Shown in pieces: positions 1 through 64,000 of a stretch of 64,000 bases of DNA (the stretch's first letter is position 1; each line of letters starts with the position of its first letter). Origin of the DNA: Streptomyces sp. NBC_01353 (GTDB lineage Bacteria > Actinomycetota > Actinomycetes > Streptomycetales > Streptomycetaceae); contig NZ_CP108352.1 in the NCBI RefSeq assembly GCF_036237275.1, positions 6,262,001-6,326,000 of the forward strand, given 5' to 3'. Made by a program: the position numbers and the translations under genes. The notes below the pieces were generated by a model, which saw nothing but the letters and a program-made list of their open reading frames with translations, did no database searches and had not been told where the DNA came from.

Positions 1-1803
1 GGTCTGGTCGGCGGCATGGTCGGTGAGCTGTTCGGCTCGTTCAGCCTGACGGTCACCGCCGCGCTGCTCGCCTCGCTCCTGGTCTCCCTCACCGTCGTCC
101 CGGTCCTCTCGTACTGGTTCCTGCGCGCCCCCAAGGGCACGTCGGCGGACCCGGACGAGGCCCGGCGCCTCGCGGAGGAGAAGGAGAACAAGAGCCGCCT
201 CCAGCGCCTGTACGTCCCGGTCCTGCGCTTCGCGACCCGGCGCCGCCTCACCAGCGTGGCGATCGCGATCGTCGTCCTGGTCGGCACCTTCGGCATGGCC
301 CCGCTCCTGAAGACCAACTTCTTCGACCAGGGCGAGCAGGAGGTCATGAGCATCAAGCAGGAGCTGGCTCCTGGCACCAGCCTCGTGGCGGCCGACGAGG
401 CCGCACAGAAGGTGGAGAAGGTCCTCGCCTCCACCGACGGTGTGAAGGACTACCAGGTCACGGTCGGCTCCTCGGGCTTCATGGCCGCCTTCGGCGGCGG
501 CACGGGCGCCAATCAGGCCTCGTACCAGCTGACGCTGGAGGACTCGGCGTCGTACGAGAAGACGCGCGACGCCATCGACGAGGCCCTCGGCAAGCTCGAC
601 GGCATCGGCGACACGACGATCGCGGCGGGCGACGGCTTCGGCAGCCAGGACCTGAGCGTGGTGGTCAAGGCCTCCGACGCGGACACCCTGAAGAAGGCGT
701 CCGAGGCGGTCAAGGCCGAGGTCGCGAAGCTCGACGACGTCACCGACGTCCAGAGCGACCTGTCGCAGTCCGTGCCCCGGATCTCCGTCAAGGCCAACGC
801 GAAGGCGGCCGACCTCGGCTTCGACGACACGACGCTCGGCATGGCCGTCGCCCAGGCGGTCCGCGGCACCCCCGCAGGCAAGGCGATCCTCGACGACACC
901 GAGCGGAACGTCGTCCTGACCTCGGCGAACCCGGCCACGACGATGGACGGCCTCAAGAAGCTGCCGCTGGGCCCGGTCAAGCTCGGCGACATCGCCGAGG
1001 TCAAGCTGGTCCCCGGCCCGGTCTCGATGACCCGGATCGACGGTGCCCGCGCGGCGACGATCACGGCCAAGCCGACCGGTGACAACACGGGCGCGGTGAG
1101 CACGGCGCTCCAGTCGAAGATCAACGCGCTCGACCTGCCGGAGGGCGCGACGGCCTCCATCGGCGGTGTCTCCGAGGACCAGTCCGAGGCGTTCGTCAAC
1201 CTGGGCCTGGCGATGCTCGCGGCGATCGCGATCGTCTTCATGCTCCTGGTCGCGACCTTCAAGTCCCTGATCCAGCCGCTGATCCTGCTGGTGTCGATCC
1301 CGTTCGCGGCGACCGGCGCGATCGGTCTGCTGGTGGCGACGGGGACCGCGATGGGTGTCCCGGCGATGATCGGCATGTTGATGCTGATCGGCATCGTGGT
1401 CACCAACGCGATCGTCCTGATCGACCTGATCAACCAGTACCGGGCCCAGGGCCTGGGCGTCGTCGAGGCGGTCGTCGAGGGTGGCCGCCACCGTCTGCGC
1501 CCGATCCTGATGACGGCACTGGCGACGATCTTCGCGCTGCTCCCGATGGCGCTCGGGATCACCGGCGAGGGCGGCTTCATCGCCCAGCCGCTGGCGGTGG
1601 TGGTGATCGGCGGTCTGATCACCTCGACGCTGCTGACGCTGCTGCTGGTCCCGACGCTCTACGCGATGGTGGAGCTCCGCAAGGAGCGCCGCGCGAAGAA
1701 GAAGGCGGCGAAGAAGGCGAAGCGCGACGGCTCCCTGGACAACCCCGCCCAGCCGGACGTGACCCCCGCGGACGCGACGCTGCTGGACGCGCTGGACATC
1801 TGA
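1..1803 (+). CDS. RND (HAE1/AcrB-like) efflux permease, C-terminal part
   Basis: This is the last 600 residues of a resistance-nodulation-division efflux permease; the N-terminal half lies before the window and the frame is open at base 1. RND permeases use the proton gradient to export drugs or lipids. Seen: a membrane segment ending in LTVVPVLSYWF, a second one near residues 78-98, a large extracytoplasmic domain of about 280 residues, and a closing bundle of membrane helices (about residues 400-550) with the typical GIVVTNAIVLIDLINQYR and RLRPILMTALATIFALLP segments. The end is a Lys/Arg-rich cytoplasmic tail. Actinobacterial members lack an outer-membrane partner. The substrate cannot be read from the sequence. 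Confidence 0.92.
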   Translation, partial: GLVGGMVGELFGSFSLTVTAALLASLLVSLTVVPVLSYWFLRAPKGTSADPDEARRLAEEKENKSRLQRLYVPVLRFATRRRLTSVAIAIVVLVGTFGMAPLLKTNFFDQGEQEVMSIKQELAPGTSLVAADEAAQKVEKVLASTDGVKDYQVTVGSSGFMAAFGGGTGANQASYQLTLEDSASYEKTRDAIDEALGKLDGIGDTTIAAGDGFGSQDLSVVVKASDADTLKKASEAVKAEVAKLDDVTDVQSDLSQSVPRISVKANAKAADLGFDDTTLGMAVAQAVRGTPAGKAILDDTERNVVLTSANPATTMDGLKKLPLGPVKLGDIAEVKLVPGPVSMTRIDGARAATITAKPTGDNTGAVSTALQSKINALDLPEGATASIGGVSEDQSEAFVNLGLAMLAAIAIVFMLLVATFKSLIQPLILLVSIPFAATGAIGLLVATGTAMGVPAMIGMLMLIGIVVTNAIVLIDLINQYRAQGLGVVEAVVEGGRHRLRPILMTALATIFALLPMALGITGEGGFIAQPLAVVVIGGLITSTLLTLLLVPTLYAMVELRKERRAKKKAAKKAKRDGSLDNPAQPDVTPADATLLDALDI

Positions 1804-2275
1804 CGCCCACGCGGACGCGACCGGAGGCCCGGCGGACACCGATCGTGCCCACCGGGCCTCTGGCGTCGGGCGGGCCTCCGGCGTCCGGCCCGGGTCCCCG
1901 GCATCGGTACGTCCGGAGCCAGGGGCCCGGGTGCTCGCCCCCGGCGCGAGTTGAGCACCCCGCCGCCGCCTCGCAGGGGCGGCGCGGCGCTGCCTGGTCG
2001 TTCCGCCGGGTCTCCGGCGTCCGGCTCGGGTCCCCGGCGTCGGTACGTCCGGGGCCTCCGAGCCCGGGTGCTCGCCCCCAGCGTGAGGCGAGCACCTCGC
2101 CGCCGTCCCGCAGGGGCGGCGTGGCGCTGTCCGGTCGTTCCGCCGGGCCTCCGGCGTCCGGCTCGGGTCCCTGGCGTCGGTACGTCCGGGGCCAGGGGCC
2201 CGGCTGCTCGCGCCCAGCACGAGGCGCCCCCGCACCCGCCGCCCCGCCGCCCCGGCGGCACACCGCGCCCCTGCC
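1804..2275. repeat. Non-coding stretch with three ~136-bp tandem repeats
   Basis: These 472 bases between the RND gene and the converging MFS gene hold no convincing gene. Three degenerate direct copies start near 1874, 2010 and 2147, giving spacings of 136 and 137 bp. Each copy carries the segment CTCCGGCGTCCGGC, then CATCGGTACGTCCGG or CGTCGGTACGTCCGG, then a block ending in GGGTGCTCGC or GGCTGCTCGC. Long open frames cross the area on both strands, but they only translate the repeats into Pro/Gly/Arg-rich sequence and lack ribosome sites. Confidence 0.8.
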
Positions 2276-3511
2276 CTATGCCCCCGGCAGGGTTTGGGGA
2301 AGGGGCGGGGTGGGGGACTTCTCCCGGTCACCGCGACCGGCCGCACCCGAACGGGCTGCCCACGCACCCGCCGCCAGCGCCAGCGCCCCGCACAACGTCA
2401 TCCCCACGAACAGCGGCACCCCCGTCCCCGCGCCGCCCAGGCCCACCAGCGGGGCCACCACCGCGCCCAGGGCGCTCTGGGTCGTGCCCAGGAGCGCCGA
2501 GCCCGTTCCCGCGGCCTCCTCCGGCACCCGCCCGATCGCCAGCGCCGCGGCGTTGCCGATCACGAATCCCAGGCCCCCGCAGACCACCGCGACCAGCGCG
2601 AGGCACACGACCACCGACAGAACGCCCGCCACGGTCGCGACCAGCAGCGCGCCCGAGCCCGCCGCCATCGCCACCAGCCCGCCGGCCAGCAGGCGCTCGG
2701 GGGCCACCCGGCCCACCACCCGCGCGCTCACGGCACTCGCGAGCGTCGCCACGACGGCCCCGCCGGAGAAGGCGACCGACGACGACCTGACGTCGAGCCC
2801 GAGCACGTTCTGCAGCAGGAACGGCGACCCGGCGATGTAGCAGAACAGCGTGCCGAAGGCGAAGGTGAAGGCCAACGTGTACCCCACGTACGCCCGGTCG
2901 CCCACCACGCCCCGCAGCTGCCGCCCCCACTCCGCCAGGCCGCCCGTCCGCCGGCGCTCCTTCGGCAGGCTCTCCGGTACGCCGACCACGACCCCCGCCG
3001 CCACCACCGCGGCGATCGCGGCGAGGACCCAGAAGACCCCTCGCCATCCGAACGCTTCGATGACCGCTCCGCCCGCCAGCGGCGCGACGATCGGAGCGAT
3101 GCCGCCGAGGGCCATCAGGATGCCGATCAGCCGCGCCGCCGCCGCGCCCTCGGTGACGTCCGCGACGACCGCACGGCCGATGACGACCCCGGCCGCCCCG
3201 CTGAAGCCGGTCACGAACCGCAGCGCGACCAGCCACCACAGCCCCGGAGCGAGGGCGCACAGCGCGGTCGCGACGGCGCACACCACCGCCCCGGCGAGGA
3301 GCGGCCCCCGCCTGCCGTAACGGTCCGAGAGCGGCCCGAAGACGAGATGCCCGAGGGTCATTCCGACCAGGAAGGCGGTCAGCGTCAGCTGCACCCCGGA
3401 GGCGTCCGTGCCGAACTCCTCCGCCATCCGCGGGAACGCCGGCAGATACATGTCGGTGGACAGCGGACCGACGAACGACAGCAGCGCGAGCGCGCAGGTC
3501 AGCAAGGCCAT
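2276..3511 (-). CDS. MFS drug exporter, Bcr/CflA family
   Basis: This 411-residue major facilitator protein has about 12 membrane helices and is a drug:H+ antiporter of the Bcr/CflA (DHA1) type. Seen: the family-typical STDMYLPAFP at residues 18-27, and MFS motif A (GPLSDRYGRR, residues 59-68) in the loop between helices 2 and 3. Total length is usual for the family. It is divergent from a MarR-type gene across a 60-bp AT-rich gap, so repression by that regulator, relieved by a drug-like ligand, is the natural inference. The substrate is unknown. Confidence 0.9.
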   Translation of the reverse strand: MALLTCALALLSFVGPLSTDMYLPAFPRMAEEFGTDASGVQLTLTAFLVGMTLGHLVFGPLSDRYGRRGPLLAGAVVCAVATALCALAPGLWWLVALRFVTGFSGAAGVVIGRAVVADVTEGAAAARLIGILMALGGIAPIVAPLAGGAVIEAFGWRGVFWVLAAIAAVVAAGVVVGVPESLPKERRRTGGLAEWGRQLRGVVGDRAYVGYTLAFTFAFGTLFCYIAGSPFLLQNVLGLDVRSSSVAFSGGAVVATLASAVSARVVGRVAPERLLAGGLVAMAAGSGALLVATVAGVLSVVVCLALVAVVCGGLGFVIGNAAALAIGRVPEEAAGTGSALLGTTQSALGAVVAPLVGLGGAGTGVPLFVGMTLCGALALAAGAWAARSGAAGRGDREKSPTPPLPQTLPGA

Positions 3512-3530
3512 GACGATGAGACCCCCAGAA

Positions 3531-3571
3531 GTGGATAGTTATATATTTATAGAGAACGGTAGCATGGTGCC
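3531..3571. promoter_or_regulatory. AT-rich divergent promoter/operator for MarR-MFS pair
   Basis: The 60-bp gap between the divergent genes contains an AT-rich island unusual for this genome. Its core tatatatttata (about 3541-3552) is an imperfect 12-bp dyad with 10 of 12 positions symmetric. It fits a MarR-type operator overlapping both promoters. A TAGCAT box (3560-3565) lies 6 nt before the GTG of the marR-like gene, which suggests a leaderless transcript. Confidence 0.55.
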
Positions 3572-4057
3572 GTGAGCGAGACGGAGAACGACGATGTGGA
3601 CCCCGACCTCTTCCGGGAGGCCCGGGCCCTGACCCCCGCCCTCTACGCCCTCTCCCGCGTCCTGCGTTTCCAGGGCATGGACGAGGCGGGGCTCTGGCGG
3701 CTGCCGCCCTCCGAGCTGGAGCTCATGAGGTACGTCCACGCCGAGCCGGGCGTGACGGTGGGCGTGCTCGCCCGCGAGCTGGGGCTGCACGCGAGCAATG
3801 TGAGCGCGACGGTCCGGGGCCTCGTCAACGGCGGGCTGCTGGAGAAGGAGAAGGACCCGCGCGACCGGCGGGTCACTCGACTGCGGCCGACCGTGAAGGC
3901 GGAGCAGGGCATGGCCCTGATCGAGAACGCCTGGGCGGAGATCTTCGCCGACGCGCTGGCGACGCTGTCGCGGACCGAGCGCGCGGCGCTCGACACGGCC
4001 GTACCGGCCCTGGAGGCGCTCGGCGCGGCCCTCAGGGCCCGCCGCGCGGAAGCATAG
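3572..4057 (+). CDS. MarR-family transcriptional regulator
   Basis: This 161-residue winged-helix regulator starts with GTG. Residues 45-110 show the MarR DNA-binding core: ELELMRYVHAEPGVTVGVLARELGLHASNVSATVRGLVNGGLLEKEKDPRDRR without its flanks, i.e. a recognition helix followed by the wing carrying the DPRDRR signature. Flanking helices would form the dimer interface. Divergent placement next to a Bcr/CflA exporter, with an AT-rich dyad between them, suggests it represses itself and the exporter. The start is supported by a -10-like TAGCAT 6 nt upstream rather than a Shine-Dalgarno site. Confidence 0.9.
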   Translation: MSETENDDVDPDLFREARALTPALYALSRVLRFQGMDEAGLWRLPPSELELMRYVHAEPGVTVGVLARELGLHASNVSATVRGLVNGGLLEKEKDPRDRRVTRLRPTVKAEQGMALIENAWAEIFADALATLSRTERAALDTAVPALEALGAALRARRAEA

Positions 4058-4123
4058 ACACGCCGAAGGGCGCCCCACAACCATGCGGGGCGCCCTTCGG
4101 CGTACGGGACCGGCGCGGCGAGG

Positions 4124-5296
4124 TTACGGAAGCGCGAGCATCCGCTCCAGCGCCAGCTTCGCGAAGCTCTCCGTCTCCTTGTCGACCTCGATCCGGTTGA
4201 CCAGGTTGCCCTCGGCCAGCGACTCCAGCGCCCACACCAGGTGCGGCAGGTCGATCCGGTTCATCGTCGAGCAGAAGCAGACCGTCTTGTCGAGGAAGAC
4301 GACCTCCTTGTCCGGGTGCGCGTTGGCCACGCGGCGGACCAGGTTCAGCTCCGTGCCGATCGCCCACTTCGAGCCGGCCGGGGCCGCCTCCAGCGTCTTG
4401 ATGATGTACTCCGTCGAGCCGACGTAGTCCGCGGCGGCCACGACCTCGTGCTTGCACTCCGGGTGCACGAGCACGTTCACGCCCGGGATCCGCTCGCGCA
4501 CGTCGTTGACCGAGTCCAGCGAGAACCGGCCGTGTACCGAGCAGTGACCCCGCCACAGGATCATCTTGGCGTTCCGCAGCTCCTCGACGGTCAGGCCGCC
4601 GTTCGGCTTGTGCGGGTTGTACAGGACGCAGTCGTCGAGCGACATGCCCATCTCGCGCACCGCGGTGTTGCGCCCCAGGTGCTGGTCGGGCAGGAACAGG
4701 ACCTTCTCGCCCTGCTCGAAGGCCCAGTCCAGGGCGCGCTTGGCGTTCGACGAGGTGCAGATCGTGCCCCCGTGCTTGCCGGTGAAGGCCTTGATGTCGG
4801 CCGAGGAGTTCATGTACGAGACGGGCACGACCTGCTCGGCTATCCCGGCCTCGGTCAGCACGTCCCAGCACTCGGCGACCTGCTCGGCGGTGGCCATGTC
4901 GGCCATCGAGCAGCCGGCCGCGAGGTCCGGGAGGATGACCTTCTGGTCGTCGGTGGTGAGGATGTCGGCCGATTCGGCCATGAAGTGCACACCGCAGAAG
5001 ACGATGTACTCGGCCTCCGGGCGCGCCGCCGCGTCGCGGGCGAGCTTGAAGGAGTCGCCCGTGACGTCGGCGAACTGGATGACCTCGTCGCGCTGGTAGT
5101 GGTGGCCGAGGACGAAGACCTTGTCCCCGAGCTTCTCCTTCGCTGCGCGGGCGCGCTCCACGAGGTCCGGGTCGGAGGGCGACGGAAGGTCGCCGGGACA
5201 CTCCACTCCGCGCTCGCTCTTCGGGTCGGCCTCGCGGCCGAGCAGCAGCAGGGCGAGCGGCGTCGGCTGGACGTCCAGGGGCTGGGCGGTGGTCAC
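4124..5296 (-). CDS. nadA: Quinolinate synthase A
   Basis: NadA condenses iminoaspartate with dihydroxyacetone phosphate to quinolinate, the first committed NAD precursor, using a [4Fe-4S] cluster. Seen: 390 residues; the VLGHHYQRDEVIQFAD segment near the start; and Cys in IVFCGVHFMAES, in HPEC, and in the VCFCST segment, which supply the three cluster ligands. I place the start at GTG 5296 because AAAGGG lies 8 nt before it; GTG 5305, three codons upstream, is also possible. No nadB or nadC is adjacent. The ErpA-type Fe-S carrier gene is divergent next door, which fits NadA's need for a cluster. Confidence 0.95.
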   Translation of the reverse strand: MTTAQPLDVQPTPLALLLLGREADPKSERGVECPGDLPSPSDPDLVERARAAKEKLGDKVFVLGHHYQRDEVIQFADVTGDSFKLARDAAARPEAEYIVFCGVHFMAESADILTTDDQKVILPDLAAGCSMADMATAEQVAECWDVLTEAGIAEQVVPVSYMNSSADIKAFTGKHGGTICTSSNAKRALDWAFEQGEKVLFLPDQHLGRNTAVREMGMSLDDCVLYNPHKPNGGLTVEELRNAKMILWRGHCSVHGRFSLDSVNDVRERIPGVNVLVHPECKHEVVAAADYVGSTEYIIKTLEAAPAGSKWAIGTELNLVRRVANAHPDKEVVFLDKTVCFCSTMNRIDLPHLVWALESLAEGNLVNRIEVDKETESFAKLALERMLALP

Positions 5297-5348
5297 GTCA
5301 CGCACCCTTTCTTTCTACGGAAGACCTTTTCGTCTAAATGACGCTATC

Positions 5349-5356
5349 TATCATAA
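5349..5356 (-). promoter_or_regulatory. Candidate -10 of the nadA promoter
   Basis: On the minus strand GGTTATGAT reads as an extended -10 (TATGAT, plus positions 5350-5355), about 45-55 nt upstream of the nadA start. No good -35 hexamer is visible. The rest of the 270-bp divergent gap toward erpA shows no other clear signal. Confidence 0.4.
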
Positions 5357-5566
5357 CCGCTTCACGTCAGTTTGACGATGTCCATAGTGTCGATGTGACG
5401 AATTCGCGGTCCACGGATCGGATCTTGCCGTTAACCGGTCCGCGAGCGGGTGTGCGAGCATGAAAGGGACAAGACGTGAAAGCCGAGCCTCGCCCGGAAT
5501 GAATCCGGGGCCCCGCCGGTTGCAACCGTCGGCAAGCAGTCTCCGTACAACCCGGGAGAGAAGCAG

Positions 5567-5923
5567 ATGTCCGTATCGGACGAGAAGACCACTGTCAGCG
5601 ACGGCATCCTCCTGTCTGACGCCGCCGCGGGGAAGGTCAAGGCCCTGCTCGACCAGGAAGGCCGCGATGACCTGGCGCTGCGCGTCGCCGTACAGCCCGG
5701 CGGCTGCTCCGGCCTGCGGTACCAGCTCTTCTTCGACGAGCGTTCGCTCGACGGCGACGTCGTCAAGGACTTCGACGGTGTCAAGGTCGTCACCGACCGC
5801 ATGAGCGCCCCGTACCTGGGCGGCGCCTCCATCGACTTCGTCGACACCATCGAGAAGCAGGGCTTCACGATCGACAACCCGAACGCCACGGGTTCCTGCG
5901 CCTGCGGCGACTCGTTCAGCTAA
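5567..5923 (+). CDS. erpA: A-type iron-sulfur cluster carrier (ErpA/HesB/IscA)
   Basis: This 118-residue A-type carrier protein hands Fe-S clusters to apo-enzymes. Seen: the family core LRVAVQPGGCSGLRYQLFFD without ends (Cys at about residue 48), and the C-terminal CACGDSFS giving the second and third cluster-binding Cys. Length is standard. GGGAGAG precedes the ATG. It stands alone, divergent from nadA. Its cytosolic role is likely to serve NadA, the Rieske protein and other clients; actinobacteria use the SUF system for assembly, which is outside this window. The symbol follows the common actinobacterial annotation. Confidence 0.9.
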   Translation: MSVSDEKTTVSDGILLSDAAAGKVKALLDQEGRDDLALRVAVQPGGCSGLRYQLFFDERSLDGDVVKDFDGVKVVTDRMSAPYLGGASIDFVDTIEKQGFTIDNPNATGSCACGDSFS

Positions 5924-5935
5924 GTCGTCGGTCGT

Positions 5936-5985
5936 ACGTACGAAGGCGGCCGCCCCGGAGTTCCGGGGCGGCCGCCTTCGTACGT
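5936..5985. terminator. Strong bidirectional terminator
   Basis: A perfect 23-bp inverted repeat (5936-5958 with 5963-5985) around a 4-nt loop lies between the convergent erpA and the 6003-7436 gene. As is usual in Streptomyces there is no long T run. Position and symmetry point to termination from both sides. Confidence 0.9.
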
Positions 5986-6002
5986 GTGCTGCCGTGTGTG
6001 CC

Positions 6003-7436
6003 TCACTTGCGCGGTACGGGCTCCCCACTCGCGTCCACGACCGTCCGGCCGCCCAGCGGCTGCTCGAGGGTCACCGTCCGGGTGACCTCCACCGCGATGG
6101 CGATGCACGCCCTGCCCGGTTCGATCGGCCGCTCGGTCACCCGTACGGCCACCTTGTCGGCCCGCTCCTTGGTCGTCGCGGTGTACTCGCTGCACACCCC
6201 GCCCCAGAAGGTCACCGACAGCTTCGTGCCGGTGCCGTCGACCCGGTACGACGTGAGCTGCCGCTCGGGCGCCGTGCCCTCGCCCGGATCCTGCGTCGGG
6301 GGCGGCGTCGGACTGGGCTTCGCCGGGGGCGCCAGATGCTCCGGAGCCACCGCCGTCCGTACGACCGTGTACGGCTTCGCGCCGGCCTCCGCCTCCACCG
6401 TGAACAGCCACGACGGTACGAGCGCCCGCTCACCGTCCACGAACTGCGACGCGAGCCCGAAGACCGCGCCGGTGACCGCCAGCTCCTGCGGCTTCGCATC
6501 CGGCTTGCAGGTCGTCGCCGGAGTGTCCGCGCCGCCCTCCGTGCCGGCCGGCGGATCCGTCGCACAGCCGCCGATACCGATCGAGCCCGGCCCCGAGGAC
6601 GTCTTGTTCAGCTCCTCCAGCGCCTTCTCCGCCCCGACCACCGGATAGCTGTCGCTCTTCACCGGGTCCTTCAACTGTCCGCTGCCCGAGACCAGTTCAC
6701 CGCCGGGGCCGACATGGATCCCGGTCGACCAGCCGTACGTCGGCAGCCCGCCGACGACCGGATCGGCGTTGACCACCCGTACCGCGCCCATCAGCTGGCT
6801 GGTGTCCAGCTTGGCGTCCTCCTGGCCGATCGCCTTCAGTACGGGAGTGGCCGCCGCCCTCGCCGCCGCCTCGCTCACCGGCCCACCGCCCGGGGGCTTC
6901 GCCTCGCCCGGAGGCGGGCATGCCTTGCCCTTCAGGCAGGTGTCGCCGACCGGGCCCCCGTCGTACCGCGAGAAGGTCCAGCTGCCCGGCGCCTCGGCGG
7001 CCACGTCGAGCCGCAGCCCGGAGCCGTCCTTCTCCGGGGCGATCTTCCAGACCCCGCCCTCAAGACGCGGCGCGCCCGCGATGCCCAGCGCCTGGGCGAG
7101 CCGGGTCACCTCCGCCGAGGTGACCCGGCCCTCGGGCCGGTGGACCGCGGCCGAGGAGGGCCCATGGGGCAGGGGGTTCTCGGCCTTGTAGACGGCGCCA
7201 CCGCCGTTGGGGTCGGGCTCACCCGGCGCGATACCGGGCCCGCCGTCGCCGCCGCTCTTGCCGTCGAGCCTCAGCGGCGGGGGAGCGGCCGCCCCTGCGG
7301 GCCGGGTGGCATCGCCGTCGGCCGCCGTGGCGGCGAGATACACCCCGCCGCCCCCGACGAGCAGGACGCTCGCCGCCACCGAGGCGACGAGCATCGGCCG
7401 GTGCCGCATCCGCCGGTTCTCCGTACCGCTCACCAC
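6003..7436 (-). CDS. Membrane-anchored extracytoplasmic protein, unknown function
   Basis: I do not recognise a family for this 477-residue protein. It starts with GTG preceded by GAAGGAG. Residues 10-33 (RHRPMLVASVAASVLLVGGGGVYL without its ends) form one membrane segment, so most of the chain would lie outside the cell. A Gly/Pro-rich linker (about 40-100) leads to a mixed alpha/beta region with paired Cys residues (such as DTCLKGKACPP and GGCATDPP), followed by a Pro-rich linker (PSPTPPPTQDPGEG) and a C-terminal segment of about 100 residues. It converges on erpA and is followed upstream by a 68-residue ORF in the same direction. Confidence 0.8.
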   Translation of the reverse strand: MVSGTENRRMRHRPMLVASVAASVLLVGGGGVYLAATAADGDATRPAGAAAPPPLRLDGKSGGDGGPGIAPGEPDPNGGGAVYKAENPLPHGPSSAAVHRPEGRVTSAEVTRLAQALGIAGAPRLEGGVWKIAPEKDGSGLRLDVAAEAPGSWTFSRYDGGPVGDTCLKGKACPPPGEAKPPGGGPVSEAAARAAATPVLKAIGQEDAKLDTSQLMGAVRVVNADPVVGGLPTYGWSTGIHVGPGGELVSGSGQLKDPVKSDSYPVVGAEKALEELNKTSSGPGSIGIGGCATDPPAGTEGGADTPATTCKPDAKPQELAVTGAVFGLASQFVDGERALVPSWLFTVEAEAGAKPYTVVRTAVAPEHLAPPAKPSPTPPPTQDPGEGTAPERQLTSYRVDGTGTKLSVTFWGGVCSEYTATTKERADKVAVRVTERPIEPGRACIAIAVEVTRTVTLEQPLGGRTVVDASGEPVPRK

Positions 7437-7519
7437 ATCGCTCCTTCGTCCCTGACCCGGAAGGCATCTCCCCGGGAGACATCAGTGGGACGGAATGGGC
7501 GAGCGGGTGGTTCCGTCCC

Positions 7520-7726
7520 TCAGTCGCCGTATTCCGAGGTGGCGTCGATCAGCCGCGCCGAGGCGGGCGGGACGACGACACCGTGGATGAGGGCGGGGGA
7601 GACGGGGGCGGGGGCATCGGCCGCCGGAACCACCCAGTGGGGGGCCATGCGCGCACTGTCGCCGCGCAGCTGGGCCAGGCTGAACTCGGACTCCTGATGC
7701 TCACGAGGAGCGGGGTACGTGGACAT
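7520..7726 (-). CDS. Small hypothetical protein (68 aa)
   Basis: This short ORF begins with ATG at 7726 and encodes a soluble, Pro/Ala-rich protein with no membrane segment and no motif I recognise. Codon third positions are GC-rich like those of its neighbours. It sits 83 bp upstream of the 6003-7436 gene in the same direction and divergent from the sugar kinase. There is no clear Shine-Dalgarno site, so it may be translated from a short leader or may not be real. Confidence 0.55.
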   Translation of the reverse strand: MSTYPAPREHQESEFSLAQLRGDSARMAPHWVVPAADAPAPVSPALIHGVVVPPASARLIDATSEYGD

Positions 7727-7858
7727 ACGCGCACCGTACGCACGCCATGACTCCGGGGAAAAGACCTACTCTGGGGTAGTTTCCACTGTTCGGCAGGGCG
7801 CCTCCCGCCCGGTAGCGTGAACTGTCAACCCCTTTCCGTCCCGCAGGAGCGCCCAGCC

Positions 7859-8833
7859 GTGCGTATCGCAGTCACCGGCTCCATCGCCACCGACCACCTC
7901 ATGACCTTCCCCGGACGGTTCGCAGACCAGCTCGTAGCGGACCAGCTCCACACGGTCTCCCTCTCCTTCCTCGTCGACAACCTCGACATCAGAAGGGGAG
8001 GCGTCGGCCCGAACATCTGCTTCGGCATGGGCCAGCTCGGCGGCAACCCGATCCTGGTGGGGGCCGCGGGCTACGACTTCGACGAGTACCGCGCCTGGCT
8101 CGACCGCCACGGCGTCGACACCGGCTCGGTGCGGATCTCCGAGGTCCTGCACACCGCCCGGTTCGTCTGCACCACGGACAAGGACCACAACCAGATCGGC
8201 TCCTTCTACACCGGCGCGATGAGCGAGGCCCGGCAGATCGAGCTGAAGTCGGTCGCCGACCGCGTCGGCGGCCTCGACCTGGTCCTGATCGGCGCCGACG
8301 ACCCCGAGGCGATGCTGCGCCACACGGAGGAGTGCAAGACGCGGGGGATCGCCTTCGCCGCGGACTTCTCGCAGCAGATCGCGCGGATGGGCGGCGACGA
8401 GATCCGCACCCTCCTCGACGGCGCGACCTACCTCTTCTCCAACGAGTACGAGAAGGGCCTCATCGAGTCCAAGACGGGCTGGAGCGACGCGGAGATCCTG
8501 GACCGGGTCGGCCATCGGGTCACCACCCTCGGCTCGCGCGGTGTCCGTATCGAGCGCGTGGGCGACCCGGTCATCGAGGTCGGCTGCGCGGAGGAGGATG
8601 CGAAGGTCGACCCGACGGGCGTCGGCGACGCGTTCCGCGCGGGCTTCCTGACCGGTCTGTCCTGGGGCGTCAGTCTGGAGCGCGCGGCCCAGGTCGGCTG
8701 CATGCTCGCGACGCTGGTGATCGAGACCCTGGGTACCCAGGAGTACACGCTGCGCCGCGCGAACTTCATGGAGCGCTTCACCAAGGCGTACGGCGACGAG
8801 GCCGCGGCCGAGGTCCAGGCGCACCTCGCCTGA
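7859..8833 (+). CDS. PfkB-family carbohydrate/nucleoside kinase
   Basis: This 324-residue ribokinase-like (PfkB) kinase transfers phosphate from ATP to a sugar or nucleoside. Seen: an N-terminal AVTGSIATDHLMTFPG, an RRGGVGPNICFGMGQLGG segment for substrate binding, and the second PfkB signature DPTGVGDAFRAGFLTG with the catalytic Asp in GVGDAF. I use GTG 7859 because AGGAG stands 9 nt before it; the frame is open 14 codons further up. The substrate is not readable; adenosine-kinase-like enzymes are closest in my memory. It converges on the cysteine desulfurase gene. Confidence 0.88.
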   Translation: MRIAVTGSIATDHLMTFPGRFADQLVADQLHTVSLSFLVDNLDIRRGGVGPNICFGMGQLGGNPILVGAAGYDFDEYRAWLDRHGVDTGSVRISEVLHTARFVCTTDKDHNQIGSFYTGAMSEARQIELKSVADRVGGLDLVLIGADDPEAMLRHTEECKTRGIAFAADFSQQIARMGGDEIRTLLDGATYLFSNEYEKGLIESKTGWSDAEILDRVGHRVTTLGSRGVRIERVGDPVIEVGCAEEDAKVDPTGVGDAFRAGFLTGLSWGVSLERAAQVGCMLATLVIETLGTQEYTLRRANFMERFTKAYGDEAAAEVQAHLA

Positions 8834-8908
8834 CGCCGAGGGCTCTGCCCACACCCCCGGCCCGGACGGCGCACGCCGCTCGGGCCGCGGGGCCCGGGCG
8901 GCGACTCG

Positions 8909-10291
8909 CTACGCCACCCGCCGCACCACGTACGCCGTGCCGCCCTTCGGGGACGGCTCCTCGCCCACGTACTCCTGGCCACGCATCTCGCACCACGCCG
9001 GGATGTCCAGACGGGCCGCCTCGTCGTCGGCGAGAACCGTGACCGTCCCGCCGAGAGGGACGTCGTCGATCACCTTCGCCAGTTCGATGACCGGGATCGG
9101 GCAGCGCTTGCCCAGCGCGTCCACCACGAGCGAGCCCGAGGACGCCGCCCTGGTCACCGCCTCCGGGGCGCCCAGCCGCTCCCGTACCCCCGCGACGACG
9201 CCCGGCAGCACCTCCAGGAAACGGTCCACGTCCGCCTCGGGTGTCCCGATCGGCAGCGACACCCGGACGTTGCCCTCGCTCAGCACCCCCATCGCGCGCA
9301 GCACATGGCTGGGCGTCAGCGTCGAGCTGGTGCACGACGAACCGGACGAAACGGAGAAACCCTCCCGGTCCAGCTCGTGCAACAAGGTCTCCCCGTCGAC
9401 ATAGAGACAGGAGAAGGTGACGAGATGGGGGAGTCGGCGCACCGGGTCACCCACCACCTCCACATCCGGCACGAGCTCCGGCACCCGCGCGCGGATCCGG
9501 TCCACCAGTCCCCGCAGCCGTGTCGCCTCAGCCTCCGCCTCCGCCCGTACCGCCCGCAGCGACGCCGCGGCGGCCACGATCGCCGGCAGGTTCTCGAAAC
9601 CGGCCGCCCGCCCCGACTCCCGCTCGTCCGGGGGTCCTTGGGGCGCGAACCGCACGCCCTTCCGTACCGCGAGCAGCCCCACCCCCGACGGTCCGCCCCA
9701 TTTGTGTGCACTTGCCGCGAGCAGCGACCAGCCGCCGTCCACCGGCCCCCACCCCAGTGACTGCGCCGCGTCCACGAGCAGCGGCACCCCCGCCTCCCGG
9801 CACGCCTCCGCGACCTCGGCCACCGGCTGCACCGTCCCCACCTCGTGGTTGGCGGACTGCAGACACGCCAGGGCCGTCCCCTCCGTCAGGGCCGCGGCGA
9901 AGGCGGAGGGGTCCACCGCGCCGGACCGGTCCACCGGGACCTCCGTCAGCGACCCGCCCGCCGCCGCGTGCGCCTCGCCGGCGTGCAGGACGGAGGAGTG
10001 CTCGACCGCCGACACCACGAGCCGCGTTCCGACACGCCGACGCCCCGCGAGGGCGCCGGAGATTCCGGAGTGAACAGCGCGCGTCCCCGAAGGAGTGAAC
10101 ACCAGCTCGTCGGGGCGGCAGCCGACCGCCTCCGCCGCGGCCTCCCGCGCCGCGTCCAGGAGCAGCCGGGCCCGCCGCCCCTCGCGGTAGAGCCGGGCCG
10201 GGTCGGCCCAGCCCTCGTCCAGGGAGGCGAGCAGCGCCTGGCGGGCTACGGGGTGCAGTGGGGCGGAGGAGGCGGCGTCGAAGTAGGGCAC
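8909..10291 (-). CDS. Cysteine desulfurase fused to a TusA sulfur carrier
   Basis: This 460-residue two-domain protein has residues 1-375 as a class V PLP enzyme of the IscS/NifS type that takes sulfur from cysteine. The PLP lysine is K197 in SAHKWGGP, and the persulfide Cys is C320 in VSSGSSCTSS. Residues 385-460 form a TusA/SirA-like domain with the acceptor Cys C397 in GKRCPIPVIELAK. The fusion suggests direct transfer of sulfane sulfur from the desulfurase to the carrier, for thiolation or cofactor sulfur. It is transcribed away from ctaC; the 287-bp gap holds the promoters of both units. Confidence 0.93.
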   Translation of the reverse strand: MPYFDAASSAPLHPVARQALLASLDEGWADPARLYREGRRARLLLDAAREAAAEAVGCRPDELVFTPSGTRAVHSGISGALAGRRRVGTRLVVSAVEHSSVLHAGEAHAAAGGSLTEVPVDRSGAVDPSAFAAALTEGTALACLQSANHEVGTVQPVAEVAEACREAGVPLLVDAAQSLGWGPVDGGWSLLAASAHKWGGPSGVGLLAVRKGVRFAPQGPPDERESGRAAGFENLPAIVAAAASLRAVRAEAEAEATRLRGLVDRIRARVPELVPDVEVVGDPVRRLPHLVTFSCLYVDGETLLHELDREGFSVSSGSSCTSSTLTPSHVLRAMGVLSEGNVRVSLPIGTPEADVDRFLEVLPGVVAGVRERLGAPEAVTRAASSGSLVVDALGKRCPIPVIELAKVIDDVPLGGTVTVLADDEAARLDIPAWCEMRGQEYVGEEPSPKGGTAYVVRRVA

Positions 10292-10578
10292 CGGACAAAG
10301 CTAGCCTCTCGTCCCTTAAGTCCCCGTCAGATGCCCGGCCCGCACCGCCGATCGCGTGCCCGGGACCCCCTCGGAGACCCTCCGCGGAATGATCCCGTCC
10401 ACCCCTTCGGGGAGTCGGACGGCGCGTTGGGCACCCTCCCCGCGCGACCCCAAATAGCGTCCAGTAGGGTTTGGTCCGCATAAACATCCAAACCCCTGCC
10501 CGCGGCCAGGGGCGGCGACCGACCAGCGAGACGGCCGTAGCCGACCAGCGCGGGCCGAGACTCTCGGGAAGGCGCTAC

Positions 10579-11544
10579 GTGAGTCCCAACGGCTCCGACC
10601 GCTCGTCGCGGCGCCCGATGCGGCGGAAGCTGCCGCAGGTGCTGACTGCGGGCCTGATCCTGGCGACAGCCACTGGCTGCTCGTACAACTGGGAAGACTT
10701 CCCCCGCCTTGGTATGCCCACCCCGGTCACGGAAGAGGCTCCCACGATCCTCTCCCTCTGGCAGGGCTCGTGGGCGGCTGCGCTCGTCACGGGCGTGCTG
10801 GTCTGGGGGCTGATCCTGTGGTCCGTCATCTTCCACCGGCGCAGCCGCACCAAGGTCGAAGTACCGCCGCAGACGCGGTACAACATGCCCATCGAGGCGC
10901 TGTACACGGTCACTCCGCTCATCATCGTGTCGGTGCTCTTCTACTTCACCGCGCGTGACGAGTCGAAGCTCCTGTCGCTCGCCGACAAGCCGGCCCACAC
11001 CATCAACGTGGTCGGCTACCAGTGGAGCTGGGGCTTCAACTACATCGAGAACGTGCCGGGTGTGACGGGTGACGCGCAGACGGCCCCGAACCTCGACGCC
11101 ATTCCGGACAAGTTCCAGGACGACTTCCCGGCGAACGCCGGCGGTGTCTACGACGCCGGTATCCCCGGTAACCGGAACCCGCAGACCGGCAACCCGGGCC
11201 CGACCCTGTGGCTGCCGAAGGGCGAGAAGGTCCGGTTCGTCCTGACCTCCCGTGACGTCATCCACTCCTTCTGGGTGGTCCCCTTCCTGATGAAGCAGGA
11301 CGTCATCCCGGGGCACACCAACGCCTTCGAGGTGACCCCGAACCAGGAGGGCACCTTCCTCGGCAAGTGCGCCGAGCTGTGTGGTGTCGACCACTCCCGG
11401 ATGCTCTTCAACGTCAAGGTGGTCTCTCCGGAGCGCTACCAGCAGCACCTGAAGGAGCTGGCGGAGAAGGGGCAGACCGGCTACATCCCGTCTGGCATCG
11501 AGCAGACGGACCCGGCCAGGAATGCGGAGAAGAACCAACTGTGA
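10579..11544 (+). CDS. ctaC: Cytochrome c oxidase subunit II
   Basis: This is subunit II of the aa3-type oxidase, which accepts electrons through the CuA centre. I start at GTG 10579 (GGGAAGG 6 nt before), giving 321 residues; the frame is open further upstream. Seen: an N-terminal export signal ending in ATATGC (likely lipoprotein, Cys at about 33); two membrane helices; the YQWSWGFNY aromatic segment; then the CuA ligands in VIHSFWV and in [12 protein letters not shown] (two Cys, His, Met). An extra loop rich in Pro/Gly/Asn sits in the cupredoxin domain, as in actinobacterial homologues. Its stop overlaps the ctaD start (GTGA). Confidence 0.97.
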
Positions 11545-13277
11545 GCATCCTCAACGAACCCCAGGGTGCGGCCGCGGCTGAGGACTCGTACGAGAACGAG
11601 CTCCCGGTACGCCGCAAGCAGCCCGGCAACGTCGTGGTGAAGTGGCTGACGACCACCGACCACAAGACGATCGGCACGATGTACCTCGTCACGTCGTTCG
11701 TATTCTTCTGCGTCGGCGGCGTGATGGCGCTCTTCATGCGCGCCGAGCTGGCCCGTCCGGGCACGCAGATCATGTCGAACGAGCAGTTCAACCAGGCGTT
11801 CACGATGCATGGCACGGTCATGCTGCTGATGTTCGCGACGCCGCTGTTCGCCGGATTCGCGAACTGGATCATGCCGCTGCAGATCGGCGCGCCCGACGTG
11901 GCGTTCCCGCGGCTGAACATGTTCGCGTACTGGCTGTACCTCTTCGGCTCGCTCATCGCCGTGGGTGGCTTCCTCACCCCGCAGGGCGCGGCCGACTTCG
12001 GCTGGTTCGCCTACTCCCCGCTGTCGGACGCCGTCCGCTCGCCGGGTGTCGGCGCCGACCTCTGGATCATGGGTCTGGCCTTCTCCGGCTTCGGCACGAT
12101 CCTCGGCTCGGTCAACTTCATCACCACGATCATCTGCATGCGCGCTCCGGGCATGACGATGTTCCGTATGCCGATCTTCACCTGGAACGTGCTGCTGACC
12201 GGTGTGCTGGTCCTGCTCGCCTTCCCGGTCCTCGCCGCCGCGCTCTTCGCGCTTGAGGCGGACCGCAAGTTCGGCTCGCACATCTTCGACGCGTCCAACG
12301 GCGGCGCGCTGCTGTGGCAACACCTCTTCTGGTTCTTCGGCCACCCAGAGGTGTACATCATCGCGCTGCCGTTCTTCGGCATCGTCTCCGAGGTCATCCC
12401 GGTCTTCAGCCGCAAGCCGATGTTCGGCTACATCGGTCTGATCGCCGCGACGATCGCGATCGCCGGTCTCTCCGTGACCGTGTGGGCCCACCACATGTAC
12501 GTCACCGGAGGCGTCCTCCTACCGTTCTTCTCCTTCATGACGTTCCTCATCGCCGTACCGACAGGCGTGAAGTTCTTCAACTGGATCGGAACGATGTGGA
12601 AGGGCTCGTTGTCCTTCGAGACGCCGATGCTCTGGACGATCGGCTTCCTGGTCACCTTCACCTTCGGTGGTCTGACCGGCGTCATCCTGGCCTCGCCGCC
12701 GATGGACTTCCACGTCTCCGACTCGTACTTCGTCGTCGCGCACTTCCACTACGTCGTCTTCGGCACCGTGGTCTTCGCGATGTTCGCCGGCTTCCACTTC
12801 TGGTGGCCGAAGTTCACGGGCAAGATGCTGGACGAGCGGCTCGGCAAGATCACGTTCTGGACGCTGTTCATCGGCTTCCACGGCACGTTCCTGGTGCAGC
12901 ACTGGCTGGGTGCCGAGGGCATGCCGCGTCGTTACGCGGACTACCTCGACGCCGACGGCTTCACCGCGCTGAACACGGTCTCGACGATCTCCTCGTTCCT
13001 GCTCGGCCTGTCGATCCTGCCGTTCCTCTACAACGTGTGGAAGACCGCCAAGTACGGCAAGAAGATCGAGGTCGACGACCCGTGGGGCTACGGCCGCTCG
13101 CTCGAGTGGGCGACCTCCTGCCCGCCGCCGCGGCACAACTTCCTCACCCTGCCGCGGATCCGTTCCGAATCCCCGGCGTTCGACCTGCACCACCCTGAGA
13201 TCGCGGCGGTCGACCAGCTCGAGAACAAGCCGCACGAGGCCGTGGCCCTCACGGGTGGCAAGGAGGCCGGCAAGTGA
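11541..13277 (+). CDS. ctaD: Cytochrome c oxidase subunit I
   Basis: This is the catalytic subunit (578 residues, 12 membrane helices) of the aa3 oxidase; it reduces O2 to water and pumps protons. Seen: the heme a ligand in FTMHGTVM; the CuB region [14 protein letters not shown] carrying the His-Tyr pair; the two His of WAHHMYVTG; and the haem ligands in [15 protein letters not shown]. Start GTG 11541 overlaps the last codon of ctaC by four bases, which implies translational coupling. The long upstream open frame inside ctaC is not used. The C-terminal cytoplasmic tail ends in Lys/Glu-rich sequence. Confidence 0.98.
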
Positions 13278-13672
13278 AGTTCCAGGGCAGGTTGTTCATC
13301 TGGCTGAGCATCTTCGTGCTCGCCATGGCCATCCTCTACGGCGTGTGGTCGAAGGAGCCGGTCGGTACGACGGCACTGTTCCTGGCCTTCGGTCTCTGCA
13401 TCATGGTCGGCTACTACCTGGCCTTCACGGCCCGGCGTGTCGACGAGATGGCCATGGACAACAAGGAGGCCGACGTCGCGGACGAGGCCGGCGAGGTGGG
13501 CTTCTTCGCCCCCCACAGCTGGCAGCCGCTCTCGCTGGCCACCGGTGGCGCGCTCGCCTTCCTCGCCGTCGCGATGGGCTGGTGGATCCTGTACTTCTCG
13601 GCTCCGCTGATCCTGGTCGGCCTGTTCGGCTGGGTGTTCGAGTTCTACCGCGGTGAGAACCAGAACCAGTAG
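13274..13672 (+). CDS. ctaF: Actinobacterial cytochrome c oxidase subunit IV
   Basis: This 132-residue membrane protein has four predicted helices and is the actinobacteria-specific small subunit IV of the aa3 oxidase. It begins with GTG overlapping the ctaD stop (GTGA), completing a ctaC-ctaD-ctaF operon. Seen: helices at about 6-24, 32-52, 85-103 and 105-125, with an acidic loop near 60-75. It has no cofactor-binding residues; a structural role in the bc1-aa3 supercomplex is known for the family. Confidence 0.95.
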
Positions 13673-13690
13673 CAGTACCCCGTAACACTC

Positions 13691-13734
13691 CGAGGGGCCC
13701 GGTCACTTCGTCACCGAAGTGACCGGGCCCCTCG
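13691..13734 (+). terminator. Terminator of ctaCDF
   Basis: A perfect 20-bp inverted repeat (13691-13710 with 13715-13734) with loop tcac is followed by tttgc, 18 bases after the ctaF stop. Confidence 0.92.
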
Positions 13735-13784
13735 TTTGCAGTACTCGACGCGCTGGGTGCGAGGAATGTTCTTACGGTGATGTC

Positions 13785-15038
13785 ATGAACGACACGCCGC
13801 GCATTCGGACTGTTCTGAGCTGCACTCTTCTGGCCCTCATGGTCACCGCCAGCGCCGGTGCCTGCGCGGGCACCGACGGCCACCCGCTGTCGGCGAAGCC
13901 CTACGACGCCGCGGAGCAGGTCTCCTTCAACGCCCCGGCCGATGGCAAGAAGGCCGACCCGGACAAGGCGCTGGAGATCACGGCCCAGGGCGACGACGGC
14001 CGCATCACCGATGTGACGGCCATCGACGAGACCGGGCACCACCTGGCGGGCGAGCTCACCGCGGACGGCCAGCGCTGGCGCTCCACGGGCTCCCTGACGG
14101 CCGGCGGCCGCTACACCGTCAAGGTCTCCACGGAGGACGAGGACGGCGCCCCTGGCACCCGTACGTTCACCTTCGAGACGGCCCCGGCCAAGAGGGGCCT
14201 GACCGCGACGTTCGGCCCGGAGGCGGGCACGTACGGCGTCGGACAGCCCATCACGGCCGCCCTCAGCATGCCCGTCAAGGACAAGGCGGCCCGGGCGGTC
14301 GTCGAACGGGCCCTGAAGGTCCGCTCCACGCCCGCCGTCGAGGGCTCCTGGTACTGGGTGGACGACAAGAAGCTGCACTTCCGCCCGAAGGAGTACTGGC
14401 CCGCGGGCGCGTCGGTCTCGGTCAGCGGCAACCTCGCCGGCGTCAAGATCGGCGACAAGCTGTACGGCGGGGAGTCGAAGCCGCTGACGCTGAAGATCGG
14501 CGACCGGATCGAGGCCGTCGCGGACGCGGGCTCGTACTCCATGACCGTGCGGCGCAACGGAGAAGTGATCAAGACCATGCCGGTGACCACCGGCAAACCG
14601 GGCTTCTCCACCCGTAACGGCATCAAGGTCGTGCTCGGCAAGGAGTACTTCGTCCGGATGCGGGGCACCAGCGTCGGCATCGCGGAGGGCAGCTCGGAGT
14701 CGTACGACCTGCCCGTCTACTACGCGACAAGGGTGACCTGGAGTGGTGAGTACGTCCACGCCGCGCCCTGGTCCGTGGGCTCGCAGGGGTTCGCGAACGT
14801 CAGCCACGGCTGTGTCGGCATGTCGACGGGCAACGCGGCCTGGTTCTTCGAGACCGTCCGTCCGGGCGACATCGTGCAGACCGTCAACAGCTTCGGCGAC
14901 ACGATGGACACGTTCGGGAACGGCTTCGGCGACTGGAACCTGGCCTGGGACAAGTGGCGTCAGGGCAGCGCCCTGGTGGCCGACGCCAAGAGCGCCGCCC
15001 ACCAGCCCGACCCGACCCGCCTGCAGCCGTCCATCTAG
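13785..15038 (+). CDS. L,D-transpeptidase lipoprotein with Ig-like domains
   Basis: This 417-residue exported enzyme makes 3-3 cross-links in peptidoglycan. Seen: an N-terminal signal ending SAGAC (likely lipobox, Cys at about 27); two Ig-like segments (roughly 45-130 and 140-240, with the FTFETAPAKRGL junction); and a YkuD catalytic domain with H341 and C343 in SHGCVGMS. A C-terminal Trp-rich cap (WNLAWDKW) is typical of mycobacterial-type Ldt enzymes. ATG 13785 is preferred over the upstream in-frame codon, which lies in the ctaF terminator. It sits between the two halves of the oxidase cluster, without shared operon structure. Confidence 0.93.
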   Translation: MNDTPRIRTVLSCTLLALMVTASAGACAGTDGHPLSAKPYDAAEQVSFNAPADGKKADPDKALEITAQGDDGRITDVTAIDETGHHLAGELTADGQRWRSTGSLTAGGRYTVKVSTEDEDGAPGTRTFTFETAPAKRGLTATFGPEAGTYGVGQPITAALSMPVKDKAARAVVERALKVRSTPAVEGSWYWVDDKKLHFRPKEYWPAGASVSVSGNLAGVKIGDKLYGGESKPLTLKIGDRIEAVADAGSYSMTVRRNGEVIKTMPVTTGKPGFSTRNGIKVVLGKEYFVRMRGTSVGIAEGSSESYDLPVYYATRVTWSGEYVHAAPWSVGSQGFANVSHGCVGMSTGNAAWFFETVRPGDIVQTVNSFGDTMDTFGNGFGDWNLAWDKWRQGSALVADAKSAAHQPDPTRLQPSI

Positions 15039-15041
15039 CCG

Positions 15042-15443
15042 TCAGACGTCGATGGACAGCCGCGAACGCAGCAGGGCCGCCAAGGACGCCGCGAACTCGA
15101 CCGGTTCCACCGGAAGGGTGACAGCGGCGTCCGCGCGGCTCCAGGTGGCCAGCCAGGCGTCCTGCGGGCGGCCGATCAGGAGCAGCACCGGCGGGCAGTG
15201 GAAGACCTCGTCCTTGATCTGCCGGCACACGCCCATCCCGCCCGCCGGCACGGCCTCGCCGTCCAGGACGCAGACGTCGATGCCGCCCTCGTCCAGGCGC
15301 TTCAGCACGGCCGGGAGTGTCGCGCATTCGATGAACTCGACCGGCGGAACGTCGGCAGCGGGCCTGCGCCCCGCAGCCAGGCGCACCTGCTCCCGGGTGT
15401 TCGCGTCGTCGCTGTAGACCAGGACCGTGGCGCTCGACTGCAT
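15042..15443 (-). CDS. Stand-alone atypical receiver-domain protein
   Basis: This 133-residue protein has the fold pattern of a response-regulator receiver (ATVLVYSDD at the first strand, acceptor-like D61 in CVLDGEAVP) but no output domain. The conserved Lys of canonical receivers is replaced: the expected K-P site reads VTLPVEP. Phosphorylation-driven switching may therefore be altered or absent. The start at 15443 is supported by GGAGG. It converges on the L,D-transpeptidase gene and is divergent from ctaE. No histidine kinase is adjacent. Function is unknown. Confidence 0.82.
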   Translation of the reverse strand: MQSSATVLVYSDDANTREQVRLAAGRRPAADVPPVEFIECATLPAVLKRLDEGGIDVCVLDGEAVPAGGMGVCRQIKDEVFHCPPVLLLIGRPQDAWLATWSRADAAVTLPVEPVEFAASLAALLRSRLSIDV

Positions 15444-15610
15444 CGTTCCTCCGTGAAGGTCATCAACCGATGCGGCGGATGCTACTCCGTCCCACACCCC
15501 GTCAACACCGGTTCGACACCGCCAGGGAGACCCCTTCGATGGGCCGTTCGGGCTGGACACACGCCCCTGACACTCCGAACGGCACCCCCCGGAGTGAGGG
15601 CGGGATAAGC

Positions 15611-15629
15611 GACCGACATAATGTCGGTC
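15611..15629. promoter_or_regulatory. Perfect 9-1-9 dyad over the ctaE start
   Basis: The 19-bp sequence gaccgacataatgtcggtc is a perfect inverted repeat with a 1-nt centre. It contains a -10-like CATAAT (15617-15622) and the ATG at 15621. If CATAAT is a real -10, transcription would start at about 15630, exactly at an in-frame GTG. It may be an operator or an mRNA hairpin; which one cannot be told from sequence. Confidence 0.5.
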
Positions 15630-16241
15630 GTGGCGACAGTAACGACAGTAGAAACCGGGCACGCGCACCCGTCGGTCAATCGACCGAACCTCACCAGCGT
15701 CGGAACCATCATCTGGTTGAGTTCCGAGCTGATGTTCTTCGCGGCCCTCTTCGCGATGTACTTCACCCTGCGATCGGTGACCGGTCCCGAGTTCTGGGAG
15801 GAACAGGCATCTGCCCTGAACTTCCCGTTCTCGGCGACCAACACCACGATCCTGGTGCTTTCCTCCCTCACCTGCCAGCTCGGCGTCTTCGCCGCGGAGC
15901 GGGGCGATGTGAAGAAGCTCCGGACGTGGTTCATCATCACGTTCGTGATGGGTGCGATCTTCATCGGCGGCCAGGTCTTCGAGTACACCGAGCTGGTCAA
16001 GCACGAGGGTCTTTCGCTCTCGTCGAACCCGTACGGCTCCGTGTTCTACCTGACCACCGGTTTCCACGGCCTGCACGTGACGGGCGGTCTCATCGCCTTC
16101 CTGCTGGTCCTGGGCCGGACGTACGCCGCCAAGAGGTTCACTCACGAGCAGGCAACCGCCGCCATCGTCGTGTCCTACTACTGGCACTTCGTCGATGTCG
16201 TCTGGATCGGCCTCTTCGCCACGATCTACATGATCAAGTAA
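15621..16241 (+). CDS. ctaE: Cytochrome c oxidase subunit III
   Basis: This is subunit III of the aa3 oxidase, 206 residues with five membrane helices, and stabilises the catalytic core. Seen: [17 protein letters not shown] in the first helix, the [15 protein letters not shown] segment and the terminal [14 protein letters not shown] helix typical of the family. Two starts are possible: ATG 15621 and GTG 15630. No good Shine-Dalgarno site is present, and CATAAT lies 7 nt before the GTG, so leaderless translation from 15630 is plausible. It leads the ctaE-qcrC-qcrA-qcrB unit. Confidence 0.95.
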
Positions 16242-16259
16242 TCGGGTCCCGGGACCCGA
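16242..16259 (+). terminator. Short perfect palindrome after ctaE
   Basis: The 18-bp palindrome tcgggtcccgggacccga begins right after the ctaE stop and has no T tract. It is a candidate partial terminator or mRNA-stability hairpin between ctaE and qcrC (50 bp before qcrC). Confidence 0.45.
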
Positions 16260-16308
16260 GCACATCCAGCAAGCATCGACGCAGAAGATCCTGACACCGG
16301 GGTAATCC

Positions 16309-17118
16309 GTGAAAAAGCTCTCCGCACGACGACGCCATCCGCTGGCGGCGGTCGTCGTCCTACTTCTCGCGCTGGCGGCCACTGGGGGGCTGTACGCCGC
16401 GTTCGCGCCCGCGGGCACGGCGAAGGCCGATGAAACCGCCCAGTCCCTCGCCATCGAGGAGGGCAAGAAGCTCTACTCCGTCGGCTGCGCCAGCTGCCAC
16501 GGAACCGGCGGTCAGGGCACCACTGACGGCCCCTCCCTGGTCGGCGTCGGCTCGGCCTCCGTGGACTTCCAGGTCGGCACGGGCCGTATGCCGGCCCAGC
16601 AGCCGGGCGCCCAGGTGCCGAAGAAGAAGGTCATCTACACGCAGGCTGAGATCGATCAGCTCGCGGCGTACATCGCCTCCCTCGGCGCCGGCCCGACCAC
16701 GCCGAAGGCGAGCCAGTACAGCCCCGACGGTGCCGACATCGCCCGTGGTGGCGACCTGTTCCGTTCCAACTGTGCCCAGTGCCACAACTTCACGGGTGAG
16801 GGCGGCGCGCTGACGCACGGCAAGTACGCCCCGAACCTCGAAGGCGTGAGCCCGAAGCACCTGTACGAGGCCATGCAGACCGGCCCGCAGAACATGCCCT
16901 CCTTCCCGGACACGACCATGCCGGAGAAGGAGAAGAAGGACATCATCGCGTACGTCCAGGCCGTCAACGGCGAAAAGGCCGACAGCCCCGGCGGGCTCTC
17001 GCTCGGCGGCCTCGGCCCGGTCAGCGAGGGTCTGTTCGCTTGGGTCTTCGGTCTGGGTGCGCTGATCGCAGTTGCCGTCTGGGTCGCGGCCCACACCGCT
17101 AAGGCCAAGAAGTCATGA
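16309..17118 (+). CDS. qcrC: Cytochrome bc1 complex diheme cytochrome c
   Basis: QcrC (269 residues) replaces cytochrome c1 in actinobacteria and passes electrons from the bc1 complex straight to the aa3 oxidase. Seen: an N-terminal membrane anchor (about 10-32); two haem c motifs, CASCH (60-64) and CAQCH (155-159); Met-containing loops such as GRMPAQQPG and QNMPSFPDT that supply axial ligands; and a C-terminal anchor (about 238-262). It starts with GTG. Its stop overlaps the qcrA start (ATGA), showing a coupled operon. Confidence 0.97.
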   Translation: MKKLSARRRHPLAAVVVLLLALAATGGLYAAFAPAGTAKADETAQSLAIEEGKKLYSVGCASCHGTGGQGTTDGPSLVGVGSASVDFQVGTGRMPAQQPGAQVPKKKVIYTQAEIDQLAAYIASLGAGPTTPKASQYSPDGADIARGGDLFRSNCAQCHNFTGEGGALTHGKYAPNLEGVSPKHLYEAMQTGPQNMPSFPDTTMPEKEKKDIIAYVQAVNGEKADSPGGLSLGGLGPVSEGLFAWVFGLGALIAVAVWVAAHTAKAKKS

Positions 17119-18167
17119 GTAGCCAAGAGATTCCAGAAGAGAACCTGCCCGCTGAGCAGGACACCGCGCACGGCGCGGTGAAGGTCCTCGACGACCCGTT
17201 CGCCGACCCGGGCCTTCCGCCTCACAAGCCGCGCATCCAGGACATCGACGAGCGGGCCGCCAGGCGGTCCGAGCGTGCGGTCGCCTTCATGTTCACGCTG
17301 TCGATGCTGGCCACGATCGGCTTCATCGCCTCGTACGTGATCTTCCCGGTCGACAAGATCGTGTACATCTGGCCGTTCGGCCGGGTGTCCGCGCTCAACT
17401 TCGCCCTGGGATGGACGCTCGGCCTGGCGCTGTTCTTCATCGGCGCGGGCGCGGTCCACTGGGCCCGCACCCTGATGTCCGACGTGGAGGTCGCCGACGA
17501 GCGTCACCCGATCCAGGCATCGCCGGAGACCAAGGCGAAGGTCATGGCGGACTTCGCGGCCGGTGCCGCCGAGTCCCAGATGGGCCGGCGCAAGCTGATC
17601 CGCAACACCATGTTCGGCGCGCTGTCGCTCGTACCGCTCTCCGGTCTCGTGCTGCTGCGTGACATGGGTCCGCTGCCCGAGAAGAAGCTCCGGTCCACCC
17701 TGTGGGCCCAGGGCAAGCAGCTCATCAACATGAACACGCACGAGCCGCTGCGTCCCGAGGACGTCGCGGTCGGTTCGCTGACCTTCGCGATGCCCGAGGG
17801 CCTCTCGGAGCACGACCACGACTTCCAGGTCCAGATCGCCAAGGCCGCCCTGATGATCGTCCGCATCCAGCCGGACGACATCAAGGACGGGCGCGAGCTG
17901 GAGTGGTCGCACGAGGGCATCGTCGCCTTCTCGAAGATCTGCACCCACGTGGGTTGCCCGATCTCCCTGTACGAGCAGCAGACGCACCACGTGCTCTGCC
18001 CGTGCCACCAGTCCACCTTCGACCTCTCCGACGGCGCCCGCGTCATCTTCGGCCCGGCCGGTCACGCCCTCCCGCAGCTGCGGATCGGCGTGAACGACAA
18101 GGGCTTCCTCGAGGCGCTCGGCGACTTCGACGAGCCCGTCGGCCCGTCCTTCTGGGAGCGCGGATGA
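17115..18167 (+). CDS. qcrA: Cytochrome bc1 Rieske iron-sulfur subunit
   Basis: This 350-residue Rieske protein takes an electron from menaquinol and passes it to cytochrome c. Seen: three N-terminal membrane helices (about 55-75, 90-115 and 165-190), an actinobacterial feature, and the 2Fe-2S ligands C276/H278 (CTHVGC) and C295/H298 (CPCHQS). The paired disulfide Cys of these motifs are also present. The first helix region is preceded by an acidic cytoplasmic tail. ATGA overlaps join it to both qcrC and qcrB. Confidence 0.97.
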   Translation: MSSQEIPEENLPAEQDTAHGAVKVLDDPFADPGLPPHKPRIQDIDERAARRSERAVAFMFTLSMLATIGFIASYVIFPVDKIVYIWPFGRVSALNFALGWTLGLALFFIGAGAVHWARTLMSDVEVADERHPIQASPETKAKVMADFAAGAAESQMGRRKLIRNTMFGALSLVPLSGLVLLRDMGPLPEKKLRSTLWAQGKQLINMNTHEPLRPEDVAVGSLTFAMPEGLSEHDHDFQVQIAKAALMIVRIQPDDIKDGRELEWSHEGIVAFSKICTHVGCPISLYEQQTHHVLCPCHQSTFDLSDGARVIFGPAGHALPQLRIGVNDKGFLEALGDFDEPVGPSFWERG

Positions 18168-19789
18168 GCACTGTGACCGACACCAAGAAGAAGGCGCCCG
18201 CCGGTGAGCGGGTCGCCGACTGGGCCGACGGCCGCCTGGGGATCTACTCCCTGGCCAAGGCCAACATGCGCAAGATCTTCCCGGACCACTGGTCCTTCAT
18301 GCTGGGTGAGGTCGCGCTCTACAGCTTCATCGTCATCATCCTCACGGGTGTGTACCTGACGATGTTCTTCCACCCGTCGATGAACGAGGTGGAGTACCAC
18401 GGCAGCTACGTCCCGCTCCAGGGTCAGCTGATGTCCGAGGCGTTCAACTCGACCATGCACATCTCCTTCGATGTGCGCGGTGGTCTGCTCATCCGGCAGA
18501 TCCACCACTGGGGCGCGCTGATCTTCCTCGCGGCGATGTTCGTGCACATGATGCGCGTGTTCTTCACGGGCGCGTTCCGCAAGCCGCGTGAGATCAACTG
18601 GCTGTTCGGCTTCCTGCTGTTCTTCCTGGGCATGTTCACCGGCTTCACCGGTTACTCGCTCCCGGACGACCTGCTCTCCGGCACCGGTGTCCGCTTCATG
18701 CAGGGCGCGATCCTGTCCGTGCCGGTCATCGGCACGTACCTGTCGATGTTCCTGTTCGGCGGGGAGTTCCCCGGCGGCGACTTCGTGGCCCGGTTCTACT
18801 CGGCGCACGTCCTGCTGCTGCCCGGCATCATGCTCGGTCTGGTGGTCGCCCACCTGATCCTCGTGTTCTTCCACAAGCACACGCAGTTCGAGGGCCCCGG
18901 CCGTACGAACAAGAACGTCGTGGGCATGCCGCTGCTGCCGGTGTACATGGCCAAGGCCGGAGGCTTCTTCTTCCTGGTCTTCGGTGTCATCGCGGTCATC
19001 TCGGCGGTCGCCTCGATCAACCCGATCTGGGCGCTCGGCCCGTACCGGCCGGACCAGGTCTCCACCGGCGCCCAGCCCGACTGGTACATGGGCTTCGCCG
19101 AGGGTCTGATCCGTGTCATGCCGGGCTGGGAGATCAACCTCTGGGGCCACACGCTCGTCCTGGGCGTGATGATCCCGCTGGCGATCTTCCCGGCGGTCCT
19201 CGCGGCGATCGCGGTCTACCCGTTCATCGAGTCGTGGATCACCGGCGACAAGCGCGAGCACCACATCGCGCAGCGCCCGCGCAACGCTCCGACGCGCACC
19301 GGCTTCGGTGTCGCCTGGATCACCGCGTACATGATCATGCTCGTCGGTGGTGGAAACGACCTCTGGGCGACCCACTTCCACCTGTCGCTGAACTCGATCA
19401 CCTGGTTCGTCCGGATCTCCTTCTTCGTCGGACCGGTCATCGCGTTCGTCGTCACCAAGCGGATCTGCCTCGGCCTCCAGCGCCGGGACAAGGACAAGGT
19501 GCTGCACGGTCGCGAGTCCGGCATCATCAAGCGCCTGCCGCACGGCGAGTTCGTCGAGATCCACCAGCCGCTCAGCCAGGGCGAGCTGCACAGGCTCACG
19601 GCCCACGAGCAGAACAAGCCGGCCGAGCTCGGCCCGCTGGTCGACGAGAACGGCGTGGAGCGCAAGATCGGTCGCATGGAGAAGCTCCGGGTCAAGCTCA
19701 GCAAGGGCTACTACGGCGAGGACCACCAGATCGCCAAGCCGACCGCCGAGGAGTACAAGGAGATCACCAGCGGCCACGGCCACCACTGA
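18164..19789 (+). CDS. qcrB: Cytochrome bc1 complex cytochrome b
   Basis: This 541-residue cytochrome b contains both b haems and the quinol-binding sites. Seen: family segments RGGLLIRQIHHWGALIFLAA without its ends, FVHMMRVFFTGAF, the second His pair in SAHVLLLPG and VVAHLILVFFHKH, and the Qo-site loop near GLIRVMPGWEINLWGH. It has eight or more helices and a long cytoplasmic C-terminal tail of about 90 residues typical of actinobacteria. The ATG at 18164 overlaps the qcrA stop; the longer open frame upstream inside qcrA is a shadow. Confidence 0.97.
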   Translation: MSTVTDTKKKAPAGERVADWADGRLGIYSLAKANMRKIFPDHWSFMLGEVALYSFIVIILTGVYLTMFFHPSMNEVEYHGSYVPLQGQLMSEAFNSTMHISFDVRGGLLIRQIHHWGALIFLAAMFVHMMRVFFTGAFRKPREINWLFGFLLFFLGMFTGFTGYSLPDDLLSGTGVRFMQGAILSVPVIGTYLSMFLFGGEFPGGDFVARFYSAHVLLLPGIMLGLVVAHLILVFFHKHTQFEGPGRTNKNVVGMPLLPVYMAKAGGFFFLVFGVIAVISAVASINPIWALGPYRPDQVSTGAQPDWYMGFAEGLIRVMPGWEINLWGHTLVLGVMIPLAIFPAVLAAIAVYPFIESWITGDKREHHIAQRPRNAPTRTGFGVAWITAYMIMLVGGGNDLWATHFHLSLNSITWFVRISFFVGPVIAFVVTKRICLGLQRRDKDKVLHGRESGIIKRLPHGEFVEIHQPLSQGELHRLTAHEQNKPAELGPLVDENGVERKIGRMEKLRVKLSKGYYGEDHQIAKPTAEEYKEITSGHGHH

Positions 19790-19826
19790 TCACCTGATCC
19801 ACTTGACCTGAAGGTCGCCACAGCGG

Positions 19827-19855
19827 GAGCCCCGTCCATTCGATGGACGGGGCTC
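19827..19855 (+). terminator. Terminator of the ctaE-qcrCAB unit
   Basis: A 13-bp stem (19827-19839 with 19843-19855) with a 3-nt loop is followed by tttgc, 38 bases after the qcrB stop. Confidence 0.9.
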
Positions 19856-19918
19856 TTTGCCGTCCCCATGGGTCGATAGGGTGGAGTCGTATCCGTCACG
19901 CACTGACCAGGAGCTGCC

Positions 19919-20983
19919 ATGAGCGCTGCGACCCCCGCTGGAGGACCTACGTCGGCGGGCCGCTCCTGGCCCACCGTCCTGGACGGACTGCTGACCGGCC
20001 GCGACCAGAGCGCCGAGGACACCGCCTGGGCGATGGACCGCATCCTGCGCGGTGAGGCCACCGACGCCCAGATCGCCGGCTTCGCCGTCGCGCTGCGCGC
20101 CAAGGGCGAGACCGTCGAGGAGATCTCCGGCCTCGTCCGGACGATGTACGAGCACGCCAATGTGATCGAGGTTCCCGGCCCGTCCGTGGACATCGTCGGC
20201 ACCGGCGGCGACGGCGCGAAGACCGTCAACATCTCCACGATGTCGGCGATCGTCGTGGCCGGTACCGGTGCGAAGGTCGTCAAGCACGGCAACCGTGCCG
20301 CGTCCAGCGCGAGCGGTGCCTCCGATGTCCTGGAGAAGCTCGGCGTCAATCTCCAGCTGACCCCGCAGCGGGTCGTCGAGGTCGCGGAGGAGGCCGGGAT
20401 CACCTTCTGCTTCGCGGTGAAGTTCCACCCGGCGCTGCGCCATGTGGCGGCGGCCCGCAAGGAGCTCGGCATCCGGACCACCTTCAACTTCCTCGGTCCG
20501 CTCACCAACCCCGCCCGGGTCAAGGCGCAGGCGACCGGTGTGGCCGACGCCCGGATGGCCCCGATCATGGCCGGGGTGCTCGCCGAGCGCGGCTCCTCGG
20601 CGCTGGTCTTCCGCGGCGACGACGGCCTGGACGAGCTGACGACCACGGCCACCTCACGCGTGTGGGTGGTACGGGACGGTGCGGTGCGCGAGGAGGCCTT
20701 CGACCCGCGGGACGTCGGCATCGAGCTCGTACCGGTGGAGGCGCTGCGCGGTGCCGACGCCTCGTACAACGCCGATGTCGCCCGCCGGCTCCTGGCGGGC
20801 GAGACCGGCCCGGTACGGGACGCGGTGCTGCTGAACTCGGCGGCCGCGCTGACGGCCCTGGAGCCGGGCGAGGGCACCCTGGTGGAGCAGCTGCGCGAGG
20901 GAATCGCGAAGGCGGCCGAGTCGATCGACTCGGGGGCGGCGAGGCAGGCGCTGGAGCGCTGGATCGCGGCCAGCAACAGGTAG
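19919..20983 (+). CDS. trpD: Anthranilate phosphoribosyltransferase
   Basis: TrpD transfers phosphoribose from PRPP to anthranilate in tryptophan synthesis. Seen: 354 residues; the PRPP-binding [17 protein letters not shown] at about 90-106; [15 protein letters not shown] at about 122-136; and [17 protein letters not shown] precedes the ATG. It is a single gene away from other trp genes; the TrpE-TrpG fusion lies about 31 kb downstream. No Trp-rich leader is visible here, so control may differ from that of the trpEG fusion. Confidence 0.96.
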
Positions 20984-20996
20984 GAGCGCGGCGCGG

Positions 20997-21023
20997 ACCC
21001 CGTTCCGGAATCCGGAACGGGGT
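20997..21023 (+). terminator. Terminator of trpD
   Basis: A perfect 12-bp inverted repeat (20997-21008 with 21012-21023) with a 3-nt loop lies 13 bases after the trpD stop and before the riboswitch. Confidence 0.88.
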
Positions 21024-21060
21024 TGCGCGGCGGCGATCACGTGGCATACGTTCTGTGCCA

Positions 21061-21176
21061 GGTCATGAGTGACAGCCATTAGGCCCCGGCTGGCTGTCCG
21101 GCAACCCTCCGTCCGTGGCGGGGTGCCCCGGGTGAAGACCAGGCCGTAGGCAGCAAGGTCTACGGCAAGCGCGGAC
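21061..21176 (+). ncRNA. SAM-IV riboswitch
   Basis: This matches the SAM-IV aptamer I remember from actinobacteria. It opens with GGTCATGAGTGACAGCC, then carries GGCCCCGGCTGGCTGTCCGG, CAACCCTCC, GGGGTGCCCCGGGTGA and GACC, and ends CGGCAAGCGCGG. Pairings seen: GGTC 21061-21064 with GACC 21137-21140 (P1); GACAGCC 21071-21077 with GGCTGTC 21092-21098 (P2); and a ccgtag/ctacgg hairpin at about 21144-21165 beyond P1, which carries the pseudoknot partner. It precedes a class V PLP gene, so S-adenosylmethionine should repress that gene. The whole 383-bp gap between trpD and the enzyme is occupied by the terminator, this switch and its platform. Confidence 0.93.
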
Positions 21177-21219
21177 CCCTGCGACACCCTGGGGTCCTGG
21201 TCCTCAAGGGAGCAGTCTC

Positions 21220-21240
21220 GTGAGCAAGCGAATGCGCTAG
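21220..21240 (+). CDS. Six-codon micro-ORF after the riboswitch
   Basis: GTG 21220 opens a six-codon reading frame, MSKRMR, ending in TAG at 21240. AAGGGAG stands 7 nt before it, an ideal spacing. The stop codon leads directly into a 5-bp GC hairpin (21240-21244 with 21248-21252) followed by cgtttt. It may be a translated leader that couples the riboswitch to downstream expression. It is too short to judge by coding statistics. Confidence 0.45.
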   Translation: MSKRMR

Positions 21241-21258
21241 GGCCTTCGGCCCCGTTTT
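21240..21258 (+). terminator. Candidate expression-platform terminator
   Basis: The stem gggcc/ggccc with loop ttc is followed by c, g and four T residues. It is short but GC-only and is the only T-tract hairpin in the leader. It lies about 110 nt before the structural gene. Confidence 0.4.
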
Positions 21259-21366
21259 CCCACCCTCCGCACGACCACCGTGTGTTGAGGCAACACCCGT
21301 ACGCGGCACCCCACTTCGCGCTGCCCTGCGGGCCCTTCGCTGCCATTCCCGCCAGGAGATACCGCC

Positions 21367-22782
21367 ATGTCCGCGTACCCGAACGCCACCGCCGTCGCCC
21401 CCTCTGCCGTCGCCACCTCCGCCGCCGACTCCGAGGCCGCCGACCCCTGCTGCGCCGCCCCGCTTCCGGTCCTCGGGCGGGACGTCACCGTTCCGCTCGT
21501 CACCGGGGGCGAGGTCACCTACGCCGCGCTCGACTACGCCGCCAGCGCACCGGCCCTGCAGCGAGTCTGGGACGACGTCGCCGCCTACGCCCCGTACTAC
21601 GGCAGCGTCCACCGCGGCGCCGGGTACCTCTCGCAGCTCTCCACCGACCTCTTCGAGAACAGCCGCGTCGCCGTCGCCGAGTTCCTCGACTGCCGCCCGG
21701 GCGACCAGGTCGTCTTCACCCGCTCCACCACCGACTCGCTCAACCTGCTCGCCGCCACGCTCCCCTCCGGTTGCCAGGTCTTCGTCTTCGAGACCGAGCA
21801 CCACGCCTCGCTCCTGCCGTGGAAGGACGCCCGGGTCACCTACCTCAACGCCCCGCGCACGCACGCCCAGGCCGTCGAGACCCTGGAGCGGGCCCTCGCC
21901 GACCGCGACCCCTACGGCCCCGCCCTCGTCTGCGTCACCGGTGCGTCCAACGTCACCGGGGAGCTGTGGCCGGTGAAGGAGCTGGCCGCCGCCGCGCACG
22001 CCCACGGCGCCCGGATCGTTCTCGACGCCGCCCAGCTCGCGCCCCACCACCCCGTTTCGGTACGGGAGTTGGACGTGGACTGGGTCGCCTTCTCCGGTCA
22101 CAAGCTGTACGCCCCCTTCGGCTCGGGCGTCCTCGCCGGCCGCGCCGACTGGCTCCAGGACGCCGAGCCGTACCTCGCCGGTGGCGGCGCGTCCAAGAAG
22201 GTCGCCCGCCGCACCGACGGCGGAGTGGACGTCGAGTGGCACACCACCGCGGCCCGTCACGAGGCCGGTTCGCCGAACGTCATCGGCGTCTACTCCATCG
22301 CCTCCGCCTGCAAGGCGCTCACCGAGGCCGGGTTCGACACCCTCGTCGCCCGTGAGCAGCACCTGATCGACACCGTCCGCGAGGGCCTGGCCGAGGTCCC
22401 CGAGGTGAAGGTGCTCTCGCTCTTCGGCGACGACGCACCGCGCGTCGGTGTCATCTCCTTCGTCGTCGAGGGCTGGAACAGCTCCCACTTCGCCGCAGCG
22501 CTCTCCGCCGAGTACGGCATCGGCGTCCGCGACGGCCTCTTCTGCGCCCACCCGCTGGTCCGCACCCTGCTCGGCAGCGACCCGCAGACCCAGGGCGAGT
22601 GCGGTGCCCCCGAGGCCGCGCCCGGCGAGAAGTCGCTCAACGCCATCCGCGTCAGCTTCGGCGCCGGAACGCCGGACGAGCACGTGGAGCGCTTCGTACG
22701 GGCCGTGAAGGAGCTCGTCCGGGACGGTGCGCAGTGGAAGTACCGCACCGAGGACGGCCGTTGCGTCCCGGACCGCGGCTGA
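21367..22782 (+). CDS. Class V PLP enzyme (desulfurase/lyase-like) under SAM-IV control
   Basis: This 471-residue fold-type I PLP enzyme has its PLP lysine at K246 in FSGHKLYAPFGSG. Seen: TRSTTDSLNLLA for phosphate binding, ETEHHASLLPW, and LDAAQLAPH for the cofactor Asp. Near the N terminus are adjacent Cys residues (DPCC, 28-29). It resembles SufS/IscS-like proteins, but the usual mobile-loop persulfide Cys is not obvious; FCAHPLVRTLLG is the nearest candidate. SAM-IV control points to sulfur amino acid metabolism. The exact reaction is unknown. GGAGA precedes the ATG. Confidence 0.85.
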   Translation: MSAYPNATAVAPSAVATSAADSEAADPCCAAPLPVLGRDVTVPLVTGGEVTYAALDYAASAPALQRVWDDVAAYAPYYGSVHRGAGYLSQLSTDLFENSRVAVAEFLDCRPGDQVVFTRSTTDSLNLLAATLPSGCQVFVFETEHHASLLPWKDARVTYLNAPRTHAQAVETLERALADRDPYGPALVCVTGASNVTGELWPVKELAAAAHAHGARIVLDAAQLAPHHPVSVRELDVDWVAFSGHKLYAPFGSGVLAGRADWLQDAEPYLAGGGASKKVARRTDGGVDVEWHTTAARHEAGSPNVIGVYSIASACKALTEAGFDTLVAREQHLIDTVREGLAEVPEVKVLSLFGDDAPRVGVISFVVEGWNSSHFAAALSAEYGIGVRDGLFCAHPLVRTLLGSDPQTQGECGAPEAAPGEKSLNAIRVSFGAGTPDEHVERFVRAVKELVRDGAQWKYRTEDGRCVPDRG

Positions 22783-22793
22783 GCCCGTAGGGT

Positions 22794-23945
22794 TCAGGCC
22801 GCCAACCGGGTCCCGACCAGGACCATCCGCAGGGCGCGCTCGGCCGCGTCGGCGAGGAACTCGCCGCCCCGGACGAGCGCCTCGGGCAGGGCCATCGGCG
22901 CCGGCAGGATCGAACCGTAGGCATCCACCCCCACCGCCCGTACATGGTGGACGCCGTGCCCCAGCGTGCCGGCCAGCGCGAGGACCGGGACGCCGTGGGC
23001 CTTGGCCCGGTGGGCGACCTCGGCGGGGATCTTGCCCCGGACGGTCTGGCCGTCCAGGGCGCCCTCGGCCGTGATGACGAGGTCGGCGCGGGCCAGCCGG
23101 GCATCCAGGTCGATCCGGTCGAGCAGCACCTCGAAGCGGGGCAGCAGCCGGGCGCCCAGTGCGGCGAGCCCGGCGCCGAGACCGCCCGAGGCACCCGTGC
23201 CCGGGGCGGTTCGCAGATCGACGGGCCCGGGGAGATCGCGGCCGAGGACGGCGGCCCACCGTTCCAGCGCCGCCGACAGCTCCTCGACCCGCTCCGGGCT
23301 CGCGCCCTTCTGCGGACCGAAGACCCGCGCCACGCCCCGCTCCCCGCACAGCACGTTGTACGGATTGCAGGCCACGAGCAGCTCGGTGGAGGCGAGCCGC
23401 GGGTCGAGGCCATGGGTGTCGATGCGGGCCAGCCGGTTCAACGCGCCACCCCCCAGAAGAAGTTCGACCCCCTCGGTGTCCAGGAGCCGGGCGCCGAGGG
23501 CCTGGAGCGCACCCGCCCCGCCGTCCGAGGTGCCGGAATCGCCGCAGCCGACCAGGATGCGGCGGGCCCCGGCGTCCAGCGCCGCCCGGATCAGTTCGCC
23601 GACCCCGAAGGTGGTCGTGGCGCCCGGGTCGCGCCGTCCGGGCGGCACAAGGGAGAGACCCGCGACGGCCGCCATCTCGACCACCGCGGAGGAGTCGTCG
23701 AGGAGCGCGAAGTGGGTCCCTACGGGTGCGCCCAGCGGGCCGGTCGCGACCCGGGGCACGAGCGTGCCCCCGGTCGCGGCCGCCAGCGCCCGCGCCGTAC
23801 CCTCCCCGCCGTCGACCAGCGGGATCAGATCGAGCAGGGCGTCCGGGCAGGCCCTGCGCACCCCCTCCGCGATGGCCGCCGCGGCCTCGGGGGCGGAGAG
23901 GGACTCCTTGAACCCGCTGGGGGCGACGGCGATACGCAGGGTCAT
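22794..23945 (-). CDS. Glycerate kinase (GarK/GlxK type)
   Basis: This 383-residue kinase converts glycerate to phosphoglycerate, feeding glycolysis. Seen: the family start RIAVAPSGFKESLSA with AEAIAEG-like helix, the substrate segment PLVDGGEGT, LVGCGDSGTSDGGAG, and the GPQKGAS motif near the nucleotide site. Length is typical. ATG 23945 overlaps the stop of the upstream transporter gene by four bases, so the two are translationally coupled. The transporter may import the substrate or a precursor carboxylate. Confidence 0.93.
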   Translation of the reverse strand: MTLRIAVAPSGFKESLSAPEAAAAIAEGVRRACPDALLDLIPLVDGGEGTARALAAATGGTLVPRVATGPLGAPVGTHFALLDDSSAVVEMAAVAGLSLVPPGRRDPGATTTFGVGELIRAALDAGARRILVGCGDSGTSDGGAGALQALGARLLDTEGVELLLGGGALNRLARIDTHGLDPRLASTELLVACNPYNVLCGERGVARVFGPQKGASPERVEELSAALERWAAVLGRDLPGPVDLRTAPGTGASGGLGAGLAALGARLLPRFEVLLDRIDLDARLARADLVITAEGALDGQTVRGKIPAEVAHRAKAHGVPVLALAGTLGHGVHHVRAVGVDAYGSILPAPMALPEALVRGGEFLADAAERALRMVLVGTRLAA

Positions 23946-25381
23946 GACTGGGACTCCAGACGGACGGGCACGCCGAGCAGCGGCCAGACGACGAGGGCGA
24001 AGAACAGCACCAGCGCGGCGCTGAGCGGGGCGAGCACGGCGGAGAGCCGCAGCAGATGACGCGGTGTGAAGGTCGGGACGCCGTCCGGCGGTTCGGCGAA
24101 CAGCGCGACCGGCTTGGCGGAGGCGGGCAGGGTCTGGCAGAAGCCGGCGGCCGCCGTGGAGGCGAGCGCGGCGGCGACCGGATTGACCCCGGCGCCGACC
24201 GCCGCCGCCATCACCAGCGGCACCAGGACCGAGGAACGGGCGGAGCGGGACTGGAGGACCAGATGCGCGGCCGTGCCGACCACCACGACCACGGCGAGGA
24301 ACACCCAGGAGGGCACCCCGTCCGGCAGCCCGCCGACCAGCCACCCCGCCGCGCCCGAGTCGACCAGCGCCACGCCCATCGCGGTGGTCGCCGCCATGAA
24401 CAGGAGCATCGGCCACGGCACGGACCCGAGCCCGTCCTTGAGGCGTAGGGTCCCCAGCATCGGCGAGGAGGCCACCACCGCGCCGATCAGCGCGACCACG
24501 GCGGGCGACACCCCGTGCAGAGGCTCCGAGCACCACAGCGCGATCACCGTCCCGAGCAGCAGCAGACACCGGGTCTCCTCCGTGGTCAGCGGCCCCGAGA
24601 CCGCGGTGGGGGAGTGCTCCTGGAGCTGCGCGGCGGTGATCCGCACCGGCTCGCGCCGGTCCGCCCGGCGCGTCGTCGTCAGCAGGACGGTCTCCGCGGC
24701 CAGATGGGAGGAGGCCACCGCCAGCGGCAGCCCGAGCACCAGCCACTCCACGAAGCCGATCCGCTCGCCGGTCCGCTCCAGGAGCAGGCTCACCGTGATG
24801 AGATGCGCCCCCGCCCCGATCAGCGTCGCCACCGCCGACAGCAGCACGACCGTGGGGAAGAGCAGGGCCAGCATCACCACCAGCCGACGCCGCTCGGACA
24901 GCGCCTTGGCCAGCGACAGGAAGACCGGCAGCGCGAGCGCGGCCCGGCCCGAGGTGGCCGGGACGGCGAAGGCGGTCACGACCAGGGCCGCGGTGGTCAG
25001 ATGGACCAGCTGGCGTACGGTACGGGCCCCGCTGACCAGGAAGGCCGCGGCGCGCCCGGCGAGCCCCGTCCGGGTCACCGCGGCGGCCAGCACGAACGCG
25101 CAGATCAGCAGCCAGATCGTCTCGTCGCCGAGCGTGCCGAACAGGGTGTCGGCGCTGATCACCCCCGTCGCCGTCAGTGCGAGCCCCGCGCCGAGGGCGA
25201 CATGGGTGTCGTCGTCGGGGGCGGCGATCCAGGCGCAGGTGGCGAGGGCGAAGACGGCCAGGGTGAGCCGGGCCTCGCCGCCGAGGCCCGGGGCGACGCC
25301 CGGGACGGCGAGCAGGGCACAGAGGCTCAAGGACAGGCAGAGCCACACCGGCCGACCGAGGGAGAGGTTCACACCGACCAC
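23942..25381 (-). CDS. SLC13/DASS-type carboxylate transporter
   Basis: This 479-residue membrane protein has about 12 helices of the divalent anion:Na+ symporter or ArsB/citrate-transporter superfamily. Seen: GDETIWLLICAFVLAAA in the first half, ATSGRAALALPVFLSLAKAL (helix-loop substrate site with a Ser/Gly turn) and the second-half repeat FCQTLPASAKPVALF. GGAGAG precedes GTG 25381. It is coupled to glycerate kinase by an ATGA overlap, so uptake of a dicarboxylate or glycerate-like acid is inferred. An 11-bp-phased repeat like the one ahead of the neighbouring two-component operon sits just upstream. Confidence 0.85.
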   Translation of the reverse strand: MVGVNLSLGRPVWLCLSLSLCALLAVPGVAPGLGGEARLTLAVFALATCAWIAAPDDDTHVALGAGLALTATGVISADTLFGTLGDETIWLLICAFVLAAAVTRTGLAGRAAAFLVSGARTVRQLVHLTTAALVVTAFAVPATSGRAALALPVFLSLAKALSERRRLVVMLALLFPTVVLLSAVATLIGAGAHLITVSLLLERTGERIGFVEWLVLGLPLAVASSHLAAETVLLTTTRRADRREPVRITAAQLQEHSPTAVSGPLTTEETRCLLLLGTVIALWCSEPLHGVSPAVVALIGAVVASSPMLGTLRLKDGLGSVPWPMLLFMAATTAMGVALVDSGAAGWLVGGLPDGVPSWVFLAVVVVVGTAAHLVLQSRSARSSVLVPLVMAAAVGAGVNPVAAALASTAAAGFCQTLPASAKPVALFAEPPDGVPTFTPRHLLRLSAVLAPLSAALVLFFALVVWPLLGVPVRLESQS

Positions 25382-25403
25382 TCTCCGAGCGGGCGGTGAG
25401 CCA

Positions 25404-25436
25404 CCGATGAGCCCTCCATGAAAGGAGGTTCATCGG
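25404..25436. promoter_or_regulatory. Hairpin / possible response-regulator site ahead of the transporter
   Basis: The stem ccgatgagccctcc with ggaggttcatcgg (one bulge) lies between the response-regulator gene and the transporter gene. It could be a terminator. It also contains two half-sites with ATGA at the same place, 11 bp apart (GATGAGC at 25406, CATGAAA at 25417), resembling the sequence upstream of the two-component operon. Confidence 0.5.
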
Positions 25437-25445
25437 CCCGGCCCG

Positions 25446-26105
25446 TCAGGGCATCCGGTACCCCATGCCCCGGACCGTCTCCAGGCGCTCCGCCCCCAGC
25501 TTCTTGCGCAGCGCCCGGACGTACACGTCCACGATGTTGGAGCCGGGATCGAAGTCGTACCCCCACACATGGGAGAGGATCTGCTCCCGCGAGAGCACCT
25601 GCCCCGGGTGGCGCAGGAAGAGTTCGAGCAACACGAACTCACGGGCGGTCAGATCCACGGTCCGCTCCCCGGCCCTGGCCCGCCGGGTGCGCAGGTCCAG
25701 GCTCAGATCGCCGCTGCGCAACACCGTCACCTCGGGCGTACGGGCGGCGGTGCGCAGCCGCAGCCGTATCCGGGCCAGCAGCTCCTCGAAGCGGAACGGC
25801 TTGGTCATCCAGTCGTCCGCGCCGCCCTCCAGGCCGGCCACCGTGTCCCGTACCGAATCACGGGCCGTCAACACGATGACGGGCAACGTCACCCGGGCCT
25901 CGCGCAGTTCTCGCAGGACGGTGAAACCGTCCCGGCCGGGCAGCCCGATGTCCAGGACCATCAGGTCGAAGCCGCCGGTGACGGCCCGGTGGAGGGCGGT
26001 GTCGCCGTCGGCGGCGACCGTGGTCGTGAAGCCGTTGGCGCGCAGCCCCTTCTCCACGAAGGAGGCGATCCGGTCCTCGTCCTCGGCGATCAGAATGCGG
26101 TTCAC
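25446..26105 (-). CDS. OmpR-family response regulator
   Basis: This 219-residue regulator has receiver residues 1-115 with acidic pocket AEDED, acceptor D52 in LMVLDIGLP, and Lys in MTKPF. Residues 125-219 form a winged-helix DNA-binding domain (SREQILSHVWGYDFDPGSN in the recognition region). It starts with GTG overlapping the stop of the kinase gene (GTGA), so the order is small protein, kinase, regulator. It probably acts on the paired upstream repeat motif at 27854-27889 and possibly on the transporter promoter. Confidence 0.95.
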   Translation of the reverse strand: MNRILIAEDEDRIASFVEKGLRANGFTTTVAADGDTALHRAVTGGFDLMVLDIGLPGRDGFTVLRELREARVTLPVIVLTARDSVRDTVAGLEGGADDWMTKPFRFEELLARIRLRLRTAARTPEVTVLRSGDLSLDLRTRRARAGERTVDLTAREFVLLELFLRHPGQVLSREQILSHVWGYDFDPGSNIVDVYVRALRKKLGAERLETVRGMGYRMP

Positions 26106-27574
26106 GGTGACTCCTCGAGCGCGAGTACGAGTACGAAGGTGGCTCCCCCAGACTCCGTCCGGGGGGACCCCCAGCCGCCCTCGGTCGGGCGCAGTTCGAC
26201 GCGGCCGCCCCGATGGCCTTCGGCGATGGCCCGGACGATGGAGAGGCCGAGGCCGGCGCCGCTGGTCCGGGCGCCGCGGCGGGCGGTGCCCCGCCGGAAC
26301 CGTTCGAAGATGACCTCGGCGTCCTGTTCCTGGACACCCGGGCCGCGGTCGGCGACGTACAGCTCGATCCGGCCCTCGGCCGTCCGCGAGCCGATCGCTA
26401 TCCGCTGCCCCGGCACGGTGTGCTGGACCGCGTTCTGGGCGAGCTGCACCATCGCCTGGGTGATCCGCTGGGGGTCGAGGACGGCCTCCCGGTCGGCGAC
26501 CCCGTCGAGGGCCCAGTCCCGTTCGCCCAGCGCCCGCGCCTTCACGTAGACATCGGCGGTCAGCTCGGCGAGCTGGACCGGCTCGGTGCGGATGAAGTCC
26601 GGCCGCTCGGCCTTGGCGAGCAGCAGCAGGTCCTCCACGATCCGGCTCATCCGGTCGAGTTCGTCGGTCACCAGCCGGACGGTCTCGCGCTGCTCGGCCG
26701 GGTCCTCGCCCATCAGCTCCAGATGACCGCGCACGATGGTGATCGGGGTGCGCAGCTCGTGCCCGGCGTCGTCGACGAACTGGCGCTGCCCGGCGAACGC
26801 CTGTTCAAGTCGGTCCAGCATCGCGTTGAAGGTCTCGGCGAGCGCGGCGATGTCGTCCCGGCCCTGGACGGGGATCCGCTGGGTCAGATCGCGCTCGGTC
26901 AGTTCGGCGGCCGTCGCGCGTACCACTCGTACGGGTGCAAGGATGCGGCCCGCGACGGCCCAGCCGATGCCGGTCGTCATCAGCAGCGCCACGCCCGATA
27001 TGGCGAGCAGGGCACGGAACGCCTCGTCGGCGACGGCCCGCTCGCGGTCCGCGTGGAAGGCGACCACGAACGCGGAGTCGCCCGCGCCGCCGGGGGTCTC
27101 GATGGGTACCTTCGCCCAGCGGACCTCGCCCCGGGCGCGCTCGATCCGACCCGAGGAGGCGTCGGACGCGGCGATGGCGTCGAGCGAGCCGCGGTCGCGG
27201 TGCAGGGCGACCGTGGCGGGGATGTCACGGGACTGCCGGATGACACGGAGCCCCGGGCCACTCGTGCCCACCAGGCCGAGGAGCTCCTCGTCGGGGTCGG
27301 AGTACTGGCGCTGGAGGAAGATCCGCAGGAGCGCGTCCGGGTCGGTGAAACGGCGCCCGGTCGCGGGATCGACGCCCTGCTCCACGAAGTTGGCGAACTC
27401 CCCGGTCTCCTGGGTCAGGAGCTGGTTGATCCGGTGGTCCACGTCCCGCAGCAGGATCGAGCGGGTGGCCACGGCGACGGCGGCCAGGGCCACGGCCATG
27501 ACGAGCAGCAGCCACAGCAGGATGCGGACGCGTGCGGAGACGCGGTGGTCAGCCCTCTTCACCGAGGTCGTCAT
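26102..27574 (-). CDS. Sensor histidine kinase
   Basis: This 490-residue membrane kinase has TM1 17-37, an extracytoplasmic sensor of about 150 residues, TM2 188-210, a HAMP domain to about 263, H272 in DDAGHELRTP, the N-box (QNAVQH), and G-boxes DRGPG and GAGLGLSIV. It phosphorylates the coupled OmpR-type regulator. Odd: residues 467-477 (GWGSPRTESGG) are encoded by a 32-bp sequence identical to a non-coding repeat at 42641, placed between the last two strands of the ATPase domain. It overlaps the upstream small-protein gene by 26 bp. The signal is unknown. Confidence 0.95.
   Translation of the reverse strand: MTTSVKRADHRVSARVRILLWLLLVMAVALAAVAVATRSILLRDVDHRINQLLTQETGEFANFVEQGVDPATGRRFTDPDALLRIFLQRQYSDPDEELLGLVGTSGPGLRVIRQSRDIPATVALHRDRGSLDAIAASDASSGRIERARGEVRWAKVPIETPGGAGDSAFVVAFHADRERAVADEAFRALLAISGVALLMTTGIGWAVAGRILAPVRVVRATAAELTERDLTQRIPVQGRDDIAALAETFNAMLDRLEQAFAGQRQFVDDAGHELRTPITIVRGHLELMGEDPAEQRETVRLVTDELDRMSRIVEDLLLLAKAERPDFIRTEPVQLAELTADVYVKARALGERDWALDGVADREAVLDPQRITQAMVQLAQNAVQHTVPGQRIAIGSRTAEGRIELYVADRGPGVQEQDAEVIFERFRRGTARRGARTSGAGLGLSIVRAIAEGHRGGRVELRPTEGGWGSPRTESGGATFVLVLALEESP
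26145..26176. repeat. 32-bp dispersed repeat inside the kinase gene
   Basis: Identical over 32 bases to 42641-42672. It has a near-palindromic frame: cccccag, then actccgtccgg, then ggggacccccag. It adds about 11 residues in frame to the histidine kinase. Confidence 0.85.
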
Positions 27575-27821
27575 CGTCGTCGCCGGTCGCCGAGGGCCCG
27601 GGCACCACCGCGTCGGACGGCGGAGCCGACGGGGCCGACGGCGTGCCGCCGGGGCTCGGGGTGGAGCTCGGTGTCGAGCCGCTCGGCGTGGAACCGAGCT
27701 GCACGGCGGGCGGCACCCGGGGAGCCTCGGGCTCGTCGGTCAGGGCGTAGCTCGTCGCGGCTATCCCGAGCGGGATGGCGACGACGGCGGCGAGCGTGGC
27801 CATGCGATGGGTGAAGGACAT
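27549..27821 (-). CDS. Small exported protein with Pro/Ser-rich and acidic tail
   Basis: This 90-residue protein has residues 5-26 as a hydrophobic export signal or anchor (MATLAAVVAIPLGIAATSYAL without its ends). The rest is a low-complexity STPSG/PSAPP segment ending in a run of Asp and DLGEEG. It is the first gene of the kinase-regulator operon and its end overlaps the kinase start by 26 bp. It may modulate or report to the kinase; that is inferred only from position. Confidence 0.8.
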   Translation of the reverse strand: MSFTHRMATLAAVVAIPLGIAATSYALTDEPEAPRVPPAVQLGSTPSGSTPSSTPSPGGTPSAPSAPPSDAVVPGPSATGDDDDDLGEEG

Positions 27822-27853
27822 GCGATCAGGCTGGCGCGCGCGAGTGGCCGCCA

Positions 27854-27889
27854 GGATGAGGCCCCGATGAGGATTCCTTCATCTTCACC
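27854..27889. promoter_or_regulatory. 11-bp-phased direct repeats upstream of the two-component operon
   Basis: GATGAGG occurs at 27855-27861 and again at 27866-27872, exactly 11 bp apart, followed by CCTTCATC in inverted orientation (27877-27884). OmpR-type regulators commonly bind half-sites spaced about one helical turn. It lies 33 bp before the start of the small exported protein. Confidence 0.55.
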
Positions 27890-27904
27890 GCGGTGTCCTC
27901 CGAG

Positions 27905-28186
27905 TCAGGACTCCAGGCCGATGGCGAAGGCCGCTTCGAGGTCGTGCTGGGAGTACGTACGGAACGCGACGTGCGTGTCCGTCGCCTCGACGCCGGGGAT
28001 CTTGCTGATCCGGCCGGGGATCACGTCCGCCAGGTCGTCGTGCCGCGGCACGCGGACCATGGCGATCAGGTCGTACGTGCCGGTCACCGAGAAGACCTCG
28101 CTGACGCTGTCGAGCGCGGCGATCGACTCCGCGATCTCCGGGATGCGGTCCACACTGGTCTTGATGAGCACGATCGCGGTGATCAC
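27905..28186 (-). CDS. Lrp/AsnC ligand-binding-domain protein
   Basis: This 93-residue protein consists only of the RAM/ligand-binding domain of Lrp/AsnC regulators: VLIKTSVDRIPEIAESIAAL, then the VTGTYDLIAMVRVP strand-turn. It lacks a helix-turn-helix. Such short proteins assemble into rings and may bind amino acids or modulate full-length Lrp proteins. It starts with GTG preceded by GGAG. It is single, between the two-component operon and a rhomboid gene in the same direction. Confidence 0.9.
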   Translation of the reverse strand: MITAIVLIKTSVDRIPEIAESIAALDSVSEVFSVTGTYDLIAMVRVPRHDDLADVIPGRISKIPGVEATDTHVAFRTYSQHDLEAAFAIGLES

Positions 28187-28269
28187 GGCTGGCTTACTCC
28201 CTCGGTCGCCGCGGCTTGGACCTTCACTCTAGCCCGCCCGCCTTCCGCCACCACCCTGCCGACGAGGTG

Positions 28270-28983
28270 CTACGCGCGCTGCACCCTTCCCCTGTATCGC
28301 CCCCAGGCGTAGAGGAAGCCGAAGGCGAAGCCCAGCACATGGGCCAGATAGGCAACCCCGGGCCCGGACCCGGCCGTCCGCGCCGCCAGCCACTGCAGCA
28401 CGAACCAGAAGACCAGCACGATCCAGGCGGGGAAGCGCAGCGGCAGGAAGAAGAGGAACGGGAAGAGACTGGTCACCCGGGAGCGGGGGAAGAGGTGGAG
28501 GAACGCGCCGAGGACCCCCGAGATCGCCCCCGACGCGCCCACGAGCGTCTGCTCGCTGCTCGCGTACGCCGCCGCGTAGCCGAGCAGGGCCAGATATCCG
28601 CAGCCGAGGTAGAAGAGGAGGAACGGGACGGCCCCCATCCGCTCCTCGGCCATCGCGCCGAAGACGTACAGGAACAGCATGTTGCCCAGCAGATGGAGCC
28701 AGCTGCCGTGGACGAAGAGGGCGGTGAGCGGGGTGAGAACGGTGCGTGGCTCGCTGCTCATCAGCTCGGCCGGCACGACTCCCCAGCGGTGGAAGTACGC
28801 GCTCTGCGCCGCGAGGGCCGTGTCCCCGGTCCCGTTTCCCGGATCGAGGCCGGACACCGGGCTGATCAGGAAGGTGAAGCAGCAGACCGCGATGAGGCCG
28901 TACGTCACCGCCGGTCCGCTCCGGGCGCCCCGCCAGACGCCGAGGGCCGCCTTCCGCCAGTCGGTCTGCCGCCGGTCGATCAT
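28270..28983 (-). CDS. Rhomboid-family intramembrane serine protease
   Basis: This 237-residue membrane protein has about six helices. Seen: VHGSWLHLLGNMLFLYVFG with H92, H97 and N101; the nucleophile S151 in GASGAISG; and the partner H215 in AYLAHVLGFAFG. All catalytic residues of a rhomboid protease are therefore present. It cleaves membrane proteins within the bilayer; the substrate is unknown. An extracytoplasmic loop of about 35 residues follows the first helix. Confidence 0.93.
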   Translation of the reverse strand: MIDRRQTDWRKAALGVWRGARSGPAVTYGLIAVCCFTFLISPVSGLDPGNGTGDTALAAQSAYFHRWGVVPAELMSSEPRTVLTPLTALFVHGSWLHLLGNMLFLYVFGAMAEERMGAVPFLLFYLGCGYLALLGYAAAYASSEQTLVGASGAISGVLGAFLHLFPRSRVTSLFPFLFFLPLRFPAWIVLVFWFVLQWLAARTAGSGPGVAYLAHVLGFAFGFLYAWGRYRGRVQRA

Positions 28984-29133
28984 GGACAGATCATGGCGTA
29001 ACGGTGCTCAACTGGACAGAGTGCCTCGCCGCGACACGGGGTACCTGCGAGGCCGTAGGGTGACGGGCAGTACCTCCGCAGTTCGACGGCGCACCGCGGC
29101 ACCCGCACTCGCATCATGAAAGAGGACGGCACG

Positions 29134-29376
29134 ATGACGACGGTTCCCCTGCCGACCGCCGAGACCCGCTGGCGCTGCACGCTCTGCGGCAATCTGACCC
29201 GGTTCGACGTCACCCGCTCCTCCAAGGTCGTCGAGTACGTCCATCTGGACCTCGCGGGCGAACCGAAGGTCGAGGAGCGCGAGGTGGTCAGTGAGACCAT
29301 CGAGTCGGTCCGCTGCCGCTGGTGCAACGCGGTGGATCAGATCGAACTCGTGGACAGGCCCGGCACCGCCTCCTGA
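29134..29376 (+). CDS. Small zinc-ribbon-like protein
   Basis: This 80-residue soluble protein has two CxxC pairs, CTLCG near the N terminus (about 15-18) and CRWC (about 62-65), likely binding one zinc. The segment between them is acidic and beta-rich. ATG 29134 is preferred because AGGA lies 7 nt before it; ATG 29116 has no such site. It lies 34 bp upstream of the NYN-domain gene, in the same direction, so the two may form an operon. Function is unknown. Confidence 0.78.
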   Translation: MTTVPLPTAETRWRCTLCGNLTRFDVTRSSKVVEYVHLDLAGEPKVEEREVVSETIESVRCRWCNAVDQIELVDRPGTAS

Positions 29377-29410
29377 CGGAGCGGTGCGTATGACAATGGG
29401 GTGACGGATC

Positions 29411-30775
29411 GTGGAGCAGCCCGCGCACGGTGGTGAACCGGCCGGCGCGGCAGGTGACGCTGCCGAGACGCTCGACCGCCCGCTGCCCGACGGCGTACGG
29501 CGGAGGGTCGTCGCGCTGGTCTCGGACGCCTTCGGCGGGCTGACCGTCGCGGAGCTTCCGGCACCCTTGCGGCAGTACGCGCGGTTCACCGCGAGCCGGC
29601 GGGCCAAGTTCGCGGGCAACGCCATGGCCGCCGCCCTGGAGGGCGACCCGCTCTTCCGGCAGCGGATCGGCGAGCGGTTCAAAGAGGCACAGCCCGAGCT
29701 GGCCGGGGCCGTCGACTCCGGCGCCCCGCCCGCCGCCGCCGACCCCGTCGACGTCGCCGCGGCCGCCTATGTCCTGCGTCCCGCCGGCTGGGTCAAGCTG
29801 GTCGCCGCCGCCGGCGAGGAGGCCCAGCGCGCGGACGCCGAGCGGGCCGACGAGGCGGGCCGGCGCGAGCTGGAGCGGCTGCGCGAGGAGGTCGCCACCG
29901 CCAAGGAGCGCGGCCGCGCGGAGACCGAGCAGCTGCGCACCGATCTGGAGGCGGCCCGCAAGGAAGCGGAATCGCTTCACCGCAAGCTGCGCAGCGCCCA
30001 GAGCGATGTGAAGCGCGGTGAAGCCGCACTGCGTCGCACGCAGTCGGAGATCGACAGCTTCCGGGCCGAGGCGGCCGCGCAGGTCTCGGCCGCCGAGAGC
30101 GAGACCCGGCGGCTCAAGGCCCGGCTCGGCGAGGTCGAGGCGGCCCTGGAGGCCAGCCGACGGGCCGCCCGCGAGGGGCGCTCCGTGGAGGACATGCGGC
30201 TGCGCCTGCTGCTCGACACCGTGCTCGACGCCGCGCAGGGGCTGCGCCGCGAACTGGCCCTGCCGCCCGTCTCGATCCATCCCGCCGACACCGTCGACGC
30301 GGTGGAGCCCGGTCGGATGTCGCCGAAGGACATCGCGGCCCGGGCGCTCTCCGAGACCGACCCCGCGCTCCTGGACCAGCTGCTCGCCCTGCCGCAGGCG
30401 CATCTGGTCGTGGACGGCTACAACGTCACCAAGACCGGCTATCCGACGATGCCGTTGGAGAAGCAGCGGCTGCGGCTGCTCGGCGGGCTCTCCGCGCTCG
30501 CGGCCCGCTCGGGCGCCGAGATCACCTGTGTCTTCGACGGGGCGGAGCTCGCGGCCCCGGTCCTGCTGGCCCCGCCGCGCGGGGTGCGGGTGCTGTTCTC
30601 CAAGCCCGGTGTCACCGCCGACGAGTTGATCCGTCAGCTGGTGCGTGCCGAGCCGCCGGGCCGGCCGGTCGTCGTGGTCTCCACCGACCGCGAGGTCGCC
30701 GACGGTGTGGCCAAGGCCGGCGCGCGGCCGGTCACGTCCGCATTGCTACTGAAGCGGCTTTCGCGCACCTCATGA
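29411..30775 (+). CDS. Coiled-coil protein with C-terminal NYN RNase domain
   Basis: This 454-residue cytosolic protein has an N-terminal helical domain (about 20-130), a charged coiled coil (about 140-260, heptads rich in Ala, Glu, Arg) and a C-terminal NYN/PIN-like nuclease domain. The latter begins with HLVVDGYNVTKTGYP (D335), has a middle acidic TCVFDGAEL and ends with VVVSTDREVADG. NYN domains of the YacP type cut RNA; here the coiled coil would mediate oligomerisation or membrane or ribosome association. It starts with GTG. Confidence 0.9.
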   Translation: MEQPAHGGEPAGAAGDAAETLDRPLPDGVRRRVVALVSDAFGGLTVAELPAPLRQYARFTASRRAKFAGNAMAAALEGDPLFRQRIGERFKEAQPELAGAVDSGAPPAAADPVDVAAAAYVLRPAGWVKLVAAAGEEAQRADAERADEAGRRELERLREEVATAKERGRAETEQLRTDLEAARKEAESLHRKLRSAQSDVKRGEAALRRTQSEIDSFRAEAAAQVSAAESETRRLKARLGEVEAALEASRRAAREGRSVEDMRLRLLLDTVLDAAQGLRRELALPPVSIHPADTVDAVEPGRMSPKDIAARALSETDPALLDQLLALPQAHLVVDGYNVTKTGYPTMPLEKQRLRLLGGLSALAARSGAEITCVFDGAELAAPVLLAPPRGVRVLFSKPGVTADELIRQLVRAEPPGRPVVVVSTDREVADGVAKAGARPVTSALLLKRLSRTS

Positions 30776-31031
30776 CACCTCGTAACTCCTGGGCTCAATG
30801 CCCGAATTCTGGAGGGCGCACGGTCAAGTGGCCGCTACTGCCTGTGTGGTCTGTGTAAATAAAGTGCCGCGTGGGCGAGATTTTGCTCATGAGGATTTGA
30901 ACTGATCACAACTTGGTCACTAGGGTCAGGCCTCGAACCTTCGCGCGGTTGATCATCCATCCGGGATGACAGCGGAGGAACCGCCTGCCGCAGCCTGGTT
31001 GGGCGGCTCGAGGAAGAAGGAGATCGCCTTC

Positions 31032-32060
31032 GTGGCGTCCCACCGTCGTCCCAAGCAGCCGAGCCGCACCCGTGTGACCGTGCTCACCGCGACCGCCGCA
31101 GCGGCCGTCGCGCTCTCCGCCCAGACCGGCGCCCAGGCGGCTCCGAAGCCGAAGATCGACGACGTGAAGTCGAAGGTCGACAAGCTGCACCACGAGGCCG
31201 AGGAGGCCACGGAGCAGTACAACCTGGCCGAGGAGCGCCGAGGCAAGCTGCAGAAGGAGATCGGGGCCGTCCAGGACAAGGTGGCCCGCGGTCAGCAGGA
31301 GCTCAACACCCTGCGGGACAGCATCGGTTCGGTCGCCAGCGCGCAGTACCGCTCCGGTGGCATCGACCCGGCCCTCCAGCTCTTCCTCTCCTCCGACCCG
31401 GACACCTACCTCGACAAGGCGTCCGCGATCGACCAGCTCGGCGCCAAGCAGGCCGACGTGCTCCAGTCGATCCAGGCCAAGCAGCGCACCCTCGCCCAGC
31501 AGCGCGCCGAGGCGACGACGAAGCTCGCCGACCTCGAGGACGTCCGCAAGACCCTCGGCGCGAAGAAGAAGACCTTCCAGGGCAAGCTCGCCGAGGCGCA
31601 GAAGCTCCTCAACACCCTGACTGCCGCCGAGCGCGCCAAGATTCAGGATGAGGAGCAGCGCGCCAGCCGCGCCGCGGGCGACCGCGTCGACCTCGGCAAC
31701 GAGGTCCCGGCCTCCGCGCGTGGCCAGGCCGCGCTCAGCGCCGCCGCCACCCAGATCGGCAAGCCGTACGTCTCCGGCGCCGAGGGCCCCAACTCGTACG
31801 ACTGCTCCGGTCTGACGCAGTGGGCCTACCGCCAGGCCGGCGTCACGCTCACCCGCACCACCTACACCCAGCAGAACGACGGCGTGAAGATCGGCCGCAG
31901 CCAGCTCAAGCCGGGCGACCTGGTCTTCTTCAACAGCCTGTCCCACGTGGGTCTGTACGCGGGCAACGGGCAGATCCTGCACGCCCCCAAGCCGGGCGCC
32001 TCGGTCCGCTACGAGTCGATGAGCTACATGGGCACCTTCCAGTTCGGCGTCCGCATCTGA
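31032..32060 (+). CDS. Secreted NlpC/P60 peptidoglycan hydrolase
   Basis: This 342-residue exported endopeptidase has a signal peptide at residues 1-37 (VASHRRPKQ, hydrophobic core, AQAA cleavage region), a long coiled coil at about 40-215, then an NlpC/P60 domain with C258 (YDCSGL), H305 (LSHVGLYAG) and H317 (ILHAPKPG). Such RipA-like enzymes cut cell-wall peptides; the coiled coil may keep them inhibited until partner binding. I use GTG 31032 since AAGGAG lies 9 nt before it. A paralogue follows directly. The 256-bp upstream gap shows no recognisable riboswitch. Confidence 0.93.
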   Translation: MASHRRPKQPSRTRVTVLTATAAAAVALSAQTGAQAAPKPKIDDVKSKVDKLHHEAEEATEQYNLAEERRGKLQKEIGAVQDKVARGQQELNTLRDSIGSVASAQYRSGGIDPALQLFLSSDPDTYLDKASAIDQLGAKQADVLQSIQAKQRTLAQQRAEATTKLADLEDVRKTLGAKKKTFQGKLAEAQKLLNTLTAAERAKIQDEEQRASRAAGDRVDLGNEVPASARGQAALSAAATQIGKPYVSGAEGPNSYDCSGLTQWAYRQAGVTLTRTTYTQQNDGVKIGRSQLKPGDLVFFNSLSHVGLYAGNGQILHAPKPGASVRYESMSYMGTFQFGVRI

Positions 32061-32111
32061 CGCATCCCGACATGACGCCCAATCGGGTGGTTCGTCGCAT
32101 CCTTCGCTGAC

Positions 32112-32154
32112 GTGACGCCCCGCCGGTGACCTGTGGTCTCCGGCGGGGCGTCAC
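32112..32154 (+). terminator. Terminator between the NlpC/P60 paralogues
   Basis: A perfect 15-bp stem (32112-32126 with 32140-32154) around a 13-nt loop is followed by tttgtg. It separates the two paralogous genes into different transcripts. Confidence 0.9.
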
Positions 32155-32246
32155 TTTGTGTGCCCGGCGCGTTCGTTGGACGGAGAGTGATCACCGGCTA
32201 CTGTCTGCCGCGCCAGTCTGGGTAACAGCCGAACGGAGCGCGATAC

Positions 32247-33263
32247 GTGGCGTCCCACCGACGACCCGCGAGGGTCACCGTCCTGACCGCCGCCGCGGCC
32301 ACCGCCGCCACGGCCTTCGGTGCCGTCCCCGCGAGCGCCGACCCGGGCGGACCGGAGGCCGCGACCAAGGCCACGGTCGACCGGCTCTTCGAGGAGGCCG
32401 AGCGGGCCACCGAGGGCTTCAACAAGGCCGACGAGCGGGCGGACACGCTGCGCAGGTCGGTCTCCCGGGCACAGGACGGCCTGGCGCGCGGCCAGGAGCG
32501 GATCAACCGGATGAGGGGCGCGCTCGGTTCGGTCGCCGGAGCCCAGTACCGCTCCGGCGGCATCGACCCCGCCCTCGCGCTGCTGCTCTCCTCCGACCCC
32601 GACTCGTACCTCGACCGGGCCTCCGTGCTCGACCGGGTGGCCGCCCGGCAGGGTGTGGCGCTCGGCCAGCTCCAGGCCGAGCAGCGGAGATTGACCCAGA
32701 AGCGGACGGAGGCCGGCCGGCTCCTCGCCGAACTGGAGCGCAGCCGGACCCAGGTCGCCCAGCACAAGCGCACCGTCGAGCGGAAGCTCGCCGAGGCCCG
32801 CCGGGTCCTGGCGTCCCTGAGCGCCGAGGACCGCGTGGAGTTCGACGGGGACGCCCGGGCCTCCCGTTCCGACCGCGAGGAGGAGCTGCCGCCGCTCTCC
32901 GACCTCGGCCCGGCCTCCTCCCGCGCCGCCGCCGCGGTGATCGCGGCACGCAGCGCGATCGGGATGCCCTACGTGTGGGGAGCGACCGGCCCGCGGGCCT
33001 TCGACTGTTCCGGCCTGATGGTGTGGTCCTACCGGCAGGCCGGCATCAGCCTGCCGCGGACCTCCTCCGCGCAGCGGTACGCCGGACGACAGGTGCCGCT
33101 CTCACAGGCGCAGCCCGGCGACCTCGTCACGTACCGCAGTGACGCCAGCCATGTCGGGATCTATGCGGGCAACGGGCAGGTGATCCACGCGCCGTACCCC
33201 GGGGCGCGGGTGCGCTACGACCCGGTCGGGATGATGTCCCACGTGACGGTGACGCGAGTCTGA
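32247..33263 (+). CDS. Secreted NlpC/P60 hydrolase, paralogue
   Basis: This is a 338-residue paralogue of the preceding gene with the same plan: VASHRRP signal start, coiled coil to about 200, acidic linker with EEELPP, and an NlpC/P60 domain with C254 (FDCSGL), H302 (ASHVGIYAG) and H314 (VIHAPYPG). Shared stretches such as AQYRSGGIDPAL and LSSDPDSYLDRAS show a tandem duplication. It has its own promoter region after a terminator, so the two enzymes can be used at different times. It starts with GTG. Confidence 0.93.
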   Translation: MASHRRPARVTVLTAAAATAATAFGAVPASADPGGPEAATKATVDRLFEEAERATEGFNKADERADTLRRSVSRAQDGLARGQERINRMRGALGSVAGAQYRSGGIDPALALLLSSDPDSYLDRASVLDRVAARQGVALGQLQAEQRRLTQKRTEAGRLLAELERSRTQVAQHKRTVERKLAEARRVLASLSAEDRVEFDGDARASRSDREEELPPLSDLGPASSRAAAAVIAARSAIGMPYVWGATGPRAFDCSGLMVWSYRQAGISLPRTSSAQRYAGRQVPLSQAQPGDLVTYRSDASHVGIYAGNGQVIHAPYPGARVRYDPVGMMSHVTVTRV

Positions 33264-33303
33264 CCGTACGCCTGCGCGTACGTCTGCCCGTACGATCGAT
33301 GGC

Positions 33304-34518
33304 GTGGCAGGTCAGGGGCATGGAGGGGCACGTCGGGTGGCAGTCGGTCTGCTGGCCGGCCTTCTGTCCCTCGCCGGGTGCGCGTCCCCCGAACCTCCGG
33401 ATCCCGTGCCCCGGGAGATCCAGACGCTCCTCGACCGGCACGCGTGGGCGCTGCTCGCCCGGGACGAGGCGGCCTACGCGGTCGCGCTCGACCCGGCGCG
33501 CGCGTCCGCCGCTCTGAGGGAGTTCGACCACCTGGCAGAGGTGCCACTGGCCTCGTGGGACTACCGGCTGAAGGACGTCGACCGGGCGGGCGGCGACCGG
33601 GCGACGGTCCGCGCCGACCTCACGTACCGGGTCGAGGGCTACGACTCCGGGCCCGTCACCACGGAGCGCGTCCTCGACCTGACCGAACGGGACGGCCGCT
33701 GGTACGTGACCGCCGACCGGCCGGGCGAGGGCGCCGCCCAGCAGCTGTGGCAGCAGGGCGATGTGGAGGCGGTACGGGGCGCGCGCAGCCTCGTCCTCGG
33801 CGTCGGGCAGCCGGAGGAGCGTCTGAAGGCGATCGCGGCGGCGGCCGACCGGGCGGTGCCGGCCGTCTCGGCGGCTTGGTCCCCGCCCTGGGCGGGCCGG
33901 GTCGTGGTGCTCGTCCCCGCCTCGCTGGACGCCATGGGCGGCCTGCTGGGAGCGCCGGCGGCCTCCTACCGGGGGATAGCGGCGGTCACGACCGGGGAGA
34001 TCGGCGGTGGGCCGGACGCCCCGGCGGACCGGGTGATCGTGAACCCCGACGCGTACGGGGTCCTCGGTGACTTCGGCCAGCAGGTCGTCCTCACGCACGA
34101 GACGACGCACGTGGCCACCCGCACCGCCACCTCGGCGGCCACGCCCGTGTGGCTGTCGGAGGGCTTCGCCGACTGGGTCGCGTACCGGGGCACGGGCCGC
34201 ACGGCCGCCCAGGCGGCCCCGGAGCTGCGTCGCGCGGTCCGGGCCGGCGACGTCCCGGCGGTCCTCCCGGACGACAAGGCCTTCGCCTTCGGCGGCGACG
34301 CGGAAGCCCTGGCACGGGCGTACGAGGGCGGCTGGCTGGCCTGCGAGCTGATCGCCGAACGCTGGGGCGAGGCGAAGCTGACGGCCTTCTACCGCGCGGT
34401 GGGCGCCCACCCGGGTCGCGAGGGCGCGGTGGAGAAGGCGCTGACCGAGACCCTCGGCACGACCCCGGAGGAGTTCACGGCGGCCTGGCGAGCGTTCCTG
34501 CGGGACCGGCTGAGCTGA
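33304..34518 (+). CDS. Lipoprotein with HExxH metalloprotease motif
   Basis: This 404-residue predicted lipoprotein has a signal ending LSLAGC (Cys26). The first half (about 35-150) looks like an NTF2-like or outside domain. The second half holds HETTH (265-269) and, 17 residues after the second His, E286 in SEGFADW, the pattern of a gluzincin zinc protease. Its peptidase role is inferred. The GTG start lies 7 nt after a -10-like TACGAT and has no Shine-Dalgarno site, suggesting a leaderless mRNA. It converges on the padR-like gene 22 bp away. Confidence 0.85.
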   Translation: MAGQGHGGARRVAVGLLAGLLSLAGCASPEPPDPVPREIQTLLDRHAWALLARDEAAYAVALDPARASAALREFDHLAEVPLASWDYRLKDVDRAGGDRATVRADLTYRVEGYDSGPVTTERVLDLTERDGRWYVTADRPGEGAAQQLWQQGDVEAVRGARSLVLGVGQPEERLKAIAAAADRAVPAVSAAWSPPWAGRVVVLVPASLDAMGGLLGAPAASYRGIAAVTTGEIGGGPDAPADRVIVNPDAYGVLGDFGQQVVLTHETTHVATRTATSAATPVWLSEGFADWVAYRGTGRTAAQAAPELRRAVRAGDVPAVLPDDKAFAFGGDAEALARAYEGGWLACELIAERWGEAKLTAFYRAVGAHPGREGAVEKALTETLGTTPEEFTAAWRAFLRDRLS

Positions 34519-34540
34519 CCGACGGGGCCGCCGCCGGGTG

Positions 34541-35071
34541 TCAGGCCTCGGGGTCCAGCTCCGCCAACGCCTCCGTCAGCCACTGCTTCTCCGCCGTGCC
34601 CGTCGCACGGGCGATGCGCAGCATGCCCTGGCGGAAGAGGTCCCGCTCCTCCTCGGCGCGCACGGGGGCACCGTCCTTGTAGAAGAAGCTGGCGGGGGTG
34701 TTCAGGAAGGTCTGGCGGCGACGCAGGACGGCCGCCTGGGCCGCGCGGTCCGGGAGCAGGCCCAGGAAGGACAGCAGTGTGAAGAAGCGCTGGCCGTCGG
34801 TGATCTCGGCGTCCTTCGGTTCGCGGAGGCGGGCGAACAGTTCCGCCCGGCCCTCCGCGGTCAGCGACAGCATCCGCCGCGGGGCCGCGCTCGCGCCCGG
34901 TTCCGTACGGCGCTCCAGCAGTCCCGCCTTCACCATGCGGGTGATCGCCGGGTAGAGCGCGCCGTCGCTGACCGGGCGCACATGGCCGCTCAGCCCCTGG
35001 ATGCGGTCCTTCAGCTCGTACCCGTGCAGCGGCTTCTCGTACAGGAAGCCGAGGATCGTCAGCTCCAGCAC
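34541..35071 (-). CDS. PadR-family transcriptional regulator
   Basis: This 176-residue regulator has residues 1-80 as a winged helix with the PadR signature ELTILGFLYEKPLHGYELKD without its last part, and DGALYPAITRMVKAGLLE. The C-terminal helices (about 90-170) would dimerise. It starts with GTG and is divergent from a MATE transporter. A 19-bp near-perfect dyad lies between them (35126-35144), the likely operator. Its role is presumably substrate-induced derepression of the exporter. Confidence 0.92.
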   Translation of the reverse strand: MLELTILGFLYEKPLHGYELKDRIQGLSGHVRPVSDGALYPAITRMVKAGLLERRTEPGASAAPRRMLSLTAEGRAELFARLREPKDAEITDGQRFFTLLSFLGLLPDRAAQAAVLRRRQTFLNTPASFFYKDGAPVRAEEERDLFRQGMLRIARATGTAEKQWLTEALAELDPEA

Positions 35072-35125
35072 CCGCTCCTCCTTCGCGCTTGTCCAGGATC
35101 CCGCACCATGCTACCTCTTATCGAG

Positions 35126-35144
35126 CTACCTCGAATCGATGTAG
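35126..35144. promoter_or_regulatory. Dyad operator between padR-like and MATE genes
   Basis: The sequence ctacctcgaatcgatgtag is a 19-bp dyad with one mismatch per arm plus the centre. The half ctacctc recurs as a direct repeat at 35111-35117. It lies 20 bp before the MATE start and is the best candidate site for the PadR protein. Confidence 0.65.
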
Positions 35145-35164
35145 CACGTTTCGAGGAGGAGTCG

Positions 35165-36511
35165 ATGACACACCGCCGCACACTGATCCGGCTCGCGTAC
35201 CCCGTCTACGGCGAGCTCCTCGCCGCGGTCGCCGCCGGCATCATCGGCATGGTCTGGGTCGCCCGCCTCGGCGGCGACGCCGTCGCGGCCGTCGCCGTCG
35301 CCACCAACGTCGAGAACGTCGCTCTCGGCATCGTGCTCATGGCCGGTTCCGGCACCACCGTCCTCGTCGCCCGTGCCCGAGGTGCCGAGGACCCCGGCGC
35401 CGTACGGGCCGCCGTACGCGGCGGACGGCTGCTCGGCGCGCTGCTCGTCCCGCCCGTCGCACTCGGCGGCTATCTGCTGCGCGAACCGCTGGCCGGGCTC
35501 GTCCTCGGCGGCGCCGACACCCCTGCCCGGGCCCTCGCCACCGCCTACTTCGCGATCTCACTCCCCGGCACGGCCGTCTTCTTCGCCCTCACCGTCGTCG
35601 ACGGCATCCTCAAGGGCGCGGGCGACACCCGCACACCGATGCGGCTCGCCTTCCTCGCCAACGGACTGATCCTGGTCCTCGACCCGCTGCTCATCCACGC
35701 GTACGGAGTGCGGGGCGCCGCCCTCGCCACCGTCGTCGGCCGCACGGTCGCCCTCGGCGCCGGACTCCTCGCCCTGCGCCGCAACCCGCTCCTGCGGGCC
35801 GCGCGAGCCGCCTCGCCCTCGGAGGGGACGGTCGCCGGCCTGCGCCGTACGGTCGCCACCGGGCTGCCCATGTCCGTCGACTTCGTCGTGCGGATGCTGG
35901 GGGCCCTCGCCCTGGTCGCCGTCGTGGCCCGGCTCGGTGTCACCCAGGTCGCCGCGTACGGCATCGCCACGAAGGCCATGTACGTCGCAACCATGGCGTT
36001 CTACGCCGTGCGTCAGGCCGCAGCCATCCACACCGCACATCTGCTCGGGGCGGGCCGCGACGAACGCCGGGCCGTCGGCCGGCAGGCCCTGTTCCTCGGG
36101 GGAGTCCTCGGTACGGCCGCCGCCGCTCTGCTGTTCCTCGTCGCCGGCCCGGTCATGCGCGGTTTCGGCGCGGAACCGGACGTGGTGGCCGCCGGAGCCC
36201 TCTTCCTGCGCTGCCTTGGGCCCTATCTGGTGCTGATGGCCGGGTTCATCGCCCTCGCCGGGGTCTTCGAGGGCAGCGGCGACAGCCCGCGGCTCGCCGG
36301 GATCACCGTCGCCGGCGTCCTGTTCCAGCTGCCTCTGGCGTATGTGCTCTCAGACCTGGGGCTGCCCGGAATCTGCCTGGCCATGGGTCTCGCGACGGCG
36401 GCGCAGTGCGCGGCCCTCGGTCGCCTGACACACCGCCGTACCACGCCACTCAGCCGACGGGCAGGCGCCTCGCCCGCTCGGACTGCTGAACCGGAATCTT
36501 CGCCGGGGTGA
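35165..36511 (+). CDS. MATE-family efflux transporter
   Basis: This 448-residue, 12-helix multidrug/cation-coupled exporter has two similar halves, each opening with the pattern of MATE proteins (LIRLAYPVYGELLAAVAAG; TVATGLPMSVDFVVRMLGA). Seen: the VDGILKGAGDTRTPMR and GVFEGSGDSPR loops at matching positions of the two halves. GAGGAGG precedes the ATG; the much longer open frame upstream runs antisense to the regulator gene. The C-terminal 20 codons overlap the convergent glycosyltransferase gene by 62 bp. Probably regulated by the divergent PadR protein. Confidence 0.93.
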   Translation: MTHRRTLIRLAYPVYGELLAAVAAGIIGMVWVARLGGDAVAAVAVATNVENVALGIVLMAGSGTTVLVARARGAEDPGAVRAAVRGGRLLGALLVPPVALGGYLLREPLAGLVLGGADTPARALATAYFAISLPGTAVFFALTVVDGILKGAGDTRTPMRLAFLANGLILVLDPLLIHAYGVRGAALATVVGRTVALGAGLLALRRNPLLRAARAASPSEGTVAGLRRTVATGLPMSVDFVVRMLGALALVAVVARLGVTQVAAYGIATKAMYVATMAFYAVRQAAAIHTAHLLGAGRDERRAVGRQALFLGGVLGTAAAALLFLVAGPVMRGFGAEPDVVAAGALFLRCLGPYLVLMAGFIALAGVFEGSGDSPRLAGITVAGVLFQLPLAYVLSDLGLPGICLAMGLATAAQCAALGRLTHRRTTPLSRRAGASPARTAEPESSPG

Positions 36512-37727
36512 GACGCGGCTCCGTCACCGTCTGCCGCCACAGGATGCGGCAGGCCGAGACCGACGCGGCGACCAGGAGCCCGTTCCGTATCAGCAGCAGG
36601 CCGATGCCCAGCGGATCGCTGTCCGTCACATGGGAGAACCACACCGGGAACTCGAACTGCGTCACGGCTGTCGCCCACACCACCAGATGCGCCGGCCGGC
36701 GCATCCGGCTCGCCCGGTAGGCCAGGCACACGGCGGCCAGACCTATCAGCCAGATCATGTACTGGGGGCTTATCACCCGGCTCGTGGTGGTGAACAGCAG
36801 CACCGCCACGAACGCCACGTCCGCCGGTGTGGACGTCGTGAACGCGCGGGCCCGTATCCGCCACACCAGCAACCAGGCGAAGGCGGCGATGGTCAGGGCC
36901 ATGGCCATCGAGGAGACGGTGGAGACGTACGGGCCGAGGAACTCGATCGAGCCGTAGTTCATCCGCGCCTCGCCGTCCCAGCCGATGTGCCGGGCGACAT
37001 GGAAGAGCATCGCGCCCAGGGACTCGAGCTCCAGTCCCCGGTCGCGCTGGAAGGTCAGGAAGGCCAGCGCCCCCGGCGCCGCGAGCACGCACAGGAGCAG
37101 CAGCCCGGCCGCCGCGCCCGCGGCCGTCGACCACGAGCGGAAGGTGGCACGGCCGCGCGGAGTACCCGCGAGCAGCAGTGCAGGCCAGACCTTCAGCATC
37201 GCCCCGAAGCCGGCCAGTGCGCCGAGCACCCGGGGGCGGGAGAGCCCCGCGAGGAGCGCGGCCACGGCGACGGCGGTGACCATGAGGTCGTACCGGGCGT
37301 ACGCGGTCGGGCCGAGCAGTGGCACGCCCGCGATCCAGATCCACGCGCCGCGCGGGCTGCGGCCCCGCCGCTTCCCCGCGTACATCAGCAGCCCGAAGAC
37401 GAGCGCGTCGCAGAGGAACGCGAGCACGAAGAAGGCGGCGGAGTACCCCAGGAACGGCAGCAGGGCGGGGGCGAGGATCGCCACGGCGGCGAGCGGCGGG
37501 TACTGCCAGGTCACGTCGTCCAGCGGATACGTGCCGGTCTTCAGGACCTCGTACCAGCCCTGGTAGATGTGCTCGATGTCGCTCGTGACGTCCGGCCCGG
37601 GGACGGTGACGACCTTGAAGACACAGAGGAGCAGGAGGATCCGGGTGAGTCCCCAGAGGAGGACGGGGTTTCTTCTCGCGCGCTCGGCAGCCGTACCCAG
37701 TACGCCCGTCATTCCTACCTCGTCCAT
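36450..37727 (-). CDS. GT87-like membrane glycosyltransferase
   Basis: This 425-residue polytopic protein has about ten helices and resembles the GT87 (DUF2029) polyprenyl-phosphate-dependent mannosyltransferases of actinobacteria. Seen: the first extracytoplasmic loop VPGPDVTSDIEHIYQGWYEVL with the acidic residues expected of the active site, then VTWQYPPLAA and ARYDLMVTAVAV. An internal start six codons in is possible. It is divergent from a PimB-like gene, so both may act on phosphatidylinositol mannosides or related lipoglycans. Its end overlaps the MATE gene by 62 bp on the opposite strand. Confidence 0.85.
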   Translation of the reverse strand: MDEVGMTGVLGTAAERARRNPVLLWGLTRILLLLCVFKVVTVPGPDVTSDIEHIYQGWYEVLKTGTYPLDDVTWQYPPLAAVAILAPALLPFLGYSAAFFVLAFLCDALVFGLLMYAGKRRGRSPRGAWIWIAGVPLLGPTAYARYDLMVTAVAVAALLAGLSRPRVLGALAGFGAMLKVWPALLLAGTPRGRATFRSWSTAAGAAAGLLLLCVLAAPGALAFLTFQRDRGLELESLGAMLFHVARHIGWDGEARMNYGSIEFLGPYVSTVSSMAMALTIAAFAWLLVWRIRARAFTTSTPADVAFVAVLLFTTTSRVISPQYMIWLIGLAAVCLAYRASRMRRPAHLVVWATAVTQFEFPVWFSHVTDSDPLGIGLLLIRNGLLVAASVSACRILWRQTVTEPRLTPAKIPVQQSERARRLPVG

Positions 37728-37804
37728 TCCAGTCGGTCTGTCGGTCCGCGCCTGCGGAGGGTGTGTTGCCGGGCGGGGGGTGCGGTCACGTACATTCGGC
37801 GACG

Positions 37805-38947
37805 ATGCACAAGACCCTGATCGTAACCAACGACTTCCCGCCCCGGCCCGGCGGAATCCAGGCGTTCCTGCACAACATGGCGCTGCGTCTGGATCCCGAG
37901 CGGATCGTGGTCTACGCCTCCACGTGGAAGCGCAGCCGCGAGGGGATCGAGGCGACCGCCGCGTTCGACGCGGAGCAGCCTTTCACGGTGGTGCGGGACA
38001 GCACCACCATGCTGTTGCCCACACCTCGGGTCACCGCGCGGGCGACCGCGCTGCTGCGTGAGCACGGCTGTGAATCCGTGTGGTTCGGGGCGGCGGCGCC
38101 GCTCGGCCTGATGGCCCCCGCGCTGCGTCGCGCGGGTGCGCGGCGGCTCGTCGCGACGACACACGGACACGAGGCGGGGTGGGCCCAGCTGCCGGCCGCG
38201 CGACAGCTCCTGCGCCGTATCGGCGAGGGCACGGACACCCTCACCTATCTCGGCGAGTACACGCGTTCGCGGATCGCGGCGGCGCTGACGCCCGAGGCGG
38301 CCGCGCGCATGGTGCAGCTCCCGCCGGGCGTGGACGAGAAGACCTTCCACCCGGGCTCGGGCGGCGAGGCGGTACGGGAGCGCCTCGGGCTCAGCGACCG
38401 GCCCGTGGTCGTGTGCGTCTCGCGGCTCGTCCCGCGCAAGGGCCAGGACACGCTGATCCGGGCCATGCCCGAGATCCTGCGGCGGGTGCCGGACGCGGTG
38501 CTGCTGATCGTCGGGGGCGGCCCCTACGAGAAGGACCTGAAGTCCCTGGCGGCGACGACCGGGGTGGCCGGTTCCGTACGTTTCACGGGAGCGGTGCCGT
38601 GGGAGGAGCTGCCGGCCCACTACGGCGCCGGCGACGTCTTCGCCATGCCCTGCCGCACCCGCCGCGGCGGCCTCGACGTCGAGGGCCTCGGCATCGTCTA
38701 TCTGGAGGCCTCGGCCACCGGCCTCCCGGTCGTCGCCGGCGACTCGGGCGGCGCCCCGGACGCGGTCCTGGACGGCGAAACGGGCTGGGTCGTCCGCGGC
38801 GACGCCCCCGAGGAGTCCGCGGACCGCATCGCGACCCTCCTCCTCGACCCGGCCCTGCGCGCCCGCATGGGCGAGCGAGGCCGCGCCTGGGTCGAGGACC
38901 GCTGGCGCTGGGACCTGCTCGCGGAGCGCCTGAAGGAACTGCTGTAG
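37805..38947 (+). CDS. PimB-like GT4 mannosyltransferase
   Basis: This 380-residue GT-B glycosyltransferase has an N-terminal acceptor domain starting TLIVTNDFPPRPGGIQAFLHN without its end, and a C-terminal donor domain with VSRLVPRKGQDTLIRAM, GGGPYEK and the E-x7-E-like PCRTRRGGLDVEGLGIVYLEASATG without ends. It is close to actinobacterial PimB enzymes that add mannose to phosphatidylinositol mannoside. ATG 37805 has no Shine-Dalgarno site but a TACATT box 8 nt upstream, consistent with a leaderless mRNA. Acceptor identity is inferred. Confidence 0.88.
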   Translation: MHKTLIVTNDFPPRPGGIQAFLHNMALRLDPERIVVYASTWKRSREGIEATAAFDAEQPFTVVRDSTTMLLPTPRVTARATALLREHGCESVWFGAAAPLGLMAPALRRAGARRLVATTHGHEAGWAQLPAARQLLRRIGEGTDTLTYLGEYTRSRIAAALTPEAAARMVQLPPGVDEKTFHPGSGGEAVRERLGLSDRPVVVCVSRLVPRKGQDTLIRAMPEILRRVPDAVLLIVGGGPYEKDLKSLAATTGVAGSVRFTGAVPWEELPAHYGAGDVFAMPCRTRRGGLDVEGLGIVYLEASATGLPVVAGDSGGAPDAVLDGETGWVVRGDAPEESADRIATLLLDPALRARMGERGRAWVEDRWRWDLLAERLKELL

Positions 38948-38968
38948 GGAAGGCGTCACCGGCATCGA

Positions 38969-39018
38969 CATATGAATCGGGCCCCTCACCGCACATGCGG
39001 TGAGGGGCCCGATTCATA
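38969..39018. terminator. Strong bidirectional terminator
   Basis: A perfect 23-bp inverted repeat (38969-38991 with 38996-39018) with loop acat lies between the convergent PimB-like and acyl-CoA ligase genes. The AT-rich outer ends (atatgaat/attcatat) give T-rich ends in both directions. Confidence 0.93.
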
Positions 39019-39031
39019 TCGCGCAGGTGCC

Positions 39032-40828
39032 CTACGGGCGGTAGATCGCCTCGATCTCGTCCGCGAAGTCCTTCGCGACCACGTTGCGCTTCAGCTTCAG
39101 CGACGGCGTGATGTGGCCCGCCTCCTCGGTGAACTGGGAGTTCAGGATCCGGAACTTCCGTACCGACTCGGCCTTGGACACGGCCGCGTTCCCGTCGTCC
39201 ACCGCCCGCTGGATCTCCGCGAGCAGCTCCGCGTCGTCGCGCAGCGACGCCGCCGTCGAGTCCGCCGGCTTGCCGTGCTCGCTCGCCCAACGGCCGAGGA
39301 ACTCCTCGTCCAGGGTGACCAGCGCGCCCACGAACGGACGCCCGTCGCCGACCACCATGCACTCCGCGACCAGCGCGTGCGCACGGATCCGGTCCTCGAT
39401 GACCGCCGGGGCGACGTTCTTGCCGCCCGCCGTCACCAGGATCTCCTTCTTCCGGCCGGTGATCGCGAGGTAGCCGTCCTCGTCGAGCGTGCCGATGTCA
39501 CCGGTGTGGAACCAGCCGTCGGCCAGCGCCTCCGCCGTCGCGGCCTCGTTCTTCCAGTAGCCGGTGAAGATGTGCTCGCCGTGCAGCAGCACCTCGCCGT
39601 CGTCGGCGATTCGCACCACCGAGCCCGGCAGCGGCTGACCCACCGTGCCGATCTTCTGCCGGTCCCACGGGTTGAACGCCGTCGCCGCGCAGGACTCCGT
39701 CAGGCCGTAGCCCTCCAGGACGGTGAAGCCGATACCGCGGTAGAAGTGACCGAGTCGCTCGCCCAGCGGCGCGCCGCCGGAGATGGCGTACTCGCCGCGC
39801 CCGCCCAGCACCGCACGCAGCTTGCTGTAGACGAGCTTGTCGAAGACCTTGTGCTTGAGCTTCAGACCGAGAGATGCGCCCTGCGGGGTGCTGGTGGCCC
39901 GGCTCCAGGCGATCGCCGTGTGCGCGGCCTTGTCGAAGATCTTGCCCTTGCCGTCCGCCTGGGCCTTCGCCCGCGCGGAGTTGTAGACCTTCTCGAAGAC
40001 ACGCGGCACACCGAGGATCAGAGTGGGCCGGAAGGCGGCCAGCTCGTCCGTGAGGTTCTTGATGTCCGGCAGGCAACCGAGCTTGATCGGCGCCATGACC
40101 GCCGCGAGCTCCACCATGCGGCCGAAGACGTGGGCGGCGGGCAGGAAGAGCATCACGGAGCTCTCGCCGGTCCGGAAGAGCGGCTTCAGGCGCTCGACCA
40201 GGTTGCCGCACTCCGCGAAGAACGCGCGGTGCGTCAGCACACAGCCCTTGGGGCGGCCGGTGGTGCCCGAGGTGTAGACGATCGTCGCCGGGTCGTCCGC
40301 GTGCGCCGACGACATCCGCTCGTCGAGCAGTTCGTCGGAGACGTCCGCACCGGTGGCGGTGAGCTGGGCGACGGCGTCGGCCTCGATCCGCCAGACGCCC
40401 TTCAGGGCAGGCAGGTTCGACCGAACCGACTCCACCGACTCCTGGTGGGCGGAGGACTCGACGAGGGCGAGCGAGGCGCCCGAGTCACCGAGGATCCACT
40501 GGATCTGCTCCGGCGAACTCGTCTCGTACACCGGCACCGTCACGGCGCCCGCGCTCCAGATCGCGAAGTCGAGGAGCACCCACTCGTACCGCGTTCTGGA
40601 AAGCAACGCCACCCGGTCGCCCGGCTCCACGCCGGCGGCGATCAGACCCTTCGCGGCCCCGCGGACCTCGGCGAGGAACTGCTTGGCGGTGACGTCCGTC
40701 CAGACGTCGGCCACCTTGCGTCCCATGACGGCGGTGTCTGGGTGCTGAGACGCGTTGCGGCGGATGAGATCCGTCAGATTGCCGTCCGAGGGGACCTCGT
40801 ACAGGGCCGGAAGGCTGAACTCGCGCAA
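39032..40828 (-). CDS. Long-chain fatty acid-CoA ligase
   Basis: This 598-residue member of the AMP-forming adenylate superfamily activates fatty acids as acyl-CoA. Seen: the ATP-binding loop IVYTSGTTGRPKG (about 183-195), LEGYGLTESCAATAFNPW (adenine-site motif), GWFHTGDIGTLDEDGYLAITGRKKE without its middle, and the C-terminal Lys segment RNVVAKDFADEIEAIY. The start is TTG 40828, with AGGAG 8 nt upstream, a rare but well-supported start. It stands alone, converging on the PimB-like gene. Substrate chain length is inferred from family resemblance. Confidence 0.93.
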   Translation of the reverse strand: MREFSLPALYEVPSDGNLTDLIRRNASQHPDTAVMGRKVADVWTDVTAKQFLAEVRGAAKGLIAAGVEPGDRVALLSRTRYEWVLLDFAIWSAGAVTVPVYETSSPEQIQWILGDSGASLALVESSAHQESVESVRSNLPALKGVWRIEADAVAQLTATGADVSDELLDERMSSAHADDPATIVYTSGTTGRPKGCVLTHRAFFAECGNLVERLKPLFRTGESSVMLFLPAAHVFGRMVELAAVMAPIKLGCLPDIKNLTDELAAFRPTLILGVPRVFEKVYNSARAKAQADGKGKIFDKAAHTAIAWSRATSTPQGASLGLKLKHKVFDKLVYSKLRAVLGGRGEYAISGGAPLGERLGHFYRGIGFTVLEGYGLTESCAATAFNPWDRQKIGTVGQPLPGSVVRIADDGEVLLHGEHIFTGYWKNEAATAEALADGWFHTGDIGTLDEDGYLAITGRKKEILVTAGGKNVAPAVIEDRIRAHALVAECMVVGDGRPFVGALVTLDEEFLGRWASEHGKPADSTAASLRDDAELLAEIQRAVDDGNAAVSKAESVRKFRILNSQFTEEAGHITPSLKLKRNVVAKDFADEIEAIYRP

Positions 40829-41084
40829 GACTGCTGCTCCTCATCGGGCGCCGGCGCCACGGCTCTGTGTGAATGCACCGGTGCGGTCCAAGATCGGGCA
40901 GGTGCTCAGTGGGGTGAGCACAACTGGACTGCCCGGACGTTACCCATCAGTACTCGGTTCCCGATAGGGGGGTCTGGCCAGATGTTCGGTGCATCACACA
41001 GTAGTGGCCGTGCTTCGCGCACAGTAATCCACAGCTTTCCGGACTCGGAAGTAACCGCAGGTCCGACGCCCTACGCTGAACCGC

Positions 41085-41852
41085 ATGAGGATCAACGTGG
41101 TCAGTGACGTGCACGGGAACGCAGGTGCCCTCGTCAAGGCGGGGGAGGGCGCGGACGCCCTCGTCTGCCTCGGCGACCTGGTGCTCTTCCTCGACTACGC
41201 CGACCACAGTCGCGGCATCTTCCCCGACCTCTTCGGCGTCGAGAACGCCGACCTGATCGTGGAACTGCGCACCGCGCGCCGCTTCGACGAGGCTCGTGAC
41301 CTGGGACGACGCCTCTGGTCCGAACTGGCCGTCGACCGGAACACGGCGATCGAGTCCGCGGTGCGGCGCCAGTACGAGGAACTGTTCGCGGCCTTCCCGA
41401 ACCCCACCTACGCGACCTATGGAAATGTCGACATCCCGGGGCTGTGGAGCGAGTACGCCCAGCCGGGGACCACCGTCCTCGACGGCGAGCGGATAGAGCT
41501 CGACGGGCTGGTCTTCGGCTTCGTCGGCGGCGGGCTGCGCACCCCGATGCGGACGCCGTACGAGATCTCCGACGAGGAGTACGCGGCGAAGGTGGAGGCG
41601 CTCGGCGACGTCGACGTGCTGTGCAGTCACATTCCGCCGGACGTCCCGGAGCTGACCTACGACACGGTCGCGCGCCGCTTCGAGCGCGGTAGCCGCGCCC
41701 TGCTCGCCGCGATCCGGCGCACCCGACCGCGGTACGCCCTCTTCGGCCACGTCCACCAGCCGCTGGCGCGCCGGATGCGGGTCGGGGGCACGGAATGCGT
41801 GAACGTCGGCCACTTCGCGGCGACGGGCAGACCGTGGACGCTGGAGTGGTGA
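41085..41852 (+). CDS. Metallophosphoesterase
   Basis: This 255-residue calcineurin-like phosphoesterase has metal-binding motifs in order: SDVHGN (7-12), CLGDLV (about 28-33), YGNVD in the GNHD position, LCSHIPP, and GHVHQP near residue 225. Note YGNVD instead of GNHD: the usual catalytic His is replaced by Val. The substrate is unknown. A TACGCT box 7 nt before the ATG and no Shine-Dalgarno site suggest a leaderless mRNA. It lies 101 bp before an SRPBCC-family gene. Confidence 0.88.
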   Translation: MRINVVSDVHGNAGALVKAGEGADALVCLGDLVLFLDYADHSRGIFPDLFGVENADLIVELRTARRFDEARDLGRRLWSELAVDRNTAIESAVRRQYEELFAAFPNPTYATYGNVDIPGLWSEYAQPGTTVLDGERIELDGLVFGFVGGGLRTPMRTPYEISDEEYAAKVEALGDVDVLCSHIPPDVPELTYDTVARRFERGSRALLAAIRRTRPRYALFGHVHQPLARRMRVGGTECVNVGHFAATGRPWTLEW

Positions 41853-41953
41853 CGGGCCTGCGGTGACGGCGCGATAGCCTTCGGTCGGCACGGTTCGTGC
41901 CCTTCGATTTTCTTCGAGTTCTCGCCGGACCGCACAGTGGAGGAGCCACAGCG

Positions 41954-42397
41954 ATGGCCGAACACACCAGCTCGAGCATCACCATCGAGGCAGCGCCGGC
42001 CGACGTCATGGGCGTGATCGCCGACTTCGCCCGCTACCCCGAGTGGACGGGCGAGGTGAAGGAGGCCGAGGTCCTGGACAAGGACGAGGCCGGCCGCGCG
42101 GAAAAGGTGCGGCTGCTGCTCGACGCGGGCGCGATCAAGGACGACCACACGCTGGCGTACACCTGGACCGGCGACAACGAGGTCTCCTGGACGCTGGTCA
42201 AGTCCCAGATGCTCCGCTCCCTGGACGGCTCGTACCGCCTGGCCCCGGCGGGCGGGGGGACGCGCACCGAGGTGACGTACCAGCTGACGGTGGACGTCAA
42301 GATCCCGATGCTGGGCATGATCAAGCGCAAGGCGGAGAAGGTCATCATCGACCGGGCGCTGGCGGGCCTGAAGAAGCGGGTGGAATCCGGCGCGTAG
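41954..42397 (+). CDS. SRPBCC (START-like) family protein
   Basis: This 147-residue single-domain protein has the START/polyketide-cyclase-like fold: the ITIEAAPADVMGVIADFARYPEWTGEVKEAEVL pattern (only parts quoted here as one motif class), and a C-terminal amphipathic helix KRKAEKVIIDRALAGLKKRV. Such proteins bind a hydrophobic ligand in a cavity; this one is close to actinobacterial paralogues of unknown role. AGGAG precedes ATG 41954, which I prefer over the upstream in-frame codon. A repeat-rich gap follows. Confidence 0.88.
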   Translation: MAEHTSSSITIEAAPADVMGVIADFARYPEWTGEVKEAEVLDKDEAGRAEKVRLLLDAGAIKDDHTLAYTWTGDNEVSWTLVKSQMLRSLDGSYRLAPAGGGTRTEVTYQLTVDVKIPMLGMIKRKAEKVIIDRALAGLKKRVESGA

Positions 42398-42750
42398 CCG
42401 CCCTACGGGCGGGAGGCCGAGGAGGGTGCGGCGCCCGCCCGTACCTGTGGGTACCTCTGCTGCGGGGGCGGGCCCACCCATCCCGGTGGGGGTGGGCGCC
42501 GGCGCGGCGGAACGGGTGCCCGCAACGCGTCATGGACATCCGCCCGCAGGGCAGTGCCGACCAGTAGCCCCCACCCACGCAACTTGTGCCCATCCGCAAC
42601 GGGTCCCCCCGTTGTGGGCAGGCGTTCTGGGGGGCTGGGGCCCCCAGACTCCGTCCGGGGGGACCCCCAGCCCAGCGGAACGATTGCCCACAACGGGGGT
42701 GGGGGTGACCCCGTGAGGGCGGGGCGCCGTGGGCGGTAACGTTCCGCCGT
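42398..42750. repeat. Repeat-rich gap with a 94-bp hairpin element
   Basis: These 353 bases have no gene. Degenerate copies of a GGAACG-nn-TGCCC-n-CAACG motif occur near 42509, 42580 and, inverted, in a hairpin element at 42606-42699. That element has perfect 15-bp ends (42606-42620 with 42685-42699), a second imperfect inner stem (14 of 17), and a core (42641-42672) identical to the repeat inside the histidine kinase gene. It looks like a small non-autonomous palindromic repeat. The final 15 bases include a TAACGT box 8 nt before the next ATG. Confidence 0.8.
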
Positions 42751-43866
42751 ATGGGGATCTTGCTCGTCACCGGGACCGGCGGCGCCGGCCGTACCACCGT
42801 CGCTTCCGCCACCGCGCTCGCCGAGGCACAGGCCGGCCGACGGGTCCTCCTGGTGTCCGGAGAGGCCGACGAGACGCCCGGCGTGGACCTCCTCCGCCCC
42901 GCCCCCGCCGCCGACTTCCGCCGCGAGTTCCTCGCCCTGCAGGCCCGTTCCGGCGCCGCACTCGACCTCCTCGGCGCCGCCCCCTTCGAGGACGCCGAGC
43001 TCACCGAACTCCCCGGCAGCCACCAGTTCGCCCTGCTCCGCGCCCTGCGCGACGCCGCCGCCGGTGACTGGGACCTCGTCGTCGTCGACCTGCCCCCGCT
43101 GCTCGACGCCCTCGCCCTCCTCGCCCTGCCCGAGCAGCTGCGTCGCTACCTCCGCCGCCTTCTGCCGCCCGAGCGACAGGCCGCCCGCGCCCTGCGCCCC
43201 ATGCTGGCCCAGCTCGCCGGCGTCCCCATGCCCGCCCAGTGGCTGTACGCGACGACGGCCCGCTGGGAGGCCGAGCTCGCCGCCGTCCAGGCCGTCGTCG
43301 ACGACCCCACCACCACCGTCCGCCTCGTCGTCGAGCCAGGACCCGCCGCCACCGACGCCCTGCGCACCGCCCGCCTCGGCCTCGCGCTCCACCGCCTCGC
43401 CCTCGACACCGTGATCGCCAACAAGCTGCTCCCGGCCGGCTCGCCCGACCCCTGGCTCGCCGGGCTGACCGCCCAGCAGCACGAGCACCTGGCCCGGCTC
43501 CGTGCCGCCCACGACGGAACCGTGCACGCACTCCCGCACCTCGGCCGGGACCTCCGGGGCCCCGAGGACCTCGCCCTGCTCGCCGTCGACGCCACATCCG
43601 CACCGGCCCCCGAGTGGACCGTCGAGGACCGCAGGGACGACGACGGCATCCTCGTCTGGCACATCCCCCTGCCCGGCGCCGTCAAGGGCGAGCTCTCCCT
43701 CGTCCGCCGCGGCGACGAACTCCTCCTCGCCGTCGGCCCGTTCCGCCGCAACGTCCCGCTGCCGCCCGCCCTGCGCCGCTGCACGGTCGCCGGCGCCGGG
43801 CTCGTCGACGGCGATCTGAGGGTCCGCTTCGCACCGGACGCAGGTCTCTGGCCCCGGACCTCCTGA
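42751..43866 (+). CDS. ArsA/Get3-like ATPase with altered P-loop and HSP20-like tail
   Basis: This 371-residue member of the ArsA/Get3 branch of SIMIBI NTPases has a first strand and P-loop ILLVTGTGGAGRTTVA. Both Lys of the deviant Walker A (K-GGxG-K-T) are replaced: the first position is T9 and the invariant Lys is R14. VVVDLPP (switch/Walker B, about 112-118) and IANKLLP (nucleotide base) are kept. Residues 300-365 resemble the ArsA HSP20-like domain. ATP hydrolysis may be weakened. The gene lacks a ribosome site and may be leaderless (TAACGT 8 nt upstream). A DUF5304-like gene follows after 41 bp. Confidence 0.83.
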   Translation: MGILLVTGTGGAGRTTVASATALAEAQAGRRVLLVSGEADETPGVDLLRPAPAADFRREFLALQARSGAALDLLGAAPFEDAELTELPGSHQFALLRALRDAAAGDWDLVVVDLPPLLDALALLALPEQLRRYLRRLLPPERQAARALRPMLAQLAGVPMPAQWLYATTARWEAELAAVQAVVDDPTTTVRLVVEPGPAATDALRTARLGLALHRLALDTVIANKLLPAGSPDPWLAGLTAQQHEHLARLRAAHDGTVHALPHLGRDLRGPEDLALLAVDATSAPAPEWTVEDRRDDDGILVWHIPLPGAVKGELSLVRRGDELLLAVGPFRRNVPLPPALRRCTVAGAGLVDGDLRVRFAPDAGLWPRTS

Positions 43867-43873
43867 GGCCGTG

Positions 43874-43887
43874 TACCGTCGACGGTA
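43874..43887. promoter_or_regulatory. 14-bp perfect palindrome before the DUF5304-like gene
   Basis: taccgtcgacggta fills the 41-bp gap between the ATPase gene and the following gene, 20 bp before its start. A TATAAG overlaps its right edge and could be a -10. It is a candidate operator. Confidence 0.45.
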
Positions 43888-43907
43888 TAAGCCGTAAGGA
43901 GTACGCC

Positions 43908-44351
43908 ATGAGCGATTCGGATGCCTGGGCCAAGGCGTGCGCCGAGGACCTGGAGGCCGAGAAGGCCCGCCGTCGCGCCGACGCCGGCGCGGAGCCCGGC
44001 TCGGCCGCCGAGGAGTTCCGCAAGCTCTTCGACGCCGTCGCCGATAAGGTCTCCTCGATGCGGAACCCGCTGATGGGCATGGCAGCCCAGGGCACCGTGC
44101 AGCAGCTCGTCAACCAGGCGAAGGCGGCCGTCGAGCCCGTCATCGAGCGCAACCCGCAGGTCTTCGACCACCTCGCCGCCGCCGGAAACGAGCTGCTGGC
44201 CGCCTACCGCTCGGCGGTCGAGGGCCACGAGACGCGCTGGACCCGCGACGAGCCGGAAGACCCGCGCAAGGAATCCCGGCCGGACCGGCCCGAGGACTCC
44301 AAGAAGGACGACGACGGGCCCGGAACCGGGCAGCACATCGACCTGGACTGA
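43908..44351 (+). CDS. DUF5304-like protein upstream of glucokinase
   Basis: This 147-residue soluble protein has an N-terminal helix with Trp/acidic residues (SDSDAWAKACAEDLEAEKAR), a conserved central helical segment (about 35-105) and a charged disordered tail of about 35 residues ending HIDLD. It resembles the Streptomyces DUF5304 group. AAGGAG precedes the ATG. It lies 66 bp before glkA. In S. coelicolor a gene next to glkA has been linked to glucose regulation; whether this is its counterpart I cannot confirm from sequence. Confidence 0.8.
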   Translation: MSDSDAWAKACAEDLEAEKARRRADAGAEPGSAAEEFRKLFDAVADKVSSMRNPLMGMAAQGTVQQLVNQAKAAVEPVIERNPQVFDHLAAAGNELLAAYRSAVEGHETRWTRDEPEDPRKESRPDRPEDSKKDDDGPGTGQHIDLD

Positions 44352-44417
44352 TCAGTACGGTCGCCCCCCTCGGGTACGGTTGGCCTTAGCGGGGCTCGAC
44401 CGAAAACTGAGGGACAC

Positions 44418-45359
44418 ATGGGACTCACCATCGGCGTCGACATCGGCGGCACGAAGATCGCGGCCGGCGTGGTCGACGAGGAGGGCAACATCCTCGACAC
44501 GCACAAGGTGCCCACCCCGCCGACCCCCGAAGGCATCGTCGACGCGATCTGCGCCGCCGTGTCCGAGGCCGGCAAGGGTCATCAGATCGAGGCTGTCGGC
44601 ATCGGTGCCGCGGGCTACGTCGACGACAAGCGCGCCACCGTCCTCTTCGCGCCGAACATCGACTGGCGGCACGAGCCGCTGAAGGACAAGGTCGAGCAGC
44701 GGGTCGGCCTTCCGGTCGTGGTCGAGAACGACGCGAACGCGGCGGCCTGGGGCGAGTACAAGTTCGGCGCCGGGCAGGGCCACGAGGACGTCATCTGCAT
44801 CACGCTCGGCACCGGCCTCGGCGGCGGCATCATCATCGGCAACAAGCTCCGCCGCGGACGCTTCGGCGTGGCGGCCGAGTTCGGCCACATCCGGGTCGTC
44901 CCCGACGGCCTGCTGTGCGGCTGCGGCAGCCAGGGCTGCTGGGAGCAGTACGCCTCCGGCCGCGCGCTCGTCCGGTACGCGAAGCAGCGTGCCCACGCCA
45001 CGCCCGAGCGCGCGGAGATCCTCCTCGGCCTGGGCGACGGCACCTCCGACGGCATCGAGGGCAAGCACGTCAGCGCGGCGGCCCGACAGGGCGACCCGGT
45101 GGCCGTGGACTCATTCCGTGAGCTGGCCCGCTGGGCCGGCGCGGGCCTCGCGGACCTGGCGTCGCTCTTCGACCCCTCGGCGTTCATCGTGGGCGGAGGC
45201 GTCTCGGACGAGGGCGAGCTGGTGCTCGACCCGATCCGGAAGTCGTTCCGCCGCTGGCTGATCGGCGGCGAGTGGCGGCCGCACGCCCAGGTGCTCGCGG
45301 CCCAGCTCGGCGGCAAGGCCGGCCTGGTCGGCGCGGCGGACCTGGCCCGCCAGGGCTGA
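44418..45359 (+). CDS. glkA: ROK-family glucokinase
   Basis: This enzyme phosphorylates glucose with ATP and in Streptomyces is also central to carbon catabolite repression. Seen in 313 residues: the phosphate-binding DIGGTK (8-13); ENDANA with catalytic D105; ITLGTGLGGGIIIG; EFGHIRV; and the ROK zinc site CGCGSQGC (167-174). GAGGGA precedes the ATG. Length and motifs match the known Streptomyces GlkA closely. A terminator follows. Confidence 0.96.
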   Translation: MGLTIGVDIGGTKIAAGVVDEEGNILDTHKVPTPPTPEGIVDAICAAVSEAGKGHQIEAVGIGAAGYVDDKRATVLFAPNIDWRHEPLKDKVEQRVGLPVVVENDANAAAWGEYKFGAGQGHEDVICITLGTGLGGGIIIGNKLRRGRFGVAAEFGHIRVVPDGLLCGCGSQGCWEQYASGRALVRYAKQRAHATPERAEILLGLGDGTSDGIEGKHVSAAARQGDPVAVDSFRELARWAGAGLADLASLFDPSAFIVGGGVSDEGELVLDPIRKSFRRWLIGGEWRPHAQVLAAQLGGKAGLVGAADLARQG

Positions 45360-45394
45360 CACGCACGCCACGCTCGTACAGCATTCGTACGACA

Positions 45395-45434
45395 CGGAAC
45401 GCCGTCCCGCGCTCGCGCGAGGGGCGGCGTTCCG
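45395..45434 (+). terminator. Terminator of glkA
   Basis: A 14-bp stem (45395-45408 with 45421-45434, one G-T pair) with a 12-nt loop lies 35 bases after the glkA stop. Confidence 0.8.
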
Positions 45435-45505
45435 CACGTCGAGGCCACCGTTTGCCCGTCGTGCCCTCTGGGGGACCGACGGGCAGTTGTCGTATGTTGC
45501 TGGGC

Positions 45506-46249
45506 ATGGCGATCACCGGGCTGCCCAACTCCCGCACCGAGGCGGACGGTTCGGCCGTCGTCCGGGTGCTCAGCTACAACATCCGCTCGATGCGCGACGA
45601 CGAGGACGCCCTCGCCCGGGTCATCCGCGCCTGCGCGCCCGATCTCGTCTTCGTCCAGGAGGCGCCGCGCTTCTTCCGCTGGCGCAAGCACGCGGCCCGG
45701 CTCGCCGCCAAGAGTGAGCTCGTCATGCTGAGCGGCGGCGCCACGGCCGCCGGGCCGCTGCTGATGTGCTCGCTGAGGGCCACCGTGGAGAGGACCGAGG
45801 ACGTGCTGCTGCCGCTGACCCCCGGGCTGCACCGGCGCGGCTTCGCCACAGCCGTCGTACGGTTCGCCGGCGCGAGAGTCGGGCTCATCAGCTGTCATCT
45901 GAGCCTGCGGAGCGACGAACGGTACGCGCAGGCCGGGATGGTTCTCGACCGGGTCGCCGCCATGGACGTCCCGCACACGATCGTCGCCGGGGACCTCAAC
46001 GAACGCCCCGGCGGCCGGAGCTTCACCCGCCTCACCAAGGAGCTCCAGGACGGGTGGGCGGCCAGCCCCTGGGGCGGCGAGTACACCTCGACGCCCACCG
46101 ACCCGCACCAGCGCATCGACGCGATCCTGGCGACCGAGGGCGTCGAGTTCCTCGGCTGCGGAGTCCCGACGGACCTCGACCCGATGGACCTCAGAACGGC
46201 GACGGACCACCTCCCGGTCCTTGCGGCGGTCAGGATCCCGGCGACCTGA
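45506..46249 (+). CDS. Endonuclease/exonuclease/phosphatase-family protein
   Basis: This 247-residue EEP-fold hydrolase has N25 in LSYNIRS, E52 in VFVQEAP, GDLNERPGG for the catalytic Asp/Asn pair, and D234/H235 in TDHLPV. Substrates of the family include nucleic acids, phospholipids and phosphoinositides; none can be assigned here. I prefer ATG 45506: TATGTT lies 7 nt upstream as a -10, which would place the alternative ATG 45494 inside the promoter. A second copy of its last 49 bases, including the stop codon, lies 161 bp downstream. Confidence 0.87.
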   Translation: MAITGLPNSRTEADGSAVVRVLSYNIRSMRDDEDALARVIRACAPDLVFVQEAPRFFRWRKHAARLAAKSELVMLSGGATAAGPLLMCSLRATVERTEDVLLPLTPGLHRRGFATAVVRFAGARVGLISCHLSLRSDERYAQAGMVLDRVAAMDVPHTIVAGDLNERPGGRSFTRLTKELQDGWAASPWGGEYTSTPTDPHQRIDAILATEGVEFLGCGVPTDLDPMDLRTATDHLPVLAAVRIPAT

Positions 46250-46416
46250 GCAGCGTGGCCGGAGGCGCGGACGACGACACCCGGCGGACGGAGTCCGGCG
46301 CAGCCACCCGAAGCCCGTGAGGCGCCCAGGCGCCGAGCGGTGCGAGGGGGGCATCGGGAGGATCAGCCCACCTCCCGGTCCTCGCGGCGGTCAGGATCCC
46401 GGCGACCTGAGCAGCG
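46207..46416. repeat. 49-bp direct repeat of a gene end flanking 112 bp
   Basis: Bases 46207-46255 recur at 46368-46416 with one substitution (T to C in the sixth codon). Both copies encode HLPVLAAVRIPAT and a stop; only the first is attached to the gene. The 112 bp between them contain cggacggagtccgg, related to the core of the dispersed repeats elsewhere in the window. It looks like an insertion with a long target duplication, or a slipped-strand event. Confidence 0.85.
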
Positions 46417-46428
46417 GCGTCGGGTCCG

Positions 46429-47049
46429 CTACACCACCGCGCCGCGTCCCGGGTCGTCGAAGCCGTCATCGTCGTCGTCGTGCTTCATGCGGGCCACCAG
46501 CGTCGCGAAGCCGCCGAGGAAGCCACCCACGCAGAGCGTCGTCAGCCACCACGTCATGTCCCACTGGAGCAGCACCGCCAGCAGCATCAGGACCGGGCCG
46601 CCGACGACGCCCAGCCACGCGAACTTCGTGGTCGCGTCCGCCTCCGGCAGCGGCGGCGGCTCCGGCGGGACGAAGTGGCCCTCGTCGCCGTCCTCGCCCT
46701 TCTTGCCGGACGGCTTCTCGCCGGTCTCGGCGTCCGGATCCGCGAGCTCGTAGTCGCGCGGGCCACCGCCCACGCTCACCCCGGGCGCGAAGACGACCGA
46801 GCCGCCGAGGACGGGCTTCCGAGGATCCTCGTCCTCGCCGTCCTCTTCCTCCTCGTCGTCCTCGCCGTCGTCGTCACCGTCGTCGGAACCCTCCACGGGC
46901 TCCGGCAACGCCAGGTCCTCCACCGATCTGAAGGGCTTCGCCCCCGGAGGGTCCACCGGCTCGTCGCCGTACCCGGCGACGATCGCGGCCCAGGCCGCCT
47001 CTTCGTCGATCGGCTGCGGCTCGCGCTCGCCGTCCTGCTGCTCAGCCAC
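46429..47049 (-). CDS. Acidic two-helix membrane protein
   Basis: This 206-residue protein of unknown function has an N-terminal 130 residues that are hydrophilic and strongly acidic, with a run of Asp/Glu near 55-75. Two membrane helices follow at about 143-163 and 166-186 (FAWLGVVGGPVLMLLAVLL; MTWWLTTLCVGGFLGGFATL without its end), then an Asp-rich tail. The topology would put both acidic ends in the cytoplasm. GTG 47049 lies inside the end of the esterase gene (8-bp overlap), so it is co-translated with that gene. Confidence 0.85.
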   Translation of the reverse strand: MAEQQDGEREPQPIDEEAAWAAIVAGYGDEPVDPPGAKPFRSVEDLALPEPVEGSDDGDDDGEDDEEEEDGEDEDPRKPVLGGSVVFAPGVSVGGGPRDYELADPDAETGEKPSGKKGEDGDEGHFVPPEPPPLPEADATTKFAWLGVVGGPVLMLLAVLLQWDMTWWLTTLCVGGFLGGFATLVARMKHDDDDDGFDDPGRGAVV

Positions 47050-47824
47050 TGCTCGTGCTCCCCTTCTCCCCCACGGCCTCCGGAGCGAGGCGGCAGAGGA
47101 ACGCCCAGCTCTCCTCGAAGATCCGCTCCGCATCGTGGTCCAACGTCGCCACGTGGTAGCTCTGTTCCAGCAGGATCTCCTTCACGTCCGTCGAGGAGAT
47201 CCTGCTCAGGATCCGCGCCGTGTCGGCGGGCGGCACCACATGGTCCTGCGTGCTGTGCAGGACCACCACCGGCTGCGTGACCTGCGGCAGCTCCGCGTCC
47301 ACCGTCTGGAACAACCGGCGCAGGGAGTGCGCCGCGTGCAGCGGCACCCGGTCGTAACCGATCTCCGCCGCACCCTCCTTGGCGATGTCGCTGGCGATGC
47401 CGTTCGTCGACCGGACGAAGTGGCGGACCACCGGCAGCGCGTGCGCCGCCAAGCCGTGGACCTTGTTGCCGGGGTTCACGAGGACGAGGCCCTGCACCGC
47501 GTCCCCGTACTTGGCCGCGAGACGCAGCGCCAGCGCCCCGCCCATGGACAGGCCGAAGACGAAGACCCGCTCGCAGCTCGCGAGCAGCTCCCGCAGCGCC
47601 CGGTCCACCTCCGCGTACCAGTCGTGCCAGGTCGTGAGCTGCATGTCCTCCCAGCGCGTGCCGTGCCCGGGCAGCAGCGGCAGCGACACCGTGAGACCGC
47701 GCTCGGCCAGATACTCCGCCCACGGGCGCAGCGACTGCGGGGAACCGGTGAAACCGTGACAGAGAAGGACGCCGACCTCTCCGCCCTCATGGCGGTACGG
47801 CTCGGCTCCAGGAAGGACCGGCAC
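47042..47824 (-). CDS. Alpha/beta hydrolase (carboxylesterase/monoacylglycerol-lipase type)
   Basis: This 260-residue cytosolic serine hydrolase has the oxyanion segment CHGFTGSPQSLRP (22-34), nucleophile S93 in FGLSMGG, Asp in HSTQDHVVPP, and His in EQSYHVATLDHD. It resembles carboxylesterase Est30/YvaK-type enzymes. I use GTG 47824 because AGGAG stands 6-7 nt before it; a TTG 21 codons upstream is an alternative start. It overlaps the membrane-protein gene downstream and is divergent from the acyltransferase gene, suggesting a shared lipid theme. Confidence 0.9.
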   Translation of the reverse strand: MPVLPGAEPYRHEGGEVGVLLCHGFTGSPQSLRPWAEYLAERGLTVSLPLLPGHGTRWEDMQLTTWHDWYAEVDRALRELLASCERVFVFGLSMGGALALRLAAKYGDAVQGLVLVNPGNKVHGLAAHALPVVRHFVRSTNGIASDIAKEGAAEIGYDRVPLHAAHSLRRLFQTVDAELPQVTQPVVVLHSTQDHVVPPADTARILSRISSTDVKEILLEQSYHVATLDHDAERIFEESWAFLCRLAPEAVGEKGSTSSG

Positions 47825-48041
47825 CGGGGTCTCCTGTTCGGGTTCGGCTTCGGGGATGCGAGTACGGCGAGTACCGCGACGAAGCAACGACGAAAGAGGG
47901 AAGAACCTTCACCGTACGCGACCGGACCGACACCGACCAGGGCCGTTCGCACGAAGGTGCGCCGCACACGGCCACACCCGCGACGGCAGGCGGGAAAAGG
48001 CGGGATAAGGTCTGTCCGACAGCACACGGAAGGTACTCGAG

Positions 48042-48788
48042 TTGATCTACGGCGCAATGAAGTTCTCCATCGGAGGCTCACTGAAGCTCGCCTTCAGGCC
48101 TTGGGTGGAGGGCCTCGAGAACATTCCCGCCGAGGGGCCGGCGATCCTCGCGAGCAACCACCTGTCCTTCTCGGACTCCTTCTTCCTGCCCGCGGTCCTC
48201 GACCGCAAGGTCACCTTCATCGCCAAGGCCGAGTACTTCACCTCGCCCGGTGTGAAGGGCAAGCTCACCGCCGCCTTCTTCAAGGGCGTCGGCCAGCTCC
48301 CCGTGGACCGCTCCGGCGCCCGCGGTGCGGGCGAGGCGGCGATCAAGGCCGGTATCGACGTCATCGAGAAGGGCGGGCTCTTCGGGATCTACCCCGAGGG
48401 CACCCGCTCGCCCGACGGCCGGCTCTACCGCGGCAAGCCCGGCGGCCTCGCGCGCGTGGCCCTGGCTACCGGCGCGCCGGTCATCCCCGTCGCCATGATC
48501 GACACCGAGAAGATCCAGCCGCCCGGCAAGGTCGTCCCCAAGCTGATGCGCCCGGGGATCCGGATCGGCAAGCCGCTCGACTTCAGCCGCTACCAGGGCA
48601 TGGAGGGCGACCGCTTCATCCTCCGCTCGGTGACCGACGAGGTCATGTACGAGATCATGAAGCTGTCCGGCCAGGAGTACGTCGACATCTACGCGACCGC
48701 TGCCAAGCGTCAGATCGCGGATGCCGAGAAGGCCGCCAAGGAGGCCGTCAAGGCCGAGATCGCGGCGCGGGAAGAGTCCGGCGCCTGA
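48042..48788 (+). CDS. PlsC-type lysophospholipid acyltransferase
   Basis: This 248-residue acyltransferase adds the second acyl chain to lysophosphatidate or a related lipid. Seen: the NHx4D motif in SNHLSFSDS (H40, D45), FIAKAEYF, GQLPVDRSG and IYPEGTRSPDG (about 116-126). A charged Ala/Lys/Glu-rich helix closes the chain. The start is TTG 48042: GGAAGG lies about 8 nt upstream, whereas the ATG at 48057 has no ribosome site. The macS gene follows after 26 bp, probably as a separate unit. Confidence 0.92.
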   Translation: MIYGAMKFSIGGSLKLAFRPWVEGLENIPAEGPAILASNHLSFSDSFFLPAVLDRKVTFIAKAEYFTSPGVKGKLTAAFFKGVGQLPVDRSGARGAGEAAIKAGIDVIEKGGLFGIYPEGTRSPDGRLYRGKPGGLARVALATGAPVIPVAMIDTEKIQPPGKVVPKLMRPGIRIGKPLDFSRYQGMEGDRFILRSVTDEVMYEIMKLSGQEYVDIYATAAKRQIADAEKAAKEAVKAEIAAREESGA

Positions 48789-48814
48789 CCCTCTCGTAGA
48801 GGGGGCGCACGGGG

Positions 48815-50035
48815 GTGGGGGAGATGGCCAAGCGCGAGCGTGTCGTGCGGATGTCGGTCGAGCAGCCGCTGTGGCGCGCGCTCACCGCGTACCGCGTCGG
48901 AACGATGATCTACGCCGTTCTGATCTTCGTCTTCGGCCGGGACCGCTACGAGCGGCCCTGGGTGGCCGTCGCCTTCCTCGCCGTCATGTGCGTCTGGACC
49001 CTGGCCACCCTGCCCAAGGTGGCGAACGCGGTCAGCTGCACCAAGCGCTTCCTGATCGCCGACCTCGCCGTCGCCCTGACCGGCATCCTGCTCACCCCGC
49101 TCGCGGACGAGCAGGCCCAGTCGGTCGACGGTCCCACCCTGCCGACGATATGGACCGCCGGAGCCGTCCTCGCGTACGCGATCAAGGGCGGCTGGCGCTG
49201 GGCCGGCTTCGCCTCCTCGCTGGTCGCCGTCGCCAACATCATCGAGCGCAGCCACCCCACCCGGGACACCCTCCACAACGTCCTCCTCGTGTGGGTGGCG
49301 TCCATCGCCATCGGCTACGTCGTCGAGGTCGCCCGCGCCTCCGAACGCACCCTCGCCCGCGCCCTGGAGATCGAGGCCGCGACCCGGGAGCGGGAGCGGC
49401 TCGCCCGGGACATCCACGACAGCGTCCTCCAGGTCCTGGCGATGGTGCAGCGGCGCGGTACGGCGCTGGGCGGCGAGGCCGCCGAGCTGGGCCGGATGGC
49501 GGGTGAGCAGGAGGTCGCGCTGCGGACCCTGGTCGCCGGTGGGCTGACCAGGCCGTCGCTGGTCTCCGAGGACGAGTCCGAAGGGGCCGTGGTCCGCTTC
49601 GTCGAGGAGCCGGACGACGACTGCCCGGTCGATCTGCGCGCCCTGCTCGCCCCGCGGGCCGGGGCGAAGGTCACGCTCTCCGACCCGGGCGCCCCGGTCC
49701 TGCTGCAGCCCGCCGCCGCCCGCGAACTGGCCGCCGCCGTCGGCGCCGCCCTGGACAACGTCCGGGTGCACGCGGGCGGGAAGGCCCAGGCCTGGATCCT
49801 GGTCGAGGACTGGCCGGACGAGGTGATCGTGACGGTACGGGACGACGGCCCGGGCATCCCGGAGGGGCGGCTCGCCCAGGCGGAGGGCGAGGGCCGGATG
49901 GGGGTCGCCCTGTCCATCCGGGGCAGACTGCGCGATCTGGGCGGCACGGCCGAGCTGATCTCGGTTCCGGGCCAGGGCACGGAAGTCGAACTGAAGGTCC
50001 CGCGGGATCCACGGGGGAAGGCAGGAACACGATGA
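48815..50035 (+). CDS. macS: MacS-type sensor histidine kinase
   Basis: This 406-residue NarX/DesK-type kinase has residues 20-170 with about five membrane helices forming the sensor; H201 in RLARDIHDSVLQVL starts the HisKA_3 dimerisation domain. The ATPase domain carries ALDNVRVHAGG as the N-box and DDGPGIPEG, GRMGVALSIRGRL. The NCBI family name MacS and the S. coelicolor MacRS system, which affects development and antibiotic production, are the closest match I know. GTG 48815 and ATG 48824 are both possible. It is coupled to macR by an ATGA overlap. Confidence 0.9.
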   Translation: MGEMAKRERVVRMSVEQPLWRALTAYRVGTMIYAVLIFVFGRDRYERPWVAVAFLAVMCVWTLATLPKVANAVSCTKRFLIADLAVALTGILLTPLADEQAQSVDGPTLPTIWTAGAVLAYAIKGGWRWAGFASSLVAVANIIERSHPTRDTLHNVLLVWVASIAIGYVVEVARASERTLARALEIEAATRERERLARDIHDSVLQVLAMVQRRGTALGGEAAELGRMAGEQEVALRTLVAGGLTRPSLVSEDESEGAVVRFVEEPDDDCPVDLRALLAPRAGAKVTLSDPGAPVLLQPAAARELAAAVGAALDNVRVHAGGKAQAWILVEDWPDEVIVTVRDDGPGIPEGRLAQAEGEGRMGVALSIRGRLRDLGGTAELISVPGQGTEVELKVPRDPRGKAGTR

Positions 50036-50706
50036 GCGAGCAGCAGCAGATCAGAGTGATGGTCGTCGACGACCACCCGATGTGGCGGGACGCGGTCGCC
50101 CGCGACCTCGCCGAGGCGGGCTTCGACGTGGTGGCCACGGCGGGCGACGGCGAACAGGCCGTGCGCCGCGCCGGCGCGGCCGCCCCGGACGTCCTCGTCC
50201 TGGACCTCAACCTGCCCGCCAAGCCGGGCGTCCAGGTCTGCAAGGAGCTGGTCGGCGCCAACCCCCGGCTGCGGGTCCTCGTGCTCTCCGCGAGCGGCGA
50301 GCACGCCGACGTCCTGGAGGCGGTCAAGTCCGGCGCCACCGGCTATCTGCTGAAGTCCGCCAGCACGGCCGAGTTGATCGACGCCGTGCGCCGCACCGCC
50401 GTCGGCGACCCCGTCTTCACCCCCGGACTCGCGGGCCTGGTCCTAGGCGAGTACCGCCGCCTCGCCTCCGAGCCCGTTCCGGCGGCCGGAGGCGACGAGT
50501 CGAAGGCGCCGCAGCTGACCGAGCGCGAGACCGAGGTCCTGCGCCTGGTCGCCAAGGGTCTGAGCTACAAGCAGATCGCCGAGCGCCTGGTCATCTCGCA
50601 CCGCACCGTGCAGAACCACGTCCAGAACACCCTCGGCAAGCTCCAGCTGCACAACCGCGTGGAGCTCGTGCGGTACGCCATCGAGCGCGGCCTCGACGAC
50701 GCCTAG
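50032..50706 (+). CDS. macR: MacR-type LuxR/NarL response regulator
   Basis: This 224-residue regulator has receiver residues 7-125 with acidic pair DD at 13-14, acceptor D58 in VLDLNLP and Lys in LLKSAST. A LuxR-type HTH occupies about 160-220 (LTERETEVLRLVAKG, YKQIAERLVISHRTVQNHV without ends). Its ATG overlaps the macS stop, so kinase and regulator are made together. In Streptomyces, MacR is known to control membrane or exported-protein genes; targets here are not visible. Confidence 0.92.
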   Translation: MSEQQQIRVMVVDDHPMWRDAVARDLAEAGFDVVATAGDGEQAVRRAGAAAPDVLVLDLNLPAKPGVQVCKELVGANPRLRVLVLSASGEHADVLEAVKSGATGYLLKSASTAELIDAVRRTAVGDPVFTPGLAGLVLGEYRRLASEPVPAAGGDESKAPQLTERETEVLRLVAKGLSYKQIAERLVISHRTVQNHVQNTLGKLQLHNRVELVRYAIERGLDDA

Positions 50707-50708
50707 CG

Positions 50709-50773
50709 TTCCGGGCGCGCCGGGCCCGGGTGTCCGTGCGCGCCCAGCCCGATCTTCCGGGCGCGCCGAGCCC
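50709..50773. repeat. 19-bp direct repeat pair downstream of macR
   Basis: ttccgggcgcgccgggccc at 50709-50727 recurs at 50755-50773 with one change (g to a). It includes GC-rich dyads and may serve as terminator of macRS or be part of the following promoter region. Confidence 0.5.
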
Positions 50774-50821
50774 ATGGTCCGGGCGGGCGCAGACAATTCA
50801 CTCTTCGCGCTGTGTCGGAGT

Positions 50822-50847
50822 GACCCACGTCACTATTAGCGTGGGTC
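50822..50847. promoter_or_regulatory. Dyad in the phosphofructokinase promoter region
   Basis: GACCCACG (50822-50829) and CGTGGGTC (50840-50847) are perfect inverted halves with a 10-nt spacer containing TATTAG, a possible -10. It lies 35 bp before the PFK start and is a candidate operator. Confidence 0.5.
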
Positions 50848-50881
50848 GCGCATCCCGTCCGCCACGGTGAAGGAGAGCTCC

Positions 50882-51910
50882 ATGCGCGTCGGCGTACTGA
50901 CCGGGGGCGGCGACTGCCCCGGTCTCAACGCGGTCATCCGCGCCATCGTCCGCAAGGGTGTCCAGGAGTACGGCTACGAGTTCACCGGGTTCCGCGACGG
51001 TTGGCGCGGCCCGCTGGACGGCGTCACCGTACGGCTCGACATCCCCGCCGTCCGCGGCATCCTGCCGCGCGGCGGCACCATCCTCGGCTCCTCGCGCACC
51101 AATCCGTTCAAGGTGGAGCACGGCATCCGCCGGATCAAGGAGAACCTCGCCAAGTGCGAGGTCGACGCCCTGATCGCGATCGGCGGCGAGGACACCCTCG
51201 GCGTCGCCGCCCGGCTGGTCGACGAGTACGGCGTCCCCTGCGTGGGCGTGCCGAAGACCATCGACAACGACCTGTCCGCCACCGACTACACCTTCGGCTT
51301 CGACACCGCCGTCGGGATCGCCACCGAGGCCATCGACCGCCTCCACACCACCGCCGAGTCCCATATGCGGGTCCTGGTGGTGGAGGTGATGGGCCGCCAC
51401 GCCGGCTGGATCGCCCTGCACTCCGGCCTCGCGGGCGGCGCCAACGTCATCCTCATCCCCGAGCAGCGCTTCGACCTCGACCAGGTCTGCGCCTGGGTCA
51501 CCTCGCGCTTCAAGGCCACGTACGCCCCGATCGTGGTCGTCGCGGAGGGCGCGATGCCCCGGGACGGGGACATGGTCCTCAAGGACGGCACCCTCGACTC
51601 GTACGGACACGTCCGGCTCTCGGGCGTGGGCGAGTGGCTCGCCAAGGAGATCGAGCGGCGGACGGGCAACGAGGCCCGGACCACCGTCCTCGGCCATGTG
51701 CAGCGCGGCGGCACCCCCAGCGCCTTCGACCGCTGGCTCGCCACCCGATTCGGTCTGCACGCCATCGAGGCCGTGCGCGACGGGGACTTCGGAAAGATGG
51801 TCGCGCTGCGCGGCACCGACATCGTCCGCGTCCCGATCTCCGAGGCCACGGCACGGCTCAAGACGGTCGATCCGGCGCTCTACGCCGAGGTGGGCGTCTT
51901 CTTCGGCTGA
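50882..51910 (+). CDS. pfkA: 6-phosphofructokinase (GGEDT type)
   Basis: This enzyme phosphorylates fructose 6-phosphate in glycolysis. Seen in 342 residues: GVLTGGGDCPGLNAVIR, GGEDT at 101-105 where ATP-type enzymes have GGDGS, PKTIDND at 124-130 (Lys where ATP-type enzymes have Gly), and the sugar-binding VMGRHAGWIAL and GHVQRGGTPSAFD. These two positions usually predict pyrophosphate as donor, yet the Streptomyces enzymes of this clade are, to my knowledge, ATP-dependent. GGAGAG precedes ATG 50882. Confidence 0.93.
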   Translation: MRVGVLTGGGDCPGLNAVIRAIVRKGVQEYGYEFTGFRDGWRGPLDGVTVRLDIPAVRGILPRGGTILGSSRTNPFKVEHGIRRIKENLAKCEVDALIAIGGEDTLGVAARLVDEYGVPCVGVPKTIDNDLSATDYTFGFDTAVGIATEAIDRLHTTAESHMRVLVVEVMGRHAGWIALHSGLAGGANVILIPEQRFDLDQVCAWVTSRFKATYAPIVVVAEGAMPRDGDMVLKDGTLDSYGHVRLSGVGEWLAKEIERRTGNEARTTVLGHVQRGGTPSAFDRWLATRFGLHAIEAVRDGDFGKMVALRGTDIVRVPISEATARLKTVDPALYAEVGVFFG

Positions 51911-51923
51911 GCACCCCGACGGC

Positions 51924-51962
51924 ATGGGCCGTATATGCGCTGTTCGCGCGTATACGGCCCAT
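51924..51962. terminator. Terminator between PFK and the trpEG fusion
   Basis: A 17-bp stem (51924-51940 with 51946-51962, one G-T pair) with loop tgttc lies 14 bases after the PFK stop and just before the stop of the convergent gene. It probably acts in both directions. Confidence 0.88.
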
Positions 51963-51976
51963 CGCTCACCCGAGTC

Positions 51977-53845
51977 CTAGACCAGCACCCCGGCGAGCAG
52001 TGACGCGGTCAGCGCCGCCCCCTCCATCGTCAGCACCGACTCCGGGTGGAACTGGACGCCTGCGAAGCCCGGCCCGCGCAGGGCGTGGACCTCGTCCGTC
52101 GCCGCGTCCCGGCTCACCTCGATCCGGTGCAGGGCCAGTTCGGTGGCGGTCCGGTCGTCGCAGTGGGCCGTGAAGCTGTTGTAGAAGCCGACCGTCTGCT
52201 CCTGCCCGAAGAGGTCGATCCGCATCTGCGCCCCCTGGAAGGGGGTGCGCTTGCGGACGATCTCCAGGCCCAGTTCGGCCGCGATCAGCTCATGGCCGAG
52301 GCAGACACCGAGAAGGCCGGCCCGGTGGTCTCGTACGAGATCGGCCGTGAGGCCCCTGAGGAAGCGCATCTTGGGGTCGGCCGCGTCACCGGGGTCGCCG
52401 GGCCCCGGGCCGAGCACCACCGGGCCGTCGTGGGAGAGCGCGAGCTCCCGCAGTCCCGGCTCGTCGTAGCGGACGACCGAGACCTCCAGGCCGGAGGAGC
52501 GCAGCAGATGCGCGAGCATGGCGGTGAAGGTGTCCTCGGCGTCGATCACCAGCGCGTGGCCGCTCAGCTCGGCCGACCGGACCTGCATCCGCAGCCAGAA
52601 CGGCGCCAGGTCGGCCCGCCGGGCGTCCAGCGCCGCCCGCACCCGGGGATCGTCCGCGAGCCGGGCCGCCCGCGGGGACTCCTCGCGCGGCCGCCCTTCC
52701 CGTACCCCCAGGGCGGCGAGCACGCCCGCCGCCTTGGCATGGGTCTCGGCGACCTCGCCCGCCGGGTCGGAGTGGCGCACCAGAGTCGCGCCGACCGGCA
52801 CCCGCAGCCGCCCGTCCCCGGAGATGTCGGCGGTCCGGATGAGGATCGGGGAGTCCAGCGTCTGCACCCCGTTCTCGTCCGTGCCGAGCAGGGCCAGGGC
52901 GCCCGCGTAGTAGCCCCGCCCGCCGGCCTCGTGCCGCTCGATGACCCGGCAGGCGTTCTGTACGGGGGAGCCGGTGACCGTCGCTGCGAACATCGTCTCC
53001 CGCAGCACCTCCCGTACGTCGAGGGACGAACGGCCGCGCAGCTCGTACTCGGTGTGCGCGAGATGCGCCATCTCCTTGAGCCGGGGCCCGATCACCACTC
53101 CGCCCATGTCGCCGACCGTGCACATCATCTTCAGCTCCTCGTCGACCACCATGGAGAGCTCCTCGGTCTCCTTGCGGTCGGCGAGGAAGGTCAGCAGGTC
53201 CTCGGGGGTCGGCGCGGCGCCCGCCGGGTAGCGGTACGTGCCGCTGATCGGATTCATCACGACCGTGCCTCCGGACATCCGGACGTGCACCTCGGGGCTC
53301 GCACCGACCAGCGTGCGCTCCCCGGTGTGGACGACGAAGGTCCAGTACGCGCCCCGCTCGCCGGCGAGCAGCCGACGGAACAGCGCGAGGGCGTCGGCGC
53401 GTCCGAAGCCCGGGATCTCGCCGGTGTAGGTGCGGCGGATGACGAAGTTGGCGCCCTCGCCCGAGCCGATCTCCTCGTCGATGACCCGCCGCACGGTCTC
53501 GGCGTACGCCTCGTCCGACACGTCGAACCCGCCGCCCTCCACCCGTACGTCGTGGCGGGGCAGCTGATCCATCGCGGTGGCGAGCGGCAGCTCGTACGCC
53601 TCCTCGGCGACCAGGACGGAGAGCGGGGTGTCGTCGTCGCGGACGTCGAAGCCGCGCTCGCGGATCTGCCGGAACGGCACGAGTGCGAGCGTGGGCAGCG
53701 TGCCGACGGGCAGCTCGGCGAGCCGCTCGGCCTCGTGGACCGCGCCGATCAGCACCTCGACGGTGTCGTGGTCGCGGCCGGGTGTGCGCCTGCGGAGCAG
53801 GGCGAACGGCGGGCAGGAGTCGTCGAGGAGACGGGAGAGGTCCAT
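51977..53845 (-). CDS. Anthranilate synthase, TrpE-TrpG fusion
   Basis: This 622-residue protein converts chorismate and glutamine to anthranilate. The first ~410 residues are the chorismate-binding TrpE part (NPISGTYRYPAG, ELSMVVDEELKMMCTVGD, VTGSPVQNACRVIERHE, RTADISGDGRLRVPVGATLV, each in the usual order). The last ~190 are the glutamine amidotransferase with C515 in GVCLGHE and His/Glu in QFHPESV. Such fusions occur in primary Trp synthesis and in phenazine-type pathways; the Trp-codon leader upstream argues for the Trp role. An open frame extends upstream through the leader but ATG 53845, preceded by GGAAGGAACC, is the start. Confidence 0.93.
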   Translation of the reverse strand: MDLSRLLDDSCPPFALLRRRTPGRDHDTVEVLIGAVHEAERLAELPVGTLPTLALVPFRQIRERGFDVRDDDTPLSVLVAEEAYELPLATAMDQLPRHDVRVEGGGFDVSDEAYAETVRRVIDEEIGSGEGANFVIRRTYTGEIPGFGRADALALFRRLLAGERGAYWTFVVHTGERTLVGASPEVHVRMSGGTVVMNPISGTYRYPAGAAPTPEDLLTFLADRKETEELSMVVDEELKMMCTVGDMGGVVIGPRLKEMAHLAHTEYELRGRSSLDVREVLRETMFAATVTGSPVQNACRVIERHEAGGRGYYAGALALLGTDENGVQTLDSPILIRTADISGDGRLRVPVGATLVRHSDPAGEVAETHAKAAGVLAALGVREGRPREESPRAARLADDPRVRAALDARRADLAPFWLRMQVRSAELSGHALVIDAEDTFTAMLAHLLRSSGLEVSVVRYDEPGLRELALSHDGPVVLGPGPGDPGDAADPKMRFLRGLTADLVRDHRAGLLGVCLGHELIAAELGLEIVRKRTPFQGAQMRIDLFGQEQTVGFYNSFTAHCDDRTATELALHRIEVSRDAATDEVHALRGPGFAGVQFHPESVLTMEGAALTASLLAGVLV

Positions 53846-53894
53846 GGAGCGGGTTCCTTCCGGGATTCGGAGAGGAACGGCCTCGGGTACGAGA

Positions 53895-53918
53895 AAGGCC
53901 GCCCCTCGGGGCGGCCTT
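53895..53918 (-). terminator. Attenuator terminator of the trpEG fusion
   Basis: Read on the minus strand, AAGGCCGCCCC pairs with GGGGCGGCCTT across a 2-base gap (11 bp), then TTCTCG. It lies 50 bp before the trpEG start. Its 5' arm can instead pair with GGCGGCC of the leader (plus 53976-53982), just after the Trp codons, giving a classic antiterminator alternative. Confidence 0.82.
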
Positions 53919-53927
53919 CGCGTTCGA

Positions 53928-54026
53928 TCAATCGCGCGAACTGGGGTATCCCCCAGCTCGAAGAGCTTGGGGACGGGCCGCCGGATGAGCGGTCCACCAC
54001 CAGTTCTGGGTCGTCTGCGCGAACAT
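53928..54026 (-). CDS. trpL: trp leader peptide (three adjacent Trp codons)
   Basis: This 32-codon ORF ahead of the trpEG fusion begins MFAQTTQNWWWTAHPAA and then continues RPQALRAGG to a stop at 53928. Three consecutive TGG codons (9-11) sit about 10 nt before the segment able to pair with the terminator arm. That is the arrangement for ribosome-mediated attenuation, as reported, to my knowledge, for an anthranilate synthase gene of S. venezuelae. TACAGT lies 6 nt before the ATG, with no Shine-Dalgarno site, so the transcript probably starts at the ATG. The last 14 or so codons run through a small inserted-looking repeat. Confidence 0.85.
   Translation of the reverse strand: MFAQTTQNWWWTAHPAARPQALRAGGYPSSRD
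53941..53973. repeat. Small palindromic repeat inside the trp leader
   Basis: ctgggg/ccccag (53941-53946 with 53951-53956) and the overlapping ccccagctc/gagcttgggg (53951-53959 with 53963-53972, one bulge) form mutually exclusive hairpins. Similar ctggggtatcccccag elements are, in my memory, dispersed in Streptomyces genomes. It lies between the antiterminator segment and the terminator. Confidence 0.6.
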
Positions 54027-54125
54027 GCGAGCACTGTAGCCCAGCCGGACATGGAAACGGGGCCCGGTCCGCACCGTGGACGGTGCGAGCCGGGCCCCTT
54101 CATATGATCGATCCGACCCGATGGA

Positions 54126-56957
54126 TCAGAAGATCATGGTGTATATCTGCCAGCCCGGACCCATCTTGATGCGCCCGCCGATCGGGGACGTGGCGCTGCC
54201 CGTGCCCGGGTACAGCCACGCGACGCCGGTGGTGTCGCGAGCCATCAGGTCGACCTTGCCGTCACCGGTCAGGTCGCTCGGGCCGAGGATGACGTTGTGC
54301 ATGTTCCATCCGGTGCCGACCTGGACCCGGCTGGAGTACGGAGCGGTGGCGTTGCCGGTGCCCTTGTGCATCCACAGGACGCCGGTCTTGTCGCGGCCCA
54401 GGATGTCGGCCTTGCCATCACCGGTCAGGTCGCCGGCGCCGACGATGGTGCTGTAGACGTGCCATCCGGTGCCGAGCTGCGCACGGGCGGTGAACGGCAC
54501 GGCCGGGTCACCGGTGCCCTTGTAGAGGTAGATCGCGCCCGACTTCTCCCGCGCGAGAAGGTCGGCGTTGCCGTCACCGGTCAGGTCACGGACACCGACG
54601 ATCTGGTCGTAGCCTCCCCAGTTGGGACCGACCTTGATCCGCCCCTTGAACGGCGAGGACGGGTTGCCGCTGCCCTGGTGGTACCAGAGCACGCCGGAGG
54701 CGTCGCGGCCGACGACGTCGCCGATGCCGTCGGCACGCAGCGCGGTCATCGGGGTGACGAGGTTGTACACGTTCCAGCCGGTGCCGGCGCGGTAACGGCG
54801 CAGGAACTGGAAGTTGGCGTTGCCCGTGCCCTGGTACTGCCAGTAGGCGCCGGAGCTGTCACGGCCGATGACGTTGTAGCGGTTGGTGGCAGTGACCGGC
54901 GCGGCGCCGGAGACCACGTCCACCTCGGAGGCCTTGACCCAGGCGATGCGGTGGTTGAACCGGATCGGGATGAAGAGGTTCGTCGTGCCCTTGACCAGGG
55001 TGCGCGAGCCGGCGCCCGTTCCGTCGAAGGTGCCGCCGTAGTAGTAGTCACCGGCGACGGGGGCGCCGCCCTGGACGTACTTCTGCCCCGACAGCAGCAG
55101 CTTGCTGTACTGCGTCAGCGCCTCCTGGCCGCGGCTCTGAACCGAGACGTTCGTCCCCGTGTACGCCGCGTCCTCAGGGTAGGCACGGCCGAAGACCTTC
55201 ACGGAGGTCAGGCCGGCCTTCGGCGTCACCGCCGTCCTGGTGCCCGTGCCGACCGGGACGGTCCACTGGCCGCCGGGGTTGTAGAACCAGGCCTTCTTGC
55301 CGCCGTACCAGATCGCCGTCCAGTCGTACTGGCTCTCCGCGACCACGTACTCGCCGCCCGCGACGAGCTTGTTCGCCCAGTTGGAACCCTCCGACCAGGT
55401 CGACGAGAAGTACGGGTCGGTGAGGGTCGACGAGCTCGTCGACGGCGAGGAGTAGAGGTAGCCGAAGTTCGACGGCCGCGCGGCGACCGCGGCTCCGCCG
55501 TACGTCAGCTTCGGCTGGTTGGCCGTGGTGAACGGCGGGACGTAGCGAACGATCTGGCCCGCCTTGAGCAGCCCGCCCGCGCCGCCGACACCCGTCGGGG
55601 CGCCCAGCAGCGACATGTAGTGGTTCCAGTCCCAGTACGGGCCCGGGTCCCAGTGCTGGGCGCGGACCTTCTCGTCGAGCACGCCGGGGATCTCGTCGTG
55701 GCCGATGATGTGCTGGCGGTCCAGCGGAATGGAGTACTTCTTCGCCAGGTGCTTCACGAGCGCGGCGGAGGACTCGTACTGCGGCTCGGTGTACCAGGAG
55801 CCGCTCTTGATGGCGTAGCCCTCGTGCTCGATGCCGATCGAGTGCATGTTGAGGGTCTTGTTGCCCGCGTGCCAGGCCTCGTTCTTGTTCTCGACCATCT
55901 GGGTGACGAGACCGTCCGAGGCGCGGATCAGGTAGTGCGCGCTCGCGTACGACGCCGGGTTCTTGAAGACGGCGAGCGAGCCGTCGTAGCCGCCCTCGGT
56001 GTCGTGGATGGCGATGTAGCGGATGTCGTAGCCGCCCTCGGGGCGGTTGGCGACGTTGTAGTTGCCGTAGTCCGTCGGGTCGGTCGTGCTGTTCTGCCGG
56101 AAACCGGCAGGGATGAAGTTGCAGTTCAGGCCCAGGGGGCAGTCGGCCGTCGCCGTCGTCGCCGCGAAGGTCGCGGCGAGCGGGACGTTCGACGGCTTCA
56201 CGGGCTCGACCGAGGGATCGGCGGGCAGGACGACCTGCTCGCCGTCCGTGGTGAGCTCCCGCTCGCCCGTCTTGATCGACTCGAAGACCCGCTTCGCGAA
56301 GAGGTCGGCGCCCTTCTTGTCCGGAGCCTGGCTGTAGCGCGCCACGGCCGGGTACCAGGCACCCGCCTCGTCCGGCAGATCGCCGGTCGCCTGCTTCTGG
56401 TACTCGGCGAGCAGCGCCGCACCGGCGCGGATGCTCGCGGCGGTGTCGTTCTTCAGGGAGTCGGCGGAGCCGTCGACCAGTTCGGCGGCCTTGTCCAGGG
56501 TGTGCAGCCGCGGATCGTCGGTGTCGACGGTCTCCTTCGGCGTGCTGCGCAGCGCCTTCTGTGCGTCGAAGTGCTTCTCGACGTTGGGGTCGCCGCTCCG
56601 GTTCATGTGCTCGAGGCGTTCCTCGTCGGCCTCGGGCTCCATGTCCTCCGCGTCGACGTCAGTCAGCCCCATGACGTTGTACGCACCGGTCACGCTCGGC
56701 TCGCCGTCGTGGGACTCCCACCGCGTCTGCCGGTACGACACGGCCATCAGCACGCTCTGCGGCACGTCGAACTCGCGAGCCGCGTCCGCGAACTGCGACT
56801 GCAGCGAGGCGTTCGCACTGCCCTTGTCGTCCGAGGATCCGAGGATCCCCGGCGACGCCACGGCGATCGTGCCGATCGTCGCGGTGGCGACGACCGCCGC
56901 CGCCGCACCGTAAAGCAGTCGTCTCTTCTTGCGGTCCTTGCGGTGCCCTTGAGTCAC
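54126..56957 (-). CDS. Large secreted N-acetylmuramoyl-L-alanine amidase with VCBS/FG-GAP repeats
   Basis: This 943-residue exported protein has a basic start (TQGHRKDRKKRR), a hydrophobic export segment at 14-36, and a helical region with VSYRQTRWESHDGEPS (about 60-250, possibly lysozyme-like). A type-2 amidase domain then carries zinc-site H318 in IAIHDTEGG, YLIRASDGLVTQMV, HSIGIEHEG and HIIGHDEIPG. A beta-rich part follows. The last ~190 residues hold four propeller-type repeats with DLTGDGKADILGRD calcium-binding signatures. It cuts peptide stems from glycan chains of peptidoglycan. GTG 56957 (AGGGG upstream) is preferred. Confidence 0.9.
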   Translation of the reverse strand: MTQGHRKDRKKRRLLYGAAAAVVATATIGTIAVASPGILGSSDDKGSANASLQSQFADAAREFDVPQSVLMAVSYRQTRWESHDGEPSVTGAYNVMGLTDVDAEDMEPEADEERLEHMNRSGDPNVEKHFDAQKALRSTPKETVDTDDPRLHTLDKAAELVDGSADSLKNDTAASIRAGAALLAEYQKQATGDLPDEAGAWYPAVARYSQAPDKKGADLFAKRVFESIKTGERELTTDGEQVVLPADPSVEPVKPSNVPLAATFAATTATADCPLGLNCNFIPAGFRQNSTTDPTDYGNYNVANRPEGGYDIRYIAIHDTEGGYDGSLAVFKNPASYASAHYLIRASDGLVTQMVENKNEAWHAGNKTLNMHSIGIEHEGYAIKSGSWYTEPQYESSAALVKHLAKKYSIPLDRQHIIGHDEIPGVLDEKVRAQHWDPGPYWDWNHYMSLLGAPTGVGGAGGLLKAGQIVRYVPPFTTANQPKLTYGGAAVAARPSNFGYLYSSPSTSSSTLTDPYFSSTWSEGSNWANKLVAGGEYVVAESQYDWTAIWYGGKKAWFYNPGGQWTVPVGTGTRTAVTPKAGLTSVKVFGRAYPEDAAYTGTNVSVQSRGQEALTQYSKLLLSGQKYVQGGAPVAGDYYYGGTFDGTGAGSRTLVKGTTNLFIPIRFNHRIAWVKASEVDVVSGAAPVTATNRYNVIGRDSSGAYWQYQGTGNANFQFLRRYRAGTGWNVYNLVTPMTALRADGIGDVVGRDASGVLWYHQGSGNPSSPFKGRIKVGPNWGGYDQIVGVRDLTGDGNADLLAREKSGAIYLYKGTGDPAVPFTARAQLGTGWHVYSTIVGAGDLTGDGKADILGRDKTGVLWMHKGTGNATAPYSSRVQVGTGWNMHNVILGPSDLTGDGKVDLMARDTTGVAWLYPGTGSATSPIGGRIKMGPGWQIYTMIF

Positions 56958-57101
56958 ACCCACCCCTGTGATTAATTCAAGCCTCAGATGTTGAAACGCG
57001 CGTGAGGGTAACACCACTCGAAGGCGTGAACCTTGTTCACAGACATTTCGGACGCGCGTCTCAGCCACTGGTCGCGTCCCTGGACAGGTCGCCCGACCCC
57101 G

Positions 57102-57115
57102 TAATGTGGTGGTTG
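57102..57115 (+). promoter_or_regulatory. Leaderless promoter of the DAHP synthase gene
   Basis: CTGGAC (57080-57085) and TAATGT (57102-57107) are spaced 16 bp; the GTG start follows 7 nt later. Transcription should therefore begin at or next to the start codon. Confidence 0.6.
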
Positions 57116-58467
57116 TGACCGTGAACGCTAAGACCACCGCTACCGGTGGCAACACCTGGCGAGACCTTCCCGCGGCGCAGCAGCCTGAGTACCCCGATGC
57201 CGAGGCTCTGCGCGATGTGATCGCGGACCTCGAGTCGTATCCGCCGCTCGTCTTCGCGGGCGAGTGCGATCAGCTGCGCGCCCGTATGGGAGCCGTCGCC
57301 CGTGGCGAGGCGTTCCTGCTCCAGGGTGGCGACTGCGCCGAGGCCTTCGACGCCGTTTCCGCCGACCACATCCGTGCCAAGCTCAAGACCCTGCTCCAGA
57401 TGAGCGCCGTCCTGACGTACGCGGCCTCCGTGCCCGTCGTCAAGGTCGGCCGCATCGCCGGGCAGTACTCCAAGCCCCGTTCGAAGGGGACCGAGACCCG
57501 CGACGGCGTGACCCTGCCGACGTACCGCGGCGACTCGGTCAACGGCTTCGACTTCAACGAGAAGGCCCGCATCCCGGACCCCGAGCGTCTGAAGCGGATG
57601 TACAACGCCTCCGCCTCCACGCTCAACCTGGTGCGCGCCTTCACCACCGGCGGCTACGCCGACCTGCGCCAGGTGCACGCCTGGAACCAGGACTTCGTGA
57701 AGTCGTCCCCCTCGGGCCAGCGCTACGAGCAGCTGGCGCGCGAGATCGACAACGCGCTGAACTTCATGGAGGCCTGTGGCACCGACCCGGCCGAGTTCCG
57801 TGCCGTCGAGTTCTACGCCTCCCACGAGGCGCTGCTGCTCGACTACGAGGGTGCGCTGACCCGTACGGACTCGCGCACCGGCAAGCTGTACGACACCTCG
57901 GGCCACATGGTCTGGATCGGTGAGCGCACCCGCCAGCTCGACCACGCCCACATCGAGTTCGCCTCGCAGATCGCGAACCCGATCGGCATCAAGCTGGGCC
58001 CGACGACCTCGGTCGACGACGCGCTGACGTACATCGACCGCCTGGACCCGGACCGTGAGCCCGGCCGGCTGACCTTCATCGTCCGTATGGGCGCCGACAA
58101 GGTCCGGGACAAGCTCCCGGAGCTGGTCGAGAAGGTCACCGCCTCCGGCGCGACCGTCGCCTGGGTCACCGACCCGATGCACGGCAACACCTTCGAGGCG
58201 GCCTCCGGCCACAAGACCCGGCGCTTCGACGACGTGCTCGACGAGGTCAAGGGCTTCTTCGAGGTCCACAAGAGCCTCGGCACGCACCCGGGCGGCATCC
58301 ATGTCGAGCTCACCGGTGACGATGTCACCGAGTGCGTGGGCGGCGGCGACGAGATCTTCGTCGACGACCTGCACCAGCGCTACGAGACGGCCTGCGACCC
58401 GCGGCTGAACCGCAGCCAGTCGCTGGACCTGGCGTTCCTGGTCGCCGAGATGTACCGCGATCAGTAA
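57115..58467 (+). CDS. Class II DAHP synthase
   Basis: This enzyme condenses phosphoenolpyruvate with erythrose 4-phosphate, the entry step of aromatic amino acid synthesis. It is the plant/actinobacterial class II type with 450 residues. Seen: QGGDCAEAFDAVSADHIRAK without its end (metal-binding Cys), PVVKVGRIAGQYSKPRS, YASHEALLLDYE, WIGERTRQLDHAHIEF without ends, DPMHGNTFEA, and HPGGIHVELTGDDVTEC. I use GTG 57115, preceded by a -10-like box at leaderless distance. It lies near the trpEG fusion, both feeding the Trp pathway. The S. coelicolor-type enzyme is the only recognised DAHP synthase here. Confidence 0.96.
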   Translation: MTVNAKTTATGGNTWRDLPAAQQPEYPDAEALRDVIADLESYPPLVFAGECDQLRARMGAVARGEAFLLQGGDCAEAFDAVSADHIRAKLKTLLQMSAVLTYAASVPVVKVGRIAGQYSKPRSKGTETRDGVTLPTYRGDSVNGFDFNEKARIPDPERLKRMYNASASTLNLVRAFTTGGYADLRQVHAWNQDFVKSSPSGQRYEQLAREIDNALNFMEACGTDPAEFRAVEFYASHEALLLDYEGALTRTDSRTGKLYDTSGHMVWIGERTRQLDHAHIEFASQIANPIGIKLGPTTSVDDALTYIDRLDPDREPGRLTFIVRMGADKVRDKLPELVEKVTASGATVAWVTDPMHGNTFEAASGHKTRRFDDVLDEVKGFFEVHKSLGTHPGGIHVELTGDDVTECVGGGDEIFVDDLHQRYETACDPRLNRSQSLDLAFLVAEMYRDQ

Positions 58468-58479
58468 GTAGCTTCCTAC

Positions 58480-58520
58480 GACTGTGGGGCGCGGATCCAT
58501 GTGATCCGCGCCCCACAGTC
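58480..58520 (+). terminator. Terminator of the DAHP synthase gene
   Basis: An 18-bp perfect stem (58480-58497 with 58503-58520) with a 5-nt loop is followed by ctttcc, 12 bases after the stop. Confidence 0.93.
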
Positions 58521-58552
58521 CTTTCCGGGCTTTACACCTGGTAGGTGCCGGG

Positions 58553-58571
58553 TAAGGTTAGGTTAGCCTTA
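58553..58571. promoter_or_regulatory. Iron box (DmdR/IdeR type) upstream of bfd
   Basis: taaggttaggttagcctta matches the actinobacterial iron-box consensus TTAGGTTAGGCTAACCTAA at 15 of 19 positions. It overlaps a promoter with TTTACA (58531-58536) and TAAGGT (58553-58558), spacer 16. Iron-loaded DmdR should repress here. Confidence 0.82.
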
Positions 58572-58596
58572 TCGATCCCGGCAGGAGGTGAACCGC

Positions 58597-58833
58597 GTGT
58601 ACGTCTGCTCATGCTTCGGCGTTACGGAGAAGCAGGTCAAGGAGCACGCGGACGCGGGCGCCTGCACCCCTCGCCAGATCGCGTCGGCCTGCAAGGCCGG
58701 AACCGACTGCGGTTCCTGCGTACGACGCATTCAGGCCATCCTCGGGCGCGGCAACTGCCCCCGACGCGAGCTCCTGGATCAGGGAATGCCGGCCCTGACG
58801 TCGGCCCCCGAGGACCTCTCCGAAGCCGCGTAG
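58597..58833 (+). CDS. bfd: Bacterioferritin-associated ferredoxin
   Basis: Bfd gives electrons to bacterioferritin to release stored iron. Seen in 78 residues: C4, C6, C38 and C41 in the exact spacing of the 2Fe-2S site (VCSC; DCGSC). GTG 58597 is chosen because AGGAGG lies 8 nt before it; the GTG at 58588 overlaps that site. It is preceded by a good iron box and converges on bfr, its partner. Low iron should therefore raise Bfd and mobilise iron from Bfr. Confidence 0.95.
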   Translation: MYVCSCFGVTEKQVKEHADAGACTPRQIASACKAGTDCGSCVRRIQAILGRGNCPRRELLDQGMPALTSAPEDLSEAA

Positions 58834-58858
58834 GGCTGCCCGGGTCGCCCGGAGCCGT

Positions 58859-59335
58859 TTAGCTCGGCTGCTCGATGAGCGTCGAGATGTACAGCGCCTC
58901 GCCGAGGTTCTCGATGAGATCCAGCTGCGTGTCGAGGTAGTCGATGTGGTGCTCCTCGTCGGCCAGGATCTCCTCGAAGAGGTTCGCCGAGGTGATGTCC
59001 CCCTTGGCGCGCATGACCTCGATGCCACGCTTGAGGCGGTCGATCGCCTCCACCTCCACCTGGCGGTCCGCGTCGAACATCTCCTTGACCGTCTGACCGA
59101 CCCGCACATGGAAGAGCCGCTGATAGTTGGGCAGACCGTCCAGCATCAGGATGCGTTCGGTGAGCTTGTCCGCGTGCTTCATCTCATCGATGGACTCTTC
59201 GCGGGTGTACTTGGCGAGCTTGGTCCAACCCTTGTTGTCCTGGATGCGGTAGTGCAGCCAGTACTGGTTGATGGCCGTCAGCTCGCCGGTCAGCTGCTCG
59301 TTGAGGAACTCGAGGACCTCGGGGTCGCCCTGCAT
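58859..59335 (-). CDS. bfr: Bacterioferritin
   Basis: This is an iron-storage cage subunit, 158 residues. All ferroxidase ligands stand at canonical numbers: E18, E51, H54, E94, E127 and H130. M52, the axial ligand of the inter-subunit haem, is also present. GAAGGAG precedes ATG 59335. It is convergent with bfd, 25 bp apart. No iron box is evident upstream on its own promoter side in the short gap I could check. Confidence 0.97.
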   Translation of the reverse strand: MQGDPEVLEFLNEQLTGELTAINQYWLHYRIQDNKGWTKLAKYTREESIDEMKHADKLTERILMLDGLPNYQRLFHVRVGQTVKEMFDADRQVEVEAIDRLKRGIEVMRAKGDITSANLFEEILADEEHHIDYLDTQLDLIENLGEALYISTLIEQPS

Positions 59336-59511
59336 CGCAGAGGCTCCTTCCACGCATGTCTATGTCGTGACTGGGCAGGATGGCCGCATCCTTGCACCAC
59401 GGATGGGGGGCGTCCAGTAAGTGCAGGCTTAGTGGGGGTTGCCCTGAATCAAGCTGGTCTGCGAGGTTGGCTGGTCATGACCACCCCTCGCGGTCTGTCA
59501 CCATGGATGAC

Positions 59512-60144
59512 ATGGGTCAGCCGGAGAGCGGAGTACACCGGGAAGCAGGGCAGTCGGATCTTCCGCCGGGGCAGCGGCTGCAGCGAGGCTGGCCGGTCAC
59601 CCATTACGGCCCCGTCCCCAAGTTCAAGCCCGACCGCTGGGAGTTCCGGGTCTTCGGGGCGACGGCGGACGGCGACAAGCGGTGCTGGAACCACGAGGAG
59701 TTCTCGGCGCTCCCGTTCTCGACGGTCGTGGCCGATCTGCACTGCGTCACGAAATTCAGCATGATCGGGGCCGAATGGGGTGGGGTGCCCGCCCGGACGA
59801 TCCTGGAGCTCGCCCCGCCGGCCGCCAATGTCACGCATGTGATGGTCTGGGCCGAGTACGGCTTCAGCGCCAACATGCGGCTTGCCGACTTCGCTTCGGA
59901 GCGCTCGATCTTCGCCACCCACAAGGACGGTGAGCTGCTCACCGCAGAGCACGGCTTCCCGCTGCGTCTCGTGGTGCCTCACCTGTACGCCTGGAAGGGG
60001 CCCAAGTGGGTCCGGGGCGTGGAGTACATGACCGCCGATCGCCGCGGCTTCTGGGAGGAGCGCGGCTATCACAACATCGGCGACCCGTGGACGGAGCAGC
60101 GGTACTCGTACCAGGAGGAGCCCGGGGACGGCCCGGAGCTGTAG
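59512..60144 (+). CDS. Sulfite-oxidase-like molybdenum cofactor protein
   Basis: This 210-residue single-domain protein has the sulfite oxidase/YedY catalytic fold. Seen: HYGPVPKF, the molybdenum-ligand Cys C78 in VADLHCVTKFSM, and TAEHGFPLRLVVPHLYAWKGPKW without its ends. It lacks a haem domain and any obvious export signal, so it should be cytosolic. YedY-type enzymes reduce methionine sulfoxide; the actual substrate here is unknown. ATG 59512 and 59503 are both possible, and no strong ribosome site helps to decide. Confidence 0.88.
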   Translation: MGQPESGVHREAGQSDLPPGQRLQRGWPVTHYGPVPKFKPDRWEFRVFGATADGDKRCWNHEEFSALPFSTVVADLHCVTKFSMIGAEWGGVPARTILELAPPAANVTHVMVWAEYGFSANMRLADFASERSIFATHKDGELLTAEHGFPLRLVVPHLYAWKGPKWVRGVEYMTADRRGFWEERGYHNIGDPWTEQRYSYQEEPGDGPEL

Positions 60145-60173
60145 AGGTCCCGGGCCGCCCCTCGCGCACGGTC

Positions 60174-60728
60174 TCAGTGGTGGTACTGGTGGACCACCGC
60201 GTGGCCCTTGCCGCGGCCGATCATCCACTTGTTGACGGGTGTGGTGATCAGGAAGGCGACGAGGAAGGCGAAGGCCAGGGCGCCCCAGAACAGCGCGTCC
60301 GAGAGGTGGGCGTCCATCGCGCCGGGGACCAGCAGCAGCACCCCGTTGTCGACGATCTCCATCACGGCGATGGAGAGCGTGTCGGCGGCGAGTGCGACGC
60401 CGATGGCGGCCTTCAGGCTCAGGCCGGCGCGGACGACCGCCCACAGGGTCAGCGAGTAGCCGAAGAAGAAGGCCAGCACGATGGCGAGGACCATCGTCGG
60501 GGCGTTGCCCCAGCCGAGCGCGGTGCCGATGATCATGCCCAGGATCTCGCCGATGGCGCATCCGGTGAGGCAGTGGAGGGTGGCCTTCGCCGCCATGGAC
60601 CAGCTGACCTTGCCGGGGGTGTGTCCCTGGTGGCCGCCGTGGCCCTCGTGGGCGGCTTGGCTCTCGTGCCCGTGGTGGGTGGCGTGGTCGTGCGTGGAGT
60701 GGTGGTGTGCGTGCGCCTCGTGCTCCAT
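60174..60728 (-). CDS. His-rich DUF4396 membrane protein
   Basis: This 184-residue protein has a first 45 residues that include about 15 His (EHEAHAHHHSTHDHATHHGH), a likely metal-binding arm. It is followed by four or five membrane helices with LHCLTGCAIGEILGMIIG and VVRAGLSLKAAIGVALAADTLSIAVMEIVDNGV in parts, as in the DUF4396 family; the chain ends HQYHH. GGGGG precedes ATG 60728. Its promoter holds a copper-type dyad, so it may transport, sense or buffer copper. No function is established for the family to my knowledge. Confidence 0.85.
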   Translation of the reverse strand: MEHEAHAHHHSTHDHATHHGHESQAAHEGHGGHQGHTPGKVSWSMAAKATLHCLTGCAIGEILGMIIGTALGWGNAPTMVLAIVLAFFFGYSLTLWAVVRAGLSLKAAIGVALAADTLSIAVMEIVDNGVLLLVPGAMDAHLSDALFWGALAFAFLVAFLITTPVNKWMIGRGKGHAVVHQYHH

Positions 60729-60773
60729 GAGGTCCCCCAATGACCGGTAGCGGTTCCTGCTGCCTGCACAAGA

Positions 60774-60802
60774 ACCGTATACCCCCCAGGGGTATTCCTC
60801 AA
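60774..60802 (-). promoter_or_regulatory. Promoter with CsoR-type dyad in its spacer
   Basis: On the minus strand TTGAGG (60797-60802) and TACGGT (60774-60779) are spaced by 17 bp. The spacer is occupied by the perfect dyad ATACCCC-TGG-GGGGTAT (60779-60795), the pattern bound by CsoR-family copper sensors. It should repress the DUF4396 gene until copper is present. Confidence 0.78.
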
Positions 60803-60810
60803 CGGGAAAC

Positions 60811-61662
60811 TCAGCCCCTGAGCTTCTTCAACCGCTCCACGTCCGCAACGTGCCCTTCCTTCCCGCCCGGGGTCTCGATGATCAGCGGGACGCCCTCGGT
60901 CGCGTGGTGCCGCATGAGCTCCCGGAACGGCTCCTCGCCGATGTGGCCGGCCCCGATGTTCGCGTGCCGGTCCTTGTGCGCGCCGACGACATCCTTGGAG
61001 TCATTTGCGTGGATCAGCTTCAGCCGCCCCTCGCCGACGACCTCCACCAGCCGGTCGAGCGTCTGCGTCATCCCGTACGGACCGGTCAGATCGTGGCCCG
61101 CGGCGAAGATGTGGCAGGTGTCCAGACAGATACCGAGCTTCGGATGACGGTCCAGCGCATCGAAGTACGGGCCGAAGTCCTCGGCGCGCGAGCAGAGCGA
61201 GAACCCCTGCCCGGCCGTCGACTCGAGCAGGAGGAACGGATCGTCCGGGTGTGTCAGCTCGTCGAGCAGCGGCCGCATCCGCTCCCGTACCTGCGCCAGC
61301 GCCTCCGCCCGCGGCCGGCCACCGGTCGCCGAACCGGTGTGCACCACGACGCCCTTCGCCCCGATCTCCCGGCCCCGGCGCAGCGAGTGCCGCAGCGACT
61401 CGACCGACCGCTCGACGGTGGCCTCGGTGTGGGAGCCGAAGTTGATCAGATACGGGGCGTGGACCCAGGCCGACAGGGACGCGGCCTCGCACCCGGCGCG
61501 GAACAGCTCGTCCTGCGCCGGGTTGCCGAGGGGGGTGGCCCAGCCGCGCGGGTTGGCGACGAAGACCTGGACGGTCTCCGCGCCCAGCTCGCGGGCGTAG
61601 CCCAGACCGACCGTGGCGAGGCCGCCGGCCACGGGTACATGGCCGCCGACGGGGTTGCGCAT
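60811..61662 (-). CDS. nfo: Endonuclease IV (AP endonuclease)
   Basis: This enzyme repairs abasic sites by cutting the DNA backbone. Seen in 283 residues of TIM-barrel type: the metal ligands in AWVHAPYLIN (H68), VVVHTGS, LLESTAGQG, GICLDTCHIFAAGHD, LKLIHANDSKD, HIGEEP and PLIIETPGGKEG, all three-zinc positions of the family. Length is standard. It starts 6 bp after the stop of the protein kinase gene, so the two are probably co-transcribed. The DUF4396 gene downstream has its own promoter. Confidence 0.95.
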   Translation of the reverse strand: MRNPVGGHVPVAGGLATVGLGYARELGAETVQVFVANPRGWATPLGNPAQDELFRAGCEAASLSAWVHAPYLINFGSHTEATVERSVESLRHSLRRGREIGAKGVVVHTGSATGGRPRAEALAQVRERMRPLLDELTHPDDPFLLLESTAGQGFSLCSRAEDFGPYFDALDRHPKLGICLDTCHIFAAGHDLTGPYGMTQTLDRLVEVVGEGRLKLIHANDSKDVVGAHKDRHANIGAGHIGEEPFRELMRHHATEGVPLIIETPGGKEGHVADVERLKKLRG

Positions 61663-61668
61663 GAGTTC

Positions 61669-63579
61669 TTACAGTCCCTTGATCGTGATCGTGACGGTGG
61701 AGCCCTCGGGGGCGGTGGAGCCGCCCTCGACCGACTGGCCCGAGACCTTGTCGCCGAGGAAGGGGAAGGTCTTCTCGACCTTCACCTCGAAGCCCGCGCC
61801 TTCCAGTCTCTCGCGCGCGGTGTCGGTGGACTCGCCCACGACGTCGGGGACCTCGATCATCCGCGGGCCCTTGGAGACGGTGAGGACGATCCGGTCGCCC
61901 TGCGAGGCGCGGCTGCCCTCCGCGAGGGACTGGGCCGCGACGGTGCCGGCCGCCTCGGGGGAGTGGACTCGCTCGGTAGCGACCTCCACCTTCAGGCCGG
62001 CGTCCCGGAGCGTGCTCGTCGCCTCGTCCACCGTCTCACCGGCCACGTCAGGGACGTCGATCGGGACACCCTTGCTCACGACCAGGGCCACGGCCGAGTC
62101 CGGGCTGCGCTCCGTGCCGGGCTCGGGGTCGGAGCTGATCACGGCGCCCTGCGCGATGTCCTGGCTGAACGCTCGGGTGATCACACCCGGCGCCAGTCCC
62201 TCCTTCGCCAGGAGCCGCTTGGCCTCCGCCAGCGGCTTCCCCTTGAGGTTCGGGACCTTCACGATCTGCGGGCCGCGGGAGATGGTGAGCGTGACCGTGC
62301 CGTTGCCCCGGATCCGCGCGCCGGAGGCGGGGTCGGTGGCCATGACCGTGCCGCGCTCGTACACGTCGCTGAAGGCGCGCTTCGTCGTACCGACGTCGAG
62401 CCCGGCGTCCCTGAGCCGCTTGGTGGCCTGCGCCTCGCTCTGGCCGAGGACGGCCGGGACGCGCGTGAACTGGCCGGAGTTGATGTACCAGACACCCGCG
62501 CCGAGCCCGAGGGCGAGCAGGACGGCGGCCAGGACGAGCAGCGGGCCGCGGGGGCGGCGCGGAGCGCTCCGGGACTCCGGCCGGGGCTCGGGCGGCGGCA
62601 TCGTCAGCCGGCTGGTGTGCTGCACCGGCTGCCCGGTCTCCGCGGGCAGGGTCCGGGGGATGACGCTGGTCCGGTCCTCGGCCCCTGTGGTGTCCTCCCG
62701 GTGCGCCTGCGGCGGGACCGCGTCCAGCTGCTCGTCCCCGAGCGCCGAGCGGGCCTCCCGGGTCAGGGCCAGGAGCGCGACGGCGTCGTACGGACGGACG
62801 TCGGGGTTGCGCGCGGTCGCGGCCGCCACCAGCTCGTCCAGTTCGAGGGCGAGACCGGGGACGACGGCGGACGGGGCCGGGACGTCGGTGTTCAGATGCT
62901 GGTAGAGAACCTGCGCGGGGGTGTCCCCGGAGTGCGGCTTGCCGCCCGTCAGCATCTCGTACAGGACGACACCGCAGGCGTAGACGTCGGCGCGGGTGTC
63001 CGCCGTGCCGTGCTCGATCTGCTCGGGGGCGAGGTACGACACGGTGCCGAGGACGGAGCCGGTGGTGTTCGTGGCCGAGCCGACGGCCCGTACGAGACCG
63101 AAGTCGGCGACCTTCACCCGGCCGTCGTCCCCTATCAGGACGTTCTCCGGCTTCATGTCCCGGTGCACGAATCCGGCCCGGTGCGCGGCGCCCAGCGCGG
63201 CGAGGACCGGCTCCAGGATGTCGAGCGCCGCCCGGGGCTGGAGCGCCCCGCGCTCGCGCAGCACGTCGCGCAGGGTGCACCCGGCGACGTACTCCATGGC
63301 GAGATAGACGTACGCGCCGTCCGCTCCCTGGTCGAAGACTCCGACGACGTTCGGGTGCGAGAGCCGCGCCACGGACTTCGCCTCGCGGATGAACCGCTCC
63401 ACGAAGGTGGCGTCGGTGGCGAGGTCCGGGTGCATCACCTTGAGCGCGAGCACCCGGTCGAGTCGGGTGTCGACAGCCCGGTAGACCGTGGCCATCCCGC
63501 CGACGGCGATGCGCGCGTCGACGCGGTAGCGGTCGTCGAGCAGCTGCCCGACGAGGGGGTCATGAAGGGTCGTGTCCAC
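61669..63579 (-). CDS. PASTA-domain serine/threonine protein kinase (PknB-like)
   Basis: This 636-residue membrane kinase has a kinase domain at 15-280 with glycine loop IAVGGMATVYRA, K47 in LALKVMHP, catalytic HRDMKPEN (D141) and DFG 159-161. A Pro/Arg-rich juxtamembrane region follows, then one helix at 345-366 and four extracytoplasmic PASTA repeats (about 371-636). PASTA domains sense muropeptides or lipid II, so the role is likely cell-wall or growth control. The start is GTG 63579 (CAAGG upstream); a second GTG 11 codons earlier is possible. No phosphatase partner is in view. thiG lies upstream. Confidence 0.94.
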   Translation of the reverse strand: MDTTLHDPLVGQLLDDRYRVDARIAVGGMATVYRAVDTRLDRVLALKVMHPDLATDATFVERFIREAKSVARLSHPNVVGVFDQGADGAYVYLAMEYVAGCTLRDVLRERGALQPRAALDILEPVLAALGAAHRAGFVHRDMKPENVLIGDDGRVKVADFGLVRAVGSATNTTGSVLGTVSYLAPEQIEHGTADTRADVYACGVVLYEMLTGGKPHSGDTPAQVLYQHLNTDVPAPSAVVPGLALELDELVAAATARNPDVRPYDAVALLALTREARSALGDEQLDAVPPQAHREDTTGAEDRTSVIPRTLPAETGQPVQHTSRLTMPPPEPRPESRSAPRRPRGPLLVLAAVLLALGLGAGVWYINSGQFTRVPAVLGQSEAQATKRLRDAGLDVGTTKRAFSDVYERGTVMATDPASGARIRGNGTVTLTISRGPQIVKVPNLKGKPLAEAKRLLAKEGLAPGVITRAFSQDIAQGAVISSDPEPGTERSPDSAVALVVSKGVPIDVPDVAGETVDEATSTLRDAGLKVEVATERVHSPEAAGTVAAQSLAEGSRASQGDRIVLTVSKGPRMIEVPDVVGESTDTARERLEGAGFEVKVEKTFPFLGDKVSGQSVEGGSTAPEGSTVTITIKGL

Positions 63580-63668
63580 GGCCTTGAGTTTACGAGCCGG
63601 TGAGGACACCCCGTGCCCACCGGCCGCTACCGCAGCACACCTGTGACGCGGGCCCTGTTCACCGGCCC

Positions 63669-64000
<332 letters not shown>

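Follow-up and report, generated by a model that had tools for sequence, protein, structure and literature searches.

The 64,000-nucleotide stretch of Streptomyces DNA analyzed here (the window) carries, ahead of the fused anthranilate synthase gene trpE(G), a short open reading frame with three adjacent Trp codons, and this raises two questions: what kind of switch the locus encodes, and why its small peptide is so long. Collectively, comparison with relatives and RNA folding indicate that the locus is very probably a ribosome-mediated trp attenuator of the known Streptomyces trpL–trpE(G) type, from which Trp-dependent readthrough is predicted. The attenuator itself is ordinary and already known; the unusual part is a palindromic insert that lengthens the sensor peptide.

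All features of the leader lie on the minus strand. Direct reading together with comparison places a predicted –10 hexamer, TACAGT (54033–54038), 6 nt before the leader ATG (54026–54024); no clear –35 element is discernible by eye in the trpL promoter. The leader peptide ORF, read directly, is MFAQTTQNWWWTAHPAARPQALRAGGYPSSRD (53928–54026), 32 codons followed by an in-frame TGA (53930–53928). Within it lie the sensor, three adjacent Trp codons TGGTGGTGG (53994–54002; from alignment and locus counts), and the antiterminator 5′ strand GGCGGCC (53976–53982; from folds and locus counts), followed by the palindromic insert GTCCCCAAGCTCTTCGAGCTGGGGGATACCCCA (53942–53974, core 53950–53972), which was delimited by alignment and genome pattern searches. 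The intrinsic terminator AAGGCCGCCCCGAGGGGCGGCCTTT (53894–53918), identified from folds and locus counts, is GC-rich; its 5′ arm GGCCGCC (53916–53910) doubles as the antiterminator 3′ strand, and its 3′ arm GGCGGCC ends at 53897 and runs into a short T tract, TTTCT. Thus, direct reading bears out the initial annotation on the 32-codon ORF with its Trp codons before the TrpE–TrpG fusion, on the complementarity of GGCGGCC to GGCCGCC in the terminator 5′ arm, and on the position of TACAGT. Downstream, a Shine–Dalgarno-like GGAAGG (53856–53861, direct reading) precedes the regulated gene, trpE(G) (51977–53845), found by locus scan and NCBIfam. Its ATG lies at 53845, and its 622-amino-acid product gives TrpE-like and TrpG-like NCBIfam matches; of the 43 families 25 were listed, and none of these reached its curated cut-off. 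The predicted fold of the leader RNA has an energy of –72.7 kcal/mol (z = –4.65), which none of 200 shuffles matched. Rfam returned eight matches between 53000 and 55000 at E values up to 5, every one under its gathering score; the best, mir-6790, RNAI, and mir-Ro6-3 (E 0.023 to 0.04), were taken as chance. Upstream, an amidase-like gene (54126–57155, minus strand) is followed, before the trpL –10 box, by a long hairpin at 54045–54112 (GGGGCCCGG...CCGGGCCCC, then GTTT), which is probably the terminator of that gene, abutting the trpL promoter.

Relatives of the locus were collected by scanning genome contigs with TrpE(G), and the best 80 of 556 confirmed loci were kept; the counts that follow refer to these 80 plus the window. 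The Trp codons, the loss of which in close relatives the initial annotation had held decisive, are retained in 81/81 loci. A TANNNT box lies 6–7 nt before the leader start in all 81 as well, a count that is not fully independent because starts were picked among in-frame ATG/GTG codons by a TANNNT 4–9 nt upstream. Across the 80 relatives, however, only 88 of 13,232 ATG/GTG sites have TANNNT at 6–7 nt, and 80 of those 88, we infer, are the leader starts themselves. With the motif list used, a Shine–Dalgarno word was found before the leader in 0 of 81 loci. The terminator hairpin is present in every locus, and 77 loci, the window among them, have a T tract behind it (four or more T within 9 nt); L020, L021, L043, and L079 are the four that lack it. 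GGCGG(C/T)C occurs in 80 of 81 loci, the exception being L036, where the change breaks one pair. The antiterminator strand stands in one common frame in 78 loci, and L072 and L079 hold it in a different frame, where it encodes other amino acids (in L079 as GGCGGTC); because of these two, selection seems, at the level of sequence comparison, to act on the antiterminator RNA rather than on the leader peptide. The covariation that the initial annotation had proposed to look for proved uninformative across the 81 loci because the paired segments hardly vary. More widely, a pattern of WWW, GGCGG, and GGCCGCC at normal spacing matched 355 of 392 genomes of the genus, its reversed control being nonzero in three rows by eye (G121, G296, and G311).

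The same arrangement is familiar from the literature. Table 4 of PMC8079986 gives an RNA-seq-mapped leader of Streptomyces lividans TK24, trpL1 (MFAHSTRNWWWTAHPAAH), which is leaderless, carries WWW, and lies upstream of trpE; the passages of that paper dealing with it describe its termination as apparently Rho-independent, and place the –10 motif TAnnnT 4–9 nt from the transcription start. With this spacing, TACAGT in the window would fit a start at the ATG. The leaderless mRNA that the initial annotation had deduced from TACAGT has comparative support, from the box at 6–7 nt, the lack of a Shine–Dalgarno word, and the match to S. lividans trpL1, and is the predicted arrangement here. To judge from those passages, trpL1 resembles the window in its WWW leader peptide, in leaderless initiation (predicted here), and in a terminator before trpE, but has 18 codons and no extension, in contrast to 32 in the window. 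Candidate classical trp attenuators were described by Seliverstov in 2005 (PMC1262725) in all Streptomyces and Corynebacterium genomes considered there, with a complementary triple gGCC–rGCy–GGCC; the sections concerned show the repeated UGG codons, GC-rich terminator, and complementary triple also seen in the window but, unlike it, describe no palindrome insert. Attenuation of Streptomyces venezuelae trpE(G), the same kind of gene and control, is cited in PMC1262725 as an experimental study by Lin, Paradkar, and Vining (1998), and PMC4833913 likewise cites that work. In the passages of PMC13236596 and PMC4681348 considered, this trp leader is not mentioned.

Folding is consistent with the two exclusive structures, terminator and antiterminator, that the initial annotation had put forward. 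When the ribosome is placed on the third Trp codon and the RNA extends no further than the 5′ arm of the terminator, the minimum-energy fold of the nascent transcript contains the antiterminator (at least 5 of 7 pairs) in 81/81 loci, with 7/7 pairs in the window and 6/7 in L036, where one base is missing. On full-length RNA, the window favors the terminator fold by 6.5 kcal/mol, and the 80 relatives do so by a mean of 5.1 kcal/mol (sd 1.5, range 1.5 to 7.9); since the terminator wins here, antitermination in these models would have to be kinetic. Classical attenuators switch kinetically, and in Escherichia coli trpL it is the stalled ribosome that selects antiterminator over terminator. Unlike E. 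coli trpL, the window has predicted leaderless initiation and three adjacent Trp codons. In the mechanism we propose, RNA polymerase would initiate at the leader ATG or immediately beside it, and a ribosome would load on the leaderless AUG and translate toward WWW. With charged tRNA-Trp scarce, it would stall at the TGG codons and leave GGCGGCC free to pair with nascent GGCCGCC, so that no terminator forms and trpE(G) would be transcribed. With ample Trp, the ribosome would pass, the GGCCGCC/GGCGGCC terminator would form, and transcription would end.

What sets the window apart is the end of its leader peptide. In 77 of 81 loci the leader ends directly after GGCGGCC, with its stop 30 nt past the first TGG; late stops occur at +72 in the window and in Streptomyces ficellus (L023), at +45 in L072, and at +42 in L079. 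The leaders of L072 and L079 read WWWPAPGGP, with a frame change after WWW, GGCGG(C/T)C kept, and the stop moved. At the position of the relatives' stop, the window and S. ficellus, the latter alone among the 80 relatives, carry a palindrome of ~33 nt. Because this palindrome replaces the usual stop, the window's stop falls 42 nt further downstream, at +72, and its peptide has 32 codons versus typically 18 in relatives. By alignment, then, the 32-codon length is not typical and goes with the insert.

Two consequences for the switch may be distinguished. In the stalled state, the insert between the antiterminator strands would fold as its own side hairpin; since it folds alone inside the antiterminator loop, stalling should still antiterminate, and we infer that the attenuator tolerates the insert. 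In the Trp-replete state, the terminating ribosome would be placed immediately ahead of the terminator rather than over the antiterminator strand. With an assumed leading edge of 12 nt, a ribosome at the TGA (53930) leaves the RNA free from the first base of the terminator (53918) onward, and on this footprint GGCGGCC is left uncovered; the shifted stop might thereby weaken or delay termination when Trp is ample. A rival reading, in which the leader is intact and the insert impairs the switch through over-termination, or through poor termination at ample Trp with the stop 42 nt downstream, is in our view unlikely. It would accord with the rarity of the +72 stop (2 of 81 loci), with the exposure of GGCGGCC at that stop under the assumed footprint, and with the far stronger folding of the nascent RNA (–39.5 kcal/mol versus a mean of –19.5 kcal/mol in the 80 relatives, S. 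ficellus included). However, the full-length fold gap of 6.5 kcal/mol stays within the relatives' range, and the leader common to S. ficellus, its ORF open and its terminator intact, does not look decayed.

Where the insert came from is suggested by similar palindromes elsewhere in the genome. A pattern, CCCCNNGCTCN{2,12}GAGCNNGGGG, occurs at nine places in this genome versus none for the reversed control, and eight of the nine, the window included, share one sequence type, L138 being least alike; L132 was dropped as a different sequence. A long form of the palindrome is counted 10 times in this genome and found in 45 of 101 genomes of the genus, with a control of zero (rows by eye). The dispersed palindrome in this genome (L131 and L133–L138) mostly reads CCCCAAGCTCTCG(A/G)CT(T/C)CGCTCGAGCAGGGGG with a (T/G)ACCCCCA tail, and it reaches 51 counts in another genome of the genus, G073. 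Around the other copies the ORFs are ambiguous, because several frames are open in this high-GC DNA. On these comparisons we take the insert to be a dispersed palindromic repeat. That it is instead a product of local slippage, or a chance palindrome, we consider quite improbable: the window's core shares 22 of 23 bases with the copy at G000:C1:1572434, and the long form recurs in the genus with no control matches by eye, even though the 9-nt loop present in five of the seven other copies is missing at trpL and patterns near the exact short form gave few places and did not clearly exceed their controls (5 versus 2 and 13 versus 22). Because the short-form patterns fail in this respect, the assignment to a repeat family rests on the nine-place pattern, the eight-copy comparison, and the long form. 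Like the REP-type dispersed palindromes treated in PMC3733652, the repeat is a palindrome of 20–40 bp in several copies; unlike REP, its eight copies share no GTAG or CGTC end by eye, and CGTC adjoins the window's copy only. The open-access literature listings contained no description of this palindrome and no such insert in an attenuator.

At trpL, the palindrome is rare. With the patterns used, it was found in only this genome among the 392 genomes of the genus, 35 of which fall outside both counts: 37 lack a normal-spacing match, and this genome and G073 are the two among them that match a longer-spacer leader pattern. The longer-spacer pattern hit 21 places in 20 of the 392 genomes, about nine of them trpL-like by eye (sequences shown to 80 letters), and among these the palindrome is present, by eye, in the window's match only. 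The G073 match (G073:C328:10040-10136) is a leader, trpL-like by eye, whose longer spacer holds another hairpin (GGAGCAAGCTAGCTCC) and whose stop comes later. A narrower leader pattern, matching 142 of 392 genomes, was superseded by the wider ones, and a loose genus pattern (274 of 392) was discarded, its control counts being of like size by eye. A pattern for the insert plus flank, applied to 296 genomes that partly overlap the 392, again gave this genome only, and a distant BLAST search of the 166-nt leader against plasmids gave no match. The second carrier, S. ficellus, came from another collection.

The two carriers have nearly the same leader, with three substitutions and one 1-nt gap over the 117 nt from the ATG to the terminator arm, yet do not group by their trpE(G) genes. 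In a tree of the window with L001 to L047 (47 of the best 80 of 556 loci), the window stands with L001 and L004 (support 100/100) and S. ficellus with L016 (100/97); the two carriers are not united, and all three partners lack the insert. Identity is also lower on either side of the leader: in the promoter stretch the window is 69.1% identical to S. ficellus versus 81 to 97% to 14 of L001–L015 (L014, 72.7%), and in the stretch from terminator to trpE it is 88.1% identical to S. ficellus versus 90 to 98.5% to L001–L015. By itself the coding part of the leader does not discriminate, since L019 is identical to the same degree. The two carriers would be most simply explained by short-tract transfer of the leader. 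Two separate insertions at trpL are possible, and an ancestral insertion followed by repeated loss is less likely than transfer, requiring about five losses on this tree. L009, a record named Microtetraspora glauca, lies inside Streptomyces in the same tree and is either mislabeled or a transfer. Taking transfer together with the moved stop, we tentatively put forward a composite model that is plausible but less likely than not: the palindrome would have inserted into a working attenuator core and become fused in frame to the sensor peptide, the resulting cassette of little more than 100 nt would have passed between distant Streptomyces lineages, and, with the stop moved, the ribosome in the Trp-replete step would stand at the terminator foot where it formerly masked the antiterminator.

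That the hairpin acts solely as a constitutive terminator, with an incidental short ORF, is extremely improbable, since, although the hairpin is locally stable (–21.4 kcal/mol) and conservation would be expected of a terminator alone as well, this would not explain the Trp codons and box at a fixed distance in all 81 loci, the retention of GGCGG(C/T)C in 80 of them and across reading frames, or the RNA-seq-based leader in S. lividans.

As an attenuator, the locus is a further instance of a control that is already known. Its insert makes it a natural experiment, with related leaders that do and do not contain a self-folding element of ~33 nt and a stop moved by 42 nt, through which one could gauge how much spacing and stop position matter to attenuation when Streptomyces mRNA is leaderless. 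The locus also shows a dispersed palindrome lying within a small coding sequence. Variation at the other end of the leader was seen in L041, L045, L048, L067, and L076, in whose 22-codon leader the same WWWTAHPAA follows a different start (MSTQQIQISIQN-like).
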